Source: Pseudomonadales bacterium (GTDB taxonomy: Bacteria > Pseudomonadota > Gammaproteobacteria > Pseudomonadales > Azotimanducaceae). From it: 64,000 bases of DNA. Made by a program: the position numbers and the translations under genes. The DNA lies in the NCBI GenBank assembly GCA_012103505.1, contig WLWP01000001.1, forward strand, positions 2,666,001-2,730,000. The letters are read 5' to 3'. The notes below the pieces were generated by a model. That model did not search any database. It was not told where the DNA came from and saw nothing but the letters and a program-made list of their open reading frames with translations. Positions 1-64,000 of this stretch are shown piece after piece; position 1 is the first letter of the stretch; each line of letters opens with the position of its first letter.

Positions 1-397
1 TAAAAATAAGACCCTGGTCCAGCAGTGACAATAGGGTCAACGGAGGTAGGACGAGCAAGTAACTAATCGGGAAAAACAACGCCCGCACGCAAACCAGCTT
101 CCAAAACGCTACGGCGTCGCCGGATGGGCTAGCTACGATAGCAATGCCCAATAGCTTCTTACCGAGGGTTTGACCTTTCGTGAACAAACCGTAGCCGTTC
201 AACATCAGGTAACTCACGACTGCGAGGCAGAATACCCAAAGTATCCAAAGGTTATCGCTGAAATCTTCAGCATCCTCGACAACACCGGCAATCATAACCA
301 GCAAGATGGTCAGGGTCGGCACAAGCGCTGCATCTACCCCCCAAGCAACTAAGCGCCGGAAACGACCTGCTAGGATGGGTGTCTCATCTGTCGTCAT
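1..397 (-). CDS. RDD family membrane protein (partial, runs off left edge)
   Basis: Reading the minus strand from ATG at 397 gives an N-terminal cytoplasmic stretch containing AGRFRRLVAWGVDA, then a hydrophobic segment, then a second one, followed by GQTLGKKLLGIAIV. The R..D start of the first membrane helix and the GQT(L/P)GK(K/M) motif are the signature of RDD family integral membrane proteins. About 132 residues are present and the 3' end lies outside the window. The start overlaps the 3' end of the quinoprotein gene by 14 bp on the same strand, so the two are probably cotranscribed. RDD proteins are poorly characterised; some are linked to ion or solute transport. No more specific function can be given. 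Confidence 0.8.
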   Translation of the reverse strand, partial: MTTDETPILAGRFRRLVAWGVDAALVPTLTILLVMIAGVVEDAEDFSDNLWILWVFCLAVVSYLMLNGYGLFTKGQTLGKKLLGIAIVASPSGDAVAFWKLVCVRALFFPISYLLVLPPLTLLSLLDQGLIF

Positions 398-2035
398 CAA
401 CCACCTCAAATACCAAAAGTGCATTGCCGCCACGTTGTGCACCAACGTAGCTGTACCCAGCCGAAACTATCAAAAGATTATCAGCAACCAAAGGTCCGTG
501 TGCATCAAAAGCACCACCCTCCGTCGCGACACCGTTAACGGCTTCAAACTGTCGCCAGGCGTCATAAACCCAGATTCTTTCACCATCGGTCGCTCGATGA
601 ACTTCTAGATATCCATCCATACTGCCAGTAATTACAACGTCGTTGGTGGCTATTGGGGCTGCAGACAAGCCGTATTCACAACTTTCCGAATCTTCACATC
701 TAGATTCTCTCGAGTAGCGCCAGCGCCGGGCACCCGTATCTAAGTCCAAAGCATAGAGCCCTGGCGCTGCTATGCCAGGCGCAGGGAAGTCGAGGATCGG
801 TTTATCGCTAATTGGTGCAAAGACCAGACCGAGCGCTTTGTTCACGGCTAGCCCCCAATGGATACCGCCAATGATTCCCCCTCTACCAATCCGTTGGGAC
901 CACACACGCTCTCCGGTGACACGATTAAGCGCATGGACTTCACCCGACTTTTGTCCGCCCAGAATGAGCTGACCCGCGACCGCTCCATCCACCAAAACCG
1001 TGGGTGCGCCAAAATCAACATCCGGACCCGTGGGCTTCGGGCAGTTTGGATGATTCAAAGCCATCAGATTGCAGGCTGCTGTGTATGCGTCGTTTGCTGT
1101 GATTTGTTGCTGCCAGATCACTTTGCCCGAGACGCCGCTAACCGCAAACAGCGCATCACTCGTATCAGTGGTTGGATGGGAGTAATTCTGACCAGTCCCA
1201 AAGTAAAGAATCTCGGTAGTCGGATCGTAGCTCGGCGCGCCCCAAACGGCTGCTCCACTCGGCCCATACTCCTGCACAAAGAACCATCTTTCATCTGTTT
1301 GAATAGCAGGTTCGTTGATCGTGCGCAGGACTTCTCACCCGTCGCTAGATCGAACGCCGCCAGACCACCGCTCGTGGTACAACACCCGTAGAGGGGATTG
1401 ATGGCAAGACCGACTTCCTGGGACGCGATCGGGACATAGATTCGATTGCCGTGAATCAATGGCGTCCCGGAAAACCAGGGTATCGGACCCTCATTGAGCT
1501 CAGCCCGCCAAACAAACTCACCGGTAATCGCATCGATCGCATGGACACCATCAATCCGGTCGTTGAATACTAAGAGATCTCGGCCATCGACCTTGCCGTA
1601 CAAGATGGCGCTTGCGATATAACCTTCATGTTCAAAGACCCAACGTTCGCAACCCGTCTCTCGATCAAGCGCCACAACCCCACGCCCGGCGTCACCGACA
1701 AAAATCGTGTCTTCAGTGACGTAGGGGTAGGAACGCGGTGTATCAGTGCTTAGCCCATAAACCCATTTAAGTGTGAGTTGTGGCGCGCTTGAGGAGTCAA
1801 TCGTTGAGTTGGCCTGATAACGCGTGTTGTTAAGGTCGATACCCCAGCCTTGCGAATAACTGGATGCGAAACTCGGTGGTGCCGTCACCACACAACTCGC
1901 AAAAACGGTCGAGGCCTGTAAACCCAGAATTAGAAGACACAAACGGACCACCAAACCTCCTACACCGAACCTCCTAAAAGAAGGCAACATGAATACTGCT
2001 TTGCCTTCACCGTTCGTGATTCTGCTGACGATCAT
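384..2035 (-). pseudogene. PQQ-type beta-propeller quinoprotein with a 1-nt frameshift
   Basis: Two overlapping minus-strand frames together make one protein of about 550 residues. It has a signal peptide ending near VFAS, then beta-propeller repeats of the PQQ/WD40-like type (GCERWVFEHEG, ITGEFVWRAEL, FDLATGEK, VTGERVWSQRIGRGG, DLDTGARRWRY), as in polyvinyl-alcohol or alcohol dehydrogenase-like quinoproteins. A vicinal Cys pair (GCCTTSGG) lies mid-protein. The frame breaks near 1331-1333: after ATGEK the continuing frame reads VLRTINEPAIQTDERWFF and then VQEYGPSGAAVWGAP, so one base, probably an A in an AA run, is missing. ATG at 2035 is the likely start; GTG 2044 and ATG 1990 are alternatives. 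The frameshift could be a real inactivation or a consensus error. The RDD gene follows it. Confidence 0.8.
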
Positions 2036-2103
2036 TGTTCTCACACCTGAGGTGCACTAGGATCGGGTAGGCTGCACACCAGAGTATACGAGACACCACC
2101 CAA

Positions 2104-3213
2104 TTGAAAAACCTAACGCCCATTCAGAGCGCTGTTCGAGTATTGCAGAGCGTGCTTCTAGTCGTCTGCGGCGCAATAAACCTAGGTGCCGTAGCGGATG
2201 ATCAACTCGCGCTAAATGTTCTGGCGCGCGTGCATTTCAACACAAACGTCAGCAACTTCGAACAAGCCCGAGAATTCTACGGGCAACTTGGCTTCGAAAC
2301 CGTTTCTGGCTTTCCTGATACCAACACGATCGAAATGGCACACGCCATCGGCATCAAAACGCCAACCAGTTACGACGGTTCTCAGGGCGACGCGGTTGGA
2401 GGCTACCTGCTCCATGGTGAGCTCATCGGACTAGGGCTCACCGGCGGTATTATCGACCTCATTGAATTCTCGATACCACGAAATGATCAACCTCCTTACG
2501 CGGCCATAAATCACCTAGGTATGGTCTACGCGGAGATGCTGACGACGGATCTCGATGCCGATTACCAGCACATGACGAATCTCGGCGTAGAATTTCTGAG
2601 TCCACCAGTCCGACGCGCTAACGGCACTCGGTTCGCCATGTTTAAGGATCCAGATGGCACTTTCTACGAACTCCAAGAAATCCCAAGTGCTGGGGAGGAT
2701 GATAGGGAGGACAGGGAGACTACACATATAGATCGCCTAGGCGCTGTGGCGATTAACGTCAGCGATTATGAGCACTCCGCGGCATGGTACCGTCTCTTCG
2801 GCTACGAGCTAACCCAGCAACTAGATCAAGCAGAGTCACTGGAAGTTGGACTGGCGATGGGCTTTGCAGAGCCAATCAAAATCATTGGCGGTTTGTTCAC
2901 GCACAGACAAGATGGCTCACAGCTCAAACTGATGGAATGGCTATCCCCGCGAGACGATCGCCCCCCGTACGCGCTACCAATAAACCACTTAGGCATTCAC
3001 CGCATGGCTTTTTCGACATCGGACATTGACGCAGATGTGGCACTTCTCATGCAACATGGCGTCACTCTCGTCTCCCCAGTGACACCTTGTTGTTCTGGGC
3101 CCGATTCATGGGGTGGTATCATTGCATTCCATGACCCAGATGGCACTGTCATGGAATTGGTCGAGCAGCCTTTGATGACCTTCATCGCTTGGCTGACCAG
3201 TTGGTTTAACTAA
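2104..3213 (+). CDS. Secreted two-domain VOC (glyoxalase/dioxygenase-fold) protein
   Basis: The product is 369 residues with a hydrophobic N-terminus ending near AVADD, which looks like a signal peptide. Two vicinal-oxygen-chelate modules follow (about residues 38-195 and 210-355), each with the beta-alpha-beta-beta-beta pattern: VHFNTNVSNFEQAREFY...FKDPDGTFYELQE, and AINVSDYEHSAAWYRLFGY...HDPDGTVMELVE. The final Glu of each half is at the usual metal-ligand position. The substrate is unknown. The start is TTG at 2104 without a clear ribosome site, so the N-terminus is uncertain. The stop codon abuts the GTG of the MFS gene, so the two are likely translationally coupled. A lipoprotein paralogue of the same architecture lies at 11420-12649. 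Confidence 0.82.
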   Translation: MKNLTPIQSAVRVLQSVLLVVCGAINLGAVADDQLALNVLARVHFNTNVSNFEQAREFYGQLGFETVSGFPDTNTIEMAHAIGIKTPTSYDGSQGDAVGGYLLHGELIGLGLTGGIIDLIEFSIPRNDQPPYAAINHLGMVYAEMLTTDLDADYQHMTNLGVEFLSPPVRRANGTRFAMFKDPDGTFYELQEIPSAGEDDREDRETTHIDRLGAVAINVSDYEHSAAWYRLFGYELTQQLDQAESLEVGLAMGFAEPIKIIGGLFTHRQDGSQLKLMEWLSPRDDRPPYALPINHLGIHRMAFSTSDIDADVALLMQHGVTLVSPVTPCCSGPDSWGGIIAFHDPDGTVMELVEQPLMTFIAWLTSWFN

Positions 3214-4449
3214 GTGATTGCTGCAACTGAAAAAGACCCCGCCTACGGTTGGCTGATGGTCGCGGTTGTGTTTACGATTAGCGCCCTTGCTTTTGGAACG
3301 CTCGGATCAGTCTCGGTGTTCTTGAAACCGCTATCGACCGAATTCGGCTGGGGGCGCGGTGAGACCGCACTGGGCTACTCCGCTATCTCATTTTCGTCCG
3401 CCGTCTTTGGGGTGTTATGGGGCGTGCTCGCGGATAAGTTTGGTACCCGATGGTTTGGTGTGATATCCGCAATCATCATGGCAATTGCCATGTATTTGAT
3501 GAGCATCCAAACATCCATCGTTGAGTTCTATGCGTTCTATTTCTTGTTTGGCGCTTTCGGTACTTCTATGGCAACAACCCCGTTGTATGCCAACGTCGCT
3601 TTCTGGTTCAGACAAAAACCCGGGTTCGCGCTAGGTCTAGCTGCTGCCGGTGGAGCATTTGGTCAAGCTATCGTCCCGTACTTTTCCACTCTTGGAATCG
3701 AGACCGTCGGTTGGCGTGAGACCTATGTGTGGATGGCACTCGTCTACCTCAGTATCGCCCTACCCTTGGGGTTCCTTGTTAGGGAGTCGCCTTGGCGCCT
3801 CAATGCTATGAACTCATCTGAAGTAGAGACTCGAACCGTTCCGATCTCCGAGAACGAAGCGATCATCTGGATCAGCGCTGCGATCATTTTCTGCTGCAAT
3901 TGCATGGCCGTACCGATCGTTCATCTGGTGCCACTTCTGACAGATAGTGGCGAGACAGCAGAGTACGCGGCTCGAGCGCTCCTAATCTTAATGGTAGCGG
4001 GTATCGCTGGGCGCATTATGGGTGGCAAGCTCTGCGACATTATGGGCGCTGTCCCAGCGTACATGCTGATGTCCTTAGGCCAAACGGTAGCGGTCTACTG
4101 GTTCCCACATGTTGAGGGTATCGCTGCATTGTATTCGCTCGCGATTTTCTTCGGCTTTTTCTATTCCGGCGTCATGTCTTGCATCATGGTGTGCACCCGC
4201 GTGATGGTATCCAGCAGGTTCGCGGCCAGAGCGATGAGCATCACCTCTTTCTTTGGCTGGATTGGTATGGGGCTGGGCGGCTTTATGGGTGGCTATCTGT
4301 TTGATCTTTCGGGTAACTACAACTGGTCCTATGGCTTCGCTGCAGTGGCTGGCGTGATCAATCTCACCATACTAACGCTCTTTTATTTGCGAGTACGAAC
4401 GAAGCGCGATCCGCCTAACGTACAACCGACAGAACTCGCAGCCAGCTAG
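3214..4449 (+). CDS. MFS transporter, monocarboxylate/oxalate (MCP/OFA-like) type
   Basis: A 411-residue polytopic protein with about 12 hydrophobic segments. The loop 2-3 motif reads GVLADKFGTRWF, the MFS signature, and the N-terminus (GTLGSVSVFLKPLSTEFGWGRGE) is typical of the monocarboxylate/oxalate-formate antiporter-like group. It probably moves an organic acid across the inner membrane; the substrate cannot be read from sequence. The GTG start follows the TAA stop of the VOC gene with no gap, indicating an operon with that secreted enzyme. It converges on the methyltransferase gene with a 4-bp overlap of stop codons. Confidence 0.85.
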   Translation: MIAATEKDPAYGWLMVAVVFTISALAFGTLGSVSVFLKPLSTEFGWGRGETALGYSAISFSSAVFGVLWGVLADKFGTRWFGVISAIIMAIAMYLMSIQTSIVEFYAFYFLFGAFGTSMATTPLYANVAFWFRQKPGFALGLAAAGGAFGQAIVPYFSTLGIETVGWRETYVWMALVYLSIALPLGFLVRESPWRLNAMNSSEVETRTVPISENEAIIWISAAIIFCCNCMAVPIVHLVPLLTDSGETAEYAARALLILMVAGIAGRIMGGKLCDIMGAVPAYMLMSLGQTVAVYWFPHVEGIAALYSLAIFFGFFYSGVMSCIMVCTRVMVSSRFAARAMSITSFFGWIGMGLGGFMGGYLFDLSGNYNWSYGFAAVAGVINLTILTLFYLRVRTKRDPPNVQPTELAAS

Positions 4450-5435
4450 CGCTTTACAGCCTGTAGAAATGCCCCAGCACAGCTCAAATCCTCATCCGAT
4501 ATAGCCTGCCAACGTCGCGCTAATCTGTGTCGCGGCATGCCATCTACTCGATAACTGCAAAGCTCACGTCGAACCGAAAACCCACTTTGTTTGATTAATC
4601 CCACATGCACTGAATGCGGTTCCCGATTGATTAGGAATGCTCGCTTGCCCACAAGAAGTTTCCAAAAATATTCAGAATAACTTCGATAGCCATTCCATGT
4701 GCTTGAGACACCGTGGCCGGTGTAGTCAATCTGATGGGACATCATGCCTCCTGGTTTTAACCACGATCTCAGCACACCATAGATCTGATCTAACGCTGCC
4801 ACGTGCTCGAGCACGGAGTGCGATACCACAAAATCAATCGATTCTCTTTCGATTATCCCTTCACGATGACTGCTCGCATCGTCTGGCACGCCATATCGAA
4901 TACTGACATCAGCGTCATAACTAGGGTCCATGATGGCTCGACGGATTGAATCAACTCGCTCTTTGCAGAGCGTTCGTTCGAGGACATTATTGGTCAAAAT
5001 GTGAGACGGGAATAATCTCTCATCAAGAAGTTCGTCAAAGTCAGGCCACCCTTTTGATCGTCGCGGCGACCGCGCTTGGAAGATCTCAACTAACTCATCT
5101 AACACTTTCAAGTTATTCTCACGATTTGAGTGCGCGACCACATCGAGTGCAACATAGTGATCAACGCCGGAAAGCATCGCGGCGAGGCCAATGCCTAGCG
5201 AGGCACCTGGTCCCAGCTCTGCCATGGTCTTTGGTAGCTCATCCAATCCCGCATCCTGTGCATGTGTGAGGTGCTTGAGCCAGACGCCATAACAATACTC
5301 GGCCGAGTCCGTACTCCCTCCTCCCTCGGTCGGAAGTACTCGATTTAATACTGGGATAAAGGAAAGAACGCCTCTTATGGCAGTCTTAACAAGGGTTTTA
5401 TTCAAAACTGTGAGGAGGGGCGAATTCGACGCCAC
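4446..5435 (-). CDS. Class I SAM-dependent methyltransferase
   Basis: Residues about 65-85 contain motif I (MAELGPGASLGIGLAAM). A second acidic strand (YVALDVVAHS) follows, then the post-motif region DFVVSHSVLEHV and WLKPGGMM, the standard Rossmann methyltransferase layout also seen in Methyltransf_11/25 families. The length of about 329 residues leaves a C-terminal extension of unknown role. The GTG at 5435 lies inside the upstream gene on the same strand; a TTG at 5405 that overlaps the upstream stop as TTGA is an equally attractive start. Its methyl acceptor is unknown. Confidence 0.78.
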   Translation of the reverse strand: MASNSPLLTVLNKTLVKTAIRGVLSFIPVLNRVLPTEGGGSTDSAEYCYGVWLKHLTHAQDAGLDELPKTMAELGPGASLGIGLAAMLSGVDHYVALDVVAHSNRENNLKVLDELVEIFQARSPRRSKGWPDFDELLDERLFPSHILTNNVLERTLCKERVDSIRRAIMDPSYDADVSIRYGVPDDASSHREGIIERESIDFVVSHSVLEHVAALDQIYGVLRSWLKPGGMMSHQIDYTGHGVSSTWNGYRSYSEYFWKLLVGKRAFLINREPHSVHVGLIKQSGFSVRRELCSYRVDGMPRHRLARRWQAISDEDLSCAGAFLQAVKR

Positions 5436-5935
5436 TTACGTAACAGCTTCCCGTCGCGCATCAGTCGGAACTCACCATCTTCGTACTCACGGTGGTCATT
5501 TGGTCTGTCCAACAGAACTTCTTCGCCGCGCCGAGTGACTTTAAATGACCGACTAGGCATGTCGTTTATAACCGTGACCGAAGCATCTTTGGGCGAGGTA
5601 CCACTAACAACTTGCATCCCTTCGTAGGCATAACTCCAATTGTTCTCATCAAGCTCATAGGCACCATAGCCAGACAGTGCTTCATACGCCTGACCATTGT
5701 TGCGAAAGGCAATAAACGTAATCACGCCGTCGTGATTTGACCAGCGACCTCCGACCTGCGGCGGACGGAGCACCTGCTTGTCTACGTGCCATTCAATGAG
5801 CTCCCACGAGCCTTCGAGTTGAGCCCGTAACTGTTTGAGCTGCGGACTCTCAGCATGAGAAAGGATTTGCACAACAAGTAGTGCAAGAGTGCCTAAGACT
5901 AGTGGCAAACGAACCCTTCGTACGTCTCTGTTCAT
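5402..5935 (-). CDS. Secreted lipocalin-like domain protein
   Basis: The 177-residue product begins with MNRDVRRVRL followed by a hydrophobic stretch, a probable signal peptide ending near SHAES. The mature part starts with LEGSWELIEW and continues as a series of short strands (VITFIAFRNNGQAYEALSGY, RSFKVTRRG), which fits the lipocalin-like domain family found in small secreted bacterial proteins. Ligand and role are unknown. It shares its strand and overlaps the methyltransferase gene. It is divergent from the UGSC gene, with a 152-bp intergenic region that should hold both promoters. Confidence 0.65.
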   Translation of the reverse strand: MNRDVRRVRLPLVLGTLALLVVQILSHAESPQLKQLRAQLEGSWELIEWHVDKQVLRPPQVGGRWSNHDGVITFIAFRNNGQAYEALSGYGAYELDENNWSYAYEGMQVVSGTSPKDASVTVINDMPSRSFKVTRRGEEVLLDRPNDHREYEDGEFRLMRDGKLLRKWRRIRPSSQF

Positions 5936-6087
5936 AGGTGCATCCGTCTGAATTGCAGGGATGGTACCAAGAAATGAGAGACGATCCCCCTCGAGCCGGT
6001 AGCCACTACGGTTCGAGAGCGCTTGAGAGACAGGTGATAACTAGTTTTAATAGCTGCAACGTTCAAAAGCTAGACCGGGAGGAAGAC

Positions 6088-6621
6088 ATGGTTCAATTTT
6101 TAGATCCCAGGGGTGAGATAGCGACAGCGGAGGAGATATACAACCTTACGCAAGACATTCGTGCGGACGAAGGTGCTGGTATGACCGTCGGACTGCTGGC
6201 AAATGGGTTTCCCGATTCAGAAAAGTTCTTGTCCAAGCTGGGCACGGTACTAGAAAGCCGCCTGCCCAAGGTGAAAACCAAACTTTGGAACAAGGGTAAT
6301 GCTGGGATTGCGGCTGGCGAAAAGATGCTCAACGAGATCAAAGCACACTGTCAGGTCGCGATCGCGGCCTACGGTCACTGAGGCAGTTGTACTACCGGCA
6401 CCGTGCGTGACGGCTTCAATATTGCAAAACTCGGTATCCCTGCAGTCGCCTTGGTAACCGAGGATTTCTGGCCGCAAGGCAACTTCGTTGCCAAATCCCT
6501 CGGGATGTCTACGCTACCACGTGTACAGCTACCTCATCCTGTAGCCGGGACCGGTGAGGAGAATATGCAGCGAGTCGCCGAGCAGGTTGCAGATGAGATA
6601 GTCGATCGGTTTGCGCAATGA
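6088..6621 (+). CDS. UGSC family selenoprotein (Sec98)
   Basis: The frame opens at ATG 6088 behind a good ribosome site (GGGAGGA) and meets an in-frame TGA at 6379-6381. It continues without break to 6621, giving 177 residues. The residues around the TGA read AAYGH-U-GSCTTGTVRDG, matching the U/C-G-S-C motif that names the UGSC family, known from marine metagenomes in both Sec and Cys forms. Upstream, LLANGFPDSEKFLSKLG and downstream, LGIPAVALVTEDFW, form a compact alpha/beta protein. A stem-loop with a GU-containing apical loop starts 14 nt after the TGA (see 6395-6413). The biochemical role of the family is unproven; U..C spacing suggests thiol/selenol redox chemistry. The stop overlaps the next start as ATGA. 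Reading the TGA as a true stop would leave a truncated protein and a stray 72-residue fragment. Confidence 0.92.
6395..6413 (+). promoter_or_regulatory. Bacterial SECIS element of the UGSC gene
   Basis: CCG pairs with CGG and CAC pairs with GTG, separated by one G-A mismatch, closing a five-base loop CGTGC. The loop G at 6403 is its second base and lies 22 nt after the TGA. This fits the bacterial SECIS rule of a small stem-loop just downstream of the UGA with a G among the first two loop bases. In RNA it would bind SelB to direct selenocysteine insertion. Confidence 0.75.
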
Positions 6622-7694
6622 CTGCAGAACTACTGGCAGCCACTGATGAAGAAGCAGCACTCGATATGTTGCATGAACTCGAATGCACCGACGGTCTACC
6701 CGTTGTCATTCCAACACAACAACGAGTTGATCGGCTCGTGTTAGCTAGCGGACTGGACGGGGACATGGTGCTCGGTGAAATGGGCCCTGCTCTCGGAATC
6801 GCAACAGTTGAAAAAGTCGCCACCGCGGCAGTCATGGCAGGTTGCAAACCAGACTATATGCCCCTCGTGATCGCGGCCGTGAAGGCAGTCGTGGACCCGG
6901 TCTTTGATCTCACTGAATTGCAAGCCACGACCCATTGTACTGCTCCGATCGTGATCGTAAATGGCCCAGCCCGCCACACCTGTGGTCCAGTTGCATCCGG
7001 CTTTGGTGCACTAGGGCCTGGGCATAGAGCAAACGCAAGCATTGGTCGTGCTTTGCGCCTATGCATGATCAATATCGGCGGCGGCAAGCCCGGCATCTCT
7101 GATATGGCCTTACTCGGCCATCCTGGAAAATTCACGTACTGCCTGGCCGAAGCCGAAGAAGACTCACCCTTTCCGCCTTTGCACACGAGTCGAGGATATG
7201 AAGCGGATGACAGCGTTGTAACAGTTCTAGGATGCGAAGCTCCGCACTCCGTCATCTACAGCGATGACGCGGATGATCCGGAAGATGCTGAAAAGCTACT
7301 ACACGTGTTGGCCATCGGTCTCGCCAATCTCGCAACGAACAATGCAATTTTGGCATCTGGTTCATCTCTTGTTGTGCTTGGGCCTAAGCACGCCAGCGTC
7401 TTTGGCCGTGCCAACATGAATCGTGAATCTGTTGCTCAACGACTCTGGGAACTTACCCATCTCTCGACAGCAGACCACAACCACTATGGCCAAGGATTCG
7501 GTTCTAGATTCGCTGAGGATACGTATCCAGCTTTCGCCAAGCCCGAAAACATCTTAATTATGGTCGCTGGTGGCAGCGGCCTCTATTCGATGGTGATGCC
7601 AAATTGGGGCGGTGCGAGCCACGCAAACTCTGCGGTCAGCGTAAAGGTAGAAGTAGATCAATTCTGCGAGGTTCCGGGACTAGCAGCGAACTAA
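6618..7694 (+). CDS. Conserved UGSC-partner protein of unknown function
   Basis: The 358-residue soluble protein starts at the ATG that overlaps the UGSC stop (ATGA), so the two proteins are probably made together. I do not recognise a named enzyme family. Visible conserved-looking blocks are TDGLPVVIPT near residue 24, THCTAPIVIVNGP, HTCGPVASGFGALGPG, INIGGGKPGISDMALLGHPG near 150-170, and MVAGGSGLYSMVMPNWGG near the C-terminus. Several Cys residues sit in these blocks (CTDG, HCTA, TCGP, VLGCEAP), which would suit a thiol-exchange partner or a metal-binding role. No signal peptide or membrane segment is present. The partnership with UGSC is inferred from coupling. Confidence 0.72.
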   Translation: MTAELLAATDEEAALDMLHELECTDGLPVVIPTQQRVDRLVLASGLDGDMVLGEMGPALGIATVEKVATAAVMAGCKPDYMPLVIAAVKAVVDPVFDLTELQATTHCTAPIVIVNGPARHTCGPVASGFGALGPGHRANASIGRALRLCMINIGGGKPGISDMALLGHPGKFTYCLAEAEEDSPFPPLHTSRGYEADDSVVTVLGCEAPHSVIYSDDADDPEDAEKLLHVLAIGLANLATNNAILASGSSLVVLGPKHASVFGRANMNRESVAQRLWELTHLSTADHNHYGQGFGSRFAEDTYPAFAKPENILIMVAGGSGLYSMVMPNWGGASHANSAVSVKVEVDQFCEVPGLAAN

Positions 7695-7810
7695 TGCCTA
7701 TCCGGAAACTCCTGTTTTTGGTTGGGCACTTCGAGCGCATGGACAGCGCATGCCAAAAAACCCTGTTCTTTGGGAGTTATTGAAAGGCCTTCGTGAGAAA
7801 ACCGCTGGCA

Positions 7811-7834
7811 AGAAATGGCAAGGAAGCCATTTCT
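7811..7834. terminator. Hairpin between convergent genes
   Basis: AGAAATGGC and GCCATTTCT form a perfect 9-bp inverted repeat around a 6-base loop, in the 171-bp gap between the convergent UGSC-partner and selenoperoxiredoxin genes. There is no long T-run, so a factor-independent terminator is only a reasonable guess. The remainder of the gap shows no coding signal. Confidence 0.45.
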
Positions 7835-7865
7835 GGACAAGAGTGGGCTCGGTAACTTGGCGAAG

Positions 7866-8975
7866 TCAGTATGCGTCCGGTTCGTTTTGAAACTGTCGAT
7901 GGATTTCTACTAACCCCGGGGTTAAGGCCACAGCGTAAACTAGCGCGGCGACTGCGACCCACGTAATTGGGAGAACTATTAGCGCCAATATCCAAGCGCC
8001 GAGAAAGATGTAGGCTCGGCGCATCGCCTGCGTGGGTGTGACGCTTGCTTTCTCGCCTTCTCGAAGCAGCGGAAATGCCCTCGGTCGCAAGAACCAGCCG
8101 TGTGCGGTCAAGATCACCAAAAATTTGAACCAAGAAAGATCACCAGCGCCCATCACCGGCGCCTGATCTAACTCAGCATCCCTACCGGTGCTCTGCGCTT
8201 CTCGCATAAGATTCCATGTGTAACGCGCTTCAGGGCGCCCACCGGCTCCACTCATGTTGCTGTACTTCGGCACACACCGCCAACGATAGAAAATCTGCCC
8301 GGATTTAGACAACGCAATCACTGCTGGCTGAAAATAACCGTTAGGGTGGTTTGCCCAGTCACGCTCACGGAGGTGACCCGAGTCTTCATTGTAAAAAATA
8401 TCCAACCAACCACGCGCTTTGAGATCTTTCCGGATTTCGTGGTGAGGGTCACCAACTATCGGGATACTCATGTGCCAAGCCTGCTCTGCTTCGCTTGCCA
8501 GTGAATGAGGCTCACTGGTCAAACCGTAAACTTCACCGCCTGCAGCTCGTATTTCTTCGACAACCCCGGCTTTTTCGTAGCTTCGTAACTCGAAGCGGCA
8601 AGGTGGTCACCAGAGACCACGATAAAACAGCAACAGGACAAACTCGTGCTTCTCTAAGACACTATCCAGCCACTTGCTGCGTACTCCCTCCGGCGGGTCA
8701 AGCAAAGGCGGGATCTCTCGCTCGGCGACTTCAGCAAAGCTAAAACGAAAGCCACTCTCTAAAGGCTCTATTTGAACTTGTTCACGGGTGCACAGTTCTC
8801 CGTCACATAACACCAGACCGAGCTGAATAGCCTCGTCGTCGCGACGTCCGAGAGCGGTTTCTACATCGACAAGACCAGTTACTTCGAACTGATGCCCGCG
8901 TTCTTTGTTCACCCAAGCAACCGCAGCTGTAACGCGGGCTTCTAGTCGACTCGGAATTGTTTCTAGAACTTCCAC
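7866..8975 (-). CDS. AhpC/TSA-like selenoprotein with UPPC motif (Sec123) and membrane tail
   Basis: The frame starts at GTG 8975 behind AGGAG, passes an in-frame TGA at 8607-8609, and ends at 7866, giving 369 residues. Residues 1-100 are an uncharacterised alpha/beta region. Then EFVLLLFYRGLW-U-PPCRFELRSY matches the RGxWCPxC..EL active site of AhpC/TSA and Prx-like thioredoxin-fold proteins, with Sec in place of the first Cys. The fold continues through GVVEEIRAAGGEVYGLTSE and SIPIVGDPHHEIRKDLKA to about residue 250. Two hydrophobic segments follow near 310-350 (AYIFLGAWILALIVLPITW, VAVAALVYAVALTPG), so it is probably anchored in the inner membrane. A perfect 6-bp stem-loop follows the TGA. 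It is the last gene of an operon behind LLM and SDR genes, 22 bp after the SDR. Confidence 0.9.
8580..8596 (-). promoter_or_regulatory. Bacterial SECIS element of the AhpC/TSA-like selenoprotein
   Basis: On the minus strand GCTTCG and CGAAGC form a perfect 6-bp stem closed by the loop AGTTA. The loop G is its second base and lies 18 nt after the TGA, within the usual distance for a bacterial SECIS. The loop resembles that of the GrdB-like gene (AGTTT). Confidence 0.85.
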
Positions 8976-8997
8976 TCTCTCTCCTTAACTCTGGCCA

Positions 8998-9762
8998 CTA
9001 CCGCGCAGTGAAACCACCATCAACGATTAGCTCGGTGCCTGTAATAAAGCTCGCTTCATCCGACGCGAGGAATAAGATCGCATTCGCCACCTCATGGGCT
9101 TGTCCCAGGCGTCCCAGCGGAATCACTTTTTCTCTGGCCGTGATCGCACGTTCACCATACTTTTTTTTGTCGGCATCCAATATAGGCGTATCGATTGACC
9201 CAGGGTGTACGGAATTCGCCCTCACAGGGTATCCCCGCTCAGCGCACAACATAGCGACGGACTTGGTCATGTTGCGTACGCCTGCTTTTGCTGCACCGTA
9301 AGATGCATAGTTGGACGACCCAATCATGCCAGCAATCGATGACAGGTTAACGATCGCGCCTGCTTCACTTTGGCGCAGCAATCCCAACCCGTGCTTACAG
9401 CCGAGCGCAACACTCTCCGATACAACTGAATGGACATGCCGCCATGTGTCGAGTTCAAACTTCTCCATGGAATCATGGGGTGATATACCGGCATTGTTCA
9501 CCAGGATGTCCAAGCAAGTTTCGCTTTCACCGACCGCATTCATCACATCCATCCACGCCGCTTCGTCTGTCACATCTAGATGAATGAAAGTGCCGCCAAT
9601 CTCATCAGCAACGGCTCGCCCAGCATCGATGTTGATGTCCGTGACATACACTCTCGCACCCTCGCGACCGAGTGCACGCGCAGTGGCATGGCCAATACCT
9701 GACGCCGCACCGGTTACTAATGCGACTTTTCCATCTACTCGGCCATCTACTCGGCCAGTCAT
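8998..9762 (-). CDS. SDR family NAD(P)-dependent oxidoreductase
   Basis: A 254-residue classical short-chain dehydrogenase/reductase. The cofactor site TGAASGIGHATA lies near residue 18, followed by DILVNNAGIS, the catalytic Ser in NLSSIAG, and YxxxK as YGAAKAG. The C-terminus ends with the usual FITGTELIVDGG. D at the end of strand 2 (VTDINID) favours NAD(H). The N-terminus carries a small duplication (GRVDGRVDG), visible as a 12-bp tandem repeat in the DNA. It overlaps the upstream LLM gene by 4 bp and is followed closely by the selenoprotein gene. Substrate unknown. Confidence 0.92.
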   Translation of the reverse strand: MTGRVDGRVDGKVALVTGAASGIGHATARALGREGARVYVTDINIDAGRAVADEIGGTFIHLDVTDEAAWMDVMNAVGESETCLDILVNNAGISPHDSMEKFELDTWRHVHSVVSESVALGCKHGLGLLRQSEAGAIVNLSSIAGMIGSSNYASYGAAKAGVRNMTKSVAMLCAERGYPVRANSVHPGSIDTPILDADKKKYGERAITAREKVIPLGRLGQAHEVANAILFLASDEASFITGTELIVDGGFTAR

Positions 9763-10841
9763 GCGACCACTCCAACTGGATTTACATCAGCTATGGGCAT
9801 TCCCAGCTCTCGCTCTATCCCCGGCACTACCTCTTCCATCCACAACGCCAAAGAATCCATCGCCAGACCATGCGGCAAGTCACCCAATTTCGCCTGAATC
9901 ACAAGATCGTTAACACGGGCATCGCGAATCTCTCGAACGGCTCGCTCGATGCAAGTGTCTACATCTCCAATAATTAGGCGGTCGAGGAGTTCATCGATCG
10001 TGGGTTCGCCTTCAAACGGGCGTTCTGCAACTATGTAATCTCCTGAAATCGACTCGGTTTTTGTGCGAAGTGCGTAGGCAAGCCTGGTTTGGTACAACGC
10101 GCACTCCGCGTAGCGCCGGGCATCAGCTTTATTTCGAGCAACAAAGGCATAACGCAACAAGCCCATGCGTAGCTGATCGGCCGATTTGCCAACAGCAGCA
10201 AACTGCTGCTCGACTCGGTGCCGCAACTTGACGATCGATTCAGTTCGGCCAAGGAGTCCAGATACAAACACTGCATATCCGCGCTCTGCCGCACGCTGGT
10301 GAAAGGACGGATCACTCCCTACCAACCAGATCGGTGGTAACGGCTTCTGTACCGGGTGGACGGGCATCGATGCAGACGACTGTTGAAAATGTTTGCCGTT
10401 GTACTCGAATCTCGTCCCAGTAAGACCTAGCTCGATTAACTCAAGCAGCTCTAATGTGGCCTCTTTATTTGTGCTCAAGTCCGCACCAAAACGCTCGAAC
10501 TCGAAGGGTTGATAACCTGCACCGACACCAAGCTCCAGGCGACCAGATGAGAGCACATCAGCGAGCCCTATCTCGCCCAGCAATCGTATGGGCTTATAGA
10601 GTGGCGCCACGATCACGCCGGTGCCCAACCGAATTCGTTCAGTACGTGCGGCACAGTGATTGACCATCATGAGAGGAGAAGGACAGAGGCTGTAGTTCGA
10701 CGCGTGATGCTCTGGGAACCAACACGAATCGAATCCGAGCGCTTCTGCGCTCACAGCTTGGTCAACAGCCTCCAACAATACCTGCTCGGCTGATTGACTC
10801 CGATCACGCTGCTGCATGACATTGAATACCCCAAACTTCAT
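9759..10841 (-). CDS. LLM class flavin-dependent oxidoreductase (luciferase-like)
   Basis: The 360-residue product has the bacterial luciferase-like TIM-barrel features: MKFGVFNVMQQ at strand 1, GFDSCWFPEHHASNY (the EHH/EHHF motif) near residue 40, RIRLGTGVIVAPLYKP, and GRLELGVGAGYQPFEFERFG near 100. Such enzymes use FMNH2 or F420 to oxygenate or reduce organic substrates. It is the first gene of a tight operon (4-bp overlap with the SDR, then the selenoprotein). The shared operon suggests a flavin or peroxide chemistry link to the seleno-enzyme, but that is inference. Confidence 0.9.
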   Translation of the reverse strand: MKFGVFNVMQQRDRSQSAEQVLLEAVDQAVSAEALGFDSCWFPEHHASNYSLCPSPLMMVNHCAARTERIRLGTGVIVAPLYKPIRLLGEIGLADVLSSGRLELGVGAGYQPFEFERFGADLSTNKEATLELLELIELGLTGTRFEYNGKHFQQSSASMPVHPVQKPLPPIWLVGSDPSFHQRAAERGYAVFVSGLLGRTESIVKLRHRVEQQFAAVGKSADQLRMGLLRYAFVARNKADARRYAECALYQTRLAYALRTKTESISGDYIVAERPFEGEPTIDELLDRLIIGDVDTCIERAVREIRDARVNDLVIQAKLGDLPHGLAMDSLALWMEEVVPGIERELGMPIADVNPVGVVA

Positions 10842-10988
10842 CCACCCTCCACTAACTCACCCAGATCGCCTACTTTCTCATAGGCACCGTCAGGAATCGA
10901 TGTCGGCAGCCATCCTGTTTTATTGGGAGAACAATTAAGTAGAGAGTACGATAAGCAGTCAGATCAACTCAAAATAGAAGGAAGCGCA

Positions 10989-11375
10989 ATGGCTATTACT
11001 GGCTATGACCATCTTGTCGTCCGCGTCAACGACATCGACCAAGGCATCTCAACATACCGCGATACGCTCGGATTGGAACTTGATCGCACGGATGAAAACG
11101 AGCAGCTCGGTATCAAACAAGCATTTTTTAACTTACCGAACGGAGGCTTCATCGAAATTGTGTCGCCACTTAGCGAAGAGTCAGCAGTTGGCAAAGCCCT
11201 CGCCGGTCGAGGTGAAGGAATGCATACGATTGCGTTCGAAGTTGATGATCTTGACGCGACATGTGCGGCGATGAAGGAAGGTGGGGCTCAACTCATCGGT
11301 GAAGGTGGTCCACAAGTCTTTGTCCACCCAAAATCAACCAACGGAATTTTGCTTCAGCTCTCCGCGAAACGTTAG
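10989..11375 (+). CDS. VOC family protein (single domain, epimerase/dioxygenase-like)
   Basis: From ATG 10989, preceded by GAAGGA, the product is 128 residues: ITGYDHLVVRVNDIDQGISTYRD at the first strand and helix, EIVSPL mid-domain, MHTIAFEVDDLDATCAAMKEGG, and VHPKSTNGILLQLS at the end. The HPKSTNG(I/V)LLQL ending resembles methylmalonyl-CoA epimerase and related VOC proteins. Metal ligands His (DHLV), Glu (FIEIV) and His (MHTIAFE) are visible. An upstream extension of the frame to 10923 has no support. A strong hairpin follows the gene. Confidence 0.85.
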   Translation: MAITGYDHLVVRVNDIDQGISTYRDTLGLELDRTDENEQLGIKQAFFNLPNGGFIEIVSPLSEESAVGKALAGRGEGMHTIAFEVDDLDATCAAMKEGGAQLIGEGGPQVFVHPKSTNGILLQLSAKR

Positions 11376-11384
11376 GCCTGTCGA

Positions 11385-11410
11385 CGCTCGGCTGCTGAAG
11401 CAGCCGAGCG
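11385..11410. terminator. Strong hairpin terminator between convergent VOC genes
   Basis: CGCTCGGCTGCT and AGCAGCCGAGCG are perfect 12-bp inverted arms with two bases between them, so an effective 10-11 bp GC-rich stem with a small loop. It lies 10 bp after the stop at 11375 and 10 bp from the convergent stop at 11420. A T-run is lacking, but the position and stability fit a bidirectional terminator. Confidence 0.7.
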
Positions 11411-11419
11411 ATCTCAAAC

Positions 11420-12649
11420 TCACCCAGACTGTGGTGGCATTTTAATTTCCATAGGTGGGCAGTGTGCCGGGTGTGGTAACGGTTCCCGTTTGGTTATGCC
11501 ACCGACCAACTCAAGAAAAACACCGTCTGGATCAATCGCGTGTACGATGGCCGATTCGTCTTCACCTGTGCCGGAACAGCAGGGTGCGATCTCAGACAGA
11601 AACGGCACACCCTGAGATTGGAGTATATCCATCGCTCGCTCCATGTCGGGCACCATCAATGCAATCCGATTGATGCCTATGTGATTTATAGGCGGAGGAT
11701 AAGCCGGTTCTGGATTGAACGGTTCAAGCCATTGGATCAATCGTAAGATGTGCTTGTCACCACGCGCTATCGAAATGTCAGCGCCTTTGAAGCTAAACGG
11801 CACATCCAAACCCCAAGCTGCGGCCTCTTCTAGACCGCCGCTAGTCTGCTCAAGTGGGGAAACTTGGGTATAACCAAAGCGCTCGTAAAACTCGAGTGAT
11901 GCTTCAAGGTCAGTCACGTTGATACCAATAAAAGGCATCGAAACTAGGTGCATGTCTCGAGAGTCATCGCGAATTGGCGCACTACTTTCCGTCAGTTTGT
12001 ATAGCACTCCCTCCGGATCACGAAAGAATGCATAACGACTACCAACGTCACCATAAGGCGCCGACAAAAAATCGACCCCTTGCTCTACAAGAAATGCGAC
12101 ATCGCTGTCTAAATCGCTCGTTAACAAGGCTGCGTACGCCATACCTAGGTGGTTAGGTAATTCATACGGCGGATCAGGATTAAAAGGTGTTTTGAACTGC
12201 AACAGGTCAATGTTCGCACCGTTCGGACTCGCTGGCAGAGAAATCACCTCGCCTTTAGCCAACTCGTACTGGCAGACATCGAACATTCCGAGAGCACGTG
12301 CCATCTGATGCGTATTCGTCAGCGGGAAACCACCCACACCCGTTGTGTAACCAAGCTTGCGATAGAACTCACGGCTGCTGTCGAAATCCAAGGTATGCGT
12401 CGCAAAATGGAACCTCGCCATCAGACCAATGTCTGCCTCTGATTCATAGTTGATCGCTGCGGCAGCTTGCGCCATCGCATTATTGAGGTCGTCCTCATCA
12501 GATCGCGGTTCCGATTCAACAAGAACTGCTGTCTCTGTGTCATCGGAATCCGCAGCATCGTCCATGCGGTCAGCGCCATCACTGCACCCAACAAGCACAA
12601 ACAAGCTGACCGATAGAAACGTTCGTAACTTTAGCGAGATATCAAGCAT
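11420..12649 (-). CDS. Two-domain VOC lipoprotein
   Basis: From ATG 12649 behind TGAGGA, the product has a lipoprotein signal (FLSVSLFVLVGC, lipobox LVGC), an acidic linker rich in D, E and S, then two VOC modules. The first contains MARFHFATHTLDFDSSREFYRKLGY and FFRDPEGVLYKLTE; the second contains IGINVTDLEASLEFYERFGY and AIDPDGVFLELVGG. It is a paralogue of the secreted protein at 2104-3213, down to shared phrases such as NHLGMAYA and APCCSG. Membrane-anchored, probably facing the periplasm. Substrate unknown. It is 23 bp behind the pyridoxamine-oxidase-like gene in the same orientation. Confidence 0.85.
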   Translation of the reverse strand: MLDISLKLRTFLSVSLFVLVGCSDGADRMDDAADSDDTETAVLVESEPRSDEDDLNNAMAQAAAAINYESEADIGLMARFHFATHTLDFDSSREFYRKLGYTTGVGGFPLTNTHQMARALGMFDVCQYELAKGEVISLPASPNGANIDLLQFKTPFNPDPPYELPNHLGMAYAALLTSDLDSDVAFLVEQGVDFLSAPYGDVGSRYAFFRDPEGVLYKLTESSAPIRDDSRDMHLVSMPFIGINVTDLEASLEFYERFGYTQVSPLEQTSGGLEEAAAWGLDVPFSFKGADISIARGDKHILRLIQWLEPFNPEPAYPPPINHIGINRIALMVPDMERAMDILQSQGVPFLSEIAPCCSGTGEDESAIVHAIDPDGVFLELVGGITKREPLPHPAHCPPMEIKMPPQSG

Positions 12650-12672
12650 GCTGTTCCTCAGGAATACCATCT

Positions 12673-13272
12673 TTACTCTAATCCACGTTTCTTGAGTTCT
12701 TCAGGCATGCGTTTCGAATCCGCTTCAAGTAGTGGTCCCCGCTCGTCATCAGATAGAGCCCCGGCTGTGTCCTTCGCCATTTTGTCGCTATCCAGCATGA
12801 TCCATTTCTCAGGCACGATTTCAATCACCACCCGTAGCGGCGAGTTTAGGCGTTCAACAAAGCCATCAGCGGCTGCCTTTTCTTCCGGTGACATCTCGCC
12901 CTCTTTGCCCGCTCGTGTATAGGGCCCGTAGGCGAGGGCCGGATAGAACCAACTCTTTGTCTCTTCATCTTCATGCACGATTGCACGACCTTTGAACGTG
13001 ATCGCGCCGTTTGGACCGTTCGGTGCAGCCACCCCACTGACAACTACCGAACACCGTGGATCTCGGCGGATTGCTGATACTCGATGGCGATGTACTCCAC
13101 AGGTTATCCAACCACGGCCATCGCGCCAAACAAAGGCGTGCACTACCCCGACCGGCCAGCCATCTTTCGTCGACCAATTGAATACACACTCCCCCGCTTT
13201 ACTGAGTAGTTCTTCTCGCGTTTCTTCCGTAAATGGATAGATCGACACCACTTCATGTTCTTTAGTAGACAT
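12673..13272 (-). CDS. Pyridoxamine 5'-phosphate oxidase-like FMN-binding protein
   Basis: A 199-residue protein with the split-barrel pattern: WPVGVVHAFVWRDGRGWITC, HRHRVSAIRRDPRCSVVVSG, and GAITFKGRAIVHEDEE. This is typical of the PNPOx-like family that binds FMN or F420 and reduces or oxidises small molecules. No transmembrane segment. It is the first gene of a two-gene unit with the VOC lipoprotein and is divergent from the GMC oxidoreductase gene across 97 bp. The substrate is not deducible. Confidence 0.85.
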   Translation of the reverse strand: MSTKEHEVVSIYPFTEETREELLSKAGECVFNWSTKDGWPVGVVHAFVWRDGRGWITCGVHRHRVSAIRRDPRCSVVVSGVAAPNGPNGAITFKGRAIVHEDEETKSWFYPALAYGPYTRAGKEGEMSPEEKAAADGFVERLNSPLRVVIEIVPEKWIMLDSDKMAKDTAGALSDDERGPLLEADSKRMPEELKKRGLE

Positions 13273-13369
13273 AGCACCCTCGGTTAAAAGTCATCAGCAG
13301 CTGATAATAGCTTACCCGCTGCTGTACCCTCTAGGTGCGTTAGTCACAGATAACAGGTAGGAGCTTAGC

Positions 13370-15061
13370 GTGACCACTTTCCAAGGATTTCACTACGACG
13401 CGATCGTAGTCGGCTCCGGTGCAGGCGGAAGCATGGCCGCTTATACGTTAACGAAGGCTGGTCACTCCGTACTACTTCTCGAAGCGGGACGAGACTATGA
13501 CCCGTATACAGAAACACCCATGTTCGAGACGGCCGCTGACGCACCGTTACGTGGTGTTAGTACCAAAGACAAAGATTTTGGTTTCTATGACGCCACGATC
13601 GATGGCGGTTGGCAGGTCCCACACGAACCCTATACAACGGCTGAGGGTACCGACTTCATATGGTGGCGAGCACGCATGCTCGGGGGTCGCACCAATCATT
13701 GGGGACGCTACTCTCTGCGCTTTAGCCCACACGACTTCAAGGCGTACAGTCGCGATGGACTCGGTGCCGACTGGCCAATGGTGTATGCAGATCTTGCCCC
13801 CTGGTACGACGAAGCCGAGAAACTCATCGGCGTATGTGGCGACAGCCCGAACATCGACGACATTCCAGCTTCATCGCCCGGGGTACTGATGCCGCCGCCG
13901 AAGGGCAGAATTTATGAACTCCTGGTCCAAGCAGCATGCAACAAACTCGGAATCCCTGTTGTACCCATGCATCGAGCGATCCTGACACGGCCGTTAGATG
14001 ATCGCCAAGCCTGCTTCTGGGCAACCCCCTGTGGGCGGGGTTGTTCAATAGGTGCAGCTTTCCAAACCACCACATCTCTACTCCCCATGGCGAAGGCAAC
14101 TGGACGCCTAAAAATCGTAACCAATGCGATGGTCAGCCAACTTGGTGCAGACGAGACGGGCAAGATTGACTCTGTTACTTTTTTTGACAAAACGACCAAC
14201 AAGCCAGTCAGTCTCCCTTGTCGGGTTGTGGTATTGGCTGCTAGCGCCTGCGATAGCGCCCGTATTTTGCTCAACTCCAAGAGCGCAAGCGCACCAGACG
14301 GAATCGCAAATTCTAGCCACCAGGTTGGGCGCAATCTGATGGACAGTACTGGGATGAACGTCAATGCCTACATTCCCGGTTTAGAGAACCGCCCGCGCTA
14401 CAACGAAGATGGTCACACTGGAAGTCACTTATACGTACCTTGGTGGTGTCACGATGAGAAAAAGCGAAAGAGCTTAAATTTCGGGCGCGGCTACCACTTC
14501 GAAATAAGCGGGGGTTTTAACGCACCTGGTATGGGTCTTGGTCGGCTGGGACGCGGTATCGGACAAAGTCTAAAGAGCCATGTACACGCTGGCTACGGCG
14601 CCTCTCTGCGTTTGGCATTGCGCGGCGAGATGCTTCCGAATTCGAATTGCTACATGGACCTCGACCCGAAGGTAAAAGACAAGTGGGGTACGCCAGTACC
14701 ACGCTTCCATTGGCGTTGGAGTGAACAAGAGCTCAATCAGGTTGCGCACGGCCTAGAGATCGGAGAGCAAATCGTTAAGACCATGGGTGGCAGAGTCACC
14801 AACGCAGAACGAACACCTGAAGAAGCAATTCTCAAAGGTGGTCAAATAATTCATGAGGTCGGGACCACCCGCATGGGCTCGAACCCCAATGATTCAGTTA
14901 CCAATGGCTATGGGCAAACCTGGGATAGCGAGAATCTCTTCATCATGGATGGCGGTGTGTTTGCCTCTAACCCACACAAAAATTGCACCCTTACCATCAT
15001 GACGCTGGCTATGCGCAACGCGACCCACTTGGCCGATCAGATGCAGCGGGGTCTACTATGA
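13370..15061 (+). CDS. GMC family FAD-dependent oxidoreductase (large subunit type)
   Basis: The 563-residue protein begins with an FAD Rossmann motif, IVVGSGAGGSMAAYTL, near residue 12, then LLLEAGRDYDPY and LGGRTNHWGRYSLR. The C-terminus has GTTRMGSNPNDSVTNGYGQ and NPHKNCTLTIMTLA, the GMC C-terminal signature with the active-site His/Asn region. The start is GTG 13370 after GTAGGAG. The next gene overlaps as ATGA and encodes a gluconate 2-dehydrogenase subunit 3-like protein, so the pair probably forms a membrane-associated sugar or alcohol dehydrogenase that feeds electrons to the respiratory chain. Confidence 0.92.
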   Translation: MTTFQGFHYDAIVVGSGAGGSMAAYTLTKAGHSVLLLEAGRDYDPYTETPMFETAADAPLRGVSTKDKDFGFYDATIDGGWQVPHEPYTTAEGTDFIWWRARMLGGRTNHWGRYSLRFSPHDFKAYSRDGLGADWPMVYADLAPWYDEAEKLIGVCGDSPNIDDIPASSPGVLMPPPKGRIYELLVQAACNKLGIPVVPMHRAILTRPLDDRQACFWATPCGRGCSIGAAFQTTTSLLPMAKATGRLKIVTNAMVSQLGADETGKIDSVTFFDKTTNKPVSLPCRVVVLAASACDSARILLNSKSASAPDGIANSSHQVGRNLMDSTGMNVNAYIPGLENRPRYNEDGHTGSHLYVPWWCHDEKKRKSLNFGRGYHFEISGGFNAPGMGLGRLGRGIGQSLKSHVHAGYGASLRLALRGEMLPNSNCYMDLDPKVKDKWGTPVPRFHWRWSEQELNQVAHGLEIGEQIVKTMGGRVTNAERTPEEAILKGGQIIHEVGTTRMGSNPNDSVTNGYGQTWDSENLFIMDGGVFASNPHKNCTLTIMTLAMRNATHLADQMQRGLL

Positions 15062-15765
15062 GCCAGTATTCGAGTCCGATCTCCAGACGCCAAGCCCTAG
15101 CGCGAATGGCGGCCATGAGCGCCATCATCAGCCAACCGGGTAACGTCTACCCTGCTGCACCGCAAACGCAAACGCAAACGCAAAAAGTCTCTGGTGAATG
15201 GCCGGAGATCACTCTTAGCAAAATCGATGCGCGGGGTTATGGTACCGACCCCAAACTGATCACCCCCGAACCCGCCCCTTGGCCACGCACGCTTAATAGA
15301 GAACTCTTAAACACCTTAGCAGTCGTCAGCGAGGAGATTTGTCCCGGCTCGAGTGCAGCGGGTGTGCCTGATGTCATCAACGAATGGGTCAGCGCGCCGT
15401 ATGATCAACAACAATTAGACCGTAAGTTGCTGGTGCCTGGAATCGTTTGGCTAGACGATCGAAGCCTCCTTCGATTGAAGCAGCCTATAACTGCCCTCCG
15501 GTCTGAGGATAGAGTTTTTCTTCTAAATGAGATCGACCTCGAAGCCAACCAAAACCCAACTGCGCTGTCATCTCAGTTTTTCAATCGGCTGCGTACATTA
15601 GTAACAGGTGCGTATTTCTCAAGTCCAGAAGGGGGGTTGGAACTCGGCTATCGCGGCAACACGCCCATTGCCGGGGATTACCCTGGCCCGTCAGATGAAG
15701 CAATGGATCATCTAGGTTCGTTACTTGAGCAGCTCGGTTTGTCGCTTAACCCTAACCAGTACTAG
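15058..15765 (+). CDS. Gluconate 2-dehydrogenase subunit 3 family protein (Tat signal)
   Basis: The 235-residue product starts at the ATG overlapping the GMC stop. Its N-terminus, SPISRRQALARMAAMSAI, is a twin-arginine signal. This implies that the folded, flavin-loaded GMC partner, which has no signal of its own, can ride with it to the periplasm. The mature region contains LLNTLAVVSEEICPGSSAAGV and NEWVSAPYD near residues 80-115, typical of the family. A QTQTQTQ run at residues 38-44 reflects a hexamer repeat in the DNA. It overlaps the convergent transporter gene by 14 bp. Confidence 0.88.
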   Translation: MSQYSSPISRRQALARMAAMSAIISQPGNVYPAAPQTQTQTQKVSGEWPEITLSKIDARGYGTDPKLITPEPAPWPRTLNRELLNTLAVVSEEICPGSSAAGVPDVINEWVSAPYDQQQLDRKLLVPGIVWLDDRSLLRLKQPITALRSEDRVFLLNEIDLEANQNPTALSSQFFNRLRTLVTGAYFSSPEGGLELGYRGNTPIAGDYPGPSDEAMDHLGSLLEQLGLSLNPNQY

Positions 15766-17293
15766 CAGGTACCGAGCCATCGCCTGTGCCCGCCTTGAGC
15801 GCCACGCCTCTGCGTTCGATCCTCCCACGGATTCGAAGCTGCCGCTCTTCGGTTAGCGGATAATGCCAGATGAACGGCAACGCGATGATCTTGAAGGCAG
15901 CAGGAATGATCGCATAAAGCAATGTCACCCACATGAGTGAGCTCTCACTGTTTCCACCTAACATCCCACCAAGGGCGGGATCTGCTTGTGGGTCAAAACC
16001 AAAGAACTGGATCGCCGCCAAGCCAATCGCACCACCAAGTGCCGTGCCACCTTTTTTGGACATGCCCCATACCGAAAAGTAGAGCCCTGCACGCTGCTGA
16101 CCCGTCCGAGCAGAATCAATATCTACCGCATCGGCAGCCATAGAGGCTGGCATTGCAAGCAGCGCTCCTACTGCCGAGCCCTTGAAGACCATCACAATCA
16201 GGAACACCGAAAACCAACCTGCCGGAATAAACGGAATAACCGATGCCCAGATCGAAAACCAAATTATGGACACGATGTAGGCGCGGTGTTTACCGACTTT
16301 TTCAGACAAGCGCATCCAAAGTGGCAGCCCGAGTACTGAGGCCATGTAGTAAACGAGCAGGTAGATTGGATACAGCTCACCAGCTTGTATCACGTGTTTA
16401 ACAAAGAAGTAGGACAAAGCCCCGGTCATCGCCGCGCCCGTAACACTGAAGGAGTAGCAGATAATCAAACGGATGAATGGGCCGTTGCGCCGAATAACCG
16501 ACATGCTGGCTTTCAAAGTCGGTTTCTGTCTTGGGATAACCTTTTGATCAGGCTCGCTGACAAACATGACCGCTATCGCCACGGTTAGAGGCAGCGCAAC
16601 GAGAATGAATATGGCAAGCCATTCCAAAATTACCCCAGGATTCCCAGCTCGCGAAGCCATGATCGCTCGGAAGTCGTTGGAGAAAGAGTCTAGAAATTCA
16701 CTAAACGTCGTGAAGTCAGTATTGCTCAGATAAATCGCGGTCGCTGCGATAAGAGGGATCGTAACCGCAGTCACCGTACCCACGAAGTGAAACTGTTCGC
16801 GCCGCGTCGTGACACGAGTTCGCTCATCGTAATCGGTCGAAAGCTCTGCACCCCAGGCATAGTACGGCAAATCCACAACCGTAAAAGCCAAGTACATCAT
16901 GACAGACCAGAAACCAAAATAGAGCAGCGTTGGGTTTTCGCCTGGCAGGAACAGCATCCAAACAGATACAACCATGAGTGGTGTACCAACAACCAACCAA
17001 GGTTTGCGACGACCAAAACGACTACGGGTCTTGTCGCTCAACACTCCGATCAGAGGGTCGGTAACAACGTCTGAGATACGGGCGAAAAAGATGATGCTTG
17101 CCATCGCATAGAGACTAATCCCCAGCTCTGCATAGTAGGGTTGTACGTACACACCAACAGGGAGAAGAGCCATCGAGATTGGCCAATACATCATCGAATA
17201 ATTGACGACAGTCCAACTTGATAGCTTTTGCGAGATTACGCTATCTAAAGGGGTTGCCGAGTCTGCCGAATCAGTCGCGCCAGTTGTCGCCAT
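15752..17293 (-). CDS. MFS transporter, GPH (glycoside-pentoside-hexuronide) type
   Basis: The 513-residue protein has about 12 membrane segments and the GPH signatures ARISDVVTDPLIGVLSDKTRSRFGRRKPW near residues 70-97 (split here as DPLIGVLSDKT and RFGRRKPW) and YYAWGAELSTDYDERTRVT. GPH carriers import glycosides and related solutes with H+ or Na+. It is a paralogue of the transporter at 18891-20252. It may supply substrate to the adjacent GMC dehydrogenase pair; that is inference from position. Confidence 0.88.
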   Translation of the reverse strand: MATTGATDSADSATPLDSVISQKLSSWTVVNYSMMYWPISMALLPVGVYVQPYYAELGISLYAMASIIFFARISDVVTDPLIGVLSDKTRSRFGRRKPWLVVGTPLMVVSVWMLFLPGENPTLLYFGFWSVMMYLAFTVVDLPYYAWGAELSTDYDERTRVTTRREQFHFVGTVTAVTIPLIAATAIYLSNTDFTTFSEFLDSFSNDFRAIMASRAGNPGVILEWLAIFILVALPLTVAIAVMFVSEPDQKVIPRQKPTLKASMSVIRRNGPFIRLIICYSFSVTGAAMTGALSYFFVKHVIQAGELYPIYLLVYYMASVLGLPLWMRLSEKVGKHRAYIVSIIWFSIWASVIPFIPAGWFSVFLIVMVFKGSAVGALLAMPASMAADAVDIDSARTGQQRAGLYFSVWGMSKKGGTALGGAIGLAAIQFFGFDPQADPALGGMLGGNSESSLMWVTLLYAIIPAAFKIIALPFIWHYPLTEERQLRIRGRIERRGVALKAGTGDGSVPASTG

Positions 17294-17366
17294 ACGTCAT
17301 CCGAATCTGTGCCTACCCCAACCCTGCGTCCAAAGAGGGCGATCTGTCAAGTTGGTCATTGCCCAG

Positions 17367-18365
17367 CTATTGGCCCTTAACAATAATTCTTTTTGTCCAT
17401 CTTTCCGCTAGGTTTGGTGCCCGACCAGGCGTACTCCATGGGCAAACTGATATGCAAATTGCGCAGCCGTAGGTTTCGTTGAAGTAGCCAATGCACTTAT
17501 CGAAGTCCACGTACCACTTCTCGTCGCCGCGTACCTGCTGCTTTTCCTGACTAATCGCCTGCGGCGGACAGGCATTCGTACATACCTGACAGCCTAAACA
17601 AAACTCATCTGCACCAAAGCGATCAGGTTGATTAACCTCGAGCGGCAAGTCCGTCTCAACCGCTGCCAATCGAAAAGACGACCCAAGCTCTCTGTTAATC
17701 AACGATCCATGCTTCCCGAGTTCACCGACTCCGGCTGCAATGGCAGCGGGTATCAGATTCATCGATCCGACCCAGGGTCCAGTATGTGATTTAGCTTGGT
17801 ATCCTTGCGACTTAATCCATTTGGTTAACTTTCGTGCGGCTCGTGAACCTCGATTGTATTGCACAGCCACTTCATGAGCCCAATCTGGGTGCTCGTTGCT
17901 GGGCGGTAACTCCCGTGAACGGCTATGGTCCATAGCTACCACCAGCACAACAACAAAAGGCATCTCAGTTGTGAATCCCTCATACATCCACTGTGGTTCA
18001 ATCGTGGCAACGCCCACCTGATCCGATTCGTTAGCGAGCGCGAACTCTTGGAGCCCATCGGTCCACGCTGTCGTCGACCTCGGCTCAGCCAATTTTCCAG
18101 GTTCACTTCTTTCGCTGGGTCCACGATCAGCATTTGCGTATACCGCTAGCAGTTCTGGCACGGTGTTGTGCCGCTCAACGATGCAATCCTGGACAGGACC
18201 AAATGGACCATCGCTACTTGGCTGTACCCAGAAAACACGATCAGGTTGGCGCGGCTCTGTCTCGCCGAGGCCATTAAAATCGTTACCCGATTTACCGTCC
18301 AATAGCTCCTGGAAAGCCAACGTTGGCTGCCAAGGATCTTTGGACCAGTTTTTGCGCTTTGCCAC
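17367..18365 (-). CDS. Double 4Fe-4S cluster oxidoreductase, epoxyqueuosine-reductase/reductive-dehalogenase-like
   Basis: A 332-residue protein whose C-terminal third carries two ferredoxin-type clusters: CLGCQVCTNACPPQAI near residue 265 and CAICISVCPWSTPG near 310. The middle region includes SHTGPWVGSMNLIPAAIAAGVGELGKHG, broken here at LIPAAIAAGVGELG, the signature of QueG and reductive dehalogenase catalytic domains, which bind a corrinoid in those families. No Tat signal is seen, so it is probably cytoplasmic. Its own substrate is unknown. It lies 11 bp downstream of the YkgJ-type gene on the same strand. Confidence 0.8.
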   Translation of the reverse strand: MAKRKNWSKDPWQPTLAFQELLDGKSGNDFNGLGETEPRQPDRVFWVQPSSDGPFGPVQDCIVERHNTVPELLAVYANADRGPSERSEPGKLAEPRSTTAWTDGLQEFALANESDQVGVATIEPQWMYEGFTTEMPFVVVLVVAMDHSRSRELPPSNEHPDWAHEVAVQYNRGSRAARKLTKWIKSQGYQAKSHTGPWVGSMNLIPAAIAAGVGELGKHGSLINRELGSSFRLAAVETDLPLEVNQPDRFGADEFCLGCQVCTNACPPQAISQEKQQVRGDEKWYVDFDKCIGYFNETYGCAICISVCPWSTPGRAPNLAERWTKRIIVKGQ

Positions 18366-18376
18366 GATGCAGTTCC

Positions 18377-18775
18377 TTAAGAGTTTCCACCAACCGAGGG
18401 ACGGCTAGCATCCATCAATCGATCCAGGGTTTGCTGCGCCTTCGCGTAGTCCTGGAGGTCCTTCACTTCTATCATTTCGCATTCATCCTGTATCATGTCG
18501 TCGATGGTCACAGGATAGCTACGGCAATCTTGGGGACGGTCTGTGTAGATACCGCACGAATATTGAGTGATTCCAGCCTGCTGGTTTTTCTCTAGAAACG
18601 GACACACCGACAACGGCGCTGCCGTTTTAGGGTCACACCAGATCGCACCTTGATGCACATAGGCGTAAATGTCCGGACGCAGATTTTCCCATTGATCTAT
18701 TTCAGCACTTGTCGCGACCAAGCCGCCATCCGCATATTTCAAACAGCATTTACCACATTGATTACAAGGCTGCAT
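18377..18775 (-). CDS. YkgJ family cysteine-cluster protein
   Basis: A 132-residue protein opening with MQPCNQCGKCCLKYADGG, the CxxCxxCC start of the YkgJ/zinc- or iron-chelating family, with later cysteines in SVCPFLE, SCGIYTDRPQDCRSYP. These proteins are thought to bind a metal or Fe-S cluster. It is in an operon with the double-cluster oxidoreductase, which suggests cluster-related help to that enzyme. Confidence 0.88.
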   Translation of the reverse strand: MQPCNQCGKCCLKYADGGLVATSAEIDQWENLRPDIYAYVHQGAIWCDPKTAAPLSVCPFLEKNQQAGITQYSCGIYTDRPQDCRSYPVTIDDMIQDECEMIEVKDLQDYAKAQQTLDRLMDASRPSVGGNS

Positions 18776-18890
18776 ATTGCCGTGCCACGCTAAGTTGATG
18801 TCGATTCATGTTAGCAGCACCCTACTTTACAAGTCACAGTCGTAAACCCATGCTAGCGCCACCGTGAGACTACCCTAAGAATTACCAGCA

Positions 18891-20252
18891 ATGTCTGAAA
18901 CCAAGCCTTTGTCGAGGTTCAAGCTCTTCTGCTATGGCCTAACAGACATGCCTCTTCACTTTGCTTTAACGCCCGTGCTCGTTTTCGTACCAAAGTACTA
19001 CACGGCCGAGCTTGGGTTGAGTCTCGTCCTCGTAGGTAACCTACTGCTGCTCGCCAGAATTCTCGATGTCGCGACCGACCCATTAGTCGGTTATTGGAGC
19101 GATCGAACCCGCACACGTTGGGGACGACGGCGCCCATGGATTGTCGCCGGGACACCTATCATGATGTTGAGCTTCTACTTCCTATTCCAACCAGTAGAGG
19201 GCGTCGGACCCGTCTATCTCATCGTGTGTCTGGGCGGCGTCTATCTCGCCATGACCATGATGTTGATCCCGTACTATGCTTGGGCTGCGGAGCTCTCACC
19301 CGATTATCATGAACGTTCTCGCATCACAGGATGGCGCTCCGCCATTGGCATCGTCGGCAACATGCTTGTGCAGTTCGTACCGATTTTCTTTTTGGTTTTC
19401 TTCGACTACGGCGGCGACAAGGCGGTTTTACAAATCGTCAGTATCATGATGTTACTTTTGCTGCCTATCAGCGTCTTTCTGACGGTGACCCAAGTCAGCG
19501 AACAACCAGACTTTGTCAGCAGCCGCACACCCCTGAAGAAAGGCATGCGTCTGATGTGGCACAACGGCCCATTTAAACGTCTGGTATCAGCCCTCATGGT
19601 GGGCTCGATCGCCTTCAATATCACCACTCCGCTCTATGGGTTCTATATCGCCTATGTCCTGGGAGCTGGGGACATGACGGTTGTGATGTTGGCGTTTTTC
19701 TACACCTTCAACATCATCGGCGTGCCGTTTTGGGTATGGCTTGCGAAAAAGATCGGCAAACACCGAGCTTACGCCATTAGTTTCATAACAATCGGCAGCG
19801 TAAACCCGTTTTACCTACTCCATGGTATGGGTGACTTTTGGTGGATGTTGCCGATCACAATTGTGTCTGGCTTTGCTGGAGGCGCATTCGCGACGTTGCC
19901 TAACTCCATGAAAGCTGATGTCATCGATCTAGATACGATGATGAGCGGGGACAACCGGTCCGCTTCGTTCTTTGCGACCTGGTCATTTACACAAAAGATG
20001 TCTGCTGCTCTCGGTGGCGCCATCGCTCTAAACGCGCTTGCAGCGATAGGCTTCGACCCTCAGCTCGGGGCAGACAACAGCGAATCGCATATGTTGGGAT
20101 TGCGGCTCCTTTTCACAGTACCTCCTGCCATCATGTTCTATTGGGCTGCAGCGATCGTTTGGAACTATCCGATAACGGCGGTACGTCACGCGCGCATGCG
20201 CGATGCTTTAGAACGTCGCAATTTACGCAGAGCTAATCCGATTACTAGTTGA
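18891..20252 (+). CDS. MFS transporter, GPH type
   Basis: A 453-residue membrane protein with the same GPH signatures as the transporter at 15752-17293: ARILDVATDPLVGYWSD, TRWGRRRPWIVAGTP, and YYAWAAELSPDYHERSRIT. The loop carries PNSMKADVIDLDTMMSG, typical of the family. It is transcribed alone, divergent from the YkgJ gene across 115 bp, and converges on the PhyH gene across 27 bp. Substrate unknown. Confidence 0.88.
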   Translation: MSETKPLSRFKLFCYGLTDMPLHFALTPVLVFVPKYYTAELGLSLVLVGNLLLLARILDVATDPLVGYWSDRTRTRWGRRRPWIVAGTPIMMLSFYFLFQPVEGVGPVYLIVCLGGVYLAMTMMLIPYYAWAAELSPDYHERSRITGWRSAIGIVGNMLVQFVPIFFLVFFDYGGDKAVLQIVSIMMLLLLPISVFLTVTQVSEQPDFVSSRTPLKKGMRLMWHNGPFKRLVSALMVGSIAFNITTPLYGFYIAYVLGAGDMTVVMLAFFYTFNIIGVPFWVWLAKKIGKHRAYAISFITIGSVNPFYLLHGMGDFWWMLPITIVSGFAGGAFATLPNSMKADVIDLDTMMSGDNRSASFFATWSFTQKMSAALGGAIALNALAAIGFDPQLGADNSESHMLGLRLLFTVPPAIMFYWAAAIVWNYPITAVRHARMRDALERRNLRRANPITS

Positions 20253-20279
20253 CGCGCCGTCCCCGTGTGGACTCAGGGG

Positions 20280-21305
20280 CTATTTCTTGAGGCCAGTACC
20301 TGCCCCTTTGTACACATCTAGAAATTGAATGCCGTCACCACTCATCTGTGCCTTTAGCTTGTCTCCGGTCCGGGAATCGTAGCTGTGGTAGTCGCGCTCG
20401 TTTGGTAGGCGAAACCGATCTCCTGCCGGTTCTTCGTCAAAAAGAGACTGATAGCCCTGTGGTGCTTTCACAGTCTTGCCATAATCAGGCGTCTTTCCCC
20501 AAGGCATGCTGTTATAGATATTCATCAAACCAGCAAACCGAGCCGGATTGCGCGCCAGAGCCTCATTGCTCACCGTTTGTCGATACGCTTCCTGCGTTTG
20601 CATGTGCGGCCGATTGAACATACCAAGAATCATTAGTCGTAACCCATCGGTGGTTTTCGGGTACGAGCCATGCCAAGTGTGATCCCCCCAAATGATCATC
20701 GACCCAGCCTTAGCTTCAACAGGTTCCGCGTTATCGGCCCAGTAGGTAGCTTCCTCGGACGATGGCAAACGGCGCCAGCGATGGCTCCCTGGAACAAATG
20801 ACAAACCGCCATCTTCCTTGGAGTAGTCGGTTAGGAGGTAGTTAAAGTTAGCACCGTACGGCTCGACAGCCATCGTCGGCATATCAAACTGAGCCCAATC
20901 CGCGTGAATTTCAGTGCGCGATTCGCCCTTACCCTTAACCCATGCGTTACACAGGCTCAAGATACAATCAGTCCCGACCAGCCACTGGATGAGTCCCAGT
21001 GCGGCCGGATGTAGGACTAACTTTTCAAAAATGGGATCGTCCCATAAAACAAATCGAAGCAGCTCCTGCCCATCGGCAAATACTTCCTCAAGTTCCTCAT
21101 TGGTACAGTTTTTGCGTTCGCGAGCGATTCTTAAAACAGCATTTCGTGCGGCTTCATGTTGCGCTTCTGATCCAACTTGATCGGGTGTTAGTACCGTATA
21201 ACCAAAAGCTTCTAATTCAGCCAGGTTCTCAAGCAAACCCAGCCCTTTCAGCTCACGGTACAGCGCCGGAGTCGTCTTAGCTGACGGCCAGTCTTTAATT
21301 TCCAA
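20280..21305 (-). CDS. Phytanoyl-CoA dioxygenase (PhyH) family oxygenase
   Basis: A 341-residue Fe(II)/2-oxoglutarate-type dioxygenase. The facial triad is visible as HxD in EIHADWAQFD near residue 138 and the distal His in GDHTWHGSYPKT near 207, with Arg in GLRLMILG. FVPGSHRWRRLPS is the usual beta-barrel motif. The start has a strong ribosome site (AAGGAGGG). It is 23 bp downstream of the GrdB-like selenoprotein gene, so the two are probably cotranscribed. The substrate is unknown; members hydroxylate lipids and diverse small molecules. Confidence 0.88.
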   Translation of the reverse strand: MEIKDWPSAKTTPALYRELKGLGLLENLAELEAFGYTVLTPDQVGSEAQHEAARNAVLRIARERKNCTNEELEEVFADGQELLRFVLWDDPIFEKLVLHPAALGLIQWLVGTDCILSLCNAWVKGKGESRTEIHADWAQFDMPTMAVEPYGANFNYLLTDYSKEDGGLSFVPGSHRWRRLPSSEEATYWADNAEPVEAKAGSMIIWGDHTWHGSYPKTTDGLRLMILGMFNRPHMQTQEAYRQTVSNEALARNPARFAGLMNIYNSMPWGKTPDYGKTVKAPQGYQSLFDEEPAGDRFRLPNERDYHSYDSRTGDKLKAQMSGDGIQFLDVYKGAGTGLKK

Positions 21306-21328
21306 TGCGACCCCCTCCTTGAATGACG

Positions 21329-22519
21329 TTATGCAGAGTCTCGAAAAGCCTGCGAGCCGGGAACTAACAGTAGCGATGACGTGATTTTGATCATCCGATC
21401 TTCGCTATGCGCCAACGCTTTCTTTACGGCGCGTATCAACTCACCTGCTGCAGTTTCTCCCCAGTACCAATCTTCCATCGCTTGCACGGATGCTGTGCCG
21501 GGCTGACTCGCTGCGGCCTCGTTATAGAACGCCTTGATGTCTTCGACAGCATACTTCAGCAGGTCTACCACGCGTACGTTTTCGACTGGACCCGCTTCCG
21601 GCGGGGTGCCGTCCAAAAAACTACCCGTAAACTGTACCGCTTGTTCGATATCAAGCCCCGACACGCCAACGGTAGTCGCACGGCTGTCTTTGCCTTTTTC
21701 ATACCAAGGACGAAGCAATGCCATCTCATTAAGTACCTTCGAAACCAATGACGTCTGCTCATCCTGCGTTGCAAAGGAGACTGGACAAACCCATGTTTCC
21801 TCCACTTCGCTGTCATCTGGCGCATCTTCCTCATAGGTAACAATAATGGGGTCGGACCACTCTTGTAGAAGGGCCAGCGCTGCACTCAAGACTCGGTGCT
21901 GAAAGTCCGGATCGTTTGGCACACCCAGCGGTCGTCCCAAAGAATACGGAACCGCTAGCGCCCTGGGTGGCGCAATCGCCTCGGCATGCTGAGGCACCAA
22001 AGCGATGGCAACCGTGGGGATACCGGCGCGTTCAAAATAATGGGCGAGCCCGCAAACTGCGAGCGTACAGAGGGGTCAGACCGGGACTAAGATCAGACCG
22101 TCTACTTCGTCATCACGAAGGTTTTTCGCGAGTTGTTCAGCAGCCTGTTGCATCGTATCGGGGGAAGAAGCGCCCATGAAGGAATAGTGATATCGCGCCA
22201 CACTGCCGATTTCACCTGATGCTGCTTTTTCTGTGAGTCTATCTAACGGCATTGCTATATTTTGATCTTGCACAAACCCACTTCGATCAAAGTTTGTAGA
22301 GATATGGCTCATGAGGATGTCTTCGTCAGATTCCATATCGAGAATCCGATAGTCCGTTGCGCCAATCGAAAAGGGTTTATCGCCTCGATGCATAAGACCA
22401 GCCGTGGAGATCAAAGCCACTCGACGTTCATTCAGGGGTACACCCGCAACTGGTTGCGTTACGGCAAATTCAACGGCTTCACGATTCGCAAGTCCATCCG
22501 GTACATCTTCGCGCCTCAT
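21329..22519 (-). CDS. GrdB/PrdB-like reductase selenoprotein (Sec148)
   Basis: The frame from ATG 22519 (behind AAGGAG) meets an in-frame TGA at 22076-22078 and continues to 21329, giving 396 residues. Across the TGA it reads GLILVPV-U-PLCTLAVCGLAHYF and then GIPTVAIALVPQHAEAI. This matches the glycine/sarcosine/betaine/D-proline reductase selenoprotein B family (GRDB), whose active site has Sec followed by Cys (UxxC). Further family blocks are LISTAGLMHRGDKPF and YSLGRPLGVPNDPDFQ. No GrdA or GrdE partner is present, so a classical Stickland reductase is unlikely. Aerobic bacteria carry such stand-alone members with unknown substrates. A perfect 6-bp SECIS-like hairpin follows the TGA. A PhyH gene follows in the same operon. 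Confidence 0.93.
22048..22064 (-). promoter_or_regulatory. Bacterial SECIS element of the GrdB-like gene
   Basis: On the minus strand GCTCGC pairs with GCGGGC (one G-U pair in RNA) around the loop AGTTT. The loop G is the second base and is 19 nt after the TGA. Position, stem length and loop agree with bacterial SECIS elements and with the one at 8580-8596. Confidence 0.85.
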
Positions 22520-22605
22520 CTGCTCTCCTTCATCTCTCAATATCCTCATAATCACGTGGGATAGTGGGTAGACTAACCATATCGATCTGCGAACTAAAGG
22601 AACCT

Positions 22606-23001
22606 ATGCCGCAATTTACTCTGATAGGGCTGTGCGAGCCAAAAGATGCCGCTAGCCAAGCTGCTTTTGATGAATGGTTCGTGGACCAACACATCGAGGA
22701 TACGACCCATTGCCCGAATTTCGTTCGTGGCCAAGTCTTCAAACTCGCTGGAAAGCACTTATCGATCGACGCACCTTCACAATACTTGTCCCTCTACGAG
22801 GTCGAGGCTGAGAGCTACGAAGAAGCAGAACGAGTACTGAATGAATGGCAGGCTGATCCCAATGCTTGGCCAGGGCGGGCGCAGCATATGGCAACAATGG
22901 CTAAACATGGGGAGATCCCTATGGTTGCTCACGGTTCAGGGTGGTATGAACTCTTAGCAACTTACCAAGGTTCTGGTAAATCGTCGTACCGCGCTACGTA
23001 A
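22606..23001 (+). CDS. EthD/dimeric alpha-beta barrel-like protein
   Basis: From ATG 22606 behind AAAGGA, a 131-residue protein: QFTLIGLCEPKD at the first strand, AAFDEWFVDQHIEDTTHCPNF, then YLSLYEVEAESYEEAERVLNEW. The pattern of a strand, a helix with WF.xxHi, and a second strand-helix fits the EthD and related dimeric alpha-beta barrel families, which often act beside oxygenases. Function unproven. It diverges from the GrdB-like gene across 86 bp and overlaps the convergent Nramp-like gene by 8 bp. Confidence 0.65.
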   Translation: MPQFTLIGLCEPKDAASQAAFDEWFVDQHIEDTTHCPNFVRGQVFKLAGKHLSIDAPSQYLSLYEVEAESYEEAERVLNEWQADPNAWPGRAQHMATMAKHGEIPMVAHGSGWYELLATYQGSGKSSYRAT

Positions 23002-24247
23002 AAATCGAGAGGTAGAAGTATACGCCACTGGCAGTACAGATCATCAGTCCGCCAATTAAACTCCACCAATAGAGCGTCTTCGAATCAGTGTCCGATACAT
23101 CTTGCTTGAAGTACGCTTGGTGATTGAGCACCACCACCACCGGTGCGACCAAAAACCCTAGGCTTGTTGCGAAGTTTATGAAGGTTGCAAAATCCTGCAT
23201 AAAAAAACGCACTATGGTCAAGGCGCCCAATGCATATGCCAACAACGCTACGGCTTGGCCAAAAGACCCAATGGCGATGCTAGGCCGCACAGCCCGCACT
23301 GCGTAAACCACAACACGTATCTGACCGTCTAACACTGTCAGCAGCGTTGTGAACATTGTGACGAAGGCAACTATACCAATTAGGTAAAACGCCCAATCCC
23401 CCAGCTGGCTCGTAAACAGATGAATAACCATCACTGCAAAAGGCCCGGCGGCAGCAGGCGGTGCCTCTCCGCTCCCATACATAACGCCAGCACCGAGCAC
23501 TAAGAAGCACAAAGCAAACAGAATGGTGAGCACGTAGCCAATGTTGAAATCAAGGCGTGCATCGGCTGCACTCGTCTGGCTGGCTTGACCTTCGTTGCGA
23601 CTTGCAGCCCAAGTGGATGTCATGACCGATGCATCGACAGGGATTGGCATCCAACCCGTCAGCGCGATAATGAAAGCTATAGTCGCGAAGTCCCAGGTAT
23701 CAATCGTCCAGGCAGCCGCCGAGAAATCTACCTCTGGCAAAACCATGAAGGTCGCTATCGGTAACAGAATAGCTAACATCCCTAACAGGATCTTCGATAC
23801 ATGCTCGAGACCATCGTAGCGACCACTCAATAGGACCAAAATCGCAGCGGCAAGAACGCTCGCCGTCACGATGTCGAGGCTCGCTTCCCATCCTGTTAGC
23901 GCTTGCACAAGGCCCGCTGTGGTTATTGCAACCGCAGCCAAAATGAACCACATCGAGTAGACCGCGATCACCAAGTACAGGCTCAACGCCCACAGCCCTT
24001 GTTCACGATAACCTTGCAGTAGTGTTTTCCCCGTTCTCGCCGGAAACAACAGTCCAATAAGCAAACTCGGGTATTTTGCTATGCACGCAATCAAGAGAAT
24101 TGGCACCATAGCCATACCGTAGATCGCACCAGCCTTGGTGGACTGAACCAAATGGGAAACACCAATCGCGGCTGCTGCAAACAAGATACCTGGACCAAGC
24201 ATGTTGTAGAGTTGAACCGGGCTAAATCTGGGTTTGGTTTCTTTCAT
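22994..24247 (-). CDS. Nramp-family transporter lacking the canonical metal-site motifs
   Basis: A 417-residue membrane protein with about 11 hydrophobic segments and the Nramp fold pattern, beginning NMLGPGILFAAAAIGVSHL. In canonical Mn/Fe Nramp carriers helix 1 carries DPGN and helix 6 an MPH-type motif. Here the helix 1 stretch is AIGVSHLVQS and the helix 6 stretch is GWMPIPVDASV, so the metal-binding Asp and Asn are absent. It therefore belongs to a divergent clade whose substrate may not be a transition metal. The start is ATG 24247; an upstream extension to 24310 is possible. Divergent from the SnoaL-like gene across 141 bp. Confidence 0.8.
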   Translation of the reverse strand: MKETKPRFSPVQLYNMLGPGILFAAAAIGVSHLVQSTKAGAIYGMAMVPILLIACIAKYPSLLIGLLFPARTGKTLLQGYREQGLWALSLYLVIAVYSMWFILAAVAITTAGLVQALTGWEASLDIVTASVLAAAILVLLSGRYDGLEHVSKILLGMLAILLPIATFMVLPEVDFSAAAWTIDTWDFATIAFIIALTGWMPIPVDASVMTSTWAASRNEGQASQTSAADARLDFNIGYVLTILFALCFLVLGAGVMYGSGEAPPAAAGPFAVMVIHLFTSQLGDWAFYLIGIVAFVTMFTTLLTVLDGQIRVVVYAVRAVRPSIAIGSFGQAVALLAYALGALTIVRFFMQDFATFINFATSLGFLVAPVVVVLNHQAYFKQDVSDTDSKTLYWWSLIGGLMICTASGVYFYLSIFT

Positions 24248-24388
24248 GGGTAAACGAGAGAATGGTTTGGCCGAAGCAATTCTTGGCCAGAGCATAATTG
24301 CTTTGATCACGAGTTACAGCCGCAGATTTTTGGTTATCGTGGCTGACGACAGTCTCTTGATCAACTACATTACTAAAAAGGAACTCAT

Positions 24389-24838
24389 ATGCGCTCCTCA
24401 CCCTCCTTGGAAGTTCGCGATGGTGTCATGGACACACTTTTGGACTACTGCCAGTTTGTTGATGAAAAACGCATCGATGAATTTGCCGAACTATTCACAG
24501 AAGATTGCCATTTCGATGAGGGCAAGGTCTATGAGGGTCGTCCGGCTGTCTTCAAAGTAGTCGGTCGATTAGTCGCTGGTTTCTCGCGCATGAGCCACCA
24601 CCTATCCAACACTCGAATTTGGACCACTGGTCCCGGCCAGGCAGAGGCGCTCTCTTATATTTACGCCTGGCATGAACGAAATGACGGCAGCCAATTTGAA
24701 ATTTGGGGCCGATACCTGGATGTCCTTCAAGACGATGGCGATCGTTGGCGTTTCAGCCGCAGAGTCGTTCAAGCACAAGGTTTTAAAGGGTTGGATGAGC
24801 TACCAATCACACCGGTGCCTCTTGCGCCTGACGCCTGA
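24389..24838 (+). CDS. SnoaL-like (NTF2-fold) domain protein
   Basis: A 149-residue protein with DTLLDYCQFVDEKRIDEFAELFTEDCHFD near the start, then SHHLSNTRIW and WGRYLDVLQDDGDRWRFSRR, the standard SnoaL_4/NTF2-like cone fold. Such proteins are isomerases, hydratases or dioxygenase small subunits; no partner large subunit is adjacent. The stop lies within a three-copy GCCTGAC repeat. It is followed 31 bp later by the LuxR/hydrolase gene. Confidence 0.8.
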   Translation: MRSSPSLEVRDGVMDTLLDYCQFVDEKRIDEFAELFTEDCHFDEGKVYEGRPAVFKVVGRLVAGFSRMSHHLSNTRIWTTGPGQAEALSYIYAWHERNDGSQFEIWGRYLDVLQDDGDRWRFSRRVVQAQGFKGLDELPITPVPLAPDA

Positions 24839-24846
24839 CGCCTGAC
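24826..24846 (+). repeat. Three tandem copies of GCCTGAC
   Basis: Three exact head-to-tail copies of the 7-mer GCCTGAC. The second copy contains the stop codon of the SnoaL-like gene. Because the unit is not a multiple of three, copy-number slippage would leave the protein length unchanged or extend it slightly. Confidence 0.9.
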
Positions 24847-24869
24847 ACCAAGCTCAACCAGTAAACCTC

Positions 24870-26573
24870 TTGGAGGCCAAGATCCCTTCCAAACACTCAT
24901 CTCCGCACCTGTCCAAATTCGCAGACGCGTTGACGGACTACGTGCTCGATCCGACCACGTGGGAGCGTCTTACGGATCAGCTCGACCAGCTCGATTGGGG
25001 AAAGTCTGGGACAGATCCAGGTGAATTGCTCGTGCAGCTTTCCAAAGCGGAAACTCTTTCTTGGCAAATAAAGAAAGACACCGGCGACCTCGCGGGTGGT
25101 GGTTTTGCTTTCGTCTTGTTGAATGATCAAGACAAGATCGTTGCCCACAGCAACAACCTCCCGCAGTTAGGTGAATATCTCACGATATCGGCCAGCAACG
25201 CCCTAGAGTTTAGCGATACTTCAAGCCGTGACTCTTTAAAAGCAGCGAATGCCAAGCTCCGTGCCACACCTCATGGCCATATATTGGTAGAGATCGCCCA
25301 CCCGAAAACGCAACGACATCGTTACGGCTACTTGGTTGGTGAGAACGAGTTTCCAGAGCCGCTGCGACTACTAGGTGAAGGGGCAACTTGCGCATTGCTA
25401 ATAGCGCATGACCAACCTAATGCCAATCTACGCAACATCGTCCAAGCGAGTTTCTCTCTGACCGCTGCAGAAACGGACCTCATGCTTAAAATCGCCTCTG
25501 GTATGACACTGAAGGCGGCAGCATCTGAGCTCGGCGTGAGCATAAATACAGTGCGCAATCATCTTCAAGCCATCTACGCAAAAAGCGGTGTCAATCGCCA
25601 AGGCGACTTGGTCCTCGTCGTTACTCAGCTGAGCATTATCTTGGCCGCAACAGGTGCGAATAGTGCGAATAGTTCAACAGATGTTGCCCCCAATACTGAA
25701 GTAACCGCCGCACAACAACACTTTATAATCTTGCCCGATGGGCGCCGCATGGCCTATCGAACCTACGGCAATCCGATGGGTCGACCCGTCTTGTACCTAC
25801 ACGAGAACATCGGCTCGAGCCGCTTGCTTCCGGATACGCAACGGATCGCCGAGAATCTCAATCTGTATATCGTCGCTCCCGAGCGACCTGGCTGTGGCTA
25901 TTCTGATCCCAACCCAGATTTCAAATTCGAATCCGTTTGCCAAGACCTAGAACAATTTCTCGACCACCTGCGTATCCAGGATTGTCAAATATTGGGCTTT
26001 TTATCGGGTGGCGGTTATGCCCTGAAAATGGCGGACATTTATCCCGAACGAGTCACACAGCTGAATCTAGTGGCATCCCGACCACCAGGCCCGCAAACGG
26101 GAAGGTTCCAACTGTTAGCCACGATTCGCCAAAAAATGGTTAAGCAGCCGTGGGTCATGTCTACGTTTTTCAACATCCTACGAAACCGCGCTTCGGAGGA
26201 AACGTTTGGCAATTTGATAATGAGCGTCTACGGATCCGTGCCCCACGACCGGAGCTTTCTTGAGGCACGCCCCGACATATTTCAGCATATGGTGGCGTAC
26301 ACATTGGAGAGTATGAGCATTAGTACGGCAGGAGTGATCAACGAGCTACAGTGTTTTAACTCGACCAGCGGCGAAACGCTGCCTAATTTGCAGGCACCCA
26401 TAACGGTCTGGCACGGCACTGATGACGGTTTGGCATCACTCGAGGATATCCAGCAATTACTGGGCGAGAGGATCGGACAAACTAACATATTTCCGAACGC
26501 AGGATCATTGATACTACTTGAGCACTGGACCGACATCTTGGCGGATGTAGCAAAAAATGCCGACGACCTCTGA
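24870..26573 (+). CDS. LuxR-type HTH fused to an alpha/beta hydrolase
   Basis: The 567-residue product starts at TTG 24870. Residues 1-190 are an N-terminal sensor-like region with no recognised family. Residues about 195-255 are a LuxR/GerE helix-turn-helix (FSLTAAETDLMLKIASGMT, then AAASELGVSINTVRNHLQAI). Residues about 285-565 are an alpha/beta hydrolase with RRMAYRTYGNPMGRPVLYLH, RPGCGYSD, GFLSGGGYAL at the nucleophile elbow, VWHGTDDGLAS for the acid, and LLEHWTDIL for the His. The elbow has Phe where GxSxG usually has the first Gly. The layout suggests a transcription factor whose C-terminal domain binds or turns over a signal molecule. That reading is inference. Confidence 0.82.
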   Translation: MEAKIPSKHSSPHLSKFADALTDYVLDPTTWERLTDQLDQLDWGKSGTDPGELLVQLSKAETLSWQIKKDTGDLAGGGFAFVLLNDQDKIVAHSNNLPQLGEYLTISASNALEFSDTSSRDSLKAANAKLRATPHGHILVEIAHPKTQRHRYGYLVGENEFPEPLRLLGEGATCALLIAHDQPNANLRNIVQASFSLTAAETDLMLKIASGMTLKAAASELGVSINTVRNHLQAIYAKSGVNRQGDLVLVVTQLSIILAATGANSANSSTDVAPNTEVTAAQQHFIILPDGRRMAYRTYGNPMGRPVLYLHENIGSSRLLPDTQRIAENLNLYIVAPERPGCGYSDPNPDFKFESVCQDLEQFLDHLRIQDCQILGFLSGGGYALKMADIYPERVTQLNLVASRPPGPQTGRFQLLATIRQKMVKQPWVMSTFFNILRNRASEETFGNLIMSVYGSVPHDRSFLEARPDIFQHMVAYTLESMSISTAGVINELQCFNSTSGETLPNLQAPITVWHGTDDGLASLEDIQQLLGERIGQTNIFPNAGSLILLEHWTDILADVAKNADDL

Positions 26574-26769
26574 CCTGTTCCCTGGAAGCAGCGGTGCGAC
26601 GGCGTCCGAGTCCAACTTCGTCCCTGATCTGGTCGACCTGTCGACTGAACTCGAGTCAACAATCTAGCAAGTGTCACCATACTTAGCCTGATGCAAATGC
26701 ACTAGATGGCTGGAATAAGCCGATTAACGGCGATAGGCTCAGCCGCACCGAAACGATTGAGGTTTTAGC

Positions 26770-28602
26770 ATGCGGTTCATAGGTATAGCGATCATCGCTT
26801 GTTTGGTAGCGGCATGTGGCGGGCAGGAAGACGCTATAGCTCCTGAACCTAAGGTGGCAGCACCCAAACAGATAACTGCAACACCAACCCGTGAGGCCTA
26901 CTTTGGTGACATGCACGTCCACACCAGTTGGTCGACAGATGCATACGCCGCGGGCAACCGCATTGGCCCGGCAGATGCTTATCGTTTTGCTCGGGGTGAG
27001 GTCGTTAAATTACCAAGCGGCGTCGAAACGCAGCTATCAAAACCCTTGGATTTTGTTGCTCTGACTGATCATGCCGAAGGCTTCGATGCCATCGGTGCCT
27101 GCACAGATTCTGACCACCCGCTGTACGACTCATCAGCTTGTACTGCCATGCGCGCACCAGGCAATCGACAAGCGGATTACTTGAAGCTTGCTTTTCAACG
27201 CGGGACTGCAAGACCGGCGCAACGTTCACCCGATCTATGCGAAGAACCTTCCGTTTGCATAAACGCAGCGATGACGACTTGGGAACGTGTCCAAGCGGTA
27301 GCCAATGAGTTCAACGATCCTGGCAACTTCACGGCGCTGATTGGCTACGAGTTTTCTTCGCTCCTACCTTCTTTTGGTATGTTGCACCGAAATGTTATTT
27401 TCCGTGGTGAAGACGTCATTCCCCACGCGATCTCTTCGATGGACGTGGCAGGACAAGCCGATTTCTTTGAGCAATTAGACGCCGCGTGCCAAGAACCCTG
27501 CGAAGTTCTTACGATTCCCCACAACACAAATTATTCCTGGGGACTGACCTTCTCTCGTACCGACGAGGATGGCTCTGCCTATGACGACGCAGATATCGCA
27601 AGGCGTGCTCGTATCGATCGTCTCGCGGAAATCACCCAACAGAAAGGCAATTCGGAGTGCCAAATCGGCGTCGGGTTCTCGGATGAAGATTGCGACTTTG
27701 GCAATCTCTTTCCAGCTTGCGAAGAAGACGCTTTCGGACAGTGTGCGACAGAACAATCCTTTGTTCGCAACGCACTTATCCAAGGCATCGAGATGCAGAA
27801 CAAAGGCGCCACCAACCTTTTCAAGTTCGGTCTCATTGGCTCGACCGATAATCACAACTCCGATCCTGGCAATACCAACCCACAGGTTCCGTCTCGAAAC
27901 GCTCGCGCAGTTGCTAACAAAGAAGCGGTTGAGCAAATTTTCGCCACGGAACACATCGTTGCCGGACCATTCCGTAAAATGAACATTGGCGGACTCGCGG
28001 CAGTTTGGGCGGACGCAAACACTCGCGATGCAATCTATGATGGACTGAAGCGTCGTGAGACTTTCGCTACGAGCGGATCGCGTATGCGTATCCGATTTTT
28101 CGCCGGGGATGTCCAAACGGACAACCCGACTATTGAAGACCTGTATCGCACCGCCGTCCCGATGGGCTCTGACCTAACTCACGCAAGTCCAGACTTTTGG
28201 GTGCAGGCAATCAGAGATCCCGACACGTCCCCGCTAGATCGCATCCAAATCGTCAAAGCATGGGTTGAGAATGGCGAACCGCAACAACGGGTGTGGGACG
28301 TCGCCTGTGCCGATGATCGCCTTCCTGATGCAGACGGAAAGTGCTCAGACACTGCGGTGACGGTGGATACGGAAACCTGTACCACGGCCCAAGACCTCGG
28401 CGCAGCTGAACTCAGCGCCCGATTTAACGATCCAACGTTTAACAAAGATCAACACGCATTCTACTACGCTCGTGTTTTCGAAAACCCTACCTGTCGTTGG
28501 ACGACATGGCTGGCTAATTCTGCAAATACTGAACCACCTAACGACGTTGAGCCTATAACGCAACAACGTGGCTGGTCTTCACCCATCTGGATTTTGCCTT
28601 AG
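26770..28602 (+). CDS. DUF3604 family lipoprotein
   Basis: A 610-residue protein with a lipoprotein signal (MRFIGIAIIACLVAACGG). The mature part begins YFGDMHVHTSWSTDAYAAGN, a PHP-like HxH metal site, followed by DFVALTDHAEG near residue 95 and GLIGSTDNHNSDPGN near 360. These are the marks of DUF3604 proteins, thought to be periplasmic or outer-membrane metal-dependent hydrolases. Many cysteines (EEPSVCINA, DSSACTAM, CQEPCEV) point to disulfides in an oxidising compartment. The substrate is unknown. It converges on an MFS gene with a 24-bp overlap. The 196 bp upstream of it show no further gene. Confidence 0.88.
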   Translation: MRFIGIAIIACLVAACGGQEDAIAPEPKVAAPKQITATPTREAYFGDMHVHTSWSTDAYAAGNRIGPADAYRFARGEVVKLPSGVETQLSKPLDFVALTDHAEGFDAIGACTDSDHPLYDSSACTAMRAPGNRQADYLKLAFQRGTARPAQRSPDLCEEPSVCINAAMTTWERVQAVANEFNDPGNFTALIGYEFSSLLPSFGMLHRNVIFRGEDVIPHAISSMDVAGQADFFEQLDAACQEPCEVLTIPHNTNYSWGLTFSRTDEDGSAYDDADIARRARIDRLAEITQQKGNSECQIGVGFSDEDCDFGNLFPACEEDAFGQCATEQSFVRNALIQGIEMQNKGATNLFKFGLIGSTDNHNSDPGNTNPQVPSRNARAVANKEAVEQIFATEHIVAGPFRKMNIGGLAAVWADANTRDAIYDGLKRRETFATSGSRMRIRFFAGDVQTDNPTIEDLYRTAVPMGSDLTHASPDFWVQAIRDPDTSPLDRIQIVKAWVENGEPQQRVWDVACADDRLPDADGKCSDTAVTVDTETCTTAQDLGAAELSARFNDPTFNKDQHAFYYARVFENPTCRWTTWLANSANTEPPNDVEPITQQRGWSSPIWILP

Positions 28603-29730
28603 GCGACCGAGATAGCTTGTACGAACCAGTAATAGCGACGCGATCACCGTCGTCAATATGAGTAAGACGTATAGCGAGGACATTCCGGCAGAGACTAACA
28701 GCCCGCCAGCGATGGCGGGACCGATGGCGCCACCGACCATTTGCGCGGCTGGGATTAACGCAACGTAACGACCACTCTCGTCAACTTGAGCGACAACCGC
28801 CATTTGGTAGGGCAACATGAAGTTCCAAGCTACGTTAAAGACGACCACACCTATGTAAAAGCCAAGCACACCGCCGATGAGTAGCATGGCAGCTACATAC
28901 GCAACCATACCTAGCACTCCGAGCACCATCGCATTGGCAATCGAAACCCGATCTCCCATCAGTCCCGCGGCCACGGACCCTAGAGCACCAAGGAGTAAGC
29001 TGCTTGCTAAGGCAATGCCGACCTGTTCGCTATCAATTCCTATGCTCCCGCCAATCACCTCAAAAAAAGCAAAACTCGCGTTCGCTCCGATGAAGAAGAC
29101 AGCACCACCAAGAAGCCCGAGCCATGCGAGACGTTGATAGCCCGCGTTGCTCGTAACGACGGCCGCTACCGCCTTGCCTCGGGGAATATGGCCAAGCAAC
29201 AAAAAACCAGATCCATACACAACACAAAGTATGCCCGCCAGGCCACCTAGACCCCACCTCGGCACAAGAGTCGTAGGAACAAGAAATATCACCGCCCCTG
29301 CGACTAAGACCATGAACGTCACCGCTACTGCAAAGGATTTAGTTGGGTTCACCGCTTGCGCAAGGGCGATCAGGATTGGCGCGTATATGAATGAGCTCCC
29401 AAATCCCAGCAATACGGAAGTGAGGGAGACACTCCAAAAATTTTCAACGAAAACGAAAGCCGAAGAAGCAGCTGTCGCCACGAGGAGTCCGAATGCGATT
29501 GCGGATCGCCGATCAATCCAAAGCGTCCAGAAATAGGCGGAACCCAGTCCGACGACGGTGCTTAAGAGTCCGAAGGAAGAGACAAGACCTAAGCTGGGCT
29601 CATCAAACTGCAGCGTCTCAGAAATCGCACCAAGAATGACCGGCTGAATGCTGAAGAACAGCGCGCCCAACGCCGCAAAGTAACTCATACCCGCTACCGA
29701 GAAAGCACGCCCTTCTTGGTGCGCTATCAC
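28579..29730 (-). CDS. MFS transporter
   Basis: A 383-residue membrane protein with about 12 hydrophobic segments. The loop 2-3 region is less conserved (YFWTLWIDRRSAIAFG), while GSVAAGLMGDRVSIANAMVLG after helix 8 keeps the second half MFS motif. Substrate unknown. It is on the same strand as, and 61 bp downstream of, the shortened haloalkane dehalogenase gene. Confidence 0.8.
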   Translation of the reverse strand: MIAHQEGRAFSVAGMSYFAALGALFFSIQPVILGAISETLQFDEPSLGLVSSFGLLSTVVGLGSAYFWTLWIDRRSAIAFGLLVATAASSAFVFVENFWSVSLTSVLLGFGSSFIYAPILIALAQAVNPTKSFAVAVTFMVLVAGAVIFLVPTTLVPRWGLGGLAGILCVVYGSGFLLLGHIPRGKAVAAVVTSNAGYQRLAWLGLLGGAVFFIGANASFAFFEVIGGSIGIDSEQVGIALASSLLLGALGSVAAGLMGDRVSIANAMVLGVLGMVAYVAAMLLIGGVLGFYIGVVVFNVAWNFMLPYQMAVVAQVDESGRYVALIPAAQMVGGAIGPAIAGGLLVSAGMSSLYVLLILTTVIASLLLVRTSYLGRLRQNPDG

Positions 29731-29791
29731 CGGCTAAGCACCTCCACCCGAGCATGCCATATTGGAAAGGTCTGCAAATTCGACCGGGGGT

Positions 29792-30424
29792 TCACCCCTT
29801 GCCATCAAGAATCAATTTTGCGACCTGCTCGCCATGGGTGTTTTGGAGAAAGTGTCCGGCCGCTTCGATGCCGTCATAACGCGCATTCATTTGACTTGCC
29901 CATTGCCTTCGATCAAACCGACCACCTTCTTGCCAGTTCGCATTCCATTGAGTGATACCCTCAGAATACTCATATTCTGGGTGATGCAGCCAAGTGTTCA
30001 TTATTACCAGGTGATCAAATCGCTCCGGCATCATGGCTGCTTGTGCCAAACCTGTCGGTCCACCCCAATCTTGGCAGACCAGCGTAATCTTACGTAGATC
30101 TAGATCGACGATCAGTGACGTCAATATTTCAACGTGTCGTGCAATCGTATACCAATGTATGTCCGTCGGCTTGTCAGACCGACCGAAGCCGAGATGATCC
30201 GGCGCAATGCACCGATAACCAGCTTGGACAAGAGTTGGAATGATGTCCCTATACAGATACGCCCAAGTTGGCATGCCATGCAAAAGCAGCATAACCGGCC
30301 CGTCTTTCGGCCCTTCATCCACATAGTGCATGCGCAGGTCTTGCCACTTGTGGTAATTCGGCGCGTATGAAAAATTCGGTAAATCATCGAAGTTCTCCTC
30401 TGCTGTGCGCACAAACTGAGTCAT
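29792..30424 (-). CDS. Haloalkane dehalogenase-like alpha/beta hydrolase with an apparent internal deletion
   Basis: A 210-residue protein. The N-terminal 150 residues match haloalkane dehalogenases well: HGMPTWAYLYRDIIPTL near residue 50, DHLGFGRSDKP, and the nucleophile elbow CQDWGG with Asp119 and the adjacent halide-binding Trp. The last 30 residues carry the family's His block, GIEAAGHFLQNTHGEQVA (His191). The family is normally close to 300 residues. Here only about 40 residues separate the WLHH strand from the His block, so most of the cap domain and the catalytic acid region are missing without loss of frame. It is probably inactive, unless the deletion is an assembly artefact. RBS GGGGAAGAAG precedes ATG 30424. 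Confidence 0.8.
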   Translation of the reverse strand: MTQFVRTAEENFDDLPNFSYAPNYHKWQDLRMHYVDEGPKDGPVMLLLHGMPTWAYLYRDIIPTLVQAGYRCIAPDHLGFGRSDKPTDIHWYTIARHVEILTSLIVDLDLRKITLVCQDWGGPTGLAQAAMMPERFDHLVIMNTWLHHPEYEYSEGITQWNANWQEGGRFDRRQWASQMNARYDGIEAAGHFLQNTHGEQVAKLILDGKG

Positions 30425-30452
30425 CTTCTTCCCCTGCTATTCTTATTTTTAT

Positions 30453-31169
30453 CTACCGCCACAAAAAGCCACGCCCTGTTGTCCGATACTGAAATGCAAC
30501 GCCTCCTGACAAGTCGAGCCCAGCTTCCTCGAGCTTCGCACCTAAAGCCACATGCTGCGGATCGACTGCGTGCTTCTGCTCCGCTGCATCGTCTGTACAA
30601 GCCATTACAAACATAAGGTCATCGCGCGCAAGTGGGGAGTCAGGCTTTGCGTCGTTTAAAGCAATAGCCGCAGAATAGATGAGTGTTTCCGGTTCCTCAT
30701 CCCAACAATAGCGTGCATGTTTCTCACTCATTTCTACGAAACTATCGCGCTGAGTAGTTTCGTCAAACCGCACGCGTAGCAACGTCAAAGGCATACCGGC
30801 TGTCTGCTGCGGTGAGCCTTTGTCCCGTCTCGACCACCAACCATAATCTGTGATGTCAGCGCCGACATTTCCCATCACGCGACGTTTGGTCATACGGCGC
30901 GCACCCATGGTCTCTTGCAACAGTGTGTGTGCTGGCCGCTCCATATGTTTCTGCAGACTAGATTTGCCGCGCTCATAACGCTCGAATATTAAGACCCGCG
31001 AGTCGTCAGCAACGCTTACAGCCGCTTCATATGCACTGGTCTCCGGCTCATGTTGGTATGCATCATCAGCACGCTTCTGCCACTCATCTAACCACTGATC
31101 GCGTGTCGTTGTCTCAGTACGAATCTGGAATTCGACGATGGCGGTCATCGGGCAATCATTCTCGTTCAT
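30453..31169 (-). CDS. Tandem antibiotic-biosynthesis-monooxygenase-like (ABM) protein
   Basis: The 238-residue protein has two similar halves. Each begins with a strand that resembles an ABM/dimeric alpha-beta barrel (AIVEFQIRTETTTRDQWLDEW; LTLLRVRFDETTQRDSFVEM), continues to an ETxxYEAA or ETLIYSAA strand, then to a (V)LIFERYE or LMFVMACTD strand. Internal duplication is clear. Function is unknown; such domains bind aromatic or polyketide-like substrates or haem. It sits between an aldo/keto reductase gene and the dehalogenase-like gene, all on the minus strand. Confidence 0.65.
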   Translation of the reverse strand: MNENDCPMTAIVEFQIRTETTTRDQWLDEWQKRADDAYQHEPETSAYEAAVSVADDSRVLIFERYERGKSSLQKHMERPAHTLLQETMGARRMTKRRVMGNVGADITDYGWWSRRDKGSPQQTAGMPLTLLRVRFDETTQRDSFVEMSEKHARYCWDEEPETLIYSAAIALNDAKPDSPLARDDLMFVMACTDDAAEQKHAVDPQHVALGAKLEEAGLDLSGGVAFQYRTTGRGFLWR

Positions 31170-31217
31170 AGGAATTCTTCTCTAATTAGGTAACGACAAG
31201 CACGCGCACATGTGCGG

Positions 31218-32255
31218 TTATCCAAGTCTCGAACGCCAGGGGCTACCTTCCTTGGGATAGGGGTACTGTAAATAGTATTCTGACTTCATCTTGACGCAGT
31301 TATTCGCAACCTCGAAAGCTCGCACAACCGATTCCGGCAAAGGCCCTTGTCCGGAAGCCGCCATGATTGGCTCAAGTTGTTCGAATCTAGAAACACCAAT
31401 CAGAACAGCATCCCCAAGCGCGCCATCAACGGCCGAGTGATATTGCGTCCAGCGCACAGCGGCTTCTAAGGTGGACATCCCGCCTTCCTCAGCAGCCTGG
31501 GAAATGGCGTTCAGCGCTGCAAACATCTCGTCGCGCTTGAGATAGCGTTCTTCGTATTGCTTGATGCGGCGCGACTGCGCAAATCGATCAACGCCTTTCT
31601 TGGGAGCGACACCTTGAAGGTATTTGCCTGTCAAAAAGCCGCTAGCGAGGGATCCATGGCTGTAGTAGCGGATGCCATAATTCCTCAAGACAGGGACCAG
31701 TTCATATTCCGAGGTCCGATTCAGCGCGTTGTAGACACCCTGATAGACAGTAGGAAGTACGAGACCATGCCGCTGACAATATTGGCAGACTTCAACCACC
31801 TGCCACGCAGGATAGTTTGAGAGTCCGAACGCTTTGAATTTGCCTGCAACAAAGCCAGCGTTAATTTCCTCTAACGTCTGCTCAAGAGGGATCTCCGTAG
31901 CAGGCATGTGTACGTAGAAAATTTCGACCGAGTCTCGCTGTAATGCGGCGAGGGATTCGTCCAATTGCGCCAAAGGTCCCCCGGGTAGGTTGGGGTGGTA
32001 CTTGGTATCTACTTTGAGTCGGGGACCAGATGGGATTCGACCGATAACTTCCTCGCAATTACCATTTTGATAAACGCGAGCTGTGTCAACTTCGTCACCA
32101 CCGCCATCACAGAAGGCGCTAACTAATTGTTCACACGATTCATCTGAGGAAAGCGGATGATCTCTAGTGGTCGGTTTCGGCTTTCCAAACGCAACCGCGC
32201 CAAGCACAATCGGCGCCGGAACATTTCTAGTCTCAGGTAGCTCCCCGTCAGTCAT
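31218..32255 (-). CDS. Aldo/keto reductase
   Basis: A 345-residue NADPH-type TIM-barrel reductase. Visible are DEVDTARVYQNGNCEEVIGR with catalytic Asp and Tyr, LKVDTKYHPN with the catalytic Lys, and EIFYVHMPATEIPLEQTLEEI with the active-site His. GLSNYPAWQVVEVCQYC and VLIGVSRFEQL are the conserved cofactor segments. The pattern is nearest to the AKR7/aflatoxin aldehyde reductase group. A clear ribosome site (AAGGGGAAG) precedes ATG 32255. Confidence 0.9.
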   Translation of the reverse strand: MTDGELPETRNVPAPIVLGAVAFGKPKPTTRDHPLSSDESCEQLVSAFCDGGGDEVDTARVYQNGNCEEVIGRIPSGPRLKVDTKYHPNLPGGPLAQLDESLAALQRDSVEIFYVHMPATEIPLEQTLEEINAGFVAGKFKAFGLSNYPAWQVVEVCQYCQRHGLVLPTVYQGVYNALNRTSEYELVPVLRNYGIRYYSHGSLASGFLTGKYLQGVAPKKGVDRFAQSRRIKQYEERYLKRDEMFAALNAISQAAEEGGMSTLEAAVRWTQYHSAVDGALGDAVLIGVSRFEQLEPIMAASGQGPLPESVVRAFEVANNCVKMKSEYYLQYPYPKEGSPWRSRLG

Positions 32256-32369
32256 AAATCTTCCCCTTTGATCAACATGGTATCCCTCTGTTGGGCATTT
32301 TAAAAACTTGAAAAATCAGCAAGCAAGGGTGTATCAATACAACCCCAAGACTATTCTGGACAGAGAACA

Positions 32370-32894
32370 GTGACACGCGTACTCACATTCGCGGCCTCCT
32401 TCGTCGTTTGCATCGTGATAGTCGCAGCCACCGCAGTCGTCACTGCTGGTGTAAAACAACGATTTAGTGATGGACCAAACCGGGTTTTCTCAGGCGGTCC
32501 ACTCGAAGACGGAGAACTTTACGAAGGTCCGGAGCCAGACTGGGTTTTCACAAAGGATGTTTCCACCATCGAACTACAGCTTCTAGATCCGCCGCTCTCG
32601 CGACGCATCTGGACAGTCGCACATGACGGTAGATTGTTCGTGTGGTCTGGATACATGGGTAGTTTCGTTGGCCAGCTATGGAAACGTTGGCCAGGCCAAG
32701 CTGAGCAAGATGGCCGTGCGATGATCAGAATTAACAATACCCGCTATCGACGTCATCTATCTCGACTTACTTCTGGAGATGAGTTGGATGCGATTGCAAA
32801 TGCCGTGACTGATAAGTACCCGTCACAAATGACTCGCGCGGCTATTGAGTCGGGAGACGTCTGGCTGTTCGAAGCCGGACCAGCTCTACAATGA
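32370..32894 (+). CDS. Membrane-anchored protein of unknown function
   Basis: A 174-residue protein with one N-terminal hydrophobic segment (LTFAASFVVCIVIVAATAVV), then a soluble domain with WVFTKDVSTIELQLLDPP, RRIWTVAHDGRLFVWSGY and KRWPGQAEQDGRAMIRINN. I do not recognise the family. The predicted fold is mostly beta and resembles small FMN- or F420-binding split-barrel proteins in the order of strands, but the evidence is weak. It is divergent from the aldo/keto reductase and coupled by an ATGA overlap to a 42-residue membrane peptide. Confidence 0.6.
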   Translation: MTRVLTFAASFVVCIVIVAATAVVTAGVKQRFSDGPNRVFSGGPLEDGELYEGPEPDWVFTKDVSTIELQLLDPPLSRRIWTVAHDGRLFVWSGYMGSFVGQLWKRWPGQAEQDGRAMIRINNTRYRRHLSRLTSGDELDAIANAVTDKYPSQMTRAAIESGDVWLFEAGPALQ

Positions 32895-33019
32895 AGACCT
32901 TGTTCAAGATCACACTAGCATTGATGGTCGTCACCGCCCTCATTGTCTGGTTCGTTCCCGGCGTGGATGTTTGGGTGGAAACGCTGTTTCAGCAATACTT
33001 AGGCCGTGCAGCTCGTTAA
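32891..33019 (+). CDS. Small single-span membrane protein (42 aa)
   Basis: The ATG overlaps the stop of the preceding gene as ATGA. The 42-residue product begins MKTLFKITLALMVVTALIV and continues WFVPGVDVWVE, one hydrophobic span with a short tail. It has no homologue I can name. The overlap, the membrane-type composition and the fit between the upstream stop and the convergent CoA-transferase stop make it a plausible real small gene rather than chance. Confidence 0.55.
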   Translation: MKTLFKITLALMVVTALIVWFVPGVDVWVETLFQQYLGRAAR

Positions 33020-35418
33020 CCACTTCTAGCTTTTACTGCATCATCCGCAAAACGCTTCCTAATCTCTTCGCTGTGTTGCCCAAGCACTGGACCTGCGGTC
33101 GAGAGTATCGGTGGCGTCGAACTAAATTTAGTCACGTGACCATCATAATGCGCCATCCCAATTTCTGGGTGATCAAGCTCCTGAAAAAAATTGCGGTGAA
33201 CAAGTTGTGGATCTTCATAGAGTTGTGTTGGCCATAAAACTTGGTGAGCAGGCACACCATCAGCGAGCAGTGTCGATTCGCCCGCTTGCGCGCTCTTGTT
33301 AGAAATCCAGCTTGTTACCGCTGCATCTATCTTTTCTTTGTGTGTGACGCGCTCCTGGAAACCCCAACCTGCTTCCTCGTCGCCGAACCCGAGAACACGG
33401 GCTAAACTTTGCCATTGAATATCATTCTCCACAGCAATAGCCACAAAGCTCATACCGTCGTCTGCGGTATAAACGCCATGCGGACAACAGTAGAGCGAAT
33501 CCATGCCAGGGTTTTGGACTCGTAACTCATCAGACGCGGAAATTAGGGGCCCCATGAACTGAATGCCAGCTTCAATCTGAGAAAGATCAATGTACTGCCC
33601 TTCACCCGTCACCGTACGGTGGTGCAACGCGGCGAGAATGGCAGCAACACCAAATCTAGGCGCAATAAAGTCTGTGTACGCACCCCATGGGCCAACCGGC
33701 GCTCTATCTGGCCAGCCGGTAATAGAAAACAATCCAGCCAACGCGGCGCCTTGATTGCCGAAACCACCATAAGAACTATGAGGCCCTGTTTGGCCCCGCA
33801 TACACGTGCTCATCATCACGAGCTGCGGGTTCTTTTTCGCGAGGGTCTCGTAGTCTAAGCCGTACTTAGCCATATTTCCGGGCACAAAGCTCTCGACAAT
33901 GACATCTGCCCAGTCGGCTATCCGACGAGCGAACTCGAGATCACTCGGATCTTTAAAATTAAGATCGATGCTCTTCTTGTTCGTATTGAAGTTGTTGAAA
34001 AAGTGGGATCTGTTGGGTCCCGGTTGCCTGTCTTTGAACGGACCGATGGTGCGCAGGACATCCAGCCGCTGACTAGATTCGATGTGTATGACATCAGCAC
34101 CGTGATCGGCAAGCGCTTTGCTCATGATCGGACCGACACCTACCCACGCAAAGTCCGCAACCTTCAAACCTGCCAAAGCACGTTTGCCGCTTGCACGACC
34201 GGCAAAGCGTTCCACCGGCATCGGGTCTTTCGACTCAAGAATGGCTCGATCGGCGTCAAGCTTAGGCGCTGGCCCGCGATAGGAAATCGGTGTCTTTGAC
34301 AATTTTGCAAACGGGCCTGCGAAACTTATACCACCAACATCCTGCCAGAAATCACGACTCAGCAGTTGTTCATCACGGAACAAGTCCTCGGTATTAAGAA
34401 CCGGTGCGATCAAAAGTTTCTTCTCCACAGCAAGTGCTAACAGTTCAGTTTTGTTACACCGCTGAAAAGCATCTGCTACCGTGTCGAACGCTCGATTGTA
34501 GACGTCGACCGGAATGGTGCCATCCAGAACCAAGCTCATCCATCGCGTCCAATCAACGTCTAATAACTCACCATCCACTAGATCAGGATGGGCAACCCGC
34601 AGCCACTCGATAGCACCCGCCATGGTCCGTTCACCCACACCGGGCAGATGGACACCGAAAGTGGCGTGGCCATCTTTACATTCAAATAGTCGCGGCGGAC
34701 GCATCCCTTCAACCGGGGTGGCACGCGGTAGATGCCTCGTGTCGCAAAACCCGGGTGGATTGACGCCAACCACCGACGGCCAACCGGTCGCGTTCATTAG
34801 CGTCCAGACCACCGCACTTTGCGCAGACACGTCAAGGTGTTGACCGGTCCCCAATGTCTCACGCGCATATAGAGCGATTAAGACATCGGCTGCCGCTTGC
34901 ACACCCGCATGTAGGGACGCTTGGGGAAAACCAACGGGAATAGGTGGACGATCTGTATCCCCTTGCATGCCGATCAAGCCGCCACTGGCCTCCAACGTCA
35001 AATCCGTAGAAGCATCACTCGCTCTAGGTCCATCCTGGCCAAATGGCGTAATACTCGCAACGATGAGTCGCGGATTACGCTCGGCCAGGCGGTCATAGTC
35101 GAGCTCCAGGTTTTCAAGAACTCCAGGTAAAAACGATTCCAGACAAACGTCTGCAGTTGCGATCAAGTCCAGAAAATCATCACGTCCTTCGGGAGACGCA
35201 AGATCTAAGGCAACGCTTTTCTTACCCAGCGCAAATGTCGCCCACCACAGCGATTCACCGGCGGTATTGAACGGCCCCCTTAAGCGGGACTTAGAGCCAT
35301 CCGGTGGCTCTACACAAATCACCTCCGCACCGAGGTCGGCAAGTACTCGACCCGCCATCTCGCCGCGATGATCACACAGATCGAGCACTCGTATACCTGC
35401 AAGTGCTGCTTTACTCAT
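33016..35418 (-). CDS. Tandem-fused CaiB/BaiF family CoA transferase
   Basis: The protein of about 800 residues is two type III CoA transferases joined end to end. Half one: GIRVLDLCDHRGEMAGRVLADLGAEVICVE, then RLIVASITPFGQDGP and GTGQHLDVSAQSAVVW. Half two: GLKVADFAWVGVGPIMSKALADHGADVIHIE, then QLVMMSTCMRGQTGP and GEGQYIDLSQIEAG. Each half should form the intertwined-ring fold, so the chain may be a pseudo-dimer. At the position that I recall as the catalytic Asp in formyl-CoA transferase, half one has Ser and half two Glu; this needs an alignment. The likely role is CoA transfer between acids. ATG 35418 is chosen; GTG 35430 is possible. It lies 18 bp after a HAD gene. Confidence 0.87.
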   Translation of the reverse strand: MSKAALAGIRVLDLCDHRGEMAGRVLADLGAEVICVEPPDGSKSRLRGPFNTAGESLWWATFALGKKSVALDLASPEGRDDFLDLIATADVCLESFLPGVLENLELDYDRLAERNPRLIVASITPFGQDGPRASDASTDLTLEASGGLIGMQGDTDRPPIPVGFPQASLHAGVQAAADVLIALYARETLGTGQHLDVSAQSAVVWTLMNATGWPSVVGVNPPGFCDTRHLPRATPVEGMRPPRLFECKDGHATFGVHLPGVGERTMAGAIEWLRVAHPDLVDGELLDVDWTRWMSLVLDGTIPVDVYNRAFDTVADAFQRCNKTELLALAVEKKLLIAPVLNTEDLFRDEQLLSRDFWQDVGGISFAGPFAKLSKTPISYRGPAPKLDADRAILESKDPMPVERFAGRASGKRALAGLKVADFAWVGVGPIMSKALADHGADVIHIESSQRLDVLRTIGPFKDRQPGPNRSHFFNNFNTNKKSIDLNFKDPSDLEFARRIADWADVIVESFVPGNMAKYGLDYETLAKKNPQLVMMSTCMRGQTGPHSSYGGFGNQGAALAGLFSITGWPDRAPVGPWGAYTDFIAPRFGVAAILAALHHRTVTGEGQYIDLSQIEAGIQFMGPLISASDELRVQNPGMDSLYCCPHGVYTADDGMSFVAIAVENDIQWQSLARVLGFGDEEAGWGFQERVTHKEKIDAAVTSWISNKSAQAGESTLLADGVPAHQVLWPTQLYEDPQLVHRNFFQELDHPEIGMAHYDGHVTKFSSTPPILSTAGPVLGQHSEEIRKRFADDAVKARSG

Positions 35419-35436
35419 TGCTCGAACCACTCATTG

Positions 35437-36105
35437 CTAGAATCCGTCCTCGTCCATGATAAGAATGTCACTGAGCCTATCCACAACCTCTACATCGTCT
35501 CGCAACATATCCCAATAAGAAACGCGCTTCCAGACTGCGGCCATGCCGACTGCACGAGCACCATCAATATCAGCCACCGGGTGATCGCCAACAAATACAC
35601 ATTCCTCAGGGGCGCAGTCAATACGGGCTGCAGCCCGGGCAAAAATTTCCGGATGCGGTTTCTTGATCCCCTCTTGTTCAGAAATGATGATGGCAGAAAA
35701 ATAGTCTCTGACGCCTAAGGCATCTATTTTCTTGTTTTGGCGTAGCGTTAAACCATTGGTCACAACACCCATACGTTTACCACGAGTTTTAAGTGTCGCG
35801 AGCGTCGTCAGAGTATCTTCCGGAACATGGCAATAGTCGTCATAACATGCCCAGAAATGCTCGATAAGACGTCTCTCCAATTCGTTCGAGAGCTGGAATT
35901 CTTTACCAACGGCACTGTAGACCTCTTCTTTGTTTTCATAGCCGTGTGCATCCAACAACACAACTTTGTCTATGTAGAGAGACTTGTCGACATGCCCAAG
36001 CTCTACAGAAAATGTATCGTATTGGGCGCTAAGAAGATTCCAAACTAGCTCGTCTCGGCTATACAGTGTGCCATCCAAGTCAAACAGATAGCCTGTGCGG
36101 ACCAT
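35437..36105 (-). CDS. HAD superfamily hydrolase
   Basis: A 222-residue HAD phosphatase: motif I YLFDLDGTLYSRDEL at the N-terminus, motif II GVVTNGLTLRQNKK near residue 115, the Lys in EGIKKPHPEIF near 145, and motif III CVFVGDHPVADIDGARAVGM near 170. The GDH-D-GA form of motif III is typical of the pyrimidine-nucleotidase/phosphoglycolate phosphatase-like subgroup. It is cytoplasmic with an unknown phosphoester substrate. It is followed by the tandem CoA transferase and preceded 5 bp earlier by the NTF2-like gene, in one apparent operon. Confidence 0.9.
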   Translation of the reverse strand: MVRTGYLFDLDGTLYSRDELVWNLLSAQYDTFSVELGHVDKSLYIDKVVLLDAHGYENKEEVYSAVGKEFQLSNELERRLIEHFWACYDDYCHVPEDTLTTLATLKTRGKRMGVVTNGLTLRQNKKIDALGVRDYFSAIIISEQEGIKKPHPEIFARAAARIDCAPEECVFVGDHPVADIDGARAVGMAAVWKRVSYWDMLRDDVEVVDRLSDILIMDEDGF

Positions 36106-36110
36106 TCTAC

Positions 36111-36488
36111 TTAGTCCGCGCCAGCTTTCCCTTCGACGTGAAACAGCTTGTTATAGATCCGCCATTCATCGTTTTCGTTGAGAAAAGACAATGTGTCAAG
36201 GAAGCGGTTGCCGAGGTAATCATCGCGCACTCTTGCGATCGCAGTTTTTCCGGCGATATCTAGCGAGACAACTTCTAGAAATGCTGTTTCACCCGCATCC
36301 TTTCCAGATGGTTGGCTGGCAACGAAATCTGCAAAATCAGTCACGCTCATCTGTGCCAAACCGTTCGGTAAATAACCAGTAATTTTCGCATTTTCGTGAA
36401 ACGCTGCATGCGCCTTGGCAGCGCTCGATTCGTACATACAATCGAAGTAGGTTTGTATCGTCGCCCGTATTTGCTCGCCATCAGTCAT
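36111..36488 (-). CDS. NTF2-like/SnoaL family protein (putative lumazine-binding type)
   Basis: A 125-residue protein: IRATIQTYFDCMYESSAAKAHAAFHENAKITGYLPNG, broken here at the helix CMYESSAAKAHAAF, then LEVVSLDIAGKTAIARVRDDYLG, FLDTLSFLNENDEWRIYNKLFH. This is the typical lumazine-binding-like NTF2 fold seen in nuclear-transport-factor-2 family enzymes. No catalytic residue can be assigned. First gene of the HAD/CoA transferase run. Confidence 0.8.
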   Translation of the reverse strand: MTDGEQIRATIQTYFDCMYESSAAKAHAAFHENAKITGYLPNGLAQMSVTDFADFVASQPSGKDAGETAFLEVVSLDIAGKTAIARVRDDYLGNRFLDTLSFLNENDEWRIYNKLFHVEGKAGAD

Positions 36489-36568
36489 GTTCTATCCCCT
36501 GTTCAGATTTACGCAGCATACCCGAAGTCCGTGTGATCGTGCTGTCCGGAATCGGTGCGCACCTGCTG

Positions 36569-37519
36569 CTAACGCCGACGACATCCAGGAAGACTACAAA
36601 GCATTTCGAACACAAGGTTCGCGGCAAGCAGAGCGGTATTCCCACTCGTATCATAGGGCGGCGACACTTCAACCAAGTCAGCCCCGACTATATTCAAACC
36701 GAAACAGCCTCGAATAATCTCCAAGCCTTGGGAGGCAGAAAGTCCAGCAGGTTCCGGAGTGCCCGTGCCAGGTGCAACGGAAGGATCCAAGCCGTCAATG
36801 TCGAATGACAAATAGGTCGGCGCTTGCGGCCCTATCACAGAGCGGACGCGTTCCATCAAAGGCGCAAGCGACTGATACCAACACTCTTCAGCAGGTACGA
36901 TGGTCGCACCCTGTTGTCTCGACCAATCAAAATCATCCGCTGTGTAACCCGTCGCTCGAAGGCCAATTTGGAACATGCGCTGAGGCTCTACCAAGCCTTC
37001 TTCTATAGCACGCCGAAATATCGTGCCATGTGCCACTTTTTCGCCAAACATTTCATCATTGATGTCGGCGTGAGCATCAACGTGAACTAGGGCCATAGAG
37101 CCATGCTTGCGCGCAAGCGCTCTAAGTATCGGTAGCGTGATTGTGTGGTCGCCGCCCAATGTGACGGGAAGCGCTTCAGCTGCAACAACTTTATCGAAAT
37201 GCGCTTCGATCAATTTGATACATGCGTCTAGCTGATAAGGATTCAATGCCACGTCACCGGCATCTGCGACCTGGAACGAATCAAAAGGTGCTGCACCTGT
37301 GGCCATTGAATAAGGACGAACTAAAACTGATTCGCTGCGTATCTGCCGCGGTCCGTAACGTGTGCCATTACGATTACTCGTTCCGATATCCAACGGTACC
37401 CCAACGATTGCCACATCCAGATCCGCTATATCTTCGTGCAGGGGCAAACGAAACATCGTTGGAATGCCTGCGAAACGAGGCATTTCGTTACCTGACAATG
37501 GTTGATTGAAGTCGTTCAT
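36569..37519 (-). CDS. Ureohydrolase (agmatinase/arginase family)
   Basis: A 316-residue Mn-dependent ureohydrolase. The metal-binding blocks are all present: TLGGDHTITLPIL near residue 118, LVHVDAHADINDEMFGEKVAHG near 140-160, and SFDIDGLDPSVAPGTGTPEPAG near 225-250. The N-terminal GIPTMFRLPLHEDIADLDVAIVGVPLD is typical of agmatinase/guanidinobutyrase-like members. It hydrolyses a guanidino compound to urea and an amine; the exact substrate is unknown. Divergent from the Ldh2-type dehydrogenase across 111 bp. Confidence 0.92.
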   Translation of the reverse strand: MNDFNQPLSGNEMPRFAGIPTMFRLPLHEDIADLDVAIVGVPLDIGTSNRNGTRYGPRQIRSESVLVRPYSMATGAAPFDSFQVADAGDVALNPYQLDACIKLIEAHFDKVVAAEALPVTLGGDHTITLPILRALARKHGSMALVHVDAHADINDEMFGEKVAHGTIFRRAIEEGLVEPQRMFQIGLRATGYTADDFDWSRQQGATIVPAEECWYQSLAPLMERVRSVIGPQAPTYLSFDIDGLDPSVAPGTGTPEPAGLSASQGLEIIRGCFGLNIVGADLVEVSPPYDTSGNTALLAANLVFEMLCSLPGCRRR

Positions 37520-37630
37520 GTCTGGACCGTTTGGACTGTTGCCAGTAGGTTATCATGACGACCGACATGCAGTTTGCGCAACGCCAACCCGCGTTGACAA
37601 CAGCGAGATTAAACCACCGAGACGCAGAAC

Positions 37631-38779
37631 ATGGCTGATGAAACACGAACCGAAAGTCTTGCCTTCCTCCGCTATGCGTTAGAGAGGGTTGTTATGGCCG
37701 CTGGCGGCTCGGAACAACATGCCCACTACGTGGCCGACGCGATTTCCTTCGCACACATCCAGGGCAAGCTCAATCAGGGCCTCGGCGTGTACGAGGTCAT
37801 CGACCTAGCTCTGAAACTCGGTGTGTTAGACATGTCAGCCACACCTGAGGTGATCGACGAAGGACCCGCCTGGGCGGTCGTCGACGGCAACCGCTCCTCA
37901 GGCTACTACGCGCTCAATGTCATGGCCGATATCGCGATTGAGAAAGCTCGTACCAGTGGAATCGCCATTGTCTACGGCGGCAACCATAACGATGCTGGCA
38001 GTTTTGCCTCGTACGTCTATAAGGCGTACGAACAAGACATGATGGCGATGACTTCCAACAATACGCCACCACTCGCCGCACCGTTTGGTGGCATGCAAAA
38101 CTTACTTTCCTGTCCGCCGTTTGACGCGATCGTACCGTCTGACAAAGAACCGCCAATATGGGCATCTCTCAAATTCGCCGAGTTTTATGATGCTGACATT
38201 TCTGAGGCGATCCTACATAACAAACCAATGAACGGAAAATGGCTGATCGATCCAGAAACAGGTGAACTCACAGACGATGCCGTTCCCTACGCGCAACCCT
38301 ATGAAGGGTATGGTCGAGTTTGGGGTTACTCTTGCGGTGGTCAAATAGAATCCCCAAGAACTTACGCTCTCAATCTATGGAATGAAGGAATGACGGCGAT
38401 TGCAAATCCGATCGGCGTTCCTGTACACCAGATATCGGACACAGATGACTTCCAAGCTGCCCTTAATGGCGAAGGTGAAGCCACGACCACGGTAGGGGGT
38501 AGCTACTACATGTGCATTAATCCGGCGGTGTTCGGCCCCATCGCTGCCGTCAAAGCTCGATCTGACGACTTCATCAGTGCCGTACGCGAATCCAAAACAC
38601 GACCCGGCCATCGCATCCGCATCCCCGGGGAGACGGCTTACAACAATCTAGCGGACAAGAGTGCGACAATCGAAATATTGACGAATCACTGGAAGCCGTT
38701 TTTTGAGAATATCGCTGGCCAATACGGGCTTAGTGAAACCTCCATCAGGTCTGATTTCACCTCGCTAGATCAAGCCTGA
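37631..38779 (+). CDS. Ldh2/malate-lactate dehydrogenase family oxidoreductase
   Basis: A 382-residue NAD(P)-dependent 2-hydroxyacid/ketimine reductase of the Ldh family. Marks include VVDGNRSSGYYALNVMADIAIEKA near residue 88, GIAIVYGGNHNDAGSFASYVYKA, and MMAMTSNNTPPLAAPFGG. This is the YlbC/malate dehydrogenase type 2 pattern with conserved His in GGNHN and Asn in TSNN. The C-terminal part includes RPGHRIRIPGE, the usual family ending. A PhyH dioxygenase gene follows 22 bp later, then an amidohydrolase and an MFS gene, forming a likely catabolic operon. Confidence 0.9.
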   Translation: MADETRTESLAFLRYALERVVMAAGGSEQHAHYVADAISFAHIQGKLNQGLGVYEVIDLALKLGVLDMSATPEVIDEGPAWAVVDGNRSSGYYALNVMADIAIEKARTSGIAIVYGGNHNDAGSFASYVYKAYEQDMMAMTSNNTPPLAAPFGGMQNLLSCPPFDAIVPSDKEPPIWASLKFAEFYDADISEAILHNKPMNGKWLIDPETGELTDDAVPYAQPYEGYGRVWGYSCGGQIESPRTYALNLWNEGMTAIANPIGVPVHQISDTDDFQAALNGEGEATTTVGGSYYMCINPAVFGPIAAVKARSDDFISAVRESKTRPGHRIRIPGETAYNNLADKSATIEILTNHWKPFFENIAGQYGLSETSIRSDFTSLDQA

Positions 38780-38801
38780 AAGAACCAACTGGGTAAAAGG
38801 A

Positions 38802-39644
38802 ATGAACAAGTCTGAGCTACAACGCCTACCCGCAGAATGCAGTGCGGGAGACATCATCGAAGTTTGTGAGCTCGACGGTGGCGTAATTGTCGATGGTTGG
38901 ATACAACCCGCTTTGCTCACCAAATTCAATACCGAGCTAGAACCTTGGCTTGATAGCCACAAAGGCACTAATTCCGGTTCGCGTGCATCCGACAGTTTTC
39001 TGGGTACTCAGACCCGGCGCTTACACGGCTTAGCCGTTAAGGCTCCTAGTTTCATAAAGATCCTGACGGATGAGCGACTGATCGCCTTCGCTGAAGAAGT
39101 CCTCAGACCAGTTGGTCCAACCGTCATTCTCAACAACGGCGAAGTGATTGACATCAGCCCTGGTGAATCGGCTCAGCCCCTCCACCGTGACGACGACGCC
39201 TGGAATTTTGCCAACGCCACTAACCCATTGATGATTAACACCATCGCCGCGCTTGAAAACATCACCTCCGAGATGGGTGGGACCATGGTGGTGCCAGGAA
39301 GTCATCGGTGGCCTTCTGAGCGCAGCCCGAATCAAGATGAAATCGTCGCTTGCGAGTTACCAGCAGGTTCTGCCCTTTTCTTTCGCGGCGATCTGCTACA
39401 CGCTGGAGGCGCCAATGTCAGCCAAAAACAACGTCGCGCACTATCCACCGGGATTTGTTGTGGCTGGCTACGACCAGTCGAAAACAGCTATATGAACATT
39501 CCAATCGACGTCATCGCCTCACTACCCAAACGGGCCAAGGAACTACTCGGATATGCTTTGTACGATGCGTCAAAAGTAGGCGGAGGGTTTCTCGGCTACC
39601 ATGACTTGGGTGATCCAATGCAAATTTTCAGTTCGAAAGAGTAG
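38802..39644 (+). CDS. Phytanoyl-CoA dioxygenase (PhyH) family oxygenase
   Basis: A 280-residue member: the Fe(II) ligands HxD appear as QPLHRDDDAWNF near residue 130 and the distal His in FRGDLLHAGGANVSQ near 200, followed by Arg in KQRRALSTG. VVPGSHRWPSERSP is the conserved turn. It begins with ATG 38802; the purine-rich AAAAGG is very close to the start. It lies between the Ldh2 gene and an amidohydrolase and is one of three intact PhyH proteins here. Confidence 0.88.
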   Translation: MNKSELQRLPAECSAGDIIEVCELDGGVIVDGWIQPALLTKFNTELEPWLDSHKGTNSGSRASDSFLGTQTRRLHGLAVKAPSFIKILTDERLIAFAEEVLRPVGPTVILNNGEVIDISPGESAQPLHRDDDAWNFANATNPLMINTIAALENITSEMGGTMVVPGSHRWPSERSPNQDEIVACELPAGSALFFRGDLLHAGGANVSQKQRRALSTGICCGWLRPVENSYMNIPIDVIASLPKRAKELLGYALYDASKVGGGFLGYHDLGDPMQIFSSKE

Positions 39645-39696
39645 TCGTATCTCCCAAACGCTAGTCTCATCACACTCAACCATCTAGGAAATTTCT

Positions 39697-40713
39697 ATGT
39701 CATATGAAGCTAACGCCACCATCGAACAATGGCTTGCTCAAGAGGAAGTTGAAGGGGTACTCGAACCAGAGCTCGCGATCGTTGATCCTCATCACCATCT
39801 TTGGGATATCAGAACAGCAACAACACAACCTCACCGCAGCTTCCAACAAAAAGTCTATCTCTGTGAAGACATTGCTCTAGAGATCGAACGTTCAGGACAC
39901 AACGTCGTACAGACAGTATTTGCTCAATGCGGCGCCTTCTATCGAGCGTCAGGTCCGGAAGAACTCAAATGTGTCGGTGAAACCGAGTTCGTCCATGGCG
40001 TAGTCGCCATGAGCAACTCCGGTATTTACGGCAATGCTGACCTCTGCGCAGGGATCTTCGGGAGTGCTGATCTGCGCGTCGGCTCTGCTGTCAAAGGCGT
40101 GCTGCAAGCACATCTCAATGCCTCGGATAATTTTCGCGGCGTAAGAACGGCCTTTCCAAGTGACTTGAACGATCAATTTCTCGACGGCTATGCAGAACTT
40201 TCGAAACTGCGCTTGAGCTACGACAACTATTCGCCAGATTTCGAACGCCTTCCCACACTTGCTAAGCTTGCAGACAAGAATACAGACACGACGGTGATCG
40301 TTAACCATCTCGGCGGCAACATCGATGCCAATGCCGATCCCGAGACGGTTAAGCGCTGGCAGGCTGGCATCGATGCCATAGCAGCAAGCCCAAATGCCGT
40401 TATGAAGTGTGGTGGCGCTCAGATGCGGTCCGGAAAATGGGAGCCCGAGTTCCACATGAACAAGCGCCAAAACCCGATTGGCTCTGAAGAGTTGTGCGAA
40501 ACATTGTTCCCCTACTACGAGTACGCAATTAACGCGTTTGGGCCAGACAGATGCATGTTCGAGAGTAACTTCCCGGTAGATCGAGAGTGTATCTCTTACC
40601 GCACGCTATGGAATGCGTTCAAGCGCATCGCCGATCGCCTGGGTTTAAGTGAAACCGAAAAAGCCGCCATATTTAGTGGCACAGCAAGACGGGCTTACCA
40701 GCTTGCCGAGTAG
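39697..40713 (+). CDS. Amidohydrolase family metal-dependent hydrolase
   Basis: A 338-residue TIM-barrel hydrolase of the amidohydrolase_2 family. The HxH metal site is IVDPHHHLWDI near residue 30. Later ligands lie in TVIVNHLGGNIDA near 205 and in DRCMFESNFPVDREC near 290 (catalytic Asp). These enzymes are lactonases or decarboxylases of organic acids. Position 53 bp behind the PhyH gene and before an MFS gene suggests a role in one catabolic pathway. Confidence 0.9.
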   Translation: MSYEANATIEQWLAQEEVEGVLEPELAIVDPHHHLWDIRTATTQPHRSFQQKVYLCEDIALEIERSGHNVVQTVFAQCGAFYRASGPEELKCVGETEFVHGVVAMSNSGIYGNADLCAGIFGSADLRVGSAVKGVLQAHLNASDNFRGVRTAFPSDLNDQFLDGYAELSKLRLSYDNYSPDFERLPTLAKLADKNTDTTVIVNHLGGNIDANADPETVKRWQAGIDAIAASPNAVMKCGGAQMRSGKWEPEFHMNKRQNPIGSEELCETLFPYYEYAINAFGPDRCMFESNFPVDRECISYRTLWNAFKRIADRLGLSETEKAAIFSGTARRAYQLAE

Positions 40714-40800
40714 CCGCGGCTGAATTGCCTACGGCGAATCCCAGGCACAAACCTGGCTCGTGTTATGGTGTTCTGTTTCCCCACCAATCCCGGACACTAA

Positions 40801-42136
40801 ATGGCTGAGGCAGGCGCGCCCGATACGGGGCTCGATCAAACCGCAATCACTGATGACGCGTCGCTGACCGACACGACGCTGGCCGACGGGTCTATGTTCG
40901 CCTCACTCAAGAACAAGGACTACCTCTATCTTTGGATCGGTATGGCTGGTGCTGCGTTTGCCATGAACATGCAGCTCGTGGCTCAAGGTTGGCTCGTCTA
41001 TGAAATGACAGTCTCATCGCTAAACCTCGCATGGGTCACGATCGCATTTATGTTCCCTCAGGTCATATTCTCATTGGTCGGAGGGGTTCTCGCAGATCGG
41101 TTTCGAAAGAAGCCCGTCATCATGTGGGCACAGATGCTCAACGGTGTCGCCACCCTCGCTATGGCCTACATCGTGCTTTCCGGTAACGTTACATTCTTCG
41201 ACTTTATCTGGGTTGGCGTGGTCAACGGTACCGTTCTCGCCCTCTCGATTCCCGCGCGTACAGCATTTATCCCTGAACTCGTGGGCGAACGCATGATGTT
41301 CAACGCCATGGCTTTCAACACAGCCGCGTGGAATCTAGCTCGTATCCTGGGTCCTGCTCTCGCAGGTTTCATGATCGCGATATTCGCAGGCGGGGACACA
41401 ACCAGTGAATACGGTGTTGGGCTCGTCTACATAGTCCTGTCCGTTCTCTACTTCGTTTCATCGCTTACCGTTCTGCTCATCAAACATGACGGCGAACCTA
41501 TGCCTCGCGATGAACAGAAAAGCGCCTTCCACGACGTGACTCAAGGTGTGAAGTATGTGGTCCAGACCCCAGTCGTCGGTGGCCTGATACTATTATCGAT
41601 CGTGCCGTTTCTCTTTGGTCTCAGCATCAATACCCTTTTGCCTGCTTACAACACCGACATCCTGAAGGGTGGCCCTGATGATCTTGGGTTCTTGATGACC
41701 GGCATGGGGGTGGGGGCAATCGTCGGTTCCTTGGCGCTCGCCAAAATGGGTGAGTTTCGCCATAAGGGTCGTTGGCTCTTCATCACCGGCATTCTTTGGG
41801 GCGTCGGCGTCGCATGGTTCGCCAATGCCAATGATCTGGGCTCTCGCTGGTGTCGCTTTCGTCGGCTTGTTGTCTGCAATAAACATGTCGATGAATAGGA
41901 GCGTCGTGCAACTCCAAGTTAGCCAGAAGATGCGAGGTCGAGTTATGAGCATTGACATGATGTCGCACGGACTAATGCCGCTTGGTTTGCTACCTATCAG
42001 CTGGATCGCCGAAAACTATGACGTCCAAATCGGCTTGACCGTCAGTGGCGCCGTTTTGGCAGGTCTGACTATCTTGCTATGGCTTGTCCTAGTGCGTGTG
42101 CGTCGTATCGACAAAGGCTTCGAGCGTATCGCCTAA
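40801..42136 (+). pseudogene. MFS transporter (EntS/MFS_3-like) with a frameshift
   Basis: The first frame encodes about 345 residues with 10 membrane segments: NKDYLYLWIGMAGAAFAMNM, GGVLADRFRKKPVIMWAQ (MFS loop motif), and NTAAWNLARILGPALAGFM, typical of the MFS_3 exporter group. Near 41834 the frame breaks: the first frame ends shortly after WFANAND, whereas the next frame carries IWALAGVAFVGLLSAINMSM, then QLQVSQKMRGRVMSIDMM and two more helices to 42136. One extra base or two missing bases explain it. The joined protein would be about 444 residues. It may be a true loss of function or a consensus error. Confidence 0.8.
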
Positions 42137-42146
42137 GCTCCTTCGG

Positions 42147-42830
42147 TTAGGGTCTATGCAATCGGAGTTCCGCGATCGCCTCTCTAAGCTCAGCTACTTC
42201 GTCTTCGAGCGCAACGACTCTTGCCGTCAGACCCGATTCACCAACGGCAGCCCTCTCACTTGTCGCAAGCCGCGAGGTTGGAACCGCGGCCCGTCTCGGC
42301 TCGTCCACCGCCTCGACGACTTCCCCTGCAAATAAATGTACATATTCCGAATCTCTCCGACCGGATTTTCGCGGTAACATAGCAACCAACGGTCCGCCGT
42401 CATAGTCGAGCAGCGTATTAAGTGTTTCTACCACCGATTCATTAGTCTCGAAGGTGTGCAATCGCCCGCTATTCGCTTTGATCTCTCCTGGGGTGCGAGG
42501 ACCGCGCAGCAACAACACACAAACTACGGCAAATTGGGCAGCATCAAACTGATAGTCGCTAAAAGGCGTGTTACAAAATCGATGGGCGTACTTGGCGACT
42601 TGTTTGCGAAAATTCTCGTCCACAGTCACAACGTGCTTACTCTGTAAGTTGTTAATCACCCGCTCGACTTCTACCTGCACAAGCGACATAACTGGCTCAC
42701 GGGAAGACTTCTGATTACAGGCATTGGTCAGAGCATTTAGACTTAAAGGATACTGATCTGGGGTCACAACGGACTTTTCCATCAGACACCCCAAAACACG
42801 AATTTCCTCTTGGGTCATGATCATTGGCAT
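42147..42830 (-). CDS. yceH: YceH family (DUF480) protein
   Basis: From ATG 42830 behind AAGGAA, a 227-residue protein: TQEEIRVLGCLMEKSVVTPDQYPLSLNALTNACNQKSSREPVM, whose first helices (VLGCLMEKSVVTPDQYPLSL) are the DUF480 signature. A second winged-helix follows (CVLLLRGPRTPGEIKANSGR) and a C-terminal coiled coil (ARVVALEDEVAELREAIAEL). The family has a tandem winged-helix fold and no settled function. Found mostly in Gammaproteobacteria and relatives, it supports the taxonomic reading of this window. Confidence 0.92.
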   Translation of the reverse strand: MPMIMTQEEIRVLGCLMEKSVVTPDQYPLSLNALTNACNQKSSREPVMSLVQVEVERVINNLQSKHVVTVDENFRKQVAKYAHRFCNTPFSDYQFDAAQFAVVCVLLLRGPRTPGEIKANSGRLHTFETNESVVETLNTLLDYDGGPLVAMLPRKSGRRDSEYVHLFAGEVVEAVDEPRRAAVPTSRLATSERAAVGESGLTARVVALEDEVAELREAIAELRLHRP

Positions 42831-42970
42831 ATAGAACTGTTCCTTGTCTGTGGTGAGGTGCCCCAAGTAGTTCCAACAGCTAGACCTAACCGGCAGCCTC
42901 TAACATAAGCAGCTGTGTCACCGATGTCGACGGGTGTATTGTGTGTCGTCCACCTTCGCGGAAATTTATC

Positions 42971-44404
42971 ATGACGACAGAATCAGCTCAGATACGCGCA
43001 AATTTGGATCATCCACTCATCGATGGTGACTCCCATATTATCGAATATTCACCTGTTCTCATGGAGTTCCTCAAAGAGAGTGGTGGCCAGCAAGCGGTCG
43101 ACGATTTCCAGTTACAGATACGCGGCGGCCGCGGTGGTTGGTATTCAATGAGTTCGGAGGAACGCCAATACAATCGCAAAATACGCTCGCCGTGGTGGGC
43201 CCTACCCACAAAGAACACATACGACCGTTGTACCGCGATGCTGCCAAAACTTTACCATTCACGCATGGATGACTTTGGTCTGGACTTCGCAGTGCTATAC
43301 CCCACGCTGGGTCTAGGCTTTCCAAGCATCGAGGATCCAGAGTTCCGAGCGCTCATCTGTCACGCCTACAATGAATACATCGCGGCAGCCTATGGCGAAT
43401 TTAGGGACCGAATGACGCCAGCCGCAGCAATTCCTTTGCACACCCCGGAGGAAGGTATAAACGAACTTGAGCATGCCAAGTCTCTCGGGCTAAAGGTCGC
43501 GATGATCCCGTCCTACGTTAGACGCCCCGTGCCTCGAACCGCTGAGGAACACCCAGACTTAAAACGCCAGGTCACCTACCTCGACAATTTCTCCATCGAT
43601 AGTGCTCACAACTATGACTCGTTCTGGGCCAAGTGTGTCGAGCTGGGTTTTGCGGTCGCTGCTCATTCCGGCGGTATGGGGTTTGATGATCGCGCTTCAG
43701 TTTCAAACTATATGCACAATCACATGGGACATTTTGCCGCCGCTGGTGAAGTCCTAGCCAAGGGTTTGCTCATGGGCGGTGTCACTCGACGTTTTCCTGA
43801 ACTACGTGTGGCGCTCTTAGAAGGTGGCGTCGTTAACGGCTCGCGTCTGTACGTTGATATCCACGCACGCTGGAAGAAGCGCAATCTCACAGCATTGGAA
43901 AACATGAATCCAGCTAACATTGACGCCGGGCGCGCGCGTGAACTCTTTGCCGAATACGGAGACACCGCGACGTTGTCACACCTCGATAAATTGGAAGAAT
44001 CTTTGGGTATCGGTCACCAAAAAGTCCCTCTTGAGGTGCGCGATGATTTCAGCGCCATGCAGATAGAAAGTGCTGAAGATCTGCGCGATCTCTTTATTCC
44101 AAACTTCTACTTTGGCTGTGAGGCGGACGACTCTCTCGCCTTCATGGCCTTCAACCGCAAAGCTTATCCAACACGAGCGCAAGTGCGTGCGATTATGAGC
44201 TTCGACCTCGGTCACTGGGACGTCACCGATATGAATGGTGCGGCAGCTGAAGCCTATGAGCAGTTAGAGGACGGGCTGATCGACGAAACCGACTTTCGCA
44301 CGTTCGCGTTCTCCAACTCCGTGCAACTCTATGCAGGACCAAATCCAGACTTTTTCAACGGTACGCGTATCGAAGCAGAAGCTCGCGCCGAGCTTGCGCT
44401 CTGA
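42971..44404 (+). CDS. Amidohydrolase (ACMSD-like amidohydrolase_2) protein
   Basis: From ATG 42971, a 477-residue protein. It opens with [19 protein letters not shown], continues with [38 protein letters not shown], and [14 protein letters not shown] near residue 235, and ends with [14 protein letters not shown] near 410, a conserved Asp/His pair. This layout belongs to amidohydrolase_2 proteins related to aminocarboxymuconate semialdehyde decarboxylase. The N-terminal HxH site is reduced to a single His (DSHIIE), so the metal site may differ. The stop overlaps the proposed RecQ start. Confidence 0.85.
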
Positions 44405-46194
44405 CTACCTCCTTAGATCCTCGACGGATACTTCAGGACGTATTTGGCTACGCATCTTTTAGGCATCGTCAGGATGCGATCGTCGACTCTGTCTGCAGTC
44501 GTCGCGACGCCTTGGTTATCATGCCAACCGGTGGTGGGAAATCACTCTGTTACCAACTACCGGCGCTCGCACTACCGGGGATGGGGGTCATCGTATCTCC
44601 ACTGATCGCGCTAATGAGTGACCAGGTACTTGCCTTAGAGCAGCTAGCGGTTAGCGCTGCGTATCTGAACTCGAGCCAAAGTCTCGACGAGCAAAACCAC
44701 GTCATGCGAAGAGCCGCTGCTGGAGAGCTGGACCTCCTCTATGTTGCACCGGAACGACTACTCCAACCCGCCACCTTAGATTTTCTGAGTCGCTGCAATC
44801 CAAACCTCTTCGCAATTGATGAAGCGCATTGCGTTTCAACTTGGGGTCACGATTTTCGGGAAGACTATCTTCACCTGCATCATCTTAAGACGCTTTTCCC
44901 AGATGTCCCACGGATCGCTCTTACTGCTACCGCTGACCAACGCACCCAGCAAGACATAGTCACACGCCTAGATTTGCAGGACCCCGACATCTACGTCGAA
45001 GGATTTGACCGTCCGAATATTTGTTATACAGTACATCCAAAACAAGAACCCAAACGCCAACTCCTAGAATTTCTTGCAGAGCGAGCAAACGAAGCAGGCA
45101 TTGTCTATTGCCTGTCGCGCAAGAGTGTTGAACAAACTGCTTTCTATTTATCAGAACAAGGCTACACCGCCTTGCCTTATCACGCTGGTCTCGACAGCCG
45201 CACGCGTTCAAACCACCAAAAAAGGTTCTTAGCCGAAGACGCGGTGATAATAGTCGCGACCATCGCTTTTGGGATGAGCATCGACAAACCCGACGTTCGC
45301 TTTGTCGTACACATGGATCTGCCGAAAAGCGTCGAAGCCTACTACCAGGAAACGGGGCGCGGTGGGCGAGACGGTGAACCTGCCGATGCTTGGATGGTAT
45401 ACGGCCTGCAAGATGTTGTGCGCCTTGGCCGCATGGTCGATGAATCTCAAGCGGACCCTGCACACAAGCGTATCGAACGGACTAAGCTAGATGGGTTGTT
45501 GGGTTGGTGTGAGCTTACAACCTGCCGACGGCAAGCCCTCTTGAACTATTTCGGAGAACCAAGCTCCGCTCAATGTGGTAACTGCGACGTTTGCTTAAAC
45601 CCGCCTGTCACTTGGGATGCGACGGAAGCTGCACAAAAGGCTCTGTCTTGTGTGTATCGCACAGGGCAGCGTTTTGGCGCGGCCTACGTAACGGATGTCT
45701 TACGGGGGGAACATACGGACCGCATCAAACTGAACGGCCACGATCAGCTAACTACTTTTGGCATTGGCACAGACATTTCTGATCAACAGTGGCGTTCCAT
45801 CTTTCGTCAGCTCGTGGTGCGTGGCTATTTAACGGTGGACCACGCTCACCATGGTGCCCTGAAGCTCTCTGAAGATAGCAGAGCGCTATTGAAGGGCGAT
45901 GCAGAGTTACAACTGCGGGAGGATCAAACCAAGGCGAAGAAACGACGACGCAAGAGCACCTACAAACTTGAAATTGAGGATGAGGACCTAATGGAAGCTT
46001 TGCGCGATTTGCGTAAAGAGATCGCCACCGAAGCTGGGATACCCCCGTATGTTGTTTTTCATGATGCAACCCTGTTGGAAATGGTTGAACTTCGTCCGAA
46101 TACGGCCGCAAACCTACTCGAGCTCACGGGAATCGGCCAGGCAAAGCTTAGTAAATACGGCGATCAGTTCCTGCAAGTCATCAAAGCACATTGA
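44401..46194 (+). CDS. recQ: RecQ family ATP-dependent DNA helicase
   Basis: Complete helicase: Walker A as [18 protein letters not shown] box as [29 protein letters not shown], and motif VI as [13 protein letters not shown]. The RQC zinc site reads CELTTCRRQ...CGNCDVC, and an HRDC domain follows ([20 protein letters not shown]). Homology extends upstream of the first ATG/GTG/TTG (TTG 44512): [20 protein letters not shown] lies in frame from 44413. The most likely start is therefore the CTG at 44401, which overlaps the amidohydrolase stop as CTGA and gives 597 residues, close to the family's usual 600. It unwinds DNA in recombination and repair. The start codon is unusual and unproven. Confidence 0.9.
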
Positions 46195-46231
46195 AGCGAG
46201 GACAAATCGTCAAACACGACGGGAGCATCGT

Positions 46232-46783
46232 ATGAAAAAACCCATTCGTAGTTTCATTTTTACGTTATGCATTCTGTCCGTTAACTTAGCGATGGCTGAT
46301 CAGCGAGATCCACGCTTAGACGAGCTATTCCAAGCGATGAGTCAGACCGACAACGCTCGAGTTTCAGCCGAAATTGAGCAACAGATCTGGCAAATCTGGC
46401 TTGAACACCAGGATCCAGAAATCGAAGCGCGTCTTAGTCAAGGCATGCTAGCGATGGATCAGAACCCGGCTAGAGCACTAAATGTGTTTACAGCGCTGAT
46501 AGAGGAACAGCCAGAATTTGCTGAAGCGTGGAACAAGCGAGCAACCCTGTACTATTTACTCGGAGACTATTCGGCATCTGCCGACGACATCGAGCAGACA
46601 CTAGCCCTCGAACCCCGCCACTTTGGCGCGCTGTCAGGTTTAGGCCTTGTGCGTCTCGCTCTAAATCAATACCTCGAAGCCCAAGATGCATTCGAGGCGG
46701 TACTTGAGATCCAACCATCTAATCGCAATGCGCAGCAGAATCTCGAAATGATCAATCGCTACTTACGCCGCTTTACGACTTAA
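46232..46783 (+). CDS. Secreted TPR-repeat protein
   Basis: From ATG 46232 behind GGGAG, a 183-residue protein with a signal peptide (KPIRSFIFTLCILSVNLAMA, cut after AMA). TPR-like helices follow: ALNVFTALIEEQPEFAEAWNKRA, broken as ALIEEQPEFAEAWNKRATLY, then YSASADDIEQTLALEPRHFG, LVRLALNQYLEAQDAFEAVL and EIQPSNRNAQQNLEMIN. It is probably a periplasmic protein-interaction module. It is 37 bp after RecQ and converges on a PhyH gene with a 4-bp gap. Confidence 0.88.
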   Translation: MKKPIRSFIFTLCILSVNLAMADQRDPRLDELFQAMSQTDNARVSAEIEQQIWQIWLEHQDPEIEARLSQGMLAMDQNPARALNVFTALIEEQPEFAEAWNKRATLYYLLGDYSASADDIEQTLALEPRHFGALSGLGLVRLALNQYLEAQDAFEAVLEIQPSNRNAQQNLEMINRYLRRFTT

Positions 46784-46787
46784 GCCT

Positions 46788-47678
46788 CTACGCAAACGGA
46801 TCAGTTCCTGTGCGCATAAAGGGAGCAACGCGTTGTCTGTCCGGGTTCTGACTGTCCTCGTATGGGTACAAAGCGGCACCGATGAGTCGCTTGAGCTCGG
46901 GATACTTTTCGAGGAGCTGAGGTGATGTGCCTTGTTCGTAGTTGTGTTGCGGTCGCATATACGAGCGCATGTAGTTTTGCACAAGCGTTACCCTCAATCC
47001 GGGGTTGGTTCTGGGTTCTGAAGCGTGCCAAGTCGCACCGTTCCAAATCGCCAACGAGCCTGCTTTGGCGATTAGTGGCACAAACGTGTATCCCGTTTTG
47101 TCGCGATCCGATTCATGCGGCAACGTCGCACGACCATAGTGGTGACTCCCAGGTACAAACACGGTGGGTCCATCCTCCGATCCTGAGTAGTCTGTGCAAA
47201 TCCAGGAGGCGTTGCACATATGCGCAATTTGTCCTGCGCCTGGCGGGATGCCATGCGAATCACTGTGCAAGCCGAGACCATCGCTTCCTTGGCCTTTGAT
47301 AATCCAAGTTTGCCCGGAAAAAACAGCACTCTGACCCAACAGCCAGCGTACGAGAGCGACGTTTACCGGATTGATTGCTGCCTCAACAAAAACCTCATCC
47401 TCTTCCAATAAGTCCCAACTGTTCTGACTCACTTCAGCCATCGCCGGTGAAGCCGTGCGGTAGTCGCCTATCTCACAACCATTGCGCTTTTCGCATGTTT
47501 TAATGATCGCTTCTCGCAACCTCTCAATGAAACCGTCACTAGCTTGCATTTTTTCGGGCGGCACGATCGTCATACCGTACGCCTCAAGCTCGACAACGTG
47601 TTCATAGAGGTCGTATTGTTTGATCTCTGCCATTAAGTTGTCCACATCCGGGTAGACTTGGTACTCAGCTAAGCTCAT
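46788..47678 (-). CDS. Phytanoyl-CoA dioxygenase (PhyH) family oxygenase
   Basis: A 296-residue member with strong ribosome site (AAGGAG) before ATG 47678. Fe ligands: HxD in GLGLHSDSHGIPP near residue 138 and distal His in GATWHASEPRTNPGLRVTL near 215, with the following Arg. VFVPGSHHYGRATL is the conserved turn. The protein resembles the one at 20280-21305 in its start (DLYEHVVELEAYGMTIVPPE versus GLLENLAELEAFGYTVLTPD), so they are paralogues. It is downstream of the thiolase-like/DUF35 pair on the same strand. Confidence 0.9.
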   Translation of the reverse strand: MSLAEYQVYPDVDNLMAEIKQYDLYEHVVELEAYGMTIVPPEKMQASDGFIERLREAIIKTCEKRNGCEIGDYRTASPAMAEVSQNSWDLLEEDEVFVEAAINPVNVALVRWLLGQSAVFSGQTWIIKGQGSDGLGLHSDSHGIPPGAGQIAHMCNASWICTDYSGSEDGPTVFVPGSHHYGRATLPHESDRDKTGYTFVPLIAKAGSLAIWNGATWHASEPRTNPGLRVTLVQNYMRSYMRPQHNYEQGTSPQLLEKYPELKRLIGAALYPYEDSQNPDRQRVAPFMRTGTDPFA

Positions 47679-47712
47679 AAGTGCTCCTTAATTGTTCTGC
47701 GGGACAGATGAC

Positions 47713-48232
47713 TTAATCAATCGGATATCGCCACGGCTGGGGAGGTTGCTCTACATCGTCATTCACCGTCCAAAGTGGCATCGCAATACCGTCGCCCATA
47801 TCTTGGAACACAACTTTAACCTGCGTGCCAATCCCAACTTGCGCAACCATCTGCCGATGCCAACGCGCCATCGGTCGTGGCCAGATTGCCTTGTACACGC
47901 AAGCCATCAAATTCGTTCGGGCTGTTACGCTGCTCTTCAAGTTCGACTAACAACAACATGTACGGCAAGTGCGGCCTAAAAACGCCCTGGATGGCGTGGT
48001 GCACCTCACCGTATGAGTAGACAACCCCGCGGCCGCTAACAGGTTCCCACGTTGCGTCTTGATACGCACAAAATGGACAAGCCGTCGTCGGTGGGAAACG
48101 CATCAGGGAACAGCTGACACACTTTTGCAGCCGCAGCTCGTGTTTGCCACACCACGAAAAAAACTCTAAATGTTCTTGGTCCAGATCGTCTAGGTGAACC
48201 GGCATTTCCAAATAGCTGCCTTCAATAGCCAT
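47713..48232 (-). pseudogene. DUF35 (OB-fold, thiolase-associated) protein with a frameshift
   Basis: From ATG 48232, one base after the thiolase-like stop, the first frame gives the rubredoxin-like zinc ribbon (CVSCSLMRFPPTTACPFCAY) and the OB-fold (GRGVVYSYGEVHHAIQGVF, LLLVELEEQ). The frame then derails after about ATTDGALAS near 47854. The next frame carries the missing C-terminus: QMVAQVGIGTQVKVVFQDMG, DGIAMPLWTV and a terminal PWRYP, a common ending in this family. One extra base explains it. DUF35 proteins partner with thiolase-like enzymes, as with the preceding gene. The joined protein would be about 172 residues. Confidence 0.82.
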
Positions 48233-48233
48233 G

Positions 48234-49487
48234 CTAAGCCCCCCTCGCCATAACCATCGCTGAACCCATACCCGGTGTTCCCCAACCAAGATTCGCACTT
48301 AACTCTACGTCTTTGACCTGTCGACAGCCGCCCCGTGCATAGTCGTAGGTGTGTTGGCGTTTGCCATCGGGACCAATCGGGCAACTATCATCGACGTCAT
48401 GGCGCAACTGGCGCACATTTTCGATCACCATGTTGACGCCATGGGTGTAGCCCTCACACAGATGGCCGCCACTGGTGTTGTTGGGTCGCTCTCCACCGAG
48501 GCGCATTTTACCGGAGCTAACATAATCACCACCTTCGCCCTTCTCACAAAAACCGTAGTCTTCGAGCTGCATCATGGTCGTAAACGTGAACGCATCGTAC
48601 GAACCGGTCACCTGTATATCCTCGGGACCCACTCCTGCGTTTGGCCACAAAATGTCTTTGGCATAATGCCCGGCAACCGTAGATATAGGTCCCGACTGAT
48701 AGTGCATGTCCGCTCTGGGTTTGCAGCAGCGGCCAACTACTGACTGAATGACTGCAGGTGTGCGTTGACAATCTTTTGCACGTTCAGTGCTTGTAACAAC
48801 AATCGCAACACCGTTGTCAGTCTCGACGCAGCAATCGAGGAGATGGAGGGGTTTTACGATCATTCGACTGGCGAGAACATCGTCGACGGTGAGTTCTTTC
48901 TGGTAGTAGGCCTTCGGATTGTTCGCGGCATGCTCGGCATGAATCACTTTGACGTGTGCCACCTGTTCCGGAGTCGTGCCATAGTCATACATATGGCGCA
49001 TAAAGGACTGGCAGAACATTTGGCCCGCACTGGAAAGCCCGATGCCTCGCGAAAGGAGGGCGCCCCCTGACATAGGGGATCCGCGGCCGCGACCGGTGCC
49101 GCCAATCCGAACCTGACTAAAACCGTTCATGGCTCGATAGATCACCACAGTTTTACACATGCCAGCTTCAATCACGCCCATCGCGATACCGACTAATGCC
49201 TCAATACTTGAACCACCACCGTATACATCCATATGAAAATTGAGCCGTATGCCTAGATCACCGGCAATGACTGGCGATGGCGTTGAGTCGTTAAAGCTAT
49301 AGGACAGCATCCCATCGACATCGCTCATGCTCAGCCCAGCATCCTCGACTGCTGCTCTGACAGCACGAGTGCCTAGGCCTCGTGTCGTCGTACCTGAACC
49401 TCTGGAGTATTCAGTTTCGCCAACACCCACGATCGCGTATTTCCCGCGCAGATGCTGATTTGAGGTTGCATCAACTTCCTGTCCCAT
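48234..49487 (-). CDS. Thiolase-like protein (SCP-x/Ltp2 type)
   Basis: From ATG 49487 behind GGGGAGGG, a 417-residue thiolase-fold protein: GKYAIVGVGETEYSRGSG, GLSMSDVDGMLSYS, and VTGSYDAFTFTTMMQLEDYG. In biosynthetic or degradative thiolases the nucleophilic Cys sits in the GGGSS region before helix 3. Here it reads VYGGGSSIEALVG with no Cys. This, and the adjacent DUF35 gene, resemble the Ltp2/ChsH2 retro-aldolases of steroid side-chain breakdown rather than a true thiolase. The C-terminal block is NTSGGHLCEGYTHGVN. The assignment to aldol cleavage is inference. The DUF35 gene follows 1 bp later. Confidence 0.87.
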   Translation of the reverse strand: MGQEVDATSNQHLRGKYAIVGVGETEYSRGSGTTTRGLGTRAVRAAVEDAGLSMSDVDGMLSYSFNDSTPSPVIAGDLGIRLNFHMDVYGGGSSIEALVGIAMGVIEAGMCKTVVIYRAMNGFSQVRIGGTGRGRGSPMSGGALLSRGIGLSSAGQMFCQSFMRHMYDYGTTPEQVAHVKVIHAEHAANNPKAYYQKELTVDDVLASRMIVKPLHLLDCCVETDNGVAIVVTSTERAKDCQRTPAVIQSVVGRCCKPRADMHYQSGPISTVAGHYAKDILWPNAGVGPEDIQVTGSYDAFTFTTMMQLEDYGFCEKGEGGDYVSSGKMRLGGERPNNTSGGHLCEGYTHGVNMVIENVRQLRHDVDDSCPIGPDGKRQHTYDYARGGCRQVKDVELSANLGWGTPGMGSAMVMARGA

Positions 49488-49693
49488 ATTGCCCTCCCCG
49501 GCATTTGAACCCAACACAACCTTATTGAACCACAGCCGCTAAATCCAGTTCGCCATTTGACAAAGAGGGCGGTGGTTAAGTTGAGTATGTGGTTTACTAC
49601 TGCGCTATTAGGCGACACTTGCGCTTGCGGTACTACGGACCGTTGCGACCGACCATCGACAATTAAAAAAGTCGTCATTGAGGGGATGAAATT

Positions 49694-51106
49694 TTGAATA
49701 CCAACACTGTTTCGCTTGCCGGAACTCCGGCAGCGTCACCACTGGGTTATTTTAGCTGGACCTTTGGCCAAGCAGCGCGCGATCCCTACTACATCATGGT
49801 CATCATCTACATCTTCTATCCTTACTTCAGTAACAAGGTGGTCGGCGACCCGGTGCAAGGCCAGGCGTTGATAGGCTATATCACGGCAACCGCGGGATTC
49901 CTGCTTGCCATCACAGCACCTTTTTTGGGCGCTATCGCGGACAAAGATGGCAGGCGAAAACCATGGTTGGTTGGCACCGTCTCCGTCATGGCACTGGGTG
50001 CGTTCTCACTCTGGTTTATCGAACCTAACGACCAGGGTTTGAGTCTCACGATGTCGTTGCTCATCTTGTTTTTGATAAAAGTTTGTTTCACCGTTTCAGA
50101 GGTTTTTCACAATGCAATGCTGCCCTCCATCGCACCGGCAAATCGGGTCGGTCTAATTTCTGGCTTAGCATTTTCGCTCGGCAATAGCGGCGGTCTACTG
50201 ATGATGTTGTTTGTGTTGCTGGCGTTCGCACTGCCAGGCACCCAGCCGTGGGGCTTCTTACCCGACGCGCCGCTGTTTGGCATCGATCAATCTGCACACG
50301 AACATGATCGCATTGTCGGACCCATCGCCGGTGTGTGGATGCTCTTGTTTACTCTACCGGTCTTGCTGTTCACACCCGACGGTAAAGCCTCGCCATCTCC
50401 GATGTGGCAACTCGCAAAGGAAGGTGTTGCTGACGTCGTACAAACAATTAAACACGTCCGACACTATTCGAATATCGCCAGGTACCTTCTCGCAAGAATG
50501 TTCTTTATCGACGGGATGGTCGGTGTTCTGACCTTCGGCGGAGTTTATGCATCCGGGACATTTGGTTGGGATACGACAACGCTTCTTATCTTTGGATTGT
50601 GCACGAGTGGCTCGGCTATGTTTGGCGCCTACATTGGTGGCCGATTAGATGACCGGGTCGGCTCCATCCGGGCACTCCAGATCGCGATTACCACGAGCTC
50701 TATCGTCCTCCTCACTTTAGTCTCGGTGCAACCAGACACCATCCTGTACTTCGTCCAAGTCGGTTCTGAGCCAGTTTGGAACTCGCCTTATTTCGCCACA
50801 CTACCGGAACTGTTCTATTTCGGAACCAATCAAGTCTTTGCAATGTTCTTTGTCACAGGGTTATCCGCTTCGAGAACGCTAATGGCTCGCATCGCACCTC
50901 CAGAGATGGCCACCCAATTCTTCGGTCTGTTTGCCCTATCGGCGACGGTGACCGCTTTCCTCGCCCCTCTCTTGGTGGCCACCGCAACAGACATATTCGA
51001 ATCCCAAAGAATCGGTTTCGCTTCTCTGGCAATTCTTATGGTGATCGGAGCTGTGATGCTACTAAAGGTCAAAGAGGAACAGGCAACAGTGGCAGGGAGC
51101 GCTTAA
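49694..51106 (+). CDS. MFS transporter, UMF1/Atg22-like
   Basis: A 470-residue membrane protein. SWTFGQAARDPYYIMVIIYIF near residue 20, APFLGAIADKDGRRKPWL near 90, and FHNAMLPSIAPANRVGLISG near 140 are the marks of the UMF1 family (Atg22-like effluxers, often for amino acids). The start is TTG 49694 with GAGGGG upstream. The 206-bp gap to the divergent thiolase-like gene shows no other gene. It converges on the esterase gene with a 10-bp gap. Confidence 0.86.
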   Translation: MNTNTVSLAGTPAASPLGYFSWTFGQAARDPYYIMVIIYIFYPYFSNKVVGDPVQGQALIGYITATAGFLLAITAPFLGAIADKDGRRKPWLVGTVSVMALGAFSLWFIEPNDQGLSLTMSLLILFLIKVCFTVSEVFHNAMLPSIAPANRVGLISGLAFSLGNSGGLLMMLFVLLAFALPGTQPWGFLPDAPLFGIDQSAHEHDRIVGPIAGVWMLLFTLPVLLFTPDGKASPSPMWQLAKEGVADVVQTIKHVRHYSNIARYLLARMFFIDGMVGVLTFGGVYASGTFGWDTTTLLIFGLCTSGSAMFGAYIGGRLDDRVGSIRALQIAITTSSIVLLTLVSVQPDTILYFVQVGSEPVWNSPYFATLPELFYFGTNQVFAMFFVTGLSASRTLMARIAPPEMATQFFGLFALSATVTAFLAPLLVATATDIFESQRIGFASLAILMVIGAVMLLKVKEEQATVAGSA

Positions 51107-51116
51107 CCGAGTCAGA

Positions 51117-52139
51117 TCAGCCGCGCCACAACCAACGCAAGGTCTCTGCAAAGAGCGCGCCGCCGTGAAACAAACTATGACCACCTTCACCAAATTCAAA
51201 ATGGTAATCGTAGCCTGCGTAATCAAGGGACGCTGCCATCTGTTTGTTTGCTAGCGGCCAGCTCCCGAAAGTAATATTCCCATCGCTTATACCGCTCGTC
51301 AGATAGGTTCGAATGGGTTTGCGTTCGTTCGAGCGAATCAGGAAAGGATAGTTGTGACCCCCACGTATATTCACAAACGATCCACAGTGGCTAATCACCT
51401 TCCGAAATTGGTTTGGATGATGCCAGGCTGTATTGAAAGCACAGATGCCGCCACTAGAAATTCCACATATCGCGCGTTCATCAGGATTATCGGAAAGCGT
51501 CACACCTAGTTCACTTGCCGCTAGCGGCAGGACTTCCTCAATCAGAAACTCGCCATAGATTGGCGTTAAGCTGTCATATTCAAAGCTTCGTTGCGCGCGA
51601 TCGCGAGGATCCGAATCGACGCCCTCTCCTGCGTCTGGGTCGCCGGTCACTCTACCTGGCATGACAAAAACCGCTGCCATGGCCGGAATTTCACCGGCAT
51701 GAATTAAATTATCCATAACAACCGTTGTACGGACCGGACCTTCAGGATCCGCATACAGGAGTCCGTCATTGAAGACGATAACTGGCAGAGGACCTGCCGT
51801 GTTGCTCGGGGTGTAGAGAAGAATGTCCCGCGTTGTGGCCTGATAGTGACCAGTTGAACGCCAAGCCTCTAGAGATACAGTTTTCCCTTGGGGTACGCTG
51901 TCATCTACATAAGCCTCTTTGCATGGATGATATTGGGCGTCACCAGGGACGCGAAGGGCATCAAGTAGCTCAAAATTGCTTCGTCCGTTAACGACTCTCT
52001 CAGCTGGAAAGTCTTGATCTAGACCAAGCCGTTTGAAGTCCTCGATACCGAGACCCCACGCTCCATGACTCGCGAGTATGCCGCTGCCAAAAGCCATTCG
52101 TTTAAGTGCTTGTCGACGGCTATTCAAAACAGGGTACAT
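51117..52139 (-). CDS. Esterase of the enterochelin-esterase-like (esterase D) family, Tat-like signal
   Basis: A 340-residue protein. The N-terminus NSRRQALKRMAFGSGILASH resembles a twin-arginine signal. The nucleophile elbow GISSGG lies in ERAICGISSGGICAFNTAWH, and the catalytic His is near the end in EFGEGGHSLFHGG. The fold (LPVIVFNDGLLYADPEG at the oxyanion strand) fits the putative esterase family that includes enterochelin esterase and feruloyl esterases. Substrate unknown. It is 8 bp downstream of the P450 gene, probably in one operon. Confidence 0.87.
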   Translation of the reverse strand: MYPVLNSRRQALKRMAFGSGILASHGAWGLGIEDFKRLGLDQDFPAERVVNGRSNFELLDALRVPGDAQYHPCKEAYVDDSVPQGKTVSLEAWRSTGHYQATTRDILLYTPSNTAGPLPVIVFNDGLLYADPEGPVRTTVVMDNLIHAGEIPAMAAVFVMPGRVTGDPDAGEGVDSDPRDRAQRSFEYDSLTPIYGEFLIEEVLPLAASELGVTLSDNPDERAICGISSGGICAFNTAWHHPNQFRKVISHCGSFVNIRGGHNYPFLIRSNERKPIRTYLTSGISDGNITFGSWPLANKQMAASLDYAGYDYHFEFGEGGHSLFHGGALFAETLRWLWRG

Positions 52140-52147
52140 GTGTCAGT

Positions 52148-53368
52148 TCAATCCCACGCCAGTTGCACCGCCTCTGGTCCCCGGAAAAAGGGATTTGGCG
52201 GATAACTTAGGCTGTCCATGTTGGTAATACACAAGCCAGGTAGTTCAGTGATTAGCTTGCGAACGGCAATTTCGGTCTCGAGCCGCGCGAGCTGCGCACC
52301 GAGACAAAAGTGCGCCCCACCACCAAAAGACTTCGCACGGTGAAAGGTTCGATCGACGTTCAGCTTCTCAGAATCTTCGTAGCGCCGATCATCATGGTTC
52401 GCTGAACCAAGCATCAAAACGATCATCTGACCTGCCTTTATCGTCTCACCATGCATTTCCACATCTTCCTGAGCTACCCGAGGCAGTTGCTGAACTGAAG
52501 AATCAAAGCGCAAAAACTCCTCAACGGCGTCGGACATCTTGTCTGGATGCTCTCTTAGATAGGCCAACTGTTCTCGGTTTTGAAATAGAGCAAGAACAGC
52601 ATTACAGATGAGATTTACGGTCGTCTCGTGACCGGCAATGAAGAGCAAGCGGACGTTGTGAATCAACTCTTTCTCGCTCAAGGCACCGCCATCATCGCGA
52701 GCTTCAATCAACGCAGACGTCAGATCATCAGTAGGGTTTGCTCGCTTCTCCCGGACTAGTGCACTTAAGAAGTCATCGAACTCCCGTATCGCCTCATCCG
52801 CCGCTTCGTCATCTGCCGCCAAAAGGTCATTGCCAAAACGAATAATGTCCTGTGACAACTGAGCAAAGTGCTCACGCTGATCTTCCGGGATGCCTAGCAT
52901 ATCGCTGATGATCGTCGCTGGGATTGGGTGGGCAAAGTCGCCTTTCAACTCCATCGTGCGATCGGCGCGATGCGCCTCGATTATATTCGCCACCAATGAC
53001 TCTATGACCGGCCTCATCGCCTCCATGCGCTTGGCGTTGAAAGCCTTAACCATCAAACTTCGAATTCGCGTGTGATCTGGTGGATCCAAATTCAGAATAC
53101 CGCTGCTAAATCGGTCGACTTGTTGGATGGGTCGTAGGTCCGGGACACCAGGTGGAGGGTTTTTAGCGAAACGCTTGTCGCGCAATATGGCGTCCACATC
53201 TTCGTATCGTGTGATACGCCAAAAACCAAAGTCGGCATCCCAAATCACAGCCTTAGTCCGAAGATGTTGGTACGCATCGTAAGGATTCGCAAAGAAGCGA
53301 CGCGCTTCCTCAGGCAGGTTGCCTGTGGCTGCAGCCGATGCGCTAGTTTCAACGTCTGTTGACATCAC
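52148..53368 (-). CDS. Cytochrome P450
   Basis: A 406-residue soluble bacterial P450. The I-helix reads LLFIAGHETTVNLICNAVLA (oxygen-activating GHETT), the K-helix ExxR is in EEFLRFDSSVQQLPRVA, and the haem loop is FGGGAHFCLGAQLARLE with Cys near residue 356. It oxidises an unknown organic substrate and needs a ferredoxin or flavodoxin partner, none of which is adjacent. Its downstream neighbour is a Tat-type esterase. The ribosome site before ATG 53368 reads GGAGGAATG on the minus strand. Confidence 0.93.
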   Translation of the reverse strand: MMSTDVETSASAAATGNLPEEARRFFANPYDAYQHLRTKAVIWDADFGFWRITRYEDVDAILRDKRFAKNPPPGVPDLRPIQQVDRFSSGILNLDPPDHTRIRSLMVKAFNAKRMEAMRPVIESLVANIIEAHRADRTMELKGDFAHPIPATIISDMLGIPEDQREHFAQLSQDIIRFGNDLLAADDEAADEAIREFDDFLSALVREKRANPTDDLTSALIEARDDGGALSEKELIHNVRLLFIAGHETTVNLICNAVLALFQNREQLAYLREHPDKMSDAVEEFLRFDSSVQQLPRVAQEDVEMHGETIKAGQMIVLMLGSANHDDRRYEDSEKLNVDRTFHRAKSFGGGAHFCLGAQLARLETEIAVRKLITELPGLCITNMDSLSYPPNPFFRGPEAVQLAWD

Positions 53369-53457
53369 ATTCCTCCAGTTTCCTGAACTGGAGAAGATTC
53401 TACGCCAACCTCGAGGAACAATCCTCAGCTACGGACGAGCTCACATAGCGATAGCTC

Positions 53458-53859
53458 TTAACCGCCCCAGAGAGCCAAAATGCTTGATATGACCAAGATG
53501 AGAACCACTTGACTGCTGATAGCAATCGCAAAGGCATCCCACTTTTTTAGAAACGCATAGCCCGGTAGGCCAGTAGCCACACAAAAACAAACGGCAACTA
53601 GCAGACCTAGTTCAAGACCTCCAGCAAGACTCTCGACACCGAGACGCTGCTGCAGAACAGCAAGACCTAACGTCAGGGCGAGTGTCGCAAATAGGCCAAA
53701 GGCGTATGTATAGGGGGGTATTTCCTTTGTGTGTTCCGCGCGATCTTTAGCGCCGTACGCCCTTGCCCACGGTTCACCGAAGAAGACCGTAAACCAGAGT
53801 GTTAACAAGATCTGTCCAACAACAACGCATACCAGTACAGCTAACCAGCTCTCGACCAT
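53458..53859 (-). CDS. DUF1761 family membrane protein
   Basis: A 133-residue protein with four hydrophobic segments: WLAVLVCVVVGQILLTLWF, the middle pair around TYAFGLFATLALTLGLAVL and LGLLVAVCFCVATGLPGYAF, and the last AISSQVVLILVISSILALWG. FGEPWARAYGAK after the first helix is the typical DUF1761 loop. The function is unknown. On the same strand 22 bp behind the DUF6855-like gene. Confidence 0.75.
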   Translation of the reverse strand: MVESWLAVLVCVVVGQILLTLWFTVFFGEPWARAYGAKDRAEHTKEIPPYTYAFGLFATLALTLGLAVLQQRLGVESLAGGLELGLLVAVCFCVATGLPGYAFLKKWDAFAIAISSQVVLILVISSILALWGG

Positions 53860-53881
53860 TATCTGTCTCCCTCAAGTCTTA

Positions 53882-54301
53882 CTAAGTGATCGCCCGCACA
53901 CGATTGTTGCGGGCATTGTGTTCAAGTTCTACGAGCCCAAGTTGCTCAAGCACTGGACAAACATAATTTGCAAAACGTCCACGATAACCTTTGCGTAACC
54001 CGTAGTAGCCTCCCACAGGGTTCGACTCGTCACGAGCCCACGCCTCAACTGTACCAGGCTTCACAGGCTTACCTTCATCCGCGTTACCAAGCGGCATCCA
54101 GTCGTCAAATTCGCCTAACATCTCCTGTAGCTCATCAATGGCGCGCAGTTGATACGATAGCTCCGTCGTCCCCACGCGAACCACCAACCTGGCGGGATCT
54201 CCGGCTTCATCACGCCATGCAAGAAACTCCGAAGATCCTGGTGGGGTCTTCAATTTCCATGGATCCTCCTTTGTGCCCGATCCGTACGTCACCCCTGCCA
54301 T
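53882..54301 (-). CDS. DUF6855-like protein
   Basis: From ATG 54301, a 139-residue soluble protein: MAGVTYGSGTKEDPWKLKTP, then MLGEFDDWMPLGNADEGKPV, EAWARDESNPVGGYYGLRKG and GLVELEHNARNNRVRAI. I recognise this as a widespread small conserved family (DUF6855 by recollection) without known function. An upstream in-frame extension to 54334 is less likely. It is divergent from the WYL-type regulator, with a perfect inverted repeat between them. Confidence 0.68.
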   Translation of the reverse strand: MAGVTYGSGTKEDPWKLKTPPGSSEFLAWRDEAGDPARLVVRVGTTELSYQLRAIDELQEMLGEFDDWMPLGNADEGKPVKPGTVEAWARDESNPVGGYYGLRKGYRGRFANYVCPVLEQLGLVELEHNARNNRVRAIT

Positions 54302-54390
54302 TGACCACTCCTCTGATTTTCGAGCCACGTCCACACAGAGTTAATTGCGAACTCATGCATGAAGTTGAGTCTCATTCTGTCTCACGTAAT

Positions 54391-54407
54391 ATGACATCTA
54401 CTGTCAT
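54391..54407. promoter_or_regulatory. Putative operator: perfect 6-bp inverted repeat
   Basis: ATGACA, five bases, then TGTCAT. It lies 8 bp before the start codon of the WYL-type regulator and between that gene and the divergent DUF6855-like gene, within a 113-bp gap. TATATAAG follows directly. Symmetry and position suggest the binding site for the adjacent regulator, possibly autorepressing. No experiment or second copy supports this yet. Confidence 0.45.
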
Positions 54408-54414
54408 ATATAAG

Positions 54415-55056
54415 ATGGATCAGATGCGTGCATCCCGCCTCCTTCGAATATTACTGATCTTACAAAACCGAGGCCGTACGACGACCCGTCAGCTTGCTGA
54501 AGAACTTGAAGTCGCACAACGCACGGTTTTGCGCGACATCGATGCAATTGCTGAGGCTGGGCTACCGATCATCGTCTACCGAGGCAATACCGGTGGCATA
54601 GAACTGGGTTTTAACTACAGATCACGGTTAGTGGGACTCACTAAAGACGAATCCAAGGCTCTGGGGGTGATCCTCACCCAGATCGGCCAACCCCTGCATG
54701 ATCTTGGTATGGCCGAGGCAGGCGAGCGTGCGGTGCAAAAGTTGGTGGAGTCTCTCCCAGACGTCGTCCGAAAACCCCTAACAGAGGCGCAAGGCAAATT
54801 TTTCTTCGCAGCAGACGTGCGGTCGATACCCAGCGACCCTCGGATTCCGGCACTGGTCGCGGCGATCAATGAACAAGTGCTTGTGCGACTAAACTACCAA
54901 TCTGCACATCCGCAGGAGGTGCAGCCGATAGCGCTTAACTACCTCACCACTGGCTGGGCATTAATCGACCAACACAGTACTCAGACACCAATCCCGCTTC
55001 AACAATGGGGTGACATCAACATTTCTGCCTTGAAGTTCGATATAACCTCTGGCTGA
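54415..55056 (+). CDS. HTH_11/WYL-type transcriptional regulator (YafY-like, short)
   Basis: From ATG 54415, a 213-residue protein: an N-terminal DeoR-like HTH (MRASRLLRILLILQNRGRTT, TRQLAEELEVAQRTVLRDID), a linker (GLPIIVYRGNTGGIELGFNY), and the start of a WYL-like domain (VRLNYQSAHPQEVQPIALNYLT). Typical YafY-family proteins are 230-320 residues with a full WYL and WCX extension; here the C-terminus is short and the WYL motif is replaced by ALNYLTTGWALI. It probably senses a small ligand or nucleotide. A 6-bp inverted repeat lies in its own promoter. Confidence 0.8.
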   Translation: MDQMRASRLLRILLILQNRGRTTTRQLAEELEVAQRTVLRDIDAIAEAGLPIIVYRGNTGGIELGFNYRSRLVGLTKDESKALGVILTQIGQPLHDLGMAEAGERAVQKLVESLPDVVRKPLTEAQGKFFFAADVRSIPSDPRIPALVAAINEQVLVRLNYQSAHPQEVQPIALNYLTTGWALIDQHSTQTPIPLQQWGDINISALKFDITSG

Positions 55057-55057
55057 A

Positions 55058-56128
55058 CTACTCTCCGCTGGAACTCGCCTGTGCCGTTTCACCGGTCCAC
55101 TCGCCTTCTAGGAGACGGGCACCGCGTAAAATGCCGCCCATCGCGTAGTTTCCTTCATGGCAAGCATATTCATAGACCTTGCTCTCTGGTTTTGTACGCC
55201 AAAGATATCTGCCGCTCCAATCTTCAGTCCAAACACTCGGGTCATTGACGGTGAAATCGTAGTAAATACTGCCATCTTCTTGGAGCGTAAAAAATTCCGT
55301 CACCTTAAGATTCTCGTCAGCACCTGGTAAACCGCTGATGCCCTTAAAATTTTGCGTCTCCACGACAAGGGTATCTCCTTCCCAGTGGCCGATTGAGTCA
55401 CCAAGCCACTTGCGATTCTCTTCCGCACCGTGCTCGCTATCCATTCGGATAACTCGGGCATCATGCACCATCTCTTGCAGAATCATGACGTGCGTATCGG
55501 TCTGCACGATGCGTTTGAAGTTGTTGTACAAGCTGGGTAGCGTCGGCACTGTTGCTGCAAATGAGATGAGACAACGCTCAGATGGCGCCAGGGATTCTGG
55601 ACCATCAAATGGTCCCGGTTCATTGCTCGCAAGCCACGTTGCCTGCCCCGTGTTCTCATGCGTAAAACTTTGGTAGTAGACGCCCAGGCGCGCTTCGTAG
55701 CCTTCCCGGGTTTCTGGGTAACGTCCGTTGGCAGGATCGTAAACGATAGATGTCGGTACTTTACCGTTCACCTGTCCAAGTTCGTCGCCAACATCAATCC
55801 AAAAAAAGTTATAACCGCCAACGCCGCCCGCGCCGCCTGCATTGTTACCGTCCCCACCATCCTGTGGCGCGCCTCGATTCGGATCGCTATCGCTGTATTT
55901 GGCCCATTCCGAGGCCATTCCTAGCCCCCAATTTAGCGTCGTGGAAATCCATGGGTAGAGGTATTCGACTCGACCCAGCCACTCGGGTCGTTCTGTCGGG
56001 GTCAAGGTCGCTGTATCGTAAACGCCCGACAGGTCTGGCTTACCAGACGGTGTGCGTTTGATGTCAGCTATTGCATTTGTCGCCGTTAGAAGAAGAACGA
56101 CCGTACCTAATGTCATATATCGGATCAT
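55058..56128 (-). CDS. Secreted protein of unknown function
   Basis: A 356-residue protein with a signal peptide (MTLGTVVLLLTATNAIADI). The mature part begins RTPSGKPDLSGVYDTATLTP, a 'G.PDLSG' start common in a large group of secreted marine proteobacterial proteins of unknown role, and carries GHWEGDTLVVETQNFKGISG and FFTLQEDGSIYYDFTVNDPS later. A Gly/Asn-rich stretch (QDGGDGNNAGGAGGVGGYN) lies near residue 95. No catalytic motif is recognised. It converges on the regulator with a 1-bp gap and is divergent from an MFS gene across 176 bp that show no further gene. Confidence 0.75.
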   Translation of the reverse strand: MIRYMTLGTVVLLLTATNAIADIKRTPSGKPDLSGVYDTATLTPTERPEWLGRVEYLYPWISTTLNWGLGMASEWAKYSDSDPNRGAPQDGGDGNNAGGAGGVGGYNFFWIDVGDELGQVNGKVPTSIVYDPANGRYPETREGYEARLGVYYQSFTHENTGQATWLASNEPGPFDGPESLAPSERCLISFAATVPTLPSLYNNFKRIVQTDTHVMILQEMVHDARVIRMDSEHGAEENRKWLGDSIGHWEGDTLVVETQNFKGISGLPGADENLKVTEFFTLQEDGSIYYDFTVNDPSVWTEDWSGRYLWRTKPESKVYEYACHEGNYAMGGILRGARLLEGEWTGETAQASSSGE

Positions 56129-56304
56129 GTGGCACCTCTATTAAAGATCAGCGTGTAAAGATACCCTATTTGGAGGATCAACCGAACTTCTACTGGCACG
56201 CGTAAATTGGTACCTGCCAAGTACTATTCTCGAAATCGGTAACGTGCAGCACACGCGGATTCGGTCACGTCGGTTCTGAGAACGGACTTTTTAAGGCAGT
56301 AGGG

Positions 56305-57651
56305 TTGAGCAAACCAATGGAAAATGACAACGGCGTTGTTACAGACGAGCAACAGAAAGTTCGAGCGCGAGACGTTGGGTTTCTGCTGTTTCTCACCTTC
56401 CTAAACTTCATCAACTTCGTTGACCGACAGCTACTTTCTAGTTTCGCCAACTGGATCGTGCCTGAACTAGGCCTAAGCAATACCCAATTCGGACTTCTTA
56501 CTGGCTTAGTGTTTATATTCTTTTACGCAACCATGGGACTACTCATGGGCGCACTCGCTGATCGCGTCAATCGCACTCGCCTCATCGCTTTTGGTTTGAT
56601 CCTTTGGAGTTCGCTAACCGCACTATCAGGTGCTGCGAAAGGCTTCGCTAGTCTTGCATTGCCGAGAATGTTCATCGGCGTTGGTGAATCTGTTCTAACA
56701 CCTAGCGCCCTGTCTTTGCTGAGTGACCGCTTTCCGACCCGTTGGCGTGGGCTGGCGGTCGGTATCTACGGCATGGGTGTTCCGGTCGGGGTCGCTGGAA
56801 GTTTGTTCACTGTTGCTTATCTAGAGCCGATACTCGGGTGGCGTGGCTGCTTCTACCTCCTGGGCGGCGTAGGCATCGTTTTGGCCGTGGCCATGCTTTT
56901 TATCAAAGAAACACCGCGGCGAAACCAGTCGTCCGCCGGGCAACAAACCGTCCAGAAACCTTCTTTTCGCACCATCGCCCATACACTTGTCACAGCGCTC
57001 AGAAATTCCCCTTCGCTGCTCCTGGTTGTCTGTGGGGCGGTCACTGCGAACTTCATCATGGGCGCCTCCTCGTTCGATCAACTTTGGATGGTGGAAGAAC
57101 GAGGCTTTGACCGACTAGAAATCGCCGAAGTAACAGGCTGGTTGGGCATCGTCGGTGGTGTGCTAGGGAATTTGGTGGGTGGCTATGGCGGCGACGTTTT
57201 CATGCGCAAAACCGGTATGGGTAGGCCTGCATTCCTAGCGCTAATCTTGGTAGCGCTCGCACCGATCAATATCGCTTTTCGCCTCGTTGATGGGGATAGC
57301 ATCTGGTTTTGGCTTGGCCTTACAGCTATCTTTTTCCAAATAGGTTGCTTCTTCGGACCCATATTTGCGACGGTTCAAGATCTTGTGCCAAGTAATATAC
57401 GCGCCACCATAGTCGGCTTTCAGGTCCTTATGATCCAACTGATAGGAATCGGTTTAGGTGTAACCGTCGGTGGTATGACCGTTGATTGGCTCATCGCCGC
57501 AGGGGCGGCTGAGCCATACTCGTCGACCCTGCTCATCTTCACCCTTGTATCGCTGGTGTCGATTCCAATGTTCTTTGTCGCGGGACTGCGCTTTGAGCGC
57601 GACCGTGCGGCGCTGTTAGAGAAAATGGGTGCAAGCAATGCAGGCAACTAA
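56305..57651 (+). CDS. MFS transporter, spinster-like
   Basis: A 448-residue membrane protein: FLTFLNFINFVDRQLLSSFA in helix 1 (the D-R motif of spinster-like carriers), GALADRVNRTRLIAFG in loop 2-3, and LPRMFIGVGESVLTPSALSL in helix 4-5. Probably an organic anion or lipid-like metabolite transporter; the substrate is unknown. The start is TTG 56305 or ATG 56317. A lipoprotein gene follows 77 bp later. Confidence 0.86.
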   Translation: MSKPMENDNGVVTDEQQKVRARDVGFLLFLTFLNFINFVDRQLLSSFANWIVPELGLSNTQFGLLTGLVFIFFYATMGLLMGALADRVNRTRLIAFGLILWSSLTALSGAAKGFASLALPRMFIGVGESVLTPSALSLLSDRFPTRWRGLAVGIYGMGVPVGVAGSLFTVAYLEPILGWRGCFYLLGGVGIVLAVAMLFIKETPRRNQSSAGQQTVQKPSFRTIAHTLVTALRNSPSLLLVVCGAVTANFIMGASSFDQLWMVEERGFDRLEIAEVTGWLGIVGGVLGNLVGGYGGDVFMRKTGMGRPAFLALILVALAPINIAFRLVDGDSIWFWLGLTAIFFQIGCFFGPIFATVQDLVPSNIRATIVGFQVLMIQLIGIGLGVTVGGMTVDWLIAAGAAEPYSSTLLIFTLVSLVSIPMFFVAGLRFERDRAALLEKMGASNAGN

Positions 57652-57728
57652 AACTTATGCGACATCCTACCGATGCCACTACGGCCGGGTTCACACTAAA
57701 GTCACGAGATAAGGGAACGACGGCCAAT

Positions 57729-58229
57729 ATGAAAACGGTTGAAAAGAAGAGCTACGGGGTATCGAGGGTCCGACTTTTTGTCATCACTTTTGTCTTGTGC
57801 TTCATATCATCAGGATGTTCGCCACAACCACGCCTCGAAGTCTATTTGATGAACATCGCGCCTATGCCTTCCACTCTTTTCGAACAGCGGGTGAGACTCG
57901 ATGTGCGTATTCAAAACCTGACGGAGACAACTGTCTCCGCGTCAGGCGCGGATCTTGCGCTATCCGTCAACGGCAAACGGCTCGCTCGCGGGGTAAGCAA
58001 CGAACCCATCCAAATTGGCGCCCTAGCAGACACAACCACCAGTATTGTCCTCAGTTCAAGCATCTTCGACTCAGTGCGACAGCTGCTAGGTCTAAAAGAT
58101 CGAGAGATTTTCACTTATAACCTTCGTGGCAAGTTATTTACCGATGGTTTAGATCGGCGTTTCCAGCGTAGGGGTGAGTTCACGCGTGCAAACTTAAATC
58201 AGTTATTACCAGCCACGGCGCCTCGCTGA
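57729..58229 (+). CDS. LEA type 2 (WHy-domain) lipoprotein
   Basis: From ATG 57729, a 166-residue protein with a lipoprotein signal (RLFVITFVLCFISSGC). The mature part has RLDVRIQNLTETTVSASGAD, then LALSVNGKRLARGVSNEPIQ, with a beta-sandwich alternation that fits the LEA2/WHy family of desiccation- or stress-related proteins. Role in bacteria is not settled. An in-frame extension back to 57657 is less likely. Confidence 0.78.
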   Translation: MKTVEKKSYGVSRVRLFVITFVLCFISSGCSPQPRLEVYLMNIAPMPSTLFEQRVRLDVRIQNLTETTVSASGADLALSVNGKRLARGVSNEPIQIGALADTTTSIVLSSSIFDSVRQLLGLKDREIFTYNLRGKLFTDGLDRRFQRRGEFTRANLNQLLPATAPR

Positions 58230-58326
58230 TGGCCTTCATTGAATAACTTCTTAGTAACTAGTGACTGTAGCTAGCGTCACTCTCTCTGACAAAATTGCAC
58301 ACACAATCAAAGTATAGAAGACCCAT

Positions 58327-58779
58327 ATGCTAAGCCGTCAAGGAAAGTATGGAAAAGGATTGGGTGCGCTTGGTGCGATAATTCTGGTAGCCCTCGCCCT
58401 AACCCGGGTGGATCCAGACCAGAGCCTTGAACCGGAATCTCGAGCAGCAAATGACGAAATCCGTACGGCCTTCCTCGCTGAACGCAGTGGCGTCCAAGTA
58501 CTTGGCACAGGCTCGGTGAAAGCCGTTCTACCTGACGACACCAAGGGTTCTCGCCATCAGCGCTTCATTCTGGAACTTTCGCAGAAACTGACAATACTAG
58601 TGGCGCATAACATCGATCTTGCACCCAGAATTGGGAGGTTAGAAATAGGTGACCAGGTATCGTTTTACGGAGTGTATGAATTCAACAATCAAGGCGGGGT
58701 TGTTCACTGGACCCACCGGGATCCTGGTGGGCGCCATGTCGCCGGATGGCTAGAACACCAGGGCAAACGTTACGACTAG
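58327..58779 (+). CDS. DUF3465 family protein (OB-fold, membrane-anchored)
   Basis: A 150-residue protein with an N-terminal hydrophobic helix (GLGALGAIILVALALTRV) followed by GVQVLGTGSVKAVLPDDTKG, HQRFILELSQKLTILVAHNI and GRLEIGDQVSFYGVYEFNNQ, then WTHRDPGGRHVAGWLEHQGK. This is the DUF3465 pattern (a small OB-like domain with a conserved HW..DP...H). It probably sits in the periplasm on a membrane anchor; function unknown. It converges on the PPK2 gene with a 47-bp gap. Confidence 0.87.
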   Translation: MLSRQGKYGKGLGALGAIILVALALTRVDPDQSLEPESRAANDEIRTAFLAERSGVQVLGTGSVKAVLPDDTKGSRHQRFILELSQKLTILVAHNIDLAPRIGRLEIGDQVSFYGVYEFNNQGGVVHWTHRDPGGRHVAGWLEHQGKRYD

Positions 58780-58826
58780 CGTCTACGAGCACCCAACAAC
58801 CGCTATCTGCCGCCCGCCCCCAGCTC

Positions 58827-59705
58827 TCAATCGTTTTCGAGTTGTGTCCGGTAGCTTTCTAACTCAGCCCTTTCCTCCTCTGAAACCTCCGGATAACTAA
58901 GATCCATTTCCTCAAGCGCATGCAACACCGCGGCGGCCACAATCAGGCGCATTGTCTTTTTGTCATCAGCAGGCACCACAAACCATGGCGCATATGGGGT
59001 TGCGGTTTCATTTATTGCTTGCTCGTAGGCGCTTTGATACTGCTGCCAAAAACCCCGCTCTCGAATATCAGCCTGGGAGAACTTCCAATTCTTATCTGGT
59101 TCATCGATGCGAGAAAGGAAGCGATTACGCTGTTCTGTGTAGCTTAGATTGAGAAAGAACTTCAGTACCAAGGTACCGTTATCAGCCGAGTAACGTTCAA
59201 ATGCTTGGATTGCCCGATATCGGTCCTGAAACAAACTCTCCATGTCTCGAACGTTTTCATCAGGCATTTTTTGATGCTCTGTCACGATCTCCGGATGGAC
59301 TTTGCAAACTAAGACCTCTTCATAGTATGAGCGATTGAACACCCCCACATGTCCGCGCGGTGGCATCGCGGTAGTAGAGCGCCACATATAATTGTGATCG
59401 AGCTCTTGTTCACTCGGCCTCTTGAATGAAGTGATCTGCACGCCATGTGGATTAATACCGCTGAACACAGCGCGTATTGTGCCATCCTTGCCTGCAGCAT
59501 CCATGGCCTGGAACACAGCGAGCAAACTATAGCGGTCGTGTGCGTACATCATGCGCTGTCGCTCGTCTATTTGCTTCTGGAGACGTTTGATCTGTCGCTG
59601 ATAGTCTTTTTTACCATCGTAGAGGGGCGCGATGGCTGTTCTCGAATCAGAGATGACAAGCTTACGTCTGCCGTCACGACGAATATCGTCCCAATCAATT
59701 TCCAT
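58827..59705 (-). CDS. ppk2: Polyphosphate kinase 2 (PPK2) family protein
   Basis: A 292-residue kinase: Walker A-like AMDAAGKDGTIRAVFSGI near residues 67-84, GVQITSFKRPSEQELDHNYM with the lid-type basic residues, and the Walker B-like GHVGVFNRSYYEEVLVCKVH near 118-137. DKNWKFSQADIRERGFWQQY is the conserved C-terminal block. It transfers phosphate between polyphosphate and nucleotides, most likely NDP or NMP. It is transcribed alone, divergent from the acyl-CoA carboxylase across about 200 bp that contain a short microsatellite. Confidence 0.92.
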   Translation of the reverse strand: MEIDWDDIRRDGRRKLVISDSRTAIAPLYDGKKDYQRQIKRLQKQIDERQRMMYAHDRYSLLAVFQAMDAAGKDGTIRAVFSGINPHGVQITSFKRPSEQELDHNYMWRSTTAMPPRGHVGVFNRSYYEEVLVCKVHPEIVTEHQKMPDENVRDMESLFQDRYRAIQAFERYSADNGTLVLKFFLNLSYTEQRNRFLSRIDEPDKNWKFSQADIRERGFWQQYQSAYEQAINETATPYAPWFVVPADDKKTMRLIVAAAVLHALEEMDLSYPEVSEEERAELESYRTQLEND

Positions 59706-59780
59706 AAACTACCTTTGTACTCACGTTAGAACGTTTCGCGATTATTGGTCCGCTTGACCGAGTCGTTCTCATCTTTCGCT

Positions 59781-59812
59781 CATCTCTCCATCTCTCCATC
59801 TCTCCATCTCTC
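59781..59812 (+). repeat. Microsatellite: four copies of CATCTCTC
   Basis: Four exact tandem copies of the 8-mer CATCTCTC, continuing as TTTC. It sits 93 bp before the start of the single-chain acyl-CoA carboxylase gene, in the divergent gap with PPK2. The unit could slip in number and so change promoter spacing. Confidence 0.9.
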
Positions 59813-59905
59813 TTTCAATGGTGCTTGATCGAAGTTAGCCGGATCCGCTTTCCTCCGAACCGACGTTTAGTATCATGTACTGTTTTTTATCACCAAAGAG
59901 GCACC

Positions 59906-62900
59906 ATGCCTAACCGACTACTTGTTGCCAATCGTGGCGAAATCGCCATTCGCATTCTGAGAACCGCTTCTGATCTCGAGATCCTCACGACATCTATTTA
60001 TGCGACGGACGATCAAGACTCCCTGCATACACGACACTCAGATAACACAGTAGATTTGCAGGAAGAAGGTGTCTCTGCCTACCTCAATCAAACTAATCTT
60101 ATCGCGATCGCTAAGAACGCCGAATGCGATGCAATCCATCCCGGCTACGGCTTTCTGAGCGAGTCAGCGGAATTCGCCGAGGCCTGCTCTGATGCAGGCA
60201 TAGTCTTCGTCGGACCATCGGTCGAAACCCTCCAACGATTCGGTGACAAAGCCGCTGCTCGGGCGTTAGCCGAGAGCTGCGACGTACCGGTCTTACCTGG
60301 GTTAAGCCGCCAAGTTTCATTTGAAGAAGCAAAAACGTTTTTTGCGGGACTTAAATCCACTGGCGGCGTCATGTTGAAAGCCATCGGCGGCGGCGGCGGT
60401 CGAGGCATGAGACCTGTACTCGAGCTCGACGAACTTGAAGAAGCCTTCAATCGCGCAACATCTGAGGCACAGCTCGCGTTCGGTTCTGGGGATCTCTACA
60501 TCGAGGAGCTTTTGCCAAGAGCGAGGCACATAGAAGTGCAAATTGTAGGTGACGGCACAGGCGCTGTCTCCCATCTATGGGATCGCGAGTGCAGTCTGCA
60601 GCGACAAAGACAAAAGCTGATAGAGATTGCGCCGAGTTTCGACCTATCGGATGCGACTAGAAGTAACATCCTATCTGCCGCTGTACGGTTGGGTTCAGAG
60701 GCCAAATATCGCGGTGTCGGTACGGTCGAGTTTCTCGTTGCGGACGACCGATATGTGTTCATGGAAGCCAATGCCAGACTCCAAGTCGAACACACGGTTA
60801 CCGAAGAGGTAACTGGCTACGACCTGGTTGAGTTACAACTGCGCTTCGCCGATGGAGCTAGCCTGGCTGATCTAGGCATTGAGCAAAGTCAAATTTCCGA
60901 GCCACGAGGTGTCGCACTGCAGGCGCGCGTTAACCTGGAGAGCATGAATCCCGATGGCACCTCGAGACCCGGCGGCGGTTTGATTTCTGCGTACGAACCT
61001 CCCGCTGGTCCGGGAATTCGCATCGACGGATATGGTTATCCCGGCTACATCACAAGTCCGCACTACGATTCACTGTTAGCCAAGCTAATCGTTCACGGCA
61101 ATGATCTAACGAGTGTTATTCGGAAGACAAATCGTGCGCTGTCCGAATTTCGTATCGAGGGCGTGCGCAGCAACATCGAATTTTTAGCCAACCTACTCAC
61201 GCATTCCACGTTCTCCGGAGATGAAATTCATACGCGCTACGTGGAAGAGAACATCACTAAATTTCTGGTGCCTGCCGATGAACGCATCCGCTACTTCTCC
61301 CCAGAGCGAGAGATCGAAAAAGCAGGCGTTGATGTGGATCCCGACGACCCGCTCGCCGTTCTCAACGTTACGCGTGCCAAACCAGTAGCGACCCAACCAC
61401 AAAAGGCCGCTATGGCCGGTGGACCTCCAGGCACAACGCCCGTACTTGCTCCGATGCAAGGAATGATGGTCGAAATATCCGTCAGTGAAGGTGATACGGT
61501 TCAACTCGGACAGCCTGTCGCGATTCTTGAAGCCTTGAAAATGGAGCATGTCATCCAGGCGCCAGAATCTGGCATCGTGCGCGAAATTGCGCTCGCCGCC
61601 GGTGATACCATTTTCGAAGACACCCCAATCGTATTCATCGAACCACAGTCGATCGAGGGCGAATACGACACGGGCGAAACTGTCGACTACGACGAAATTC
61701 GACCTGATCTTGCCGAGATCAATCACTTTCACGAGCTGACTCGAGATGAGTCGCGCCCCGCAGCTACGGCCAAGCGCCATGACGCGAACAAACGAACCGC
61801 GCGGGAAAACATCTACGATCTGTGTGATGAGGGTTCGTTCACTGAATATGGTCCACTCGTCACCGCGACCCGCTTTCGCAAGGACTCGTTCGAAGACATC
61901 GAAGAACGTGTAACACGTACTACATCTGACGCCATGGTGATGGGGGTTGGGCGAGTGAACGGGGACCTTGTTGGTCGCGAGAATGCTCGCTGTGTTGCTA
62001 TGTCGTACGACTATATGGTTCTCGCCGGTACTCAAGGCAACAAAAATCACCAAAAACAAGATCGAATGTTTGGCGTTGCTGAGCGATACCGCATCCCTAT
62101 CGTCCTCTACACCGAGGGCGGTGGCGGACGTACCTACAATGGACCCAACGCCGGTTCAACGCCGATTGCGACATCGGTTGGCGGTTTAAACACACGCACA
62201 TGGCGCGAACTTGGAAAATGTTCAGGCTTAGTGCCAATCGTTGGTGTCACCTCCGGGTTTTGTTTCGCTGGTAACGTTGTTTTGTTAGGTGCGTGCGACG
62301 TGATCATCGCGACGAAAGACTCAAGCATAGGTATCGGTGGACCCGCCATGATAGAAGGCGGTGGGCTCGGTGCCTACGCACCCGGAGAGGTTGGACCGGT
62401 GAGTATCCAAGAGCCAAATGGTGTGATCGATATCGTTGTGGATGATGAAGTTGCAGCTACTGCAGCTGCCAAACACTATCTCTCGTTCTTCCAAGGCACA
62501 GTTTCCGAATGGACCGCCAACGACCAGCGCAAACTCCGGCACATCATCCCCGAGAATCGTCGTGCTGTGTATAGCATCCGAGAGGTCATTCAGACACTCG
62601 CTGATGCAGATTCGATGCTCGAGCTGCGACCTAACTTTGGACTCGCGATGATCACTGCCTTCATCCGGGTCGAAGGTAAGCCCGTCGGCGTTATCGCCAA
62701 CAATTCCAATTCGCCAACAGGGGGAGCGATCGATTCCCCCGCGGCAGACAAAGCATCACGGTTCATGCAGCTATGCGACGCTTTCGACATTCCGATCCTG
62801 TCCCTCATCGATTGCCCTGGAAACATGGTGGGCCCCGAAGCGGAAAAAGAAGCCTTGGTTCGACACTGTGGTCGCATGTATGTGGCTGGCGCCAACTTAA

Positions 62901-63286
62901 CCGTGCCTTTTTTCACAGTCGTTTTGCGTAAGGCTTACGGACTCGGTGCGCTGGCAATGGCAACGGGTAGTTTTGACGAAACATTCTTCGCCATTTCATG
63001 GCCAACGGGTGAGTTCGCAGGCATGGGATTAGAAGGCCAGATAAAGCTTGGGCGGAGGAATGAGCTCGCCGCCATCGAAGACATTCCGAAGCGCAAAGCC
63101 CGCTACGACCAGTTGGTTGCAGAAGCGTACGCCTGGTCACGTGCCTTAAACGCTGGAACGGTTTTTGAGGTCGACGATGTCATTGACCCAGCCGACACCA
63201 GAAAGTGGATCATTATGGGTCTAGAAGCCTCGCCAGCTCCGATACCACGAGAAGGCAAGAAGCATAGCTGGATCGATACCTGGTAG
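59906..63286 (+). CDS. Single-chain biotin-dependent acyl-CoA carboxylase (BC-BCCP-CT)
   Basis: From ATG 59906 after AAAGAGG, a 1126-residue fused enzyme. Biotin carboxylase: LLVANRGEIAIRILRTA at the N-terminus, HPGYGFLSESAEF, the ATP-grasp Gly-rich loop LKAIGGGGGRGMRPV near residue 160, and FMEANARLQVEHTVTE near 290. Biotin carrier: EALKMEHVIQAP with the biotinyl Lys near residue 545. Carboxyltransferase: HDANKRTARENIYDLCDEGS near 635, then EGGGGRTYNGPN and GNMVGPEAEKEALVRH in the two halves. Order and size match single-chain long-chain-type acyl-CoA carboxylases described in other bacteria; a separate acetyl- or propionyl-CoA carboxylase would be split. The exact acyl-CoA substrate is inference. 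Transcribed alone; an acyl-CoA carboxyltransferase remnant lies downstream on the other strand. Confidence 0.9.
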   Translation: MPNRLLVANRGEIAIRILRTASDLEILTTSIYATDDQDSLHTRHSDNTVDLQEEGVSAYLNQTNLIAIAKNAECDAIHPGYGFLSESAEFAEACSDAGIVFVGPSVETLQRFGDKAAARALAESCDVPVLPGLSRQVSFEEAKTFFAGLKSTGGVMLKAIGGGGGRGMRPVLELDELEEAFNRATSEAQLAFGSGDLYIEELLPRARHIEVQIVGDGTGAVSHLWDRECSLQRQRQKLIEIAPSFDLSDATRSNILSAAVRLGSEAKYRGVGTVEFLVADDRYVFMEANARLQVEHTVTEEVTGYDLVELQLRFADGASLADLGIEQSQISEPRGVALQARVNLESMNPDGTSRPGGGLISAYEPPAGPGIRIDGYGYPGYITSPHYDSLLAKLIVHGNDLTSVIRKTNRALSEFRIEGVRSNIEFLANLLTHSTFSGDEIHTRYVEENITKFLVPADERIRYFSPEREIEKAGVDVDPDDPLAVLNVTRAKPVATQPQKAAMAGGPPGTTPVLAPMQGMMVEISVSEGDTVQLGQPVAILEALKMEHVIQAPESGIVREIALAAGDTIFEDTPIVFIEPQSIEGEYDTGETVDYDEIRPDLAEINHFHELTRDESRPAATAKRHDANKRTARENIYDLCDEGSFTEYGPLVTATRFRKDSFEDIEERVTRTTSDAMVMGVGRVNGDLVGRENARCVAMSYDYMVLAGTQGNKNHQKQDRMFGVAERYRIPIVLYTEGGGGRTYNGPNAGSTPIATSVGGLNTRTWRELGKCSGLVPIVGVTSGFCFAGNVVLLGACDVIIATKDSSIGIGGPAMIEGGGLGAYAPGEVGPVSIQEPNGVIDIVVDDEVAATAAAKHYLSFFQGTVSEWTANDQRKLRHIIPENRRAVYSIREVIQTLADADSMLELRPNFGLAMITAFIRVEGKPVGVIANNSNSPTGGAIDSPAADKASRFMQLCDAFDIPILSLIDCPGNMVGPEAEKEALVRHCGRMYVAGANLTVPFFTVVLRKAYGLGALAMATGSFDETFFAISWPTGEFAGMGLEGQIKLGRRNELAAIEDIPKRKARYDQLVAEAYAWSRALNAGTVFEVDDVIDPADTRKWIIMGLEASPAPIPREGKKHSWIDTW

Positions 63287-63293
63287 TTACGGT

Positions 63294-63568
63294 CTACGGT
63301 CCGCTAAGGCCAAACTTGGGTCCATCGCTCTGACGACCCAAGCCGCCCACCCGGTTCAATATCGATCGTATTGCGAAAAGGTTCCGGGGGAGAGCGAAAT
63401 ACTTACACCCATCACACGCAAACCAAACGGATACCGCGCGTCGAATCCCAGTGGTGAGCGTCTCCACCCATTCCGCAGGGTAGATTGATTTTAGTAACAC
63501 AACCCCTCGTCCCGATAGGCTTGCTTTTCTTCTTCGGAAACGTCCCTTAACCAACTGGTTTGGATCAT
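63294..63568 (-). pseudogene. Remnant of a PhyH-like dioxygenase N-terminus
   Basis: From ATG 63568 the minus strand reads MIQTSWLRDVSEEEKQAYRD then EG, a typical PhyH N-terminus, but reaches a stop soon after. Shifting one base at the four-C run 63503-63506 restores VVLLKSIYPAEWVETLTTGI, which continues the same family pattern. After that no PhyH homology is seen to 63294. One G is missing in the run, and the rest of the gene is absent. A decayed fragment or an unresolved assembly junction fits best. This fills most of the 296 bp between the carboxylase and the next gene. Confidence 0.5.
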
Positions 63569-63582
63569 TAGTCGCCTATTGG

Positions 63583-64000
63583 TTAGAAAGGCAGGTAACG
63601 TGCTGACGTTTTGCCCAACTGCCCCGAGATGACCCTTTGAGCATCTTCTGCAAACTCACAAAGCAGCGCACGCGTCTGGCGCGGATCAATGATGTCTTGA
63701 CCAGTCGCTTCCGCGGTTCTGAAGGGTGATGCTAGCGCCTGTAATCTTTCCTCGATCTCCTGCAACTTAGCTTCGCTGTCATCGGCGGTTTCGATCTCTC
63801 TTCGATATGCGGCCGCGGCACCTCCCGCAATGTGCATGGAACCCCAGTTGGCGGATGGCCAGGCAAACCTTTGAAACATACCGCTAGGCCGGTGATGGCA
63901 CTGACCTGCAACCCCGTAGAGTTTCCCCATGACCACAGTGGCCCATGGCATCTGACTGCTGCAGGTCATCGCCACCAGCGCAGCGCCCGAGCGTTCGATA
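63583..64000 (-). CDS. Acyl-CoA carboxyltransferase (partial, C-terminal part)
   Basis: The frame enters from the right edge and ends at 63583, so about 138 residues are seen. RSGAALVAMTCSSQMPWATVVMG, broken as SGAALVAMTCSSQMPWATVV, then KLYGVAGQCHHRPSGMFQRF, WPSANWGSMHIAGG and EIIDPRQ-like QDIIDPRQTRALLCEFAEDA near the end match the C-terminal half of propionyl/acyl-CoA carboxylase beta subunits. It is a second carboxyltransferase beside the single-chain carboxylase, on the opposite strand. It ends 14 bp before the PhyH remnant. Confidence 0.85.
   Translation of the reverse strand, partial: IERSGAALVAMTCSSQMPWATVVMGKLYGVAGQCHHRPSGMFQRFAWPSANWGSMHIAGGAAAAYRREIETADDSEAKLQEIEERLQALASPFRTAEATGQDIIDPRQTRALLCEFAEDAQRVISGQLGKTSARYLPF

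Follow-up and report, generated by a model that had tools for sequence, protein, structure and literature searches.

A UGSC-family selenoprotein gene and its near-obligate partner: a candidate thioredoxin-driven two-subunit reductase

In a 64,000-nucleotide stretch of genome from a Pseudomonadales bacterium (the window), a UGSC-family selenoprotein gene is followed, with overlapping stop and start codons, by the gene for a partner protein that matches no Pfam or NCBIfam model. The two genes are nearly obligately coupled across their relatives and are fused in some of them, and the SECIS element downstream of the selenocysteine (Sec) codon is under selection. We consider it somewhat more probable than its alternatives combined that UGSC and its partner would act as a two-subunit, thioredoxin-driven selenol/thiol reductase of the GrdB/PrdB type, with a small organic molecule as substrate. 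The features concerned are listed in Table 1.

Table 1. Positions of the UGSC gene, its Sec signals and the partner gene in the window
Feature	Position	Strand	Remarks
Shine-Dalgarno-like GGGAGG	6077..6082	+	ATG 5 nt downstream; read from the sequence
UGSC-family selenoprotein gene	6088..6621	+	177 aa including Sec98; stop TGA 6619-6621
In-frame TGA read as Sec (U of UGSC)	6379..6381	+	In 43/43 N-free aligned sequences; Cys at this place in Cys forms
bSECIS hairpin CCG-G-CAC-[CGUGC]-GUG-A-CGG	6395..6413	+	GU in apical loop; TGA-to-loop distance 20 nt
Partner protein, 358 aa	6618..7694	+	No Pfam/NCBIfam family; ATG 6618-6620 overlaps the UGSC stop

Selenocysteine signals of the UGSC gene

From its ATG the UGSC frame runs for 97 codons to the in-frame TGA, codon 98, and then for another 79 codons to the terminal TGA. 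The original prediction had placed the first TGA exactly at the Sec position of a UGSC motif, with the frame continuing beyond it, and both statements hold: Pfam family PF24696 matches the protein over residues 4–175, on both sides of the TGA, with 152.5 bits (E 1.6e-44), well above its curated cut-off of 25. The score against the NCBIfam equivalog NF041046 (112.6 bits) lies under that model's cut-off of 125, making the window protein a relative of this equivalog, not a member as cut. The motif stands in the context AYGHUGSCTT, in which positions 98, 99 and 101 are invariant and position 100 is kept in at least 90% of a 42-member UGSC alignment. As 7 of the 2148 TGA codons in the window, that of Sec98 included, have an open frame as long on both sides, the bare frame is weak evidence, and the case is decided by the match to the family, by the orthologues and by the constraint on the SECIS. 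Scattered Pfam matches of UGSC and partner family members (GNAT, kinesin, glycosyl hydrolase 4 and others, with at most four members each) were set aside as chance, as were the matches of UGSC to PDB sequences, and Rfam at gathering scores gave no match anywhere in the window.

A search of 117 relatives returned 46 near full-length UGSC orthologues (loci L119–L164, counted from the search table) with 47–69% identity and exactly one in-frame TGA each; partial pieces, three in number and coming from G464 and G411, were also found, as were many weaker paralogues. Homologues ending at the TGA, named by the original prediction as evidence against itself, did not appear among these 46 (0/46), and the Cys-containing homologues to which it pointed exist, at 45 loci. 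When 104 thinned UGSC sequences, 62 with Sec and 42 with Cys, were placed on a quick tree, parsimony counted nine changes of the Sec/Cys label; at least four changes are forced by well-supported branches, many of the deep branches being weak or long. One Cys-form gene (L022, 7787–8304, minus strand) has its halves in different frames and a TGA elsewhere, suggestive of a frameshift or a sequencing error.

The SECIS alignment comprised the window and the 46 orthologues (47 sequences), from which four were removed for undetermined bases (L136, L140, L151 and L145, in the last of which the motif search also failed), leaving 43. Across codons 103–109 (T G T V R D G) the mean synonymous entropy is 0.05 bits, compared with 1.50 bits in the other conserved degenerate columns, and none of 200,000 permutations gave a value as low (70 columns in all; 43 sequences). 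The corresponding 19 nt, CCGGCACCGUGCGUGACGG, are letter-identical in 42 of the 43 sequences, L164 deviating through an amino-acid change. The SECIS-like hairpin with a GU loop that had been proposed downstream of the TGA is thus confirmed as an element with almost no synonymous variation, and the invariance of the element leaves no covariation to show. Folding energy was dropped as evidence for the SECIS: it amounts to −4.9 kcal/mol for the isolated 19-nt hairpin and to −10.8 kcal/mol for the 45 nt after the TGA, and three stretches around the TGA showed no significant excess over shuffles (z = +0.21, +1.19 and −0.83).

When the element was set against bacterial SECIS rules, as the original prediction had advised, its loop and spacing fitted and the optional N1–N2 pair was absent. 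With the bSECIS consensus model, as given in the accessible part of PMC13188914, the window hairpin shares a 5-nt loop, a G at loop position 2 followed by U, and a distance of 20 nt between UGA and loop; it differs in having C-C in place of the N1–N2 pair and an internal G-A mismatch in its stem. Its −4.9 kcal/mol likewise misses the −7.5 kcal/mol of the model as presented there, a value that the 45 nt after the TGA attain. UGSC genes of other clades carry a different hairpin, mostly CGUGCA-GUN-UGCAYG, with a loop that starts with GU in 23 of 23 unique sequences (46 collected). Its six pairs are present in 98% of cells, a share that drops to 65% or less once the 3′ strand is shifted one or two bases; three of the 23 unique sequences have a C-G pair swapped to G-C on both sides.

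The assembly also encodes the machinery that Sec insertion requires. SelA and tRNA-Sec lie beside SelB (401.6 bits) in one cluster and SelD is present (253 bits), so that the absence of sel genes, the second objection anticipated by the original prediction, does not apply. Three UGSC genes and seven PrdB-like matches occur in the assembly, each with one in-frame TGA. Judged from these sequence features, the analysis shows a UGSC gene with the potential for Sec decoding. That the TGA is a plain stop, or an error of sequencing, in a broken gene, as a bare stop codon and local folding no stronger than that of shuffles might suggest, is extremely improbable in view of 46 orthologues that keep it at 47–69% identity, the synonymous constraint on the SECIS and the complete sel machinery in the genome.

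Coupling of UGSC to the partner protein

The predicted overlap of the UGSC stop with the partner start and the predicted partner length of 358 residues both proved correct. Searches with 41 partner members against Pfam and NCBIfam gave no convincing match, the window partner had no Pfam match at E up to 1, and comparison with PDB sequences gave nothing convincing (best E 0.81). Among 148 unique partner sequences, Asp25, Gly75, Arg144, Glu178 and Gly318 are invariant, and Cys76, Cys175 and His258 are kept in 147, 145 and 144, respectively.

Within the phylum, 5 of the 398 genomes searched have UGSC, and the partner occurs in the same five. Among the 117 relatives UGSC was found in 69 and the partner in 71, all 69 included; the two with the partner only are G434, where it is a 99-base fragment, and G463, which has no UGSC match. 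At the level of loci, the partner adjoins UGSC in all 46 orthologue loci, where it lies downstream in the same orientation in 45 and divergently in one. It also stands beside UGSC in 29 of 29 other-clade loci (L078–L106) and adjoins it in 44 of the 45 Cys-form loci, which were collected with a pattern that demanded a Cys codon and so could not return Sec forms. Approached from the partner side, 13 of 14 opened plasmid loci (from 24 records; two of those opened, both Paracoccus, look alike) carry UGSC or a UGSC-like domain, adjacent or fused. The expectation that the partner would always be adjacent therefore stands for nearly every locus, and it is not universal: the exceptions are L063, a UGSC without partner, L228, a partner without UGSC, and the Ser-bearing L165 and L166 described below.

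The order is UGSC–partner in the clade of the window and partner–UGSC in 28 of 29 other-clade loci, and both proteins are joined in a single frame in L169 (Sec form) and in L230 from Variovorax boronicumulans (Cys form). Near-obligate coupling, with occasional fusion, is thus a property of the pair, and the natural fusions make the UGSC/partner complex that had been called plausible more so; we infer that the two proteins probably bind one another.

Several further loci deserve mention. The UGSC homologue of L063 (5746–6264, Methanobrevibacter; PF24696, 118 bits) is archaeal and neighbors what by our own reading is a class-I lysyl-tRNA synthetase-like gene. L165 and L166 hold UGSC relatives with, by eye, Ser at the Sec place and no partner within about 4 kb on either side. 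In Sporomusa termitida (L220, 7299–9023) and Vibrio europaeus (L222, 7323–9008) a UGSC-like domain is fused to the partner with DMGTS replacing U/CGSC; both fusions adjoin aconitase X and DUF126 and form a motif-less branch that is perhaps non-redox. Together with the Ser of L165 and L166, they indicate that the redox residue is not needed for the fold to exist.

The pair can be obscured by annotation. In Paracoccus ferrooxidans (L226, CP038202.1) a UGSC gene with an in-frame TGA (7369–7938), about 4 kb upstream of selB, is annotated as two hypothetical proteins split at the TGA, and the partner is called a hypothetical protein in 16 of the 24 plasmid records and is unannotated in 8.

Thioredoxin link, gene neighborhood and proposed reaction

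In the Cys loci, 24 partners carry a fused N-terminal domain of CxTC type, the motif being followed by VPT or VPA in the few inspected. We read it as a putative thioredoxin domain, an identity resting on these motifs, as a Pfam scan of two such fused proteins gave no thioredoxin match. Thioredoxin reductase (TrxB) profile matches of at least 150 bits were found in 11 of 59 loci, with lower scores in three more. The 11 comprise four Methylobacterium loci, not independent of one another given their common genus, together with Bradyrhizobium, Burkholderiales, Variovorax, Roseovarius, Arthrobacter and two other actinomycetes; TrxB is confirmed by name in L047 and in the annotated loci L218, L221 and L225, and the other seven loci rest on the profile. 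A genome usually has one or two TrxB genes, and on that basis well under one would be expected in the 733 kb searched. Arthrobacter has trxB–trxA–partner–UGSC in a row and Roseovarius has partner–UGSC–trxB. Of the 46 loci with orthologues of the window gene, 17 have TrxB 1.6–3.3 kb downstream (several stretches are cut by contig ends), where it may be no more than a fixed neighbor in the genus. Taken together, these arrangements suggest that thioredoxin serves as the electron donor to UGSC.

The wider neighborhood points to metabolism. Fumarase directly follows the pair in 23 of the 46 orthologue loci, and CoA-transferase III is found near it in 25 (upstream on the same strand in 23 of these) and, among the other 59 loci, in 14. 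TrxB, fumarase and CoA-transferase III are all absent from the first 13 kb of the window. Transporters (TctC, TRAP/TAXI, DctA-like, MFS) and regulators (LysR, GntR or AraC) recur, and several loci also have CoA ester lyase and BKACE. BKACE and 3-hydroxyacyl-CoA-type dehydrogenase each account for 3 of 84 neighbor proteins, the BKACE ones in Bacteroidota loci. This setting would fit the uptake and breakdown of organic acids, and our guess is that the substrate is an imported carboxylic acid or CoA ester. Fumarate was rejected as a candidate, fumarase being present in 23 of 46 orthologue loci but in none of the 59 others, and so was carnitine or betaine, since the L037 dehydrogenase scored far under the carnitine models. 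ComA-like phosphosulfolactate synthase genes lie near the pair in L225 (5659–6447, Arthrobacter; 127.5 bits, under the cut-off of 280) and L223 (4826–5293, Natrinema), a possible hint at a sulfonate-like substrate. Elsewhere in the window, 17367–18365 (minus strand) encodes an iron-sulfur protein that by eye is QueG-like or reductive-dehalogenase-like.

In the reaction that we propose, UGSC would be the small subunit, with Sec98 as nucleophile and Cys101, three residues on, as resolving residue; the partner, with its conserved Cys76 and Cys175, would be the large subunit and would probably supply the rest of the substrate site. At this site, common to both subunits, the selenolate (or the thiolate in Cys forms) would attack a small organic substrate, most likely a carboxylic acid or CoA ester from outside, and the reduced product would leave as a Se–S bridge forms between Sec98 and Cys101. 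Thioredoxin, supplied by the partner's own fused Trx-like domain or by the TrxA/TrxB of the cell, would then re-open the bridge, in a putative redox cycle working like those of glycine and proline reductases (GrdB, PrdB). Against a two-subunit enzyme stand UGSC without partner in L063 and the partner without UGSC in L228 and G463; against a redox enzyme stand the Sporomusa and Vibrio fusions, whose DMGTS has neither Sec nor Cys at that place.

These same fusions, beside aconitase X and DUF126, speak for a different enzyme, a hydro-lyase, isomerase or carbon-carbon lyase in which Sec or Cys is a nucleophile or metal ligand and thioredoxin does no more than keep it reduced; frequent hydratase and lyase neighbors (the fumarase of 23/46 orthologue loci, CoA ester lyase, HMG-CoA lyase) agree with it. 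Such a role sits poorly with the TGA retained in all but five of the UGSC matches listed from the 117 relatives (some of the five are fragments), with the invariance of the second residue, Cys101, in the 42-member alignment, and with a Trx-like domain or TrxA/TrxB in the operon, which argues for stoichiometric electron supply. We judge it unlikely, although it is the strongest competitor of the two-subunit reductase.

UGSC could also be a thioredoxin-fold thiol oxidoreductase with the partner as its client or as a redox-regulated enzyme; the UxxC motif looks thioredoxin-like, and a Trx-like fold for UGSC was suggested in 2008 in the portion of PMC2398784 available. The motif lies, however, at residue 98 of 177, far from the N-terminus, and in 24 Cys loci UGSC would be a second thioredoxin beside a partner that already bears a Trx-like domain. 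Profile comparison points the same way. A UGSC profile (128 sequences) matched a PrdB-like profile (30 sequences) with P 2.3e-4 and a probability of 45%, in register at Sec (P 4.7e-4 and 33% in an earlier, smaller comparison), as against no more than 0.7% for eight control profiles, one of which has only three sequences. Among these controls, the Trx-like domain reached P 0.076 and 0.7%, and no Trx model was among the Pfam families matched by the 42-member UGSC alignment. On this comparison of sequences alone the thioredoxin fold was rejected, and we hold it to be quite improbable; UGSC appears to resemble the Sec domains of GrdB/PrdB more closely than thioredoxin, and a GrdB/PrdB-like selenol nucleophile is favored. 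A profile probability of 45% nonetheless falls short of proving kinship.

Less probable still is an antioxidant or detoxifying reductase, acting on a peroxide, xenobiotic or organo-metal compound and not in catabolism. Many known selenoproteins are peroxidases or thioredoxin-like (partly from the accessible part of PMC2398784), and luciferase-like, VOC and GMC oxidoreductase genes lie near the pair in the window, but the recurring transporters, LysR/GntR regulators and CoA-transferases speak for the use of a carbon source.

Comparison with known selenoprotein systems

The UGSC family itself is already published, as is the fusion of UGSC to a domain of unassigned function, Unknown_1, from marine metagenomes (Zhang and Gladyshev 2008, PMC2398784, as far as its accessible part shows). 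Unknown_1 is possibly the partner of the window; the accessible part of that paper describes a fusion, not obligate coupling, a thioredoxin link or an operon. Obligate coupling, the thioredoxin link and a clade-specific SECIS are likewise not described in the accessible literature searched, which included PMC2398784, PMC13188914, PMC9312934, PMC7539508 and PMC5330540. Within the PF24696/NF041046 family, the window protein shares the full-length Pfam match, the U/C-G-S-C motif and the occurrence of Sec and Cys forms, and it differs in belonging to a distinct clade, in which the SECIS has a particular shape and UGSC precedes the partner.

With a partner that is almost always present, a link to thioredoxin and catabolic genes recurring nearby, an orphan family becomes an enzyme that can be tested. 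Our tentative proposal, which we would give rather less than an even chance, is that the pair represents a new class of thioredoxin-driven two-subunit reductase, bringing GrdB/PrdB-like chemistry to marine and soil bacteria and to haloarchaea, where it would cleave or reduce an imported carboxylic acid or CoA ester, with the partner as a new large-subunit family. Known reductases of the GrdB/PrdB type work in anaerobes, and glycine reductase, built of Grd subunits, draws its electrons through thioredoxin, as we propose for the UGSC pair. The window itself also carries a GrdB/PrdB-like (PF07355) selenoprotein gene at about 21329–22555 on the minus strand, with a TGA at 22076–22078 in a UPLC motif and a GUU-loop hairpin.

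The UGSC pair differs from GrdB/GrdE and PrdB/PrdA in the families of both subunits. The window UGSC had no match to PF07355 (GrdB/PrdB) at E up to 1, and PF09338 (GrdE-type) appeared neither for the window partner, again with E up to 1, nor among the seven weak families of the 41 partner members; a search of the genome for PF09338 found none, a search that was also positive in 0 of 14 controls. What the UGSC pair would share with glycine reductase (GrdB/GrdE) and D-proline reductase (PrdB/PrdA) is the architecture, a Sec subunit with a UxxC motif alongside a second subunit.
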